Part shown: in pieces, positions 1-32,172 of the stretch
Numbering within the stretch: position 1 is the stretch's first letter
How the letters are laid out: each line of letters opens with the position of its first letter
Program-made: the position numbers and the translations under genes
The notes under the pieces: generated by a model
The model's input: the letters and a program-made list of their open reading frames with translations, nothing else
The model's database searches: none
What the model was told of the DNA's origin: nothing
Source: Ignisphaera aggregans
Lineage (GTDB): Archaea; Thermoproteota; Thermoprotei_A; Sulfolobales; Ignisphaeraceae
Direction of reading: 5' to 3'
Length of the DNA: 32,172 nt
NCBI GenBank assembly: GCA_015662595.1
Contig: DQTV01000074.1
Location: forward strand, 1-32,172

Positions 1-2
1 AA

Positions 3-854
3 CTAACTTTGACTTTGTGAAAGCTTTTCAATAAACTTAGCGTATTCCTCTGAACGCATCGATTTATAATGTTGTTTACTGGGAAACTGTCCACTCCTAA
101 CTTCATTGATGAACTCGCGAACAGCATCGATAATCTCCTTAGATAGGTCTCTATAGACCTTTGCAAAGTAGGGAGGGTTTTCACTCAGCCCCAAAATATC
201 GTGCAGAACTAGTATCTGACCATCACAATATGGGCCGCTGCCTATACATATGGTAGGTACCTTGACCCGTTTAGTTACTTCAGCTGCGACCTCAGCCGCT
301 GTATGCTCAATAACTATGGCGAACACACCAGCTTCTTCAAGCGCCTTAGCATCCTCGACTATCTTTATTGCCTGATCAACATCTTTCCCCATCAAGCGAT
401 AGCCACCTAGTACTAACGCACGCTGAGGATTCAGACCTATGTGGCCCATAACCGGTATTCCCGCCTTTACAAGCCTTTCAACGACATTGAATATCTCTAT
501 CCCACCCTCTAACTTCACAGCTTCAGCTCCATGACGAACAAGCTTTATGGCATTTCTAAGAGCATCCTCAGGATTTATCTCGTAGCTACCGAACGGCATA
601 TCAGCAACGACTAACGCTCGCGGTTTAGCTCTTGAAACTGCAGAGAGGTGATGTAGTATGGTCCTCATTCCGATTCTTACCGTGCTATCAAGCCCTAGCA
701 TAGTCATGGCGACCGAGTCTCCAACTAGGATACCATCCACGCCAGCCATATCGACAAGTCGCGCCATAACGTAGTCGTACGCCGTAACCATCACTATCCT
801 CTCACCGCATTGCTTCTTCTTCAAAAAGTCCCTTACCGTCACCTTACTACGCAT
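3..854 (-). CDS. panB: 3-methyl-2-oxobutanoate (ketopantoate) hydroxymethyltransferase
   Basis: PanB motifs (VTAYDYVMARLVDMAGVDGILVGDSVAMTMLG, GHIGLNPQ, KLEGG). Start placed at the ATG at 854 because GAGGTG lies 7 nt upstream; the track start (872) overlaps that SD. Confidence 0.95.
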   Translation of the reverse strand: MRSKVTVRDFLKKKQCGERIVMVTAYDYVMARLVDMAGVDGILVGDSVAMTMLGLDSTVRIGMRTILHHLSAVSRAKPRALVVADMPFGSYEINPEDALRNAIKLVRHGAEAVKLEGGIEIFNVVERLVKAGIPVMGHIGLNPQRALVLGGYRLMGKDVDQAIKIVEDAKALEEAGVFAIVIEHTAAEVAAEVTKRVKVPTICIGSGPYCDGQILVLHDILGLSENPPYFAKVYRDLSKEIIDAVREFINEVRSGQFPSKQHYKSMRSEEYAKFIEKLSQSQS

Positions 855-917
855 ACATGGACACCTCATCACGATTATCAGTATGTGAGTCGAGTAATAT
901 TTGCTGAATAACTAAGC

Positions 918-1634
918 TTATTCGTTACCTAGATTTGACGTGGATACCGTGTGCACATCAATAGTCTGGTGTATGTCGTTTCCAATATTCTTAGACGTAG
1001 GTATAGCCTCTTCTATTCGTTCTGAAACGATGTAAGCCAGTTCAAGTACTTCCTTTAAGATTCTTATTTCGGCCATCATCACCTCATCGAATTCCTCAGC
1101 GCGCTTAAGGATCCTTACGATCTTTGGCAGAACTCGAAAGGCAAACTCCTGGAATTTCCTGACATCCGCTGATGTCAGCCTAGGTTTTACACTCCACTTC
1201 TTTAACTGGTCAAGCCATCGTTTAAGGCCAAGACTCCGTATTTGTACTTTAAGCGCTACGATTTCTGGCTCTTCTAAAATGGAATTGAGACCCCGCAGCT
1301 CATTAATGAATTCCTCCACAGCCTCGAGGTCTACAAACTTATACCAATGCTGAGACTCTGTATGATACGTAGTTTCAAGCACCCCATACTCACGCTCTAG
1401 AATTCTAAGTAGCTGGGATGGATTATAACGATAGCCACGTCTATTTAACTCCTCAACTAACGATTTATAGTCAAAATCGCCCGGAGAGCCATTCTTTAGA
1501 ACTCTATTCCTTTTAGCTACCGTAAGTGCAGCCTCGAGTACTATACACAAACGCTCACCAAATCTATTATATGCATTCATCAACGCCATCTTTACTGCAT
1601 TTCCACTCATTCCCCTTAAACCACCCGCCACCAT
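918..1634 (-). CDS. conserved hypothetical protein, helical, winged-helix-like N-terminal half
   Basis: Long ORF with normal composition. The upstream GTG start of the track overlaps a TATA-like ATATAAATA; internal ATG at 1634 preferred. Confidence 0.6.
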   Translation of the reverse strand: MVAGGLRGMSGNAVKMALMNAYNRFGERLCIVLEAALTVAKRNRVLKNGSPGDFDYKSLVEELNRRGYRYNPSQLLRILEREYGVLETTYHTESQHWYKFVDLEAVEEFINELRGLNSILEEPEIVALKVQIRSLGLKRWLDQLKKWSVKPRLTSADVRKFQEFAFRVLPKIVRILKRAEEFDEVMMAEIRILKEVLELAYIVSERIEEAIPTSKNIGNDIHQTIDVHTVSTSNLGNE

Positions 1635-1698
1635 TAACGTACCTAGTCGGTACCGATATTTATATGGCACCGCGTAATTCGTACATTAAAGTGTAGAG

Positions 1699-1768
1699 TT
1701 AGTCAGCCGGGTAAGTTCTCTTCATCGTTTAAGACGTGACTCCGTACGGGAGTAACTCATCATTCTTC
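1699..1768 (-). ncRNA. C/D-box sRNA candidate guiding 23S rRNA 2'-O-methylation
   Basis: Minus strand: C box ATGATGA (1763-1757), internal C'-like ACGATGA (1728-1722), D box CTGA (1706-1703); 61 nt from C to D. The 12 nt before D, GAACTTACCCGG, complement CCGGGUAAGUUC, a conserved 23S rRNA segment. TATA-like CTTTATACC lies about 35 nt upstream of the C box. D' box is degenerate. Confidence 0.72.
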
Positions 1769-1859
1769 ACATCACAATTCATAACATTTCTCCCCGAGGT
1801 ATAAAGCAAAAATAGCGGGAGAAACTCAATCGTAGGCATACGGACAGCGTGAGGAGGTA

Positions 1860-2117
1860 ATGGGAGTTACGAAGCTTGTATTAGATGTACTGAAAACAAT
1901 AAAAGGACCCACATTAATAGACATGGCACAGAAAATCGTCGAATTGCCAGGGGTAGAGCACGTCAATATAAAGGTTAATGAAGTAGATGTCGAAACATTA
2001 ACGTTGACAATAACGATCGAGGGTACGGATATAGATTTCGAAAAAGTAAGGAAGCTTATAGAAAGCATGGGAGCAGTAATACATAGTGTAGATGAAGTCA
2101 CAGCCACTAGGGAATGA
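1860..2117 (+). CDS. DUF211 family protein
   Basis: MGVTKLVLDVLKTIKGPTLIDMAQKIVELPGVEHVNIKVNEVDVET is typical of DUF211; SD GAGGAGGT upstream. Confidence 0.85.
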   Translation: MGVTKLVLDVLKTIKGPTLIDMAQKIVELPGVEHVNIKVNEVDVETLTLTITIEGTDIDFEKVRKLIESMGAVIHSVDEVTATRE

Positions 2118-3100
2118 GGCTAACAATGATAACATGCGATATATGTAAAGCCAGACCTGCACAGTTCCTTCAGCATCATGCCAAGAGGAGAGTATGTAAA
2201 ACATGCTTTGAAAATGATATACTGTCTAGGGTTAAGGATACAATTAAGCGATTCAACATGATCTCCGAAGGCGATAAGGTGCTTGTAGCTGTCTCAGGGG
2301 GTAAAGATAGTTTAACGCTTTTAGATATATTAGCTAACTTAATGGATAACAACAAAATCGTGGCTCTAAGCATTGTTGAAGGGATTAGCGGATATAACCG
2401 GGAAGAGGATGTCGCCTTAGTGCGTCATATTACAAGAATGCATGGTATAGACCATCTAGTTGTGACACTCAAAGATATTATCGGGTATGGCGTGGACGAT
2501 TTTATGCATGCACAGCAAAAGCTCAAAGTGAGAAGCCCCCTATCTGCTTGTACTTTTTGCGGCATTGCACGTCGACGTGTAATGAACAGTATAGCGCGTG
2601 AAATAGGAGCAACAAAGATTGCCACAGGCCATAACTTAGATGACGAAGTACAAACATACATTATCAACATACTTCGAGGCGATATAGTACGACTAATCCA
2701 ATCTCACCCGCTCAGCGCACCTCACGCACCTTCACTCATAAAGAGAATAAAGCCTCTTAGGTATGTTTATGAATATGAAACCACCATATATGCTTATATC
2801 AAGGGATTCCATTTTCAAGACACTGAGTGTCCCTATATAAATCAGCGTCCAACATTACGAGCGAAGATACGATCTATGCTCATAGAGATAGAGAGCAAAG
2901 CGCCTGGTACATTGCTAAACCTCATTACGTACCTAGATACAGTAATAGAGCCGCTAGTGTTGAAGTATCAGAAAGAATCCATTACACTACCACAGTGCAC
3001 AAAGTGTGGTGAACCTACTTCCCCTAAGAGAACCGTATGTAAATTCTGCACACTTGTGGATCTGATCTTGCAAGCTAGTAGAGTTGGTAAAGACGGTTAG
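2114..3100 (+). CDS. tRNA 2-thiolation protein, TtuA/Ncs6-like (adenine nucleotide alpha-hydrolase family)
   Basis: PP-loop VAVSGGKDSLTLL; CTFCGIARR; N- and C-terminal CxxC zinc knuckles (CDICKARPAQ, CTKCGEPTSPKRTVCKFC). Confidence 0.88.
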   Translation: MRLTMITCDICKARPAQFLQHHAKRRVCKTCFENDILSRVKDTIKRFNMISEGDKVLVAVSGGKDSLTLLDILANLMDNNKIVALSIVEGISGYNREEDVALVRHITRMHGIDHLVVTLKDIIGYGVDDFMHAQQKLKVRSPLSACTFCGIARRRVMNSIAREIGATKIATGHNLDDEVQTYIINILRGDIVRLIQSHPLSAPHAPSLIKRIKPLRYVYEYETTIYAYIKGFHFQDTECPYINQRPTLRAKIRSMLIEIESKAPGTLLNLITYLDTVIEPLVLKYQKESITLPQCTKCGEPTSPKRTVCKFCTLVDLILQASRVGKDG

Positions 3101-3169
3101 CCATGTAAAGTACCAACATATTAATCCTTATCTATCTCCTCGCTACCTTCTACATCCGGGGGTTCCCTG

Positions 3170-4153
3170 ATGACATTGATAATAAGGGAGGAGCAACAGA
3201 ATAGTGCTTATGTATTTACATCAATGTTTGAAGATGCCGTAATTGGCGGTATACGCGGTAAAAGCCTTACATCAAGAACTGTGTTACCTCAGTACCCGAT
3301 AAAGAAGGCTTATCTACTTTTAGCTCTGAGCCTTACGGTCCCGTTCAATCCTATGTATAAATGGAAGATAGTTCTCGATGAGGTGGTACTGACACGGGAG
3401 TATAAACCAATGATCGAAACTGAGGTAGAGAACAGCATAAAGTCGCTATTTGTATACGACGTCACATCAGCTATAAAGGGATTCGAACCAATACTAAAGA
3501 TTGTCTATGACGGTAGGAACCCGATTAGGGTAGACATCGCTGGTCTGCTTACTCTACATGAGTATCCAAGGTTCCACACTTACTTGGAGGGTTATGCACG
3601 AATAGAATCCCTAGTCAAACAGCCCTCCTTCTCATACGGCGTACCAAGCAACTTCACTCCAAACGAAGGTAGGGTCTTGTTAGCTGTAACGGCTGTAAAA
3701 CGCGATACCGTAAGAGTATTGGATAAGAACACAAACAGCGTGTTCAACTACACACTTTCACCAGGCATTAACTTAATAGAGATGAATCTAGGAAACCCCG
3801 CTACACGAACCATAGAAATATCGGCAGAGTCAACAAGCAGCGTTCATCTCTTTAGTATACTAGCATACTCGCATGCGCTATATCCACAGATTAAGGTAGA
3901 GAAACTATATGTGGATGGAAATGCATTACATCTCGTTCTTAAAAACATCGCAGAAGAGCCTTCTGACGATACGATGATTATACTTCTTCGCCTTGGTAGC
4001 GTAATAACGCAGCATAGGATAGGCGCAGTAAAGGGAGGTGAAACCATTGAATTGTCCATACCCATTGGTGGACGTCACATACCATCAATAGTTAGGGTGG
4101 TGTGGCGCAAAGCAACACGTACATTTGTCAACGATATTAAGCTTCAATCCTAA
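3170..4153 (+). CDS. hypothetical protein, predicted beta-rich
   Basis: 327-aa ORF with no recognised motif; in-line with the preceding gene. Confidence 0.6.
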   Translation: MTLIIREEQQNSAYVFTSMFEDAVIGGIRGKSLTSRTVLPQYPIKKAYLLLALSLTVPFNPMYKWKIVLDEVVLTREYKPMIETEVENSIKSLFVYDVTSAIKGFEPILKIVYDGRNPIRVDIAGLLTLHEYPRFHTYLEGYARIESLVKQPSFSYGVPSNFTPNEGRVLLAVTAVKRDTVRVLDKNTNSVFNYTLSPGINLIEMNLGNPATRTIEISAESTSSVHLFSILAYSHALYPQIKVEKLYVDGNALHLVLKNIAEEPSDDTMIILLRLGSVITQHRIGAVKGGETIELSIPIGGRHIPSIVRVVWRKATRTFVNDIKLQS

Positions 4154-4339
4154 TATGGATAGGACAGAGTACTGAAGGAGCTAGTAATAGTGTTCTCAGA
4201 AACAATAGCAAAGAACTTGTTCACTAGTTTATGGATGAGCTTTACGGGGACCACTCTTAAACTTAAAGACTGCTCAGAACTATATCGTAGCGTTAAGAAT
4301 ATGAACGATGAAAAACATACTATAGAGGGGGTAGTGCGC

Positions 4340-5653
4340 TTGAGCATCCCTAAAGAGCTTGTGGACGTATTGAGAATCGTAGCTAATCATAATAAGTGGC
4401 GTAGGATAGAGTGCATAAACCTGATAGCCAGTGAGAATGTAATGAGCCCTCTTGCCGAGGCTGTTTACTTAACGGACATGATGCATCGATATGCTGAAGG
4501 GAAACCACGTAAACGATATTATCAAGGTACAAGGTTCATTGACGATATAGAGCTTCTAGTGATGGAGCTCATGGGGAGACTTCTCAACGCAAAATATGTC
4601 GAGCCTAGACCTATAAGCGGTACCATAGCTAATGCAGTAGTCTTTCGTGTACTAGCCCAGCCAGGAGACAAAGCTCTCATAGCACCTGTACAGGCGGGTG
4701 CACACGTCAGCCATACTAAATACGGAACGCTGGGAGCCCTTAACATCGAACACATAGAGCTCCCGTATGATGCCGAGAACTTCAACATCGATGTCGACAA
4801 GGCTGTAAAGATGATTGAAGACATCAAACCAAAGTTCGTAGTACTTGGAGGGAGTGTCTACCTCTTTCCGCATCCAGTGAAGGAGCTTGCAAATGCTGCT
4901 CACAGTGTTAACGCTAGGTTAGTGTATGATGCTGCTCATGTTTTAGGCTTGATAATAGGACGTAAATGGCGTAACCCACTTGAGCACGGTGCCGACGTCG
5001 TCACATCCTCTACGCATAAGACGTTTCCTGGTCCGCAAGGAGGTATGATATTTACAAACGATGAGGCACTATACAAGGAGATCTCAAAGACTGTATTCCC
5101 TAAGTTTGTAAGCAATCACCACCTCCATAGACTTCCAGCAACAGCGGTCACAGCTATAGAGATGATGTACTTCGGGGAGGCATACGCAGATCAAATAGTG
5201 AGGAATGCAAAAAGACTTGCAGAAAGTCTTCACGCATACGGATTCAATGTGTTGGCAGAGCATTTAGGTTTCACACAATCACATCAGGTACTCGTAGATG
5301 TACGGAATCTCGGTGGAGGAGCAAAGTGTGCTGCATTGTTAGAGGAAGCAAATATAATAGTCAATAAGAATCTTCTACCGTACGACAAACCCGAGGATGT
5401 AAAGAATCCTAGCGGACTGAGAATAGGCGTTCAAGAGATGACTAGGTATGGAATGCGTGAGAGCGACATGGAGGTGATAGCCGAGTTTATGAAACAAGTG
5501 CTGATAGATAAGCGTGATCCAAGAGAAGTACGATTAAAGGTGATAGAGTTCCGAAAAGAATTCCAGTCAGTTAAGTATACATTCGATGTTGATATAGAGT
5601 CCCTCGTATCTAAGTATATCAAGATACCGTTTATCCTCGATCTGAGACTCTGA
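4340..5653 (+). CDS. glyA: serine hydroxymethyltransferase
   Basis: [41 protein letters not shown]-lysine motif [14 protein letters not shown]. Homology begins near [10 protein letters not shown], so the 4190 GTG start is probably too long; TTG 4340 or GTG 4334 preferred. Confidence 0.95.
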
Positions 5654-5773
5654 ACTCTATCAGCATGACGCTTAGCATCACATACCACTAGCTTACGATA
5701 CATTGTTGCATATACAACACAATTATCAAGCATTTACGCTTAACCACCTTATATGTACATAGGTGTCTAGTGT

Positions 5774-6589
5774 ATGGAATGCTGTATACTCAATATAGGC
5801 TATGAGATATTGCAAGGCCGCGTAATCAACACGAATGGAGCGTATTTAGCTCGTCGCCTAACGATTCTCGGTCATGAGGTGAAGGTCATACTCTCTGTAG
5901 GCGATAACATTGAGGATCTTTACAAAGCTCTTAAACTATGTCTAGACACTTTCGATTGCGATTTAATTATTACAACAGGAGGGTTGGGGCCTACACCCGA
6001 TGATATAACGTTAGAGGCCATAGCTCGCTACTTCTCATTGCCATTAGAAACGCATCCCCAAGCACTTAGAGAGATAGAAGAGAAGTACAAATCTAAGGGC
6101 ATGGAGTTAACTGAAGAGCGTATTAAGATGGCTAGAATGCCACGCGGTGCTATACCACTTAGGAACCCTGTGGGGATAGCTCCCGGTATGATGCTCAGGA
6201 TAATTCATAACAACCGTGAACGTCTGGTGATCTCCTTACCCGGGGTACCGAAAGAAATGGAGGCTATGTTCACGCTTCACATTGAGCCGTTGTTACGGGG
6301 ATCAAAGAGATTGATTGAAGCAGAGATACTCGTAACTCCTGGAATAGAATCTGAGATTGCACCTGTAATTGAACAAATGATAAGACTTCATCCAAATGTC
6401 TATATAAAGTCACATCCAGAGGGTAGTGAGCTCTCTGAGCCACGATTGAGAATCTATGTGTCGTTGTATGACCAAGATCAGGAGCGAGGAGTTACACTAT
6501 GCAACAACGTGTTAAAGGAGATCGTAACCAATATATCGATGAGGTGCAAAGCTGAAATAGAGATATTAAAACCGTGCTCAGTCTCGTAG
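5774..6589 (+). CDS. molybdopterin-binding / CinA N-terminal-like domain protein
   Basis: IGYEILQGRVINTNGAYLARRLTILGHEV, TTGGLGPTPDDITLEAIA, LPGVPKEMEAMF. Confidence 0.9.
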   Translation: MECCILNIGYEILQGRVINTNGAYLARRLTILGHEVKVILSVGDNIEDLYKALKLCLDTFDCDLIITTGGLGPTPDDITLEAIARYFSLPLETHPQALREIEEKYKSKGMELTEERIKMARMPRGAIPLRNPVGIAPGMMLRIIHNNRERLVISLPGVPKEMEAMFTLHIEPLLRGSKRLIEAEILVTPGIESEIAPVIEQMIRLHPNVYIKSHPEGSELSEPRLRIYVSLYDQDQERGVTLCNNVLKEIVTNISMRCKAEIEILKPCSVS

Positions 6590-6705
6590 TTTACTCGGCA
6601 ATCTAAGCTAGATCCTTTTTATCCCAAATCTTGGTATTTAGCCAAGGACTTAGTTAACATGATGCTCATAAACCTAATTACGTCGCTAGACACATTTTGC
6701 AGACA

Positions 6706-7026
6706 TTAACTGCTTTTCTCAGCGTCTGAAGACGCTAAGGATCGAAATACCATTCTATCAAGCTGATCAAGGTCAAGTAGTACTCGTGCTGAAGCATCCT
6801 TATACTTAAGAGCCTTAGAGGCTAATACCTTTAGTTCGTCAATTGTTGCAAAATCTAGGGGTATACCCCTCCGTCCAGCTTCCTCCCATCTTGTATAGAT
6901 ATTCTCGAGTATTTGCTGAACTTCGGGATCACTATAAAACGCTATCTTCGCATATATATTCGGATTGTATTCAATGTACATCTCAATTTCACGTATCAGT
7001 CGTTCACGTGATATTACCTTACTCAC
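6706..7026 (-). CDS. hypothetical protein next to eL13
   Basis: 106-aa alpha-helical ORF directly downstream of rpl13e on the same strand. Confidence 0.6.
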   Translation of the reverse strand: MSKVISRERLIREIEMYIEYNPNIYAKIAFYSDPEVQQILENIYTRWEEAGRRGIPLDFATIDELKVLASKALKYKDASARVLLDLDQLDRMVFRSLASSDAEKSS

Positions 7027-7038
7027 TTCAGGCCCGTA

Positions 7039-7377
7039 TCAACTTGCTGTAGTCGAGGTTTTAATAGCAACCATTCTAGCAGGTTTCGCTTTCTTGGCCT
7101 GAACCAAATCTTGTACTTTCGCCATAAACTCCTTTAACGCTTTAACATTCCATTCATGAACACTGCGTCTTCGCTTATCTATGGGTATTCCGAGGTCTCG
7201 AGCAATGGCTTCGCTAATCCCGGCCTCCTTTAGCTCTCCTAAGCTGAATCCTCGACCTACTCGCGTACCAGGATCTACACCAGCAAACTTGAGAAGCCTA
7301 GGCTTCTTAACTATCGGTGCAGGGACTTCAACTATTACATAGCATTTACCGCTTTCACTCATTGTATTACGCACCAA
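7039..7377 (-). CDS. rpl13e: large ribosomal subunit protein eL13
   Basis: KKPRLLKFAGVDPGTRVGRGFSLGELKEAGISEAIARDLGIPIDKRRRS is typical of archaeal L13e. Start may be MSESGK at 7362. Confidence 0.9.
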   Translation of the reverse strand: MVRNTMSESGKCYVIVEVPAPIVKKPRLLKFAGVDPGTRVGRGFSLGELKEAGISEAIARDLGIPIDKRRRSVHEWNVKALKEFMAKVQDLVQAKKAKPARMVAIKTSTTAS

Positions 7378-7470
7378 TACTGCTTTCGCAAAACTCCAGC
7401 AATAAAAGCTTTATACTATGCTATCTAATGATTGGGCTACTGAAAACTGTTAAGTACCTGAGGCGATACA

Positions 7471-7908
7471 ATGAAATCAAAGCGTATTCGAGGATATAGT
7501 GCAGAGCGTGATTTAGTAAAGAAGCTGTGGAAACTGGGATTCGCAGCGATCCGGGGGCCTGCAAGCGGTGCTAAAGTTAAACATAGCGTATATCCAGATG
7601 TCGTTGCTATACGTAGTGGGTTGGTGCTTGTATTCGAAGTAAAGTATAGGAGAAGACTCGAAACAATTTACATACCTCATCACCAAGTAGCTAAAATACT
7701 CGAGTTTGCTCGGCGAGCTGGCGGCATACCGCTGATAGCCGTGAGAATCGGAGAGCTAAAGGAATGGCGTGTAATACCTGTCGATAAACTTGAGCTTGTC
7801 AACAACATGTTTAAGATCTCTCGAGAAGTCCTTGAAAATAGTCCAAAGCTCCATGACTACATCTCAAACATGTTAACGCGGAAACTCACCTCATATAAAC
7901 AATCTTAA
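7471..7908 (+). CDS. hjc: Holliday junction resolvase Hjc
   Basis: GYSAERDLVKKLWKLGFAAIRGPASGAK...YPDVVAIRSG...VFEVKYRR: nuclease Glu, Asp and E-x-K residues present. Confidence 0.92.
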   Translation: MKSKRIRGYSAERDLVKKLWKLGFAAIRGPASGAKVKHSVYPDVVAIRSGLVLVFEVKYRRRLETIYIPHHQVAKILEFARRAGGIPLIAVRIGELKEWRVIPVDKLELVNNMFKISREVLENSPKLHDYISNMLTRKLTSYKQS

Positions 7909-7932
7909 ACATCTGACCACAGTCACAATCTA

Positions 7933-9513
7933 TTAGACAAGTTTGACCTCCATTTCAAAACCTAGCTTTTCCAACCGCCTCCGGAGTTTACGAACCTTTT
8001 TGTTTATGGCAGACGTATAGAGCATACGCGGTACTGAAAGTATGACATGCTGACCCTCTATCTCCACGTCTGCGTATGGCAAGGCTTTCTTTACTATATC
8101 AAGTATGCGCTCCTTAATGACATCCTTCTGAATCTTTTTCACAGGCACAACAACTGTTTGCTCACCAAAGGTGTATATCTCATACTCAAGCTCTCCAGTT
8201 AGAAAATCTCTAACTTCAACCACTGGCCTAGCTAGCTCAGCCTCTCGGAGTCCCGTAGGCAGTTTCACCGTCATAGATATATCGTAGACCTTCGCTACTC
8301 TCCCGCGATCTATGAATATTACTGTATCAATTATGCTCGGTACCATTCCCAAATCCACACGATTGAGAAATCTTTGTATAGCATCTATAGGCGAAGTTGC
8401 GTGAACTACACCTATCATTCCAATACCCGCAAGCCTTAAGTCGATGTATATTTTAAAGTCCTCATCATTGCGCATCTCATCAAAAACCGTGTAATCCGGG
8501 CGACTAAGCAATAGTATATCGTGTAGTTCTCCTGGAGAAGCAAAGGCTTTTGAGTACTGTGATATTGTGGGAGGCAATCTCATATCTCTAGGCGCTTCTA
8601 TTGTTTTCACAATCTTACCCTTACGACTATAGTACTCTGCCAAGGCTTGTGCAAAGGTTGTTTTGCCCATTCCTGGCGCACCAGCAATTAGTATTCCCTC
8701 TGCTCTTTCTTCAAGCCTACGAATGAGCTTCTCAGGTAGGTTATAGTCTTCGAGCCTCAGCTTCACGATAGGCTTAGCGATTGTTATCTCATATCCGTTG
8801 CCTATAGGCGGCATCACTATTACTATCCTATAGTCTTTGAGCTGAACAATCATAGAGCCTGGACGCTCCACCTCTATAGAGCCATTACCAGCTTTGACGT
8901 ACGACAGTATATCCTCAATCAATAACTCTAGCTCCTCTCTACTCAGAATCCTGTTATCCACCGTAACCAGCTCCCATGCACCCGGCTTACCCTTCTTCGC
9001 ACGTATTGGTGCACCCTCTTTGAGATGCAAGCTCAGCGTCTCACTATCCATATACTTCTCAAACCACAGACGTTCCTCAATCCTAGGCTTTAAATAAAGT
9101 ACGTCTATGCCAAAAGCCTTGCATGCCAGCATCTGCAATTCGTTATGTGTAATTACTTTACCACCGATTTTGCTAGCAACCTCCCGCACTATCAGATCAA
9201 CTAAACGCTGATCCACTGCCCTCTCACGTACTCCATCATCTATTACCTCAACAATAGCTAAACCACGTTCTGCCAAGTCCCTGATCCTAGCTAATTCTTG
9301 AAGTCCGAGCATACCGATAGCACTACCTTCAACAGCCTTCTGATCAAAGAACTTAATGAGTATGCGCGGAATCACTATACGTCCTCGTAGTTTCCCTTCC
9401 TCTAAAAGTCTAGATAATGTCCTCTCAATTATTACACTCGTATCCGGTACATAAACATCTTCAAACGCCATCTTCACATTAACGCACCGCACTGCATTAC
9501 TGTACCGTAGCAA
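7933..9513 (-). CDS. PIN domain - PilT/VirB11-like ATPase - KH domain protein
   Basis: N-terminal PIN (YVPDTSVIIERTLSRLL), Walker A GAPGMGKTTFAQALAEYY, Walker B-like YTVFDEMRNDEDF. Confidence 0.9.
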   Translation of the reverse strand: MLRYSNAVRCVNVKMAFEDVYVPDTSVIIERTLSRLLEEGKLRGRIVIPRILIKFFDQKAVEGSAIGMLGLQELARIRDLAERGLAIVEVIDDGVRERAVDQRLVDLIVREVASKIGGKVITHNELQMLACKAFGIDVLYLKPRIEERLWFEKYMDSETLSLHLKEGAPIRAKKGKPGAWELVTVDNRILSREELELLIEDILSYVKAGNGSIEVERPGSMIVQLKDYRIVIVMPPIGNGYEITIAKPIVKLRLEDYNLPEKLIRRLEERAEGILIAGAPGMGKTTFAQALAEYYSRKGKIVKTIEAPRDMRLPPTISQYSKAFASPGELHDILLLSRPDYTVFDEMRNDEDFKIYIDLRLAGIGMIGVVHATSPIDAIQRFLNRVDLGMVPSIIDTVIFIDRGRVAKVYDISMTVKLPTGLREAELARPVVEVRDFLTGELEYEIYTFGEQTVVVPVKKIQKDVIKERILDIVKKALPYADVEIEGQHVILSVPRMLYTSAINKKVRKLRRRLEKLGFEMEVKLV

Positions 9514-9611
9514 TTAGTAACGAGTATCGAGGTATATAGGTACATTGTATTAAACAGGATGTGAGGTAAGAGCAACAAAATAGGATAACAACTATTTGTA
9601 TATAACATCAT

Positions 9612-9983
9612 CTACTCTTCATAGTTACGCATCATCACACGCTTTTCTACTCTTCGAGCTTCAAGAGAGCATGCAATATACTCAAAGGCTTTCTCGGGAT
9701 TTGTATGAGCACCACAAGAATAAACATCTACCGTAGCAAAACGGTACTCTGGCCATGTATGTATGGATATGTGGCTCTCAAGCACAATACCCACAACACT
9801 TACACCGAGACCTATTTTCCATGTCTTTACATCTAGAAGTGTCATGTTACCTTCACGTGCAGCATGTCTTACTACGTTGAGTAGGAATGCTACATCACTA
9901 AGCTTCGAATCGTTGCAATCGTAGAGATTCCCAACAACATGCTTACCATATACCAATACCTTTCGCGATGTTAATGCCACCAT
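9612..9983 (-). CDS. pyruvoyl-dependent decarboxylase of the AdoMetDC family (arginine decarboxylase or S-adenosylmethionine decarboxylase proenzyme)
   Basis: Processing site [30 protein letters not shown] and [11 protein letters not shown] favour the crenarchaeal ArgDC branch, but sequence alone does not settle this. Confidence 0.88.
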
Positions 9984-10247
9984 TTTTGACGCCGGGGGGC
10001 TCTAGTAAGTGGCTACTTATATACCTTACCACTATAATACAGTTGACTTCACTTAAAAACCCCTTATAAACCGGTAAAGCAGGCCCTTGAATCTATGAAC
10101 CTCCCCTTTAAACAACTCCTCATCGCAGACCCGATATGGATACCTACTACCATCCATGTCTGAGCCGTTTCCATATGATTAGGCTTAAGGCTATCTAAAG
10201 CTCGCAGAAATCTATAGGACAAAGCTAGATAGTCGGGGAGCTTCAAG

Positions 10248-10550
10248 ATGCTGGAGATAAGGCGTAGCCTAGCTAAGCTATTAGAGGTTGCCGATAGTAA
10301 TTTAAGAGAGAAGATCTCTCAGCTTAGTGAGGAGGAGCGTAAAGTGCTTGAATATTTTGTACAACATATTTCAGTCGGCTCAATAATAGCCTTACGAGAG
10401 TTGAAAGCGTTTTATAGAATTTCGGAACCAAAGAATGTGATAGACAAACTTATATCACTTGGATTGCTAGAACAAGGCACTGGATGCTATAACTTAGCTA
10501 AACCACTTCGAGACTTGCTAATAAAGTTGGTAGGGACTTCACATAGATGA
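10248..10550 (+). CDS. small winged-helix-like protein
   Basis: 100-aa ORF, wHTH-like pattern (LSEEERKVLEYF...NVIDKLISLGLLEQGTGCYNLAKPL); ATGA overlap with the next gene. Confidence 0.7.
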   Translation: MLEIRRSLAKLLEVADSNLREKISQLSEEERKVLEYFVQHISVGSIIALRELKAFYRISEPKNVIDKLISLGLLEQGTGCYNLAKPLRDLLIKLVGTSHR

Positions 10551-11398
10551 TATTCGCAGACGCTCATCTACATTCAAACCCTGTCTCTGGGCTAGGAATA
10601 GAAAAGATTGCTAAGAGATTTAAATCGCTTGGAGGTTGGTTCATGGCTCTCGTTTCCTTACCTCCTACACACTACGGTTTACAACAGGATCGCGATGGCT
10701 ATGTGAAGGCTATAGATATAACAATAGCTGAATGCCGCAAAGCTCGAAGTTTAGGTCTGCGTGTAGCCTGTTTTGCAGGTATTCATCCCGCAGATCTAGA
10801 GAAGTTGCTAACTAGACATATGGCAGATCCCAGAAAAGTACTAGAGCTTAGTGAATATGTACTCAGGGAGATAGCTCGAAGGTGTCAGGAGGGCTTACTA
10901 GATGGTATTGGCGAAATCGGTCGTCCGCACTACACAACAAGGCCGGAGGCTTTCGTAATTAACGAGTTGATTATGAATAAGGCGCTAACTCTAGCTAAGG
11001 ACCTTAACGTAGTTGTACATCTACATCTAGAGCAGGGTGGGATCGTCACAGTAATGGATATAAATCAGCGGGTAGAGACATTGAGGTTAATGAAGGGTAA
11101 GATCATCCTACATCACCTGGACTACAAGACGGCAAGAGAAGCCGTTAGATATGGCTTACCATTCACAATACCCGCAAAATATCCCCTACTCAAACACGCA
11201 TTCACTCACTTAGAGCCAGTATATATGATTGAGAGTGACTATATCGATGACCCAAAAAGGCCCGGGGTCGCTGCATATCCATGGGATGTAATAGAGATCC
11301 AGCTCACTCTTCTGAAGGAAGGTGTCGTGAATGAGGAGTATCTATATAAATTGAACGTTGACAATATCGTTACGGTATACGGTGTTGAACCTCCTTAG
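10547..11398 (+). CDS. TatD-related TIM-barrel metal-dependent hydrolase
   Basis: FADAHLHSNP, FAGIHPADLEKL, DGIGEIGRPHY, VVHLHLEQGG, MIESDYIDDP. Confidence 0.85.
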   Translation: MIFADAHLHSNPVSGLGIEKIAKRFKSLGGWFMALVSLPPTHYGLQQDRDGYVKAIDITIAECRKARSLGLRVACFAGIHPADLEKLLTRHMADPRKVLELSEYVLREIARRCQEGLLDGIGEIGRPHYTTRPEAFVINELIMNKALTLAKDLNVVVHLHLEQGGIVTVMDINQRVETLRLMKGKIILHHLDYKTAREAVRYGLPFTIPAKYPLLKHAFTHLEPVYMIESDYIDDPKRPGVAAYPWDVIEIQLTLLKEGVVNEEYLYKLNVDNIVTVYGVEPP

Positions 11399-11414
11399 CA
11401 TCTACATGCCTTGG

Positions 11415-11729
11415 CTACGCACTCTCACGAAGTTTCTCTATAAGTAGCTGTATCCTGGACATGAGACATCCATCTACACATGAGTTATAACATTCAAGGG
11501 ACCTGCTACCTGTTGATACGTCACGGCATTCCATATCGCATTGACGTATACAAGGAGCTTTATTTACCTCAATTATCATTAGCCTATCATGTCTATGCAC
11601 TTGTATCAAGTGTATAGCACCTCTATGACGTAGTAGTTCAAGTAGTTTATCCCCAAGCGTAAGGGGAAGCACAGTAAAGCCATAGCGCTTGATTGACGCT
11701 ATAAAACTCTGCACTAAATTTTCACTCAA
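11415..11729 (-). CDS. small Cys-rich hypothetical protein, twin CX3CX3C
   Basis: 104-aa ORF with CIRQCDMEC-X11-CYNSCVDGC; overlaps the upstream gene by 8 nt. Confidence 0.7.
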   Translation of the reverse strand: MSENLVQSFIASIKRYGFTVLPLTLGDKLLELLRHRGAIHLIQVHRHDRLMIIEVNKAPCIRQCDMECRDVSTGSRSLECYNSCVDGCLMSRIQLLIEKLRESA

Positions 11730-12138
11730 AACATACCCCCGTACCTAGGTTTATTCTTCGATAGGGGATCCTTAAGTGCATAAGCACTTTCTCTACAACT
11801 GACCAATATCTACGATTACCAAACACACAACGAATCTTTCCATTGACGTACTTTACGCGAAACACCTTAGTCCCGTCCGTCGTATATACCTCTATGTACC
11901 CCTTAACCTCATTCCTTAAGTTCTTTACAAGCGTTACATAGACTAGCAATTCATTGTCCTTTAAATCCGTATATAAATAGTATGCAAATCCCTTTGCATA
12001 GAGTGGTTTAACAGTTTCAGTGCGTAAAGCTATAGGTTCACGAATCTCTAATCCCTCCTTCGAAACTACAAAAGCTAATGCTCTACATGCATGCTTGCCC
12101 GAACGACTACGGGAGTTTTCTATACGTATCCTCAACAT
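11722..12138 (-). CDS. hypothetical protein
   Basis: 138-aa ORF overlapping neighbours on both sides by a few nt, as in a translationally coupled cluster. Confidence 0.65.
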   Translation of the reverse strand: MLRIRIENSRSRSGKHACRALAFVVSKEGLEIREPIALRTETVKPLYAKGFAYYLYTDLKDNELLVYVTLVKNLRNEVKGYIEVYTTDGTKVFRVKYVNGKIRCVFGNRRYWSVVEKVLMHLRIPYRRINLGTGVCFE

Positions 12139-12392
12139 CTACCTAACCTCAATACTGCTTGTTTCACATCCCTTTTTGGTATACATGGATATCTTACGCT
12201 TATACACATAGTGTTACCGTATAGCGAATTGAGATGTACTAATACCTCTCCATCTATGTCTAGCAGTTGAACATTCTGAACATTTTCCTCTAACACCATC
12301 TTACCTGTAGCGTCATACACTAAGATTTTAACTCGATATTCTCCTCTTTCTATGCATAGTCTTACAACGTATTCTTTAGACATGTGTAGCAC
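12132..12392 (-). CDS. hypothetical protein
   Basis: 86-aa ORF, first of the overlapping cluster; start may be MSKEYV at 12383. Confidence 0.65.
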   Translation of the reverse strand: MLHMSKEYVVRLCIERGEYRVKILVYDATGKMVLEENVQNVQLLDIDGEVLVHLNSLYGNTMCISVRYPCIPKRDVKQAVLRLGRC

Positions 12393-12512
12393 CTGAAGCC
12401 CTTAACCCTACAACATTTGTAACGCTTCAGACAAGAGGTCGTTTAACGCTAACAATTATAAGTATCCTCGGCTTTAAAAGAACTGAAGATTCACTGCGAC
12501 ATCTATGCGTAG

Positions 12513-13013
12513 GTGATGTCAATGAGTGTGGTGAAGCTTAGTGTCGTGCCCATACCTATTCCGGAGGGTGCAAACGTCATAATCGGTCAGAGCCATTTTA
12601 TAAAAACCGTTGAGGACCTCTATGAGGCGTTAGTCACGAGCGTTCCTAACATAAAGTTCGGTCTCGCCTTTAATGAAGCTAGTGGTAAGCGATTAGTGAG
12701 ATACGAGGGCAACGATGAGGAGCTGGTAAGGTATGCAATTGAGGCAGCTAAAGCTATTGGTGCTGGACATATCTTTGTGCTGTATATAAGGAATGCTTGG
12801 CCTATAAACGTGCTAAACGTTATCAAGCATGTACAGGAGGTCGTCAGAGTATTTGTCGCTACTGCTAATCCAGTGCAGGTCATTGTAGCCGAAACAGATC
12901 AGGGTAGGGCAGTTCTTGGCGTGGTAGATGGGTATACTCCACTAGGTGTTGAGAGTGAAGAGGATAGACGTGAACGTCATGAATTTCTGCGAAAGATAGG
13001 GTACAAGAAGTGA
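12513..13013 (+). CDS. adenosine-specific kinase-like protein (COG1839/DUF355)
   Basis: [78 protein letters not shown]. Confidence 0.9.
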
Positions 13014-13019
13014 AATGCT

Positions 13020-13649
13020 ATGGTAACGGCCAATATCGAGGTATACAAGCTTGATCAGGTAACGATAGACACAATCGCGCTTCCTCTCTATAGGAAGTTA
13101 GCCTCTGAGGTTATGGATATAGACGATAATTTAGTGAAAAAGTTTGCAGAGAATGAAGACTTAGCCATATCGTGGCTAATGAGCTTAGCTTCAAGTAAAG
13201 GCGTAGATATGATTAGAATCGTGATACCTATCAACAACAGTGTGATAGAGTATGCATACACCGTCCCAAAGAAAGGGGCTGTAAGTATCATGGTCTTCCC
13301 TCGCATTACACGCGTACATAGAATCCTGCTCCTTGATGCTATTCAGAATCCTGAGTCATTACGTGAGATAGTCATCGATACTCACTCCTCTTCAGAATGC
13401 CTCAGAGTGACTGACCTACCACCTGAGTATTACGTGTATGAAATCCCACTCTTCAAAGAGACAATAAAGGCTTTAAGTAACAAGACCATAGTTTTTCAAA
13501 CAGATGATGGTATAGCGATTGTTGACTGTTCTAAGCTGTATACAATTACGTCTTCGAGAGATAGAGCTGAAGTCACAAAGGAAAAGAGTAGAAGGCGTCG
13601 CAAGAAGCAAAAGTCAAGAAAGACACGCCGCGCTACATCATCCAAGTAA
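13020..13649 (+). CDS. hypothetical protein with Lys/Arg-rich C-terminal tail
   Basis: 209-aa ORF ending EKSRRRRKKQKSRKTRRATSSK; downstream of the COG1839 gene; convergent 12-nt overlap with argF. Confidence 0.65.
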   Translation: MVTANIEVYKLDQVTIDTIALPLYRKLASEVMDIDDNLVKKFAENEDLAISWLMSLASSKGVDMIRIVIPINNSVIEYAYTVPKKGAVSIMVFPRITRVHRILLLDAIQNPESLREIVIDTHSSSECLRVTDLPPEYYVYEIPLFKETIKALSNKTIVFQTDDGIAIVDCSKLYTITSSRDRAEVTKEKSRRRRKKQKSRKTRRATSSK

Positions 13650-14582
13650 CACCGCTAAGACAGCTTTCGCTGTATGGAGTCTATTCTCTGCTTGATCCCA
13701 TACAACTGAATTCGCTGATTCAATCACATCTTCAGTTACTTCTTCTCCACGACGTGCGGGTAAGCAGTGCATGAATATGTAATCCTTTTTTGCATACTTA
13801 ACCAACTCTGCATTAACTTGATAAGGGCTAAGATCCCTTAACCTTCGCTCTCTCTCAGCTTCTTGACCCATACTTACCCAGACATCCGTATATATTACGT
13901 CTGCATCGCGTACAGCTTCTATAGGATCACGAGTTATAATGATCTGAGCATTACTCTTACGGGCATCTTCCTCAGCAAGTCTTAAGATTTCGGGACGTGG
14001 ATCATAACCTGGGGCTGTAGCTATATAGAGCTTTCCGCCAAGCTTAGCAATAGCTAGCATGAGACTGTGCAGAACGTTGTCTGCACCATCACCTAAGAAC
14101 GCTATCTTTAGTTTGGATATATCCCCTTTCTTCTCGATTATAGTCATCACATCGGCCAACGCTTGCAATGGATGTTCAAGGTCGCTAAGCGCATTTATGA
14201 CAGGCACTTTTGCGTACTCAGCTAATTCTATCAACGACTTATGACTATATACCCGTGCCGCAATACCATCTAAATACCTATCAAGAACCCTCGCTGTATC
14301 CTTTATAGGTTCACCACGCCCTAACTGAAGCTCCTGGGCAGAAAAGTAAAGCGCTACACCACCAAGCTGAAGCATAGCTACCTGAAGACTTACTCTTGTT
14401 CTCGTGCTATGCTTCTCAAATATCATACCGAGAATTTTCCCTGATAGTAAGGGTATCGATCGCTCACCTAGATAGTACCTACGCTTAAAATCAAAGCTTA
14501 GATCTATCAATGCTCTGAGCTCCTCCGGAGATAGATCTGCAATAGATATCAGGTCCCGACCTCGTAAAGTCTTGAGATGCAT
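13638..14582 (-). CDS. argF: ornithine carbamoyltransferase
   Basis: FEKHSTRTRVSLQVAM, HPLQALADVMTI, MHCLPARRGEEVTEDVIE. Confidence 0.96.
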   Translation of the reverse strand: MHLKTLRGRDLISIADLSPEELRALIDLSFDFKRRYYLGERSIPLLSGKILGMIFEKHSTRTRVSLQVAMLQLGGVALYFSAQELQLGRGEPIKDTARVLDRYLDGIAARVYSHKSLIELAEYAKVPVINALSDLEHPLQALADVMTIIEKKGDISKLKIAFLGDGADNVLHSLMLAIAKLGGKLYIATAPGYDPRPEILRLAEEDARKSNAQIIITRDPIEAVRDADVIYTDVWVSMGQEAERERRLRDLSPYQVNAELVKYAKKDYIFMHCLPARRGEEVTEDVIESANSVVWDQAENRLHTAKAVLAVLLG

Positions 14583-14643
14583 ATACCTCCCATAACCAGA
14601 GCACAGTGCATAAAAATTTAAGCTATTGAGTATACACCAAGAG

Positions 14644-15711
14644 CTACTTGCGCTTAAACCACATATCTAGACTCGTTATCTTGCCTCGGAAGTACTCTCT
14701 ATACGCTTTCTTGAGCCTTTGAAGAGCGTTCTCTACGCGATCGAGCGAGAAGTCGTGTTCATGTACGAGAATTTCTATAATTCTCTTCTCGTCCGGTTCA
14801 TGCCATTCTAGCTTGTATTCGTCTATCACATTCGGGTTAAGGAAATACTCTCTGATCTTTAAGGGATCTTCAGGAAACGTAGCTTGAGGTAAGATCTTCA
14901 ACACTTTCTCTAAGGATCCGTGAGCTTTTATAAGTTGGTATGCTGATTTAGGACCTATCCCGGGTACGCCATCAGGATTATAATCAGTGCCTATCAGAAT
15001 AGCTATGTCTATGAGCTGACTTCGCGTAATGCCAAGGGCTTTTAAAACCTTGTCCAGCTCTATGACCTCGGGCTTTATCTCTACATACACATCCTTTCCA
15101 GGTAGTTTTCGACGCCCAGATATAGTCAAGTTACGAATTAGTCTAGGTGCACCAAATAACAGAGCATCATAGTCTTGACTCGCAACAGCCCATGCATCGC
15201 CCTTCCGTGCAATGTGAGCGGCTTGTGCTTCACCTTCGCTAGGGGCTTGAACGTACGGCACTCCCATGGCATCCAACAAACGCTTAGCGCTTTCAACCAT
15301 TTCTTGAGTTAGCCTTATAGCTTGAACACTATATTTACGAGCTTCCTCAACCCTCCCCTCAGCGTATGCTTTCTCCGCTAGTTCGGCAGCCTTCTCTCTT
15401 CGCATTCTTCGACGCTCAACCTCATATCGCTTTATCTCCGGGGGCATACCGTCAAAGACATAAACGGGTTTTATTCCATGCTCCATAAGGTTGATCGTTC
15501 TATAAAACAGCCCGCTCAAATGACTCGTAACTCTTCCTTTCCTATCAATCAACGGGGTTCCGTCCGGCTGACGTATCGCAGCAAGAAACTGATATAGCGC
15601 ATTATAAGCATCCAACGCTACCACTTTACCCATCAACTCTCTGAGGTCAGTAATTTCACGCCGGGCATCCTCTGGTATAAGCTCCCTTAGGTTTACACCC
15701 ATGATTCTCAA
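14644..15711 (-). CDS. fen: flap endonuclease 1
   Basis: [98 protein letters not shown]. Confidence 0.97.
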
Positions 15712-15817
15712 CCAAATACCGCTAACCTGTAGCCCATCACACTGATTCCTACATATCTAACTAATTAGCGCAAATTGTCAGTTGCGAACAGCTATACATT
15801 TCATTAGATCGGAACTG

Positions 15818-16045
15818 TTAAGCTGTTGACCTATACTTTTTCAATACTATCAGCTTAACCTCACGCGACGCTCTAATCGAGATGAAGCCCTCTATCTCCA
15901 TACTCATCAACATATTTAACAGTTGACTGTAAGAGATATCGAATTCTTTCCTCAACATTTCATAGAGATCTCTATCCGTTGCAGAGCCTCCTTTCAATCT
16001 CAGATATTCAAGTATTCTGAACTGGATCCTTCTTTTGCTGAACAT
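15818..16045 (-). CDS. small winged-helix protein
   Basis: 75-aa ORF: RIQFRILEYLRLKGGSATDRDLYEMLRKEFDISYSQLLNMLMSMEIEGFISI. Confidence 0.7.
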   Translation of the reverse strand: MFSKRRIQFRILEYLRLKGGSATDRDLYEMLRKEFDISYSQLLNMLMSMEIEGFISIRASREVKLIVLKKYRSTA

Positions 16046-16084
16046 ACTTAATAGCTACAACCTAACTTAGTTACTAATCGATCT

Positions 16085-16375
16085 TCAGGTCTGAATTCTT
16101 GAAACGTATACAACATCCACGTTGTCTATATCTTCGATACTCTTTACAATATTCTCAAGCTCTTCTGTACCGCCCTCAAGCTCTTCTGGCATCAGGAAGT
16201 ATATCTCTAATGCACGGTAACCAAACGCAATATCTACGGGTTCCCACTTCACTATACTATACTTATCCTTTGGTAACCTCTCCTCAAGCTTCCTTACAAG
16301 CTCAGTAAAGTCGTTCACTATATCTTTGGGGTATGCCCGTATTACAGCTATGACTTTGCCACTCATCTCCATCAC
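16085..16375 (-). CDS. ef1b: elongation factor 1-beta
   Basis: GKVIAVIRAYPKDIVNDFTELVRKLEERLP...IAFGYRALEIYFLMPEELEGGTEELENIVKSIEDIDNVDVVYVSRI. Confidence 0.92.
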   Translation of the reverse strand: MMEMSGKVIAVIRAYPKDIVNDFTELVRKLEERLPKDKYSIVKWEPVDIAFGYRALEIYFLMPEELEGGTEELENIVKSIEDIDNVDVVYVSRIQT

Positions 16376-16378
16376 ACT

Positions 16379-16618
16379 TTACGGCCCTTCAAATCCACAG
16401 TTAGGACACCTATAAGGCACGACCATCTTACGACATTTATAGCATCGCCATAGCACAACAGCTCCACAATTTGGACACGTAAGGGCGACCGCTTTTTCAC
16501 CCGGCACGATAGGCCTCTTACAACTTGAACAGAGTCTCACTGGAGCTGCCTCATGTATTGGAATCGACGAGTGTGTGGAGCTCAACACCATACACCCAAA
16601 CTGTACTGATTTCAGCAC
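16379..16618 (-). CDS. zinc-ribbon RNA-binding protein (DUF1610-like)
   Basis: Paired CxxC motifs CSSCKRPI / CPNCGAVVLWRCYKCRK / CPNCGFEGP; adjacent to EF-1 beta. The start may be internal. Confidence 0.88.
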   Translation of the reverse strand: MLKSVQFGCMVLSSTHSSIPIHEAAPVRLCSSCKRPIVPGEKAVALTCPNCGAVVLWRCYKCRKMVVPYRCPNCGFEGP

Positions 16619-16694
16619 AAGACTGAACCGCGCATACCCCCTACTACACAGGTGACTTAAAAGCTCATGTACTCAGAGGCTATCTGGATCAGCC

Positions 16695-17060
16695 ATGCAG
16701 CTACGTATTAAGCAGGTGATTGTTGTGCGAACAGATATCAAGATGAGTAAGGGGAAGCTTGCCGCACAGGTAGCTCATGCAGCAGTAGAAGCAGTTCTGA
16801 AATGTTTTGAGAAACCAGAGTGGTATCAGTGGCTCAAAGAATGGAGAGCACAAGGACAGAAGAAAGTGGTACTTAGAGCAGAATCCCTCGAACAGCTTCA
16901 ACAGTTACAGAAAAAGGCTGAGGAGCTCAACCTCCCAACAGCCTTAATCTGCGATGCAGGACTTACTGAGCTACCTCCAGGCACCATTACGACATTAGCT
17001 ATAGGGCCTGCTCCCTCAGAACTCATAGACAGGGTTACAGGGGAACTGAAAACTCTTTGA
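16695..17060 (+). CDS. pth2: peptidyl-tRNA hydrolase, Pth2 type
   Basis: [27 protein letters not shown]...[35 protein letters not shown]. Confidence 0.97.
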
Positions 17061-17063
17061 AGA

Positions 17064-18308
17064 GTGTTTCAAATGCATATCGACTACTCATTCATAACAT
17101 CCTCACCACTCGATATAATGACAGGTATGCTCGTCTACACCATCCCCTTCAGAGATCGTAGCTATATAGATATCGACCGTCCATACGGATTCGAAGTTTC
17201 GGAACGAGTACTCGGTTACGATACGAAATCCCTCTTCATAACATTGGTAACAACCTACATGCACAACCCCAAGCCTGAGTATGTACGATGTAGTTCGCCA
17301 ATGTACATCGTCAAGAAAGTTTCTATAGATACACTATCAATGTGTAGAACTTTATCAAAACTGCTTAACTGCGGTAAATGTCTATTTTTAGGATTGAAAG
17401 AAACTAACGCCATAGCGTACCAAGTGGTACTTCTCTACGGCTGTCCAAACATCGTTCCAGTATACATAAGGAATAGAGATTTAGAAGCAGTATTTTGGCA
17501 GTGCAATATAGAGCAGATCACTCATCATAGCAATAGATTTCATTTGATTGTACATGTGAGGAATATCGAGACGTTTGTTCATAGACTCAACAAGTTGAAA
17601 GCCTTGAAGAGGGTTCTTAATTTCTTTGGATACCAACGTTTTGGCTCTAGAAGACCCATATCGCATCTTATTGGTCGAGCGATAGTGAAACGTGATTGGG
17701 ATTCCGCTATACGCTTTCTATGCAATGAAGCGATGCCGTATGAAAATGTTAAGATCGTAACATTCAGAATCGCATGGGCGTATAATGCTAATCCCGATCC
17801 TAGCCTATTAACAATGTATCCAGAACGACGCGTATGCTCCTCTAATACATCCTCGTTGCGAGCCCTACAAACACTCTCCAGAGAGCTCTTAACGTTATAT
17901 GTTGACGCGTATCAATCCTATCTATTCAATCTAGCTCTGTCATGTACATGGATAACAAAGGTTAAAGACTTGGGATACGATTTAAATTCTTCAATTCAAG
18001 CATTATCAAAGATAACTATTCCATTGATTGGATACAAACGTCTTGCTATTAACGATAGTGTGGTAGAGTACTGTTATGAACGTGTACTAGATTCCGAAGA
18101 GGTGGATAGCGAGTTCTTCAACATAAACGAATTGAAAATAAGAGTTAGTGGTGGTTATAGAGCTGCCTTATTTGAGGTTCCCGATATACGGTATAGAATC
18201 CTAGACAGAGAAAAGCAAGTTTTAGTCCTTGAACTTGAGCTACCCCGCGGTGCATACGTAACGACGTTATTACGTGAGCTTGCTAAGAACCCTATCGACT
18301 TTACGTAG
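17064..18308 (+). CDS. truD: TruD/Pus7-like tRNA pseudouridine synthase with Asp-to-Glu at the motif II catalytic position
   Basis: FEVSE motif; motif II LFLGLKETNAIAYQ instead of GxKDxxAxTxQ; NFFGYQRFGSRRPISHLIGR; YQSYLFN; ELPRGAYVTTLLREL. Confidence 0.88.
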   Translation: MFQMHIDYSFITSSPLDIMTGMLVYTIPFRDRSYIDIDRPYGFEVSERVLGYDTKSLFITLVTTYMHNPKPEYVRCSSPMYIVKKVSIDTLSMCRTLSKLLNCGKCLFLGLKETNAIAYQVVLLYGCPNIVPVYIRNRDLEAVFWQCNIEQITHHSNRFHLIVHVRNIETFVHRLNKLKALKRVLNFFGYQRFGSRRPISHLIGRAIVKRDWDSAIRFLCNEAMPYENVKIVTFRIAWAYNANPDPSLLTMYPERRVCSSNTSSLRALQTLSRELLTLYVDAYQSYLFNLALSCTWITKVKDLGYDLNSSIQALSKITIPLIGYKRLAINDSVVEYCYERVLDSEEVDSEFFNINELKIRVSGGYRAALFEVPDIRYRILDREKQVLVLELELPRGAYVTTLLRELAKNPIDFT

Positions 18309-18361
18309 TCCGACGCGGAGCTGTTATCAGTAGACATCCTAGTACTCAACATCCTAGCCTA

Positions 18362-19669
18362 TCATGGTACTAAACGCTTTTTGTCTCTTGGAAACAGCGT
18401 TACTTCTTTAACATTGCTTCTGCCTGTCAACATCAACATGAATCTAGATAACCCTAGACCCCAACCCGCATGAGGAGGCATACCGTAGTCAAACCATTTT
18501 ATGAAGAACTCGAAGTTCTCAGGATTTAGACCACGCTCCTTTAATGACCTTATTATTGCGTCCTTTCTATACAAACGTGAACTTCCTGAAGCTAGTTCTA
18601 AGTGCCGCCACACAAGATCAAAACTCTCACTAAGCTCAGGTTCTTCATCCTTTGGTTTAGTGTAGAATGGTCGTAGTTTAGTGGGAAAATCAATTATGAA
18701 GTATAACGGAGATTGAATTAGTGTGGATAGCACTCTCAATTCCGGTGTTCCTAAATCGTCTCCAAACGTAATAGCCAAACCTTGCTGTCGAAGCTTGTCT
18801 ATCGCTTCTTTATATGTTATACGTGGTAAGGGTAGAGAGATTGATGGTGGTTTATAGTTCAGGATTAGTAAGTCGTCTGCGTTTTCCTGATTGACAGCTT
18901 TCAAAACTTCGTATATCATCTCCTCTAGTATCGTCATGACATCGTTGTAATCCATAAATGCTGCCTCAATATCAACGCTTATGAACTCTGAAAGGTGATA
19001 GGGGGTATCACTCTCCTCAGCCCTCCACGCAGGCCCTATCTCAAATACTCGCTCTAACGATGCAGCAAGCAGCTCTTTATACAGCTGTGGACTCTGCGCA
19101 AGAAACGCTTCGCGACCAAAGTATATCACTGGGAACAGATTGGCTCCGCCCTCAGTAGCTGCAGCGATAATCTTCGGAGTAAAGACCTCAACAAATCCTT
19201 GTGAGCGCAGGTACTCCCTTATCACACGCAGAACCGTATTCATTATCCTCACGATTGCTTGCATTTCCTTTCTCCTGAGATCAAGCACTCGCTCACGTAG
19301 TCTTGTGTCTAGATCTGCAGATACCTTTCCACTAACATCTAGTGGTAGAGGCTTCTTCGCTAAGTTCAAAATCTTTATAGTGGTTGGTATTATCTCTACA
19401 CCTCGTGGCGCTCTTGGATCCGCTTTTACCTTACCATAGACCATTATTACACTCTCAAGCGTAAGTTGCTCCACTACTTCAAGAAGCTCCTTATCAGCCT
19501 CGCCCCGAGATATTGTTATTTGGATAGTACCACTACCATCACGAAGTATTATGAACTTCTTTCCTCCTAAATCTCGAATTTGGTGTACCCATCCAGACAC
19601 CACTACTTCACATCCGTGCATCGAAGGCGTTATCTCACTACATCGATGCGATTTGTATTTGGTCTTCAT
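18362..19669 (-). CDS. aspS: aspartyl-tRNA synthetase
   Basis: [79 protein letters not shown]. Start adjusted to MKTKYK. Confidence 0.96.
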
Positions 19670-19781
19670 CGTTACACCTAAACCAATCAAGCTCTAAACT
19701 ATTAGAGTAGCTTTACAAAGTCTTTTAAAGTATTCGAGCATATACACAGTATTACTAGGTCTTCACATCTTCTATCCTATT

Positions 19782-20294
19782 TCATACTAGTTTTATTCTG
19801 AAAATCGCATTGAATATCATGTTTAGTAACTTCTCTAACTCATCGATTGGAATGGGCAGGAAACGTGCATCATATCTGGAAATTCTTACCACATACTGCA
19901 CAGTTCCATCAGGAGACCATACAGTGTTCACGCCCTGAATCCTTGCTGGCGACAGTATCTGCGCAATAACCATTTTCATATCGTTAAGCCTTCTAACTGC
20001 TCTAACCTTCATATTTAACCGTTCTCCGAGAACTCGAGCCAACCTCACTAAAGCTTGCGGAGCGACGTCATTGAGCACATCTATCATCAACACTAGAAAA
20101 TTGTTAACCATATAACTCTTGATGTATGTGGCATCTCTCAAAAATCTAAATGCTGGATCCCGCTCCTCAAGCTCTATTAAGTGTCTGATCACCTCAACCT
20201 CGTACTTTTGCACTTGTCCACTCTCAACCAGATGTCTACAGCGAGGACATAAGACACCACTCTTAACACATATGTAGTCTAGCGGGATTTTCAT
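19782..20294 (-). CDS. KH-domain NusA-like transcription factor, archaeal
   Basis: MKIPLDYICVKSGVLCPRCRHLVESG...VRLARVLGERLNMKVRAVRRLNDMKMVIAQILSPARIQGVNTVW. Start adjusted from 20324. Confidence 0.85.
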   Translation of the reverse strand: MKIPLDYICVKSGVLCPRCRHLVESGQVQKYEVEVIRHLIELEERDPAFRFLRDATYIKSYMVNNFLVLMIDVLNDVAPQALVRLARVLGERLNMKVRAVRRLNDMKMVIAQILSPARIQGVNTVWSPDGTVQYVVRISRYDARFLPIPIDELEKLLNMIFNAIFRIKLV

Positions 20295-20365
20295 TGCCAG
20301 CACTACCTCGAAATACCTAGTCAACCTCTTTAGGATAGGGTTCTGGACTCATTTATAAGCTACAT

Positions 20366-20398
20366 AGACTTATACGACGCAATCTTACTTATAAGTCT
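20366..20398. promoter_or_regulatory. 9-bp inverted repeat AGACTTATA-N15-TATAAGTCT in the divergent promoter region
   Basis: Exact inverted repeat; the right arm holds a TATA-like element upstream of eL40. Confidence 0.5.
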
Positions 20399-20450
20399 GG
20401 CTTTCAGAAGTACCGCGATAGACAAGAAACCCGCATACTGGGGATGTACA

Positions 20451-20615
20451 ATGGCAGCGCTTGACCCAGAGCTCATGAAAATTGTCGAGAACCGCGTACT
20501 GAATAAGAAGGTCTGTCGAAAATGCGGAGCTTTAAATCCGCCTTCAGCAACCCGCTGCAGAAGATGTCGTAGTGATAACCTTAGACCTAAGAAGAAGGTC
20601 GTCATGAAGAAGTAA
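20451..20615 (+). CDS. rpl40e: large ribosomal subunit protein eL40
   Basis: My translation: [54 protein letters not shown] (54 aa). CxxC...CxxC zinc motif. Missed by the track, apparently because it is below the size cutoff. Confidence 0.93.
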
Positions 20616-20637
20616 ACACAGTAGTGAGGTGTGAACT

Positions 20638-21207
20638 CTGAAATACAAACTTACGCATCTCGTAAAGGTATTGGATCTACTAAGAAAGGAAGGAATTGAC
20701 GGTATCATTATTGGCAATACATGTATATACCTAGCACTCCGTCAAAGCGATATAGAGGATGATATAGATCTCTTCGTAACATCCTTTAGTCCACTCATTG
20801 AGGAAGAGCGAGTTAGAGCGATAGCATTACAGCGAGGGTGGCGCGTAGGGCTCACAGAGTTGGGAACACCATCTCTTATACTAAACATCGATGGCATAGA
20901 GATACGCGTTGAACTTTATGAGAACATCCACGACTTCTACATACCTATAGAAGCTTTAGAGCTCTGTCGTAGAAAGCTTTCGTTATCGGGGATAGACATA
21001 GTATTCATAGCCCCAGAATGCTGGGCTGTTTTCAAAGCTAAGAGAGGTTCTAGTCAGGACATGTACGCACTCTCTAAACTGTACGAACTTTACCAGCTAG
21101 GTGAATTACAGCTAGATTTAGTGTTGATGAAGAAGATCGCTCAATTCTATGAAGATGAAGCACAGTATATTCTCGACAGATTACAATCTGTAGGATTTAA
21201 ACTTTGA
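20638..21207 (+). CDS. nucleotidyltransferase-fold protein, predicted
   Basis: IIIGNTCIYLALRQSDIEDDIDLFVTS resembles the GG/GN...DIDLF nucleotidyltransferase core. The only ATG/GTG/TTG start is TTG 20671; a CTG at 20638 has a well-placed GAGGTG SD. Confidence 0.65.
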   Translation: MKYKLTHLVKVLDLLRKEGIDGIIIGNTCIYLALRQSDIEDDIDLFVTSFSPLIEEERVRAIALQRGWRVGLTELGTPSLILNIDGIEIRVELYENIHDFYIPIEALELCRRKLSLSGIDIVFIAPECWAVFKAKRGSSQDMYALSKLYELYQLGELQLDLVLMKKIAQFYEDEAQYILDRLQSVGFKL

Positions 21208-21265
21208 GCTTTTCAGCATGATAATTCGATATGTTAGAACCACGAAGTCAGCAAAACAATTCCTA

Positions 21266-21321
21266 TTAATGACGCGTGTTATACGTCAAGAGCCAGATTC
21301 CTTAATACATATCGTCATTAA
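21266..21321. repeat. 9-bp inverted repeat TTAATGACG...CGTCATTAA in a convergent intergenic region
   Basis: Exact arms at 21266-21274 and 21313-21321 between convergent genes. Confidence 0.5.
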
Positions 21322-21351
21322 ACACGCTATGTGGTAAATAGTCATCGCAGT

Positions 21352-22713
21352 TTATGTACAGATCTTCTCTAAGAGTGCATAGAAGAATCCGGTAGTATCG
21401 TGTTTATGAGGCCAAGCACGAAGCGTGCCTGGTATCATTCCTTCGGAATACGGGCCTTCAATCTTGACTAGACGAATACTATGCTTAAACTCCCTAAGTG
21501 CCCATAAGATCACTTCTTCACCCTCTTCCGGCAACACACTACATACACAGTAGAGGAGTTTACCGCCGCATTTCAATAACTCAATACCTTCTCTCAAAAG
21601 CGCTTTCTGTAGCTCCACTAGTTTCGATAGCCTTTCCACATCTACTCTCCACCTCGCCTCGCCATGCTTTGCAAGAGCGCCCGTAGAAGAGCATGGAGGG
21701 TCAAGCAAGACTTTATCAGCTATGTTTCTTCCAAGCATCTCACTAGCCTTGGTCGCATCACCCTGTACTACCTCCGCAATATCTATACCAGCCCGCTTAA
21801 GCAAGGCCTTTAGGTAGAGAGCTCGATCCTTATAAAGCTCTATAGCTATTATCAGACCTTTGTTCCTCATTAGCTCCCCCATATGCTCTGTCTTCCCTCC
21901 CGGAGCCGCACACATATCAACAACGACCTCGCCAGGCTTCGGATCAAGGATTAGTGCTGCAAGCGCGCTAGAGTCGTCTTGCGGAATTACATCTCCTCTA
22001 CGTAGCAAATCGAAGTTCTCGTAGTTTAGCCTACCCCTATACTTAATAACACAGGGAACGTATGGGCTTATCCAAGCATTCACGCCAAGCGCATTGAGCT
22101 CTTTAAGGACTTGGTGTACGTCAACATTCCGTAAACTATTGACTCTCAAACCTAAGCTAGGAATCCTGTTTATCGCTTGCAAGAATTGCTCAGCCTCCTC
22201 ACGTCCAAGCATCGAAATGAGCTTCTTTATTAGCCAGCTGGAAACAGAGTACTTAAGCTCGAGGACTTCCTCAACGCCTTTGGGCTCGTACTTCAACGCC
22301 TTGCTCTCTAACTTCCTTAACAGTTCGCGCGTACGCCATGCAGCTTCGTTGCCGCTACGCTCTGCCACCACTATGGGCCCATACACCTTCAATGCTCGTC
22401 TAAATGAACCCTCCCTCACTTCGCTGAAAATCCGTGAGTAGATGTATACTCTGAGAAGCCACCTGCTATACGGATCTAAACTATCAACATCGATACCCTG
22501 ATTCCTTAGCACCTTATCGACTAACCCTAGCTTTCTATTGAGTTTATACATAACAGCCGTTAGCACCCTATCGAGATCTGTACCCAGAATACCATAACGA
22601 CGAAATACCTCACGTTTGGCAACCTGACTTGGCTTAAACTTCTCGCCCTCCACTAACGCATCGAGAAGCGCTTTGATACTCAGCTCATCGAAATGCAATG
22701 AGTGAACACCCAT
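21352..22713 (-). CDS. NOP2/Sun (RsmB-like) RNA m5C methyltransferase
   Basis: DMCAAPGGKTEHMGELM, DKVLLDPPCSSTGALAKHGEARW, LLYCVCSVLPEEGEEVI, GFFYALLEK. Confidence 0.94.
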   Translation of the reverse strand: MGVHSLHFDELSIKALLDALVEGEKFKPSQVAKREVFRRYGILGTDLDRVLTAVMYKLNRKLGLVDKVLRNQGIDVDSLDPYSRWLLRVYIYSRIFSEVREGSFRRALKVYGPIVVAERSGNEAAWRTRELLRKLESKALKYEPKGVEEVLELKYSVSSWLIKKLISMLGREEAEQFLQAINRIPSLGLRVNSLRNVDVHQVLKELNALGVNAWISPYVPCVIKYRGRLNYENFDLLRRGDVIPQDDSSALAALILDPKPGEVVVDMCAAPGGKTEHMGELMRNKGLIIAIELYKDRALYLKALLKRAGIDIAEVVQGDATKASEMLGRNIADKVLLDPPCSSTGALAKHGEARWRVDVERLSKLVELQKALLREGIELLKCGGKLLYCVCSVLPEEGEEVILWALREFKHSIRLVKIEGPYSEGMIPGTLRAWPHKHDTTGFFYALLEKICT

Positions 22714-22735
22714 CAGACTGACTATGTGTAGAAAG

Positions 22736-22809
22736 TGGGCCCGCGGGGATTTGAACCCCGGACCTCCGCCTCGTCAGGGCGGCGTCCTACCGGGCTAGAC
22801 GACGGGCCC
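22736..22809 (-). tRNA. tRNA-Val(GAC)
   Basis: Minus strand GGGCCCG...CGGGCCC acceptor, D and T arms, anticodon stem CCGCC-CTGACGA-GGCGG. CCA not encoded. Confidence 0.95.
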
Positions 22810-22911
22810 TGGCCTATCCCCGACTGAATCTTTGGAGATGCGCGAGGTTATTAAGTTTAAGGTGTTAAGTGAGGCATGGAGAACGTTGAAGCAAGACGCT
22901 GACATAAATTA

Positions 22912-23013
22912 TGGAGCCGGGGCCGGGATTCGAACCCGGGATTAACGGGTCTCTAACGGGCGGAGCCGGAAGCCACTGCAGCCCGCCGCCTTAGACCGCT
23001 CGGCCACCCCGGC
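22912..23013 (-). tRNA. tRNA-Cys(GCA) with a probable 25-nt intron at 37/38 (22951-22975)
   Basis: Acceptor GCCGGGG/CCCCGGC, U73 discriminator, CCA encoded. After removing the intron the stem-loop is GCGGG-CTGCAGA-CCCGT with variable loop TAATC and T arm CCGGG-TTCGAAT-CCCGG. Confidence 0.9.
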
Positions 23014-23109
23014 CCCTCCCTTGCTGTATCGGTATGATGGAGTAGCGTAATAAGGTTTACCGAGCTTCAGCTACGTCTAAAGGTTTACGTAGTGTGTAGA
23101 AGCGTGGAA

Positions 23110-23199
23110 TGGTGCCGCCGGGGGGATTTGAACCCCCGACCTCCCGGTGTCTGCGTTAACGTCTTCAGCCGGGCGCTCTCCCTGCTGAGCTACGGCGGC
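23110..23199 (-). tRNA. tRNA-Phe(GAA) with a 14-nt intron at 37/38 (23149-23162)
   Basis: Acceptor GCCGCCG/CGGCGGC, A73 and CCA encoded. Anticodon stem CCCGG/CCGGG; loop CTGAAG-[ACGTTAACGCAGAC]-A. Confidence 0.93.
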
Positions 23200-23244
23200 C
23201 CATAAAGCGAGGTTCTACACCGGGAAATAAAGCTTTGTTGATCA

Positions 23245-24435
23245 TCAGTCTATGAAGTCCTGTGTTTCTATCTTTGTAGGTAGATAGGTATCCATAAGGA
23301 ATCTCAATCCTTTGCCTGTTAAAGCCTCTATCTCAAGCTTGCTTTGTTTCTTTAGGAATAGGTCTATTTCCTTCATCCACTTCGGGGTCTTAAACCATTC
23401 ATAGTTCATGAGCTCTTGTGCACGCTTTATATCAGTTTTCTTAGCTTTGATTATAAAGTTCTTACGTTCAGCCTCTGTAAGATATGGCTTCTTTCCCGTT
23501 TCTGGATCTCCAAATATATCGGTCATACTAACACCTAAGAACTTGGCCTTTGGCGTTGCCAACCGCTCTGACTCGTACGATAAGGTTATGGAGCCTATCT
23601 TGAACACACTGTATATGTACCATCCATAGGGATCGGCATCTGTAAGGATGTACACTGGTAATCCAAGCTCTTCATTTAATCTACGTACGAATCTCCTAGT
23701 CGCTCTATCGGGTTGACCAGCACTCGTTACTAAGATCGCTTTATATTTTTTCCAGAAGCCGGCTCGATGTAGTTGCTGGAATACGGCATCTTTCTCAACT
23801 ACAAGCACAAACTCGGCATTCACATCGATAAACTCTATGAGGTCAGGCGTTGGCTCTATGGCATAGGCTCCGTGACCCATCTTACTCAAATCAATCACGT
23901 CATCGCCAGAGCGTATCCTCATATCGCCAACAACCTTACCCTTCTCCTTGCTTAATATCAGCATATCCTCACGAAGTAGACCGACATACACCTCGATATC
24001 TCTCAGCACAGCATCGCTCTCTCTTTGCTCATCCCACGTATTTTCCTCCTCTACACGTCCACGATGATCACGATATCTAATTGTATGTTTTCCCCTGTAA
24101 TACAGATCACGAATAGTTGGATACTCGTTGTTCACTAAAGCTTCGTAAATTATAGATGCCATAAGCACGGTTTGCATGAACTTGCGTGCTTCACGCATAT
24201 CAAGGAAGTTACGCTCGAATGTTTCGGAACCTAATAATAACAGTTTCCTTTCTTTGTCGTATATCGTGTTAGATAATGTCCTCTTGGGTATTATCATTTT
24301 AGGTTCTTCACCGTTCAAGACCTTCTTTAGTAACTCTAGAAATTTCTGACGAAGTTTCTCCATGGCTTCACGACGGGCCTTAACGTCGATGGATGAGGAT
24401 AGCGATGATATGGGCACTCTCTCACCTGGAAACAA
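23245..24435 (-). CDS. top6A: DNA topoisomerase VI subunit A
   Basis: PTIRDLYYRGKHTI (Spo11/Top6A catalytic Tyr region), VEKDAVFQQLHRAGF, LPVYILTDADPYGWYIYSVFKIGS. Confidence 0.96.
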   Translation of the reverse strand: MFPGERVPISSLSSSIDVKARREAMEKLRQKFLELLKKVLNGEEPKMIIPKRTLSNTIYDKERKLLLLGSETFERNFLDMREARKFMQTVLMASIIYEALVNNEYPTIRDLYYRGKHTIRYRDHRGRVEEENTWDEQRESDAVLRDIEVYVGLLREDMLILSKEKGKVVGDMRIRSGDDVIDLSKMGHGAYAIEPTPDLIEFIDVNAEFVLVVEKDAVFQQLHRAGFWKKYKAILVTSAGQPDRATRRFVRRLNEELGLPVYILTDADPYGWYIYSVFKIGSITLSYESERLATPKAKFLGVSMTDIFGDPETGKKPYLTEAERKNFIIKAKKTDIKRAQELMNYEWFKTPKWMKEIDLFLKKQSKLEIEALTGKGLRFLMDTYLPTKIETQDFID

Positions 24436-24436
24436 C

Positions 24437-26038
24437 TTACTCTATAGACAGTACCACATCTTTAACATCCTTTATGTTTGTCGGGAATTCGGGTAAGCGC
24501 CTCTTTACAAGCTCAAAAAGTTTCTTCTCCAACTCTTCAGGACTAATCTTGGGTTCGCTAGCTCTTGTAAACACTGCGAGGCTTCTAGCTACCTCGGGTA
24601 TGTACTTTATGAGCGTTATGGCTTTACGCTGTAGCTCCTCCTCACGTCTCTTCTTAGCGAGATACGCTTTCAACGCTCGTGCTACTTGACGTAGACCATT
24701 CTCTATCTCACTCTCTATCACTGGAACATCTGCAATACTCTCTTTACCAACACCTTTGTATGGGATTTTTGTTCCACAAACATGAACCAGTATGGCTAGC
24801 GGCGCAGGAAATTGTATACCATAATATGACCAGTCAATGTTTTCGGCAACAACCTTCCAAGAAACATCGCTTTTCTCATCATAAAGCAGTGGTATTTTAT
24901 TTGCATAGCGTAGAAGTATGGGATGATCTGAGGGCGGTATAGCTCCTCCATATGCAAGTCCTACTTCAACAATGAGTGCATGACCTTCATATACTACGGG
25001 TTTTCTAGTTACGGCCTCAACGAACTCAGGTTTTAGTATAGCCTGTAAACCTAGCTTAATGAGCTCCGCGCCAATGGGTGAAAGATGATCTGCTCTTGGT
25101 GCACGGAACTCACTATACTCTTTCAATGCTTTAGCAAGCTTCTCCAGCTCCTCCTGAGTAAATGTACGTGGATCTCTATTAGGGTCAAACCCATATTGCC
25201 TCATAAACCTCTCTGCTGTTACCTTGCCTACACCTTGGAATTCTTTAATAAGAAACTCTTCAAGCGTTTTAGCATCGCTTGACTTAATCAGCATTTTAAG
25301 CATCTCAAGATCTATGCCATGGGGATGTGGCTTAGTCTCACGTGGTGGAGGAGGTAACGACTCTGTAACACGGCGATAAACGTAGACCTCATTATCTGGC
25401 GTGAGCATCACTATGTTCGCATACGGAGTGACTATTGCTGTACGGCGAACATACTCTATGACTCGCTGACGCGCTCTACCCCAATCACCCTCAATTGCTA
25501 CACGAACTATCGTACCATGCCAATCGCTGTTTTTTGGCCAAGAGGCTTTGTAAAGCACTATGGGTTTGTTTTCCTTGATATCAATCATTATCTTGAAGGC
25601 GTATACACGTCTTGAGCCTATGGGTGAGGTGATAATCTCTACAGGCTCACCCACCGTCATCTGACCATACAGTACAACCATCTTTGCCCCAAGTCCGAAC
25701 ATTCCTCGCGTTTGACGAAGTACGTACTTTGAGCTAAACAGTACACGACCAAAAGCATCCGGAACGTAGTGTGGTGGTATCCCGATACCATTGTCTTTCA
25801 CGGTTATTCTATAAACGAATGACTTACTTTTATCCCTCGTGATAGTGATTTCTATGTCTGGCAGTATACCGTGAGCATCTGTAGCATCTAGAGCGTTCTC
25901 AAGCAGTTCGCGTACTGACTGATACAATGCTCTTGCAGGGTTTGAGAACCCAGCTATTTCCTTGTTACGATAGAAAAATTCTGCAGGGCTAATACTCTTG
26001 AACTTCTCTACAGTATCACCAACACTTTTCGAACTCAC
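24437..26038 (-). CDS. top6B: DNA topoisomerase VI subunit B
   Basis: SVRELLENALDATDAHG, VKDNGIGIPP, RGMFGLGAKMVVLYGQMT (GHKL ATPase). Confidence 0.97.
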   Translation of the reverse strand: MSSKSVGDTVEKFKSISPAEFFYRNKEIAGFSNPARALYQSVRELLENALDATDAHGILPDIEITITRDKSKSFVYRITVKDNGIGIPPHYVPDAFGRVLFSSKYVLRQTRGMFGLGAKMVVLYGQMTVGEPVEIITSPIGSRRVYAFKIMIDIKENKPIVLYKASWPKNSDWHGTIVRVAIEGDWGRARQRVIEYVRRTAIVTPYANIVMLTPDNEVYVYRRVTESLPPPPRETKPHPHGIDLEMLKMLIKSSDAKTLEEFLIKEFQGVGKVTAERFMRQYGFDPNRDPRTFTQEELEKLAKALKEYSEFRAPRADHLSPIGAELIKLGLQAILKPEFVEAVTRKPVVYEGHALIVEVGLAYGGAIPPSDHPILLRYANKIPLLYDEKSDVSWKVVAENIDWSYYGIQFPAPLAILVHVCGTKIPYKGVGKESIADVPVIESEIENGLRQVARALKAYLAKKRREEELQRKAITLIKYIPEVARSLAVFTRASEPKISPEELEKKLFELVKRRLPEFPTNIKDVKDVVLSIE

Positions 26039-26186
26039 TTTTATCCACCTACTATACCCTAGTGACTGAGCTTATCAGCTTCTCGACATTAATAAGCCAG
26101 GAGTACTAAATACAGTAAAACGGCGAGTCGTGAGCATAGTCTTGCTGAGCAAATCGATATTGTTGATTAAGTTGGCGGAGGAGGTA

Positions 26187-27116
26187 TCATGTTGGGAACA
26201 TTATGTGGTAGGCTATGATGGGGAGAACTAGCGTTGCATCGGCATACACAACAACGCTGTGTGCGTCTCTCCGTACTTTACCCCAACTCACAGCTTCTTT
26301 GGGTCTCGCACCACTCAACGAGCCATCCCACTCAACTGCCGTTGTTATGTAGACTACATAGTCTAGACCTTCACGAAACTGAGCCCACCAAATAGCATGG
26401 TGCTTACTTATTCCGCCACCTATAATTAACGCTCCTAGCTTCTTGCTATGGAATATTATGTCCGCTAGCTCCTGCTCATCCTTAAACACATCTATGACTA
26501 ACTTGCGAAACCTTGAATAAATGAAGAGAGACGTACCAAAAGCTCCGTCTAGAAAGCCAGGTACAAAGATTGGCACATTTGCGATAGCAGCTGCTCGAAG
26601 TATGGAGTTCTGATCTTGTATTCTTTTACCGATCTCGTGAAGAAGTTCCCGAATACCCCAACTATTTTTCCCATCGTTTTCCTGTAGTATTACGTCTAGC
26701 AACGCGAATAGCTTCTGCTCTATTATAGGGCCGTAATTAGTAACGGGTATGAATACGTTGCCTAGTCTGTGAATTCCCCGCTGGTAAAGCTCACCATCAT
26801 CGACATCAAACTCCCCCTTAAAGTATTTTCCGCCAAAGCTTCTTGCAATATCGTGGTCTATAGCACCAGCGGTCGTTATCACAACATTAAACTTCCGACT
26901 TTCTATTAGTTGCGCTAGTATCCCCCTTAAGCCTGTAGCTACTAGGTTGGCTGTAAACGTAAGTATTCTGACGTCAGCCTCTAGCATCATCTTCTTCAGA
27001 ATCTCCACAGCTTTGACGAGGTGGGCTGCCATGAATCCATGTATCTCTCTATAGACGTCTATTAATTCGTTGAGGGTCATCCCCTTCCTCAGCTTAACAT
27101 CCCTAACCTCCTCCAC
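26187..27116 (-). CDS. dys: deoxyhypusine synthase
   Basis: TFTANLVATGLRGILAQLIE, VVITTAGAIDHDIARSFGGKYFKGEF, GALIIGGGISKHHAIWWAQF. Confidence 0.95.
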   Translation of the reverse strand: MEEVRDVKLRKGMTLNELIDVYREIHGFMAAHLVKAVEILKKMMLEADVRILTFTANLVATGLRGILAQLIESRKFNVVITTAGAIDHDIARSFGGKYFKGEFDVDDGELYQRGIHRLGNVFIPVTNYGPIIEQKLFALLDVILQENDGKNSWGIRELLHEIGKRIQDQNSILRAAAIANVPIFVPGFLDGAFGTSLFIYSRFRKLVIDVFKDEQELADIIFHSKKLGALIIGGGISKHHAIWWAQFREGLDYVVYITTAVEWDGSLSGARPKEAVSWGKVRRDAHSVVVYADATLVLPIIAYHIMFPT

Positions 27117-28392
27117 ATCTCATAACCTCCTCGACTTTGTTTAATGGAACTTCCATTTGATGCCATCGCCTCAGATCCTTAATTGTTACTACACCCTGCT
27201 CAACCTCACGCTTACCTACAATCATTACGTAGTCAAAGTCGAATTTGTTGGCATACTGTAACAGTTTATTAAGCTTAGTTGAGACCTCAATCTGGGTCAC
27301 GAAACACCTTTCTCTTAACATTCGCAGTCTTTTTGCAATTTCTACATAAACTTTAGGCTCGTCAATCATTATGACAACTAATACTCTCTTCAACCGTTGT
27401 CGATGTCCTCCGCCAAGACTCTTTAAAGCTAGAAGTGTCCGCTCCACACCTATAGCAAATCCAGTTGAAGAGAGTTGCGGACCCCCATACACTACTGTTA
27501 AATCATCGTATCGGCCCCCACCAGCAATACTTATAGGAATGCCTGGCACACGCACCTCGAAGATTATGCCGGTGTAATATGCAATCCCGCGAGCAAAAGC
27601 CAGATCAACTCTATATCTTACGCCTAAAGAATCTAGGTATTCAAGGTATTTGACTAGGACGTGCAGCTCCTCTGCTATGTCTGGAGGCATCATCTCAGAT
27701 ACTTTAACGATGTGATCTACAGAGCGCATATCACGATACTTTAGGAGCTCACGCAGTATTTCACCAGCCTTCATCGTCCCTCGAGAAGTCACGAGCTTTA
27801 TAGCTTCATCAAACATCTCCTTATCTAGTAAGTGTAGGAACTTCTCGGCATCGTTTTCTGTCAGTCCAGCTAATGCGGATATCCTCCTAACTATACCGAT
27901 GTTATTTACTTTGTATTCCCTATTCTTCAAGCCTATACTATCGTAGAACTCCTCAAGTAACATGATAAGTTCGACATCATAGGTTAGAGCATCCGCACCG
28001 AGTATCTCTACCCCAGCCTGTGTAAATTCACGATACCTACCGTACTGAGGCTCGTCATACCTGAACACATTTGCTATATAGTAAAGTTTCAATGGTTTTG
28101 GCCACGCATTCAATTCCTTAAGATAAAGTCTTATAACGCTTGGTGTGACCTCTGGTCGTAGTGCCACTTCACGTCCCGCCTTGTCTCTAAACACATACAT
28201 GCTTTCACGAATTTCTTGTCCAGACTTGAGGGCAAAGAGTTCAAACCTTTCTATTGTCGGCGTTCGAACCTCCCTATATCCAAACCTTTCCACAACCCGC
28301 CGAAACTCTTCACATATCCACGTCAATTCCTCACTTTCTGGAGGCACATAATCACGCATACCACGTACAGGGTCTAACTGTATCTTCACCAT
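27103..28392 (-). CDS. hisS: histidyl-tRNA synthetase
   Basis: PVRGMRDYVPPES, RPEVTPSVIRLYL, FTQAGVEILGAD, RGIAYYTGIIFEVR, GGGRYDDL. Confidence 0.96.
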   Translation of the reverse strand: MVKIQLDPVRGMRDYVPPESEELTWICEEFRRVVERFGYREVRTPTIERFELFALKSGQEIRESMYVFRDKAGREVALRPEVTPSVIRLYLKELNAWPKPLKLYYIANVFRYDEPQYGRYREFTQAGVEILGADALTYDVELIMLLEEFYDSIGLKNREYKVNNIGIVRRISALAGLTENDAEKFLHLLDKEMFDEAIKLVTSRGTMKAGEILRELLKYRDMRSVDHIVKVSEMMPPDIAEELHVLVKYLEYLDSLGVRYRVDLAFARGIAYYTGIIFEVRVPGIPISIAGGGRYDDLTVVYGGPQLSSTGFAIGVERTLLALKSLGGGHRQRLKRVLVVIMIDEPKVYVEIAKRLRMLRERCFVTQIEVSTKLNKLLQYANKFDFDYVMIVGKREVEQGVVTIKDLRRWHQMEVPLNKVEEVMRCGGG

Positions 28393-28910
28393 ACTCTATC
28401 CCGCCGCATAATTGGCTGAAACACTATCTTACTCACTTCATAATATGTTACATCCCCATACATATCTACAATTGCGACAATAACCCTATAGTCTTGACGT
28501 GAAGCTCTTTCAACTATTTCAATTATGTGTTCCGGCTTTACTAAGCTATTCTCTTCAAATACGTATATCTTGGTCTTGTATCCCTCTAACACTAGCTCGT
28601 TATCTACTGAGCCTGGAACTACAGTCCTTCCACGTTTAACGAGATCAAGATACACTGAAAACACTATCCAAATATTGCGTTTGTTTACACGCTTCAAGAA
28701 CTCTTCAAATGATAGTACTTTCCCCTCCACATCTTGCAATACAGCAACACCATTGTATACCATGTACATAGCAACGAGGAGAGGAATCGTGTCACCTGGA
28801 GCCTTACCGGAACAGTACTTTATGTTTTGTGGACACTCAACAACTCTTACCTGGTTATTCTCATCGAGTCTCAATACTGCTACTCTTCTCACTGTAGCCC
28901 TTAGCGCCAT
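28386..28910 (-). CDS. tRNA-splicing endonuclease (EndA)-like protein, probable non-catalytic structural subunit
   Basis: KVLSFEEFLKRV...FSVYLDLVKRGRTVVPG...RVIVAIVDMYGDVTYYEVSKI parallels the EndA C-terminal fold; the catalytic His/Lys positions are not apparent. Confidence 0.65.
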   Translation of the reverse strand: MALRATVRRVAVLRLDENNQVRVVECPQNIKYCSGKAPGDTIPLLVAMYMVYNGVAVLQDVEGKVLSFEEFLKRVNKRNIWIVFSVYLDLVKRGRTVVPGSVDNELVLEGYKTKIYVFEENSLVKPEHIIEIVERASRQDYRVIVAIVDMYGDVTYYEVSKIVFQPIMRRDRVW

Positions 28911-28946
28911 ATTATCGACTATCCAGGTTATTAGCCTAAATAGACT

Positions 28947-30041
28947 ATGAGATGTCTAAGGCTGAGACACTTGCACGTGGGCTCCTTCCGATATCCTTTA
29001 CATATAAAGACTGTGGAGTGGGTTGACGGAAAGGTTCGGTGGCTCGATACCAGATTTCTTCCACATGAGGAGATCTATCATGAAAGCGATGACTATGAAC
29101 GGATAGCACGCGCTATCGAGAACATGGAAATTCGTGGCGCTCCTGCAATAGGTGTAGCCGCTGCCCTGGCAATAGCAGCCACAGCACATCGTTTTCGCGA
29201 AGAGGATATTGAACGTCTTCGCTCAACGCTTATAAACGCCATAAACAGGTTGAGGAGAACCAGACCCACTGCGTATAATCTCTACTGGGCATTAACACGT
29301 ATTGAGAGGATAGTTCTTGATAGGAACTATACGTCAGCATACGAGCTTCGTAAAGCCGTAATAGAGGAGGCCATACGTATATGGCGTGAAGATATCGAGG
29401 TCAATATGAAACTTGGTGAAATAGGCTCCGAGTTGATAGAGGATGGCGATGTCATACTGACACACTGTAATGCAGGGGCTTTAGCTACAGCCGGTTTCGG
29501 AACCGCTCTTGGCGTGATTAGAGCTGCTTGGTATCGTGGAAAGAAAATCCAGGTTATAGCCACAGAGACGCGACCTGTGCTCCAAGGGGCTAGACTTACG
29601 GTATGGGAGCTTAAACGTGAAGGAATACCAGTAAAGCTTGTAACGGACAATATGGTTGGATACCTAATGTATAAGGGGATTATAACAAAGGTTATCGTCG
29701 GGGCTGATAGGATCTTAGCGGATGGCCATGTGATAAATAAGATCGGTACCTACATGATAGCTTTAGCTGCACATAGACACAATATACCGTTCTATGTTGC
29801 TGCTCCCACATCTACGATCGATCTAAACACCTCGCTCAATGAAGTAGTTATTGAGGAGCGTCATCCAGATGAGGTTAGGTATGTCATGAACAAAGTATTG
29901 ATAACACTCCCAGACGTTGAGGTCTACAATCCCTCATTCGATATAACGCCGCCTGATCTAGTGACCGCTATAATAACTGAGAAGGGTATCATAAGGCCTC
30001 CCTACGAGGCTAATATACGAGCTTATGTAGGTAAGCAATGA
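28947..30041 (+). CDS. mtnA: S-methyl-5-thioribose-1-phosphate isomerase / aIF2B-like
   Basis: IENMEIRGAPAIGVAAALAIA, LTHCNAGALATAGFGTALGVIRAA, VIATETRPVLQGARLTVWEL, VGADRILADGHVINKIGTY. Confidence 0.95.
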   Translation: MRCLRLRHLHVGSFRYPLHIKTVEWVDGKVRWLDTRFLPHEEIYHESDDYERIARAIENMEIRGAPAIGVAAALAIAATAHRFREEDIERLRSTLINAINRLRRTRPTAYNLYWALTRIERIVLDRNYTSAYELRKAVIEEAIRIWREDIEVNMKLGEIGSELIEDGDVILTHCNAGALATAGFGTALGVIRAAWYRGKKIQVIATETRPVLQGARLTVWELKREGIPVKLVTDNMVGYLMYKGIITKVIVGADRILADGHVINKIGTYMIALAAHRHNIPFYVAAPTSTIDLNTSLNEVVIEERHPDEVRYVMNKVLITLPDVEVYNPSFDITPPDLVTAIITEKGIIRPPYEANIRAYVGKQ

Positions 30042-30096
30042 TAGTTCATGCACTAAAACGGAAAATAGGGTTAGAACATTGTTGACGTTAAGGAAT

Positions 30097-30885
30097 TCAC
30101 TTCTGTCGTATCATCCCTATACACGTAGTGAGATGGTTACATTTAGCACAGCCCAGGTATTCGAAGCCCATTAATTCAACGAAGTTTATCTGTCCAGACA
30201 ACAAAGCTTCATCAGCATTGTATAAGTTGACAGTTCTCAACTCCACAACGGTAGGAGAGTTTTTATACACATCCACCGGTCTAAAGCATGCATGCTCATA
30301 GCTTAAAACCTTGTCCTCATTATGTTCCTTCATCACAAAGTATATCAACTTCTCAATTGCATCTGTTACTATAGCCTTACCAATATCGATCCCTAAACAC
30401 GGAGTTACTATACCAAGCCTTACTCTTCGCACAGCATCATACACACGTTTAATTCTTCCCATACTTCGCGCTGCAATATATATCTTATATAGCTTGGCTA
30501 TGTTAGTGGAGTTGATATCGAATCCTAACGACTTCAATTCTTTGTATGCATTTTCTGCATCTTCCGGGTGTGAGAGGAGCACATGAAGTAACGTTCTTAG
30601 ATGTTTCTCACTATGTTTGTACACCATTACATAGGCCCTCGAAATCACTATGCCCAATACAAGCTCTTTCTCATTGTATGCTACAAAATCAATATAGTTC
30701 CGACCTTGTACTGCCATTTTTGAAAGTCTTGCCCCACCTTTAACTAGATCAGACTTTGAGAAGTAGATGTGCATATCCCCTGGCTTACCGCCTAAGATCA
30801 AGTTGAGACCATGCTGCCTTAGAAAACTCATCAATGCTAACGATAACGTCTTCTCATTGCACCAGAAGCCGTACAAGTGCTTCAC
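30097..30885 (-). CDS. hypothetical protein with C-terminal CxxCx5C
   Basis: 262-aa ORF; ends GCAKCNHLTTCIGMIRQK. Confidence 0.65.
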   Translation of the reverse strand: MKHLYGFWCNEKTLSLALMSFLRQHGLNLILGGKPGDMHIYFSKSDLVKGGARLSKMAVQGRNYIDFVAYNEKELVLGIVISRAYVMVYKHSEKHLRTLLHVLLSHPEDAENAYKELKSLGFDINSTNIAKLYKIYIAARSMGRIKRVYDAVRRVRLGIVTPCLGIDIGKAIVTDAIEKLIYFVMKEHNEDKVLSYEHACFRPVDVYKNSPTVVELRTVNLYNADEALLSGQINFVELMGFEYLGCAKCNHLTTCIGMIRQK

Positions 30886-30918
30886 CTAACACTACACCGT
30901 ATTGATTTTGTATAGAAG

Positions 30919-30992
30919 TGGGCCCGCGGGGATTTGAACCCCGGACCTCCGCCTCGTGAGGGCGGCGTCCTACCGGGCTAGACGACGGGCCC
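30919..30992 (-). tRNA. tRNA-Val(CAC)
   Basis: Same cloverleaf as 22736-22809; anticodon loop CTCACGA. Confidence 0.95.
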
Positions 30993-31054
30993 AACTACTG
31001 TTCATAGACTCTATATACCCCGAGGATTAAATCCTTAACTTGGTTTAACGGTCA

Positions 31055-31642
31055 TTACCCTACAGCGTCCTCTACATATCGCTGCAGCAACTCTAATAGC
31101 TTTACGTTTCCTGGGAGCTCAAGCTTGAAATAGGTCTTCGCTACCATCTCTATATCATCATCACTTAGCGCCTCTCGATACTTATTAAGAAGCTCGTCAT
31201 TGAGCTTCAGAAAGTTTGGGCCCCACTTAAATATCCTAAGCATTGAGATAGCTTCTCTTTCAAATCCAGTTATATACAATGCTGCTGCAAGGGCCTCCGC
31301 CGTACTAAGTCTGAAGGGTTTACCAAAGTTTATTGGGTTAGCTGCGATAAGCAGCGGTATTACCCTCTGAACTCCCCTACGTAACTCCTTAAGCATCTTT
31401 ATACCGCGTTTCCACGACACATCGATTGCAACAATCCCCCAACGCCTCACCATATCTCGATCGGTCTTCTTAACGTATGTTTTTGCAAATGGGTTAAGAG
31501 TTATTGCCTGAGGAGGTATATCCTCAATTCTATATATTCGCTTGGCTAACCCACTGCGAATGAGTCGTTCAGCTGTACACTTCTCAGGTTCATCCTCACC
31601 CCGAGTTAGCACATACACTCTAACTGTGCTCACATTCATCAT
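31055..31642 (-). CDS. tsr3: Tsr3-like (DUF367) 18S/16S rRNA aminocarboxypropyltransferase
   Basis: TAERLIRSGLAKRI, PQAITLNPFAKTYVKKTDRD, VAIDVSWKRG, NPINFGKPFRLSTAEALAAALYI. Start shortened to MMNVSTVRV because TATA-like CCTATAAAAG lies inside the track ORF. Confidence 0.9.
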   Translation of the reverse strand: MMNVSTVRVYVLTRGEDEPEKCTAERLIRSGLAKRIYRIEDIPPQAITLNPFAKTYVKKTDRDMVRRWGIVAIDVSWKRGIKMLKELRRGVQRVIPLLIAANPINFGKPFRLSTAEALAAALYITGFEREAISMLRIFKWGPNFLKLNDELLNKYREALSDDDIEMVAKTYFKLELPGNVKLLELLQRYVEDAVG

Positions 31643-31724
31643 CCCACGTCTGTTGTACTGTTTACCAAACAGACTTTTATAGGACTCTAACCATTTAGTG
31701 GGGAGACGGATTAAGGTGATGTGT

Positions 31725-31970
31725 ATGCCCAAAGCAATAGTATTAATAAACACTGATATTGGTGCTGAGGAAGAGGTTCTTAACCAGCTTTCAAATCTTG
31801 AGGGAGTTAAAGAGGCTTACATTGTTTACGGTGTGTACGATATAGTTGCGAAGGTGGAAGCTGAAACTACAGAAAAATTGAAAGAGATTGTGACTTCGAG
31901 AATTAGGAAGATACCAAAAGTTAGATCAACACTCACTATGATCATTGTCGAAACCCGTGTTCTGAGCTAA
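31725..31970 (+). CDS. stand-alone Lrp/AsnC ligand-binding (RAM) domain protein
   Basis: [54 protein letters not shown] upstream of ATG 31725. Confidence 0.88.
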
Positions 31971-32172
31971 TGACTCGTGACGATCTGTGTGAACTTCATT
32001 TAGCCTTCGACGATGTGGATTCACCATACGGTGGATGTACAACACATGCAGCAACATACCTCCTAGGACTTTTACAACATGAACTAAATGTGAAGCTTCT
32101 TGATTACCCCCACCTTGTACGCTTAAACCCATCAATACCATGGAAGACACGTGGCAACGGTGCCATAGCGCT
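31970..32172 (+). CDS. tiaS: tRNA(Ile2) 2-agmatinylcytidine synthetase TiaS, 5' part truncated by the window edge
   Basis: My translation: [72 protein letters not shown] overlap with the preceding gene. Confidence 0.9.

Follow-up and report, generated by a model that had tools for sequence, protein, structure and literature searches.

The minus strand of the 32,172-nucleotide stretch of Ignisphaera aggregans DNA that we analyzed (the window) carries, from position 1763 to 1703, a real small RNA gene of this heat-loving archaeon, confirmed as a 61-nt archaeal box C/D sRNA. Judging from its sequence, we are highly confident that the RNA is a double guide, whose D guide would address 23S rRNA positions 1946-1957 with G1950 as the modified base and whose D' guide would address positions ~1904-1914, in helix 69, with G1907 as the modified base. 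Methylation of these two nearby sites at the heart of the large rRNA is almost certainly its predicted role. That the RNA is a C/D sRNA with a D guide for conserved domain-IV 23S rRNA has strong support: the gene is conserved across the order, guide and target covary, synteny holds within the family and the sRNP proteins are present. The numbers 1950 and 1907 follow what we take to be the E. coli sequence, with m5U1939 and m5C1962 as landmarks. Homologues were collected in two steps, by DNA similarity and afterwards with the covariance model R1, which uses sequence only and was trained on ten homologues including the window copy. The ten-sequence alignment is referred to as A2 and the further homologue alignment as A3; inverted repeats and TATA boxes were counted over 83 aligned rows or homologues.

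Table 1. Elements of the box C/D sRNA gene and its surroundings in the window.
Feature	Position	Strand	Basis or remarks
Box C/D sRNA core, C box to D box, 61 nt	1703..1763	-	Sole skeleton in window; R1 score; homologues
C box ATGATGA	1757..1763	-	Alignment A3; consensus RUGAUGA
D' guide GTTACTCCCGTA, 12 nt	1745..1756	-	Conservation in A2; pairing with relatives' 23S; covariation at 1909
Degenerate D' box CGGA	1741..1744	-	Position equivalent to CTGA, CCGA, CAGA, TTGA, CGGA in homologues
D'-C' linker, variable, 15 nt	1726..1740	-	Alignments A2 and A3; shorter in many homologues
C' box ATGAAGA	1719..1725	-	Aligns with ATGAAGA, ATGAGGA, GTGAGGA, GTGATGA of homologues
D guide GAACTTACCCGG, 12 nt	1707..1718	-	12/12 pairs with relatives' 23S; compensatory change at 1952
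D box CTGA	1703..1706	-	Near-invariant in A2 and A3
Candidate TATA box CTTTATA	1800..1806	-	37-43 nt upstream of C box; inferred promoter
DUF211 protein (PF02680), divergent neighbour	1860..2117	+	Pfam 104 bits; beside sRNA in most same-family loci
orf918, 250-aa protein, downstream neighbour	918..1670	-	Same strand as sRNA; start at least 33 nt after D box

Because neither the Rfam LSU model nor a pattern search found a 23S rRNA in the organism's own MAG (1.1 Mb, 129 contigs, 81% complete), targets were matched to the 23S rRNAs of relatives, drawn from chosen genomes and a DNA probe search, and for the same reason we infer complementarity to the organism's own 23S rRNA. The D guide forms 12 of 12 pairs with CCGGGUAAGUUC in the 23S rRNA of the same-family genome G004 and others. 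This bears out the preliminary description, which had proposed a guide complementary to conserved domain-IV 23S rRNA and, under the D+5 rule, the last G of CCGGG as the methylated base; using the relatives' rRNAs we reached the same base as the predicted site, Gm1950. The D' guide forms 10 of 12 pairs with the relatives' sequence GCCGGG(A/G)GUAAC, its target being GCCGGGAGUAAC on the 5' strand of helix 69, and the two guide bases adjoining the D' box (TA) are unpaired with known 23S rRNAs. Here the D+5 rule predicts modification of the second G of CCGGGAG, Gm1907. The D+5 pair is formed in both guides, and over 26 genomes the complementarity averages ~10 of 12 pairs per guide. The region around H69-H71, within the H68-71 part of domain IV, is a hotspot of 2'-O-methylation (Dennis et al., 2015, PMC4644070), and the main texts of PMC4644070 and PMC7994747 make no mention of positions 1907 or 1950.

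Both predicted targets gain support from compensatory changes in guide and target at positions 1909 and 1952. Among the 26 genomes with a full-length sRNA and a 23S rRNA, position 1909 is an A in 18, and the guide carries a T in all 18; in the other eight it is a G, faced by a C in six guides and by a T (G:U) in two, with no mismatch (Fisher p = 1.2e-4, a figure that ignores the relatedness of the genomes). This change is seen in two places, a subclade of g5, a genus of family f1, and genus g32 of family f9. At position 1952, a G meets a guide C in three genomes (g22/g50), the guides of which are also mismatched at 1953, and an A meets a T in the other 23. These tallies count genomes, not independent events, and the full-length copies perhaps trace back to two lineages for 1909 and to a single one for 1952. 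A further 1909 case comes from the presumed Sulfolobaceae (f11), where this position is also a G and the matching guide (TTACCCTCG, TTACCCCCG) resides on a different sRNA.

As to its mode of action, the sRNA would presumably be transcribed from a promoter of its own, located between the DUF211 gene and orf918, after which L7Ae should bind the C/D and C'/D' motifs and Nop5-fibrillarin should join. Base pairing of the D guide would then direct a 2'-O-methyl group to G1950, and that of the D' guide to G1907. Since the targets flank H69-H71 at the subunit interface, at a distance of ~43 nt from each other, one sRNP could hold both of them at once, and the particle probably also assists local rRNA folding. 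We consider it unlikely, in contrast, that chaperoning the folding of H69-H71 is the main task of the double guide and methylation a secondary one. Double guides have been suggested to play such a role (PMC4644070), and the two guides are kept together in many families although they are separable, as seen in Sulfolobaceae; base pairing around the two predicted methylation sites, however, is preserved in almost every genome, which is what one would expect of a function in methylation.

The same rRNA region is interrupted in several relatives by 23S introns, or by similarity breaks that we took as introns. In G100 and G119 they follow A1913, where the D' target has its edge; in G090, G075, G035, G083 and G041 they fall between the two targets, near 1926/1927; and in G100, G095 and G136 they interrupt the D target itself after ~A1952, the corresponding loci being L096 (G100), L089 (G119), L090 (G095), L091-L095 and G136:C45. 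Because the intron falls inside the D target in the last group, the D guide duplex could form there only across the ligated exon junction. That the two guides constitute one selected unit, clamping both sides of H69-H71 and timing modification against rRNA splicing, is an idea we put forward tentatively and regard as rather improbable.

We next consider the D' side, on which the preliminary description had suggested a single-guide or atypical sRNA. In the homologues, the 12 nt after the C box follow the consensus xTTACTCCCGKA, which is conserved across families, and the TTACTCCCG core of this guide is invariant in A2. Given a D' box that is degenerate but aligned, the exact 12-nt spacing and the cross-family conservation of the D' guide, the window sRNA qualifies by sequence as a standard double guide, the D' side of which is not atypical. 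The earlier remark that the D' side shows no clear CTGA holds insofar as the box reads CGGA; a D' box is nonetheless present by alignment, after a perfectly spaced guide, and is a canonical CTGA in homologue L037, while others have CCGA, CAGA, TTGA or CGGA. Likewise, the letters of the reported ACTCC-CGTAC-GGAGT inverted repeat are real, but a comparable repeat occurs in only 2 of the 83 aligned rows, namely those that by coincidence have a matching GGAGT-like stretch downstream. We thus rejected a functional hairpin in the D' region, and the window RNA has no extra folding stability compared to shuffled sequences (z = 0.50). An sRNA with a working D guide and a D' side that is a structural hairpin without a target is accordingly very improbable: the degenerate D' box, the 5-bp inverted repeat of the window copy and the hairpin in its predicted fold would fit such an RNA, but the D' guide belongs to the best-conserved parts of the molecule, covaries with helix 69 and is linked to the repeat in those two rows alone.

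ACGATGA, initially read as a C'-like box, was rejected, as it would give a 15-nt spacer and does not occupy the position aligned in homologues, where ATGAAGA (1725..1719) is found instead. With ATGAAGA as C' box, the D guide is exactly 12 nt long, and the RNA thus combines terminal C (ATGATGA) and D (CTGA) boxes with internal C' and D' boxes and two spacers, C-D' and C'-D, of exactly 12 nt each, as is typical of archaeal C/D sRNAs. Inspection of the window flanks revealed no clear terminal C/D stem, and some homologues have GGG/CCC at this place. Such stems are often short or absent in archaea.

The window copy scored 56.0 bits (E 8e-16) against R1, a model whose training alignment includes this copy. 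R1 homologues were present in 87 of the 147 genomes of the order, most of them full-length and carrying both guides, and at a stricter cut-off 107 of 229 genomes of the class had matches; nearly all of these belong to the order, and two come from another family outside it. In named records, the exact pattern was found in Ignisphaera, Pyrodictiaceae, Pyrolobus, Acidilobaceae and other Desulfurococcales MAGs. The C, C', D' and D boxes align across the homologues (A2, A3), and the boxes are thus conserved in relatives, as anticipated. In the presumed Sulfolobaceae, the two guides reside on two different sRNAs (loci L137, L139, L141 and L138, L140, L142), each with a different partner, one combining the helix-69 guide with AGGCATTTG; in L138 and L140, an sR11-family match lies just downstream of the helix-69-guide match. 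In L011 and L013 (f8 and f5 genomes), the guide GAACTTACCCG directly follows the C box, that is, it takes the D' position, and CTTA comes next; the guide may have swapped its place within the sRNA. Guide modules are known to be reused and recombined (PMC4644070).

The genomic surroundings are conserved within the family as well. A search for synteny near DUF211, proposed at the outset, revealed that the adjacency is held in most same-family loci (Ignisphaera group), in which DUF211, a PP-loop ATPase and orf918 keep their positions by the sRNA. An orf918 homologue adjoins the sRNA in seven same-family loci, the 250-aa protein itself having no Pfam match, and DUF211 lies within ~1.2 kb of the sRNA in several Desulfurococcaceae. 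Across the 83 homologues, YTTWWR matches were commonest 20-49 nt upstream of the C box (13, 18 and 15 in successive 10-nt bins). The genome also encodes fibrillarin, Nop5 and L7Ae, the fibrillarin and Nop genes being adjacent on contig C52.

A pattern scan for the skeleton C-12-D'-(2..20)-C'-12-D returned a single instance in the window, that of the sRNA, and in the same scan both guides contained a 9-mer or longer stretch complementary to a relative's 23S rRNA. In 300 first-order (dinucleotide) resamplings of the window, neither the skeleton with two 23S-complementary guides nor the bare skeleton appeared (0/300 each), and a random 12-mer has a chance of ~0.02 of such a 9-mer complementarity. 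For these reasons a chance origin was rejected, and the minus-strand 61-nt C/D sRNA placed by the preliminary description at 1699-1768 stands, its quoted letters being present. Although the D' and C' boxes of the window copy are imperfect, the clean resamplings and the conservation of sequence, guides and location make chance boxes within the orf918 5' leader, or a decaying sRNA pseudogene, extremely improbable.

According to these data, a strongly supported sRNA with precise bounds is added to a lineage in which it had gone unannotated, together with two exact predicted methylation sites at the ribosomal subunit interface. Across most families of the order, the same two guides have remained linked, with compensatory changes in guide and target; this order-wide linkage, and its coincidence with rRNA intron sites, lend the gene a modest extra interest.

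How does this sRNA relate to catalogued families? In the window, only tRNAs exceeded their Rfam thresholds, in line with the earlier statement that the sRNA is unannotated. Its best covariance match is RF01310 sR7, with 32.9 bits (E 6.6e-6) against a gathering threshold of 37, and the gene may lack an annotation because this score falls just under the threshold; thresholds on box-like models are a suggested cause of such genes staying unannotated. Homologue L051, carrying the same two guides, passes sR7 at 50 bits. An orthologue has therefore probably been catalogued already, the window gene being an unannotated, slightly divergent copy. The consensus of sR7 contains guide sequences other than those of the window sRNA, which suggests that the family either pools sRNAs with different targets or is defined chiefly by the boxes; passing its threshold thus says little about targets. 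A second C/D sRNA of the same genome (L143:1513-1552, minus strand, G000:C96) resembles RF01144 sR17, with 35.3 bits against a gathering threshold of 36. Its D' guide, TTACCTCCGG, shares the helix-69 target of the window sRNA, whereas the D guide, AAGGCATTTGG, is complementary to CCAAAUGCCUU, which lies between the sites matched by the two window guides. With this second sRNA, helix 69 would be addressed twice in the genome. The L143 D' guide fully pairs with helix 69, with one G:U, only if position 1909 of the organism's own 23S rRNA is a G.

The window sRNA is an ordinary, conserved member of a well-known class. Archaeal box C/D methylation-guide sRNAs of the double-guide type were reportedly described by Omer et al. 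in 2000. Of the archaeal C/D sRNAs studied by Dennis et al., about half carry two guides, and their targets lie no more than 100 nt apart (PMC4644070). Compared to these double guides, the window sRNA shares the C/D'/C'/D arrangement, the two 12-nt spacers, the length of ~61 nt, two rRNA targets within 100 nt and the location of these targets in the domain IV hotspot. It differs in its degenerate D' box, CGGA, and in a 15-nt linker longer than that of most homologues, neither of which is a fundamental departure from the class.
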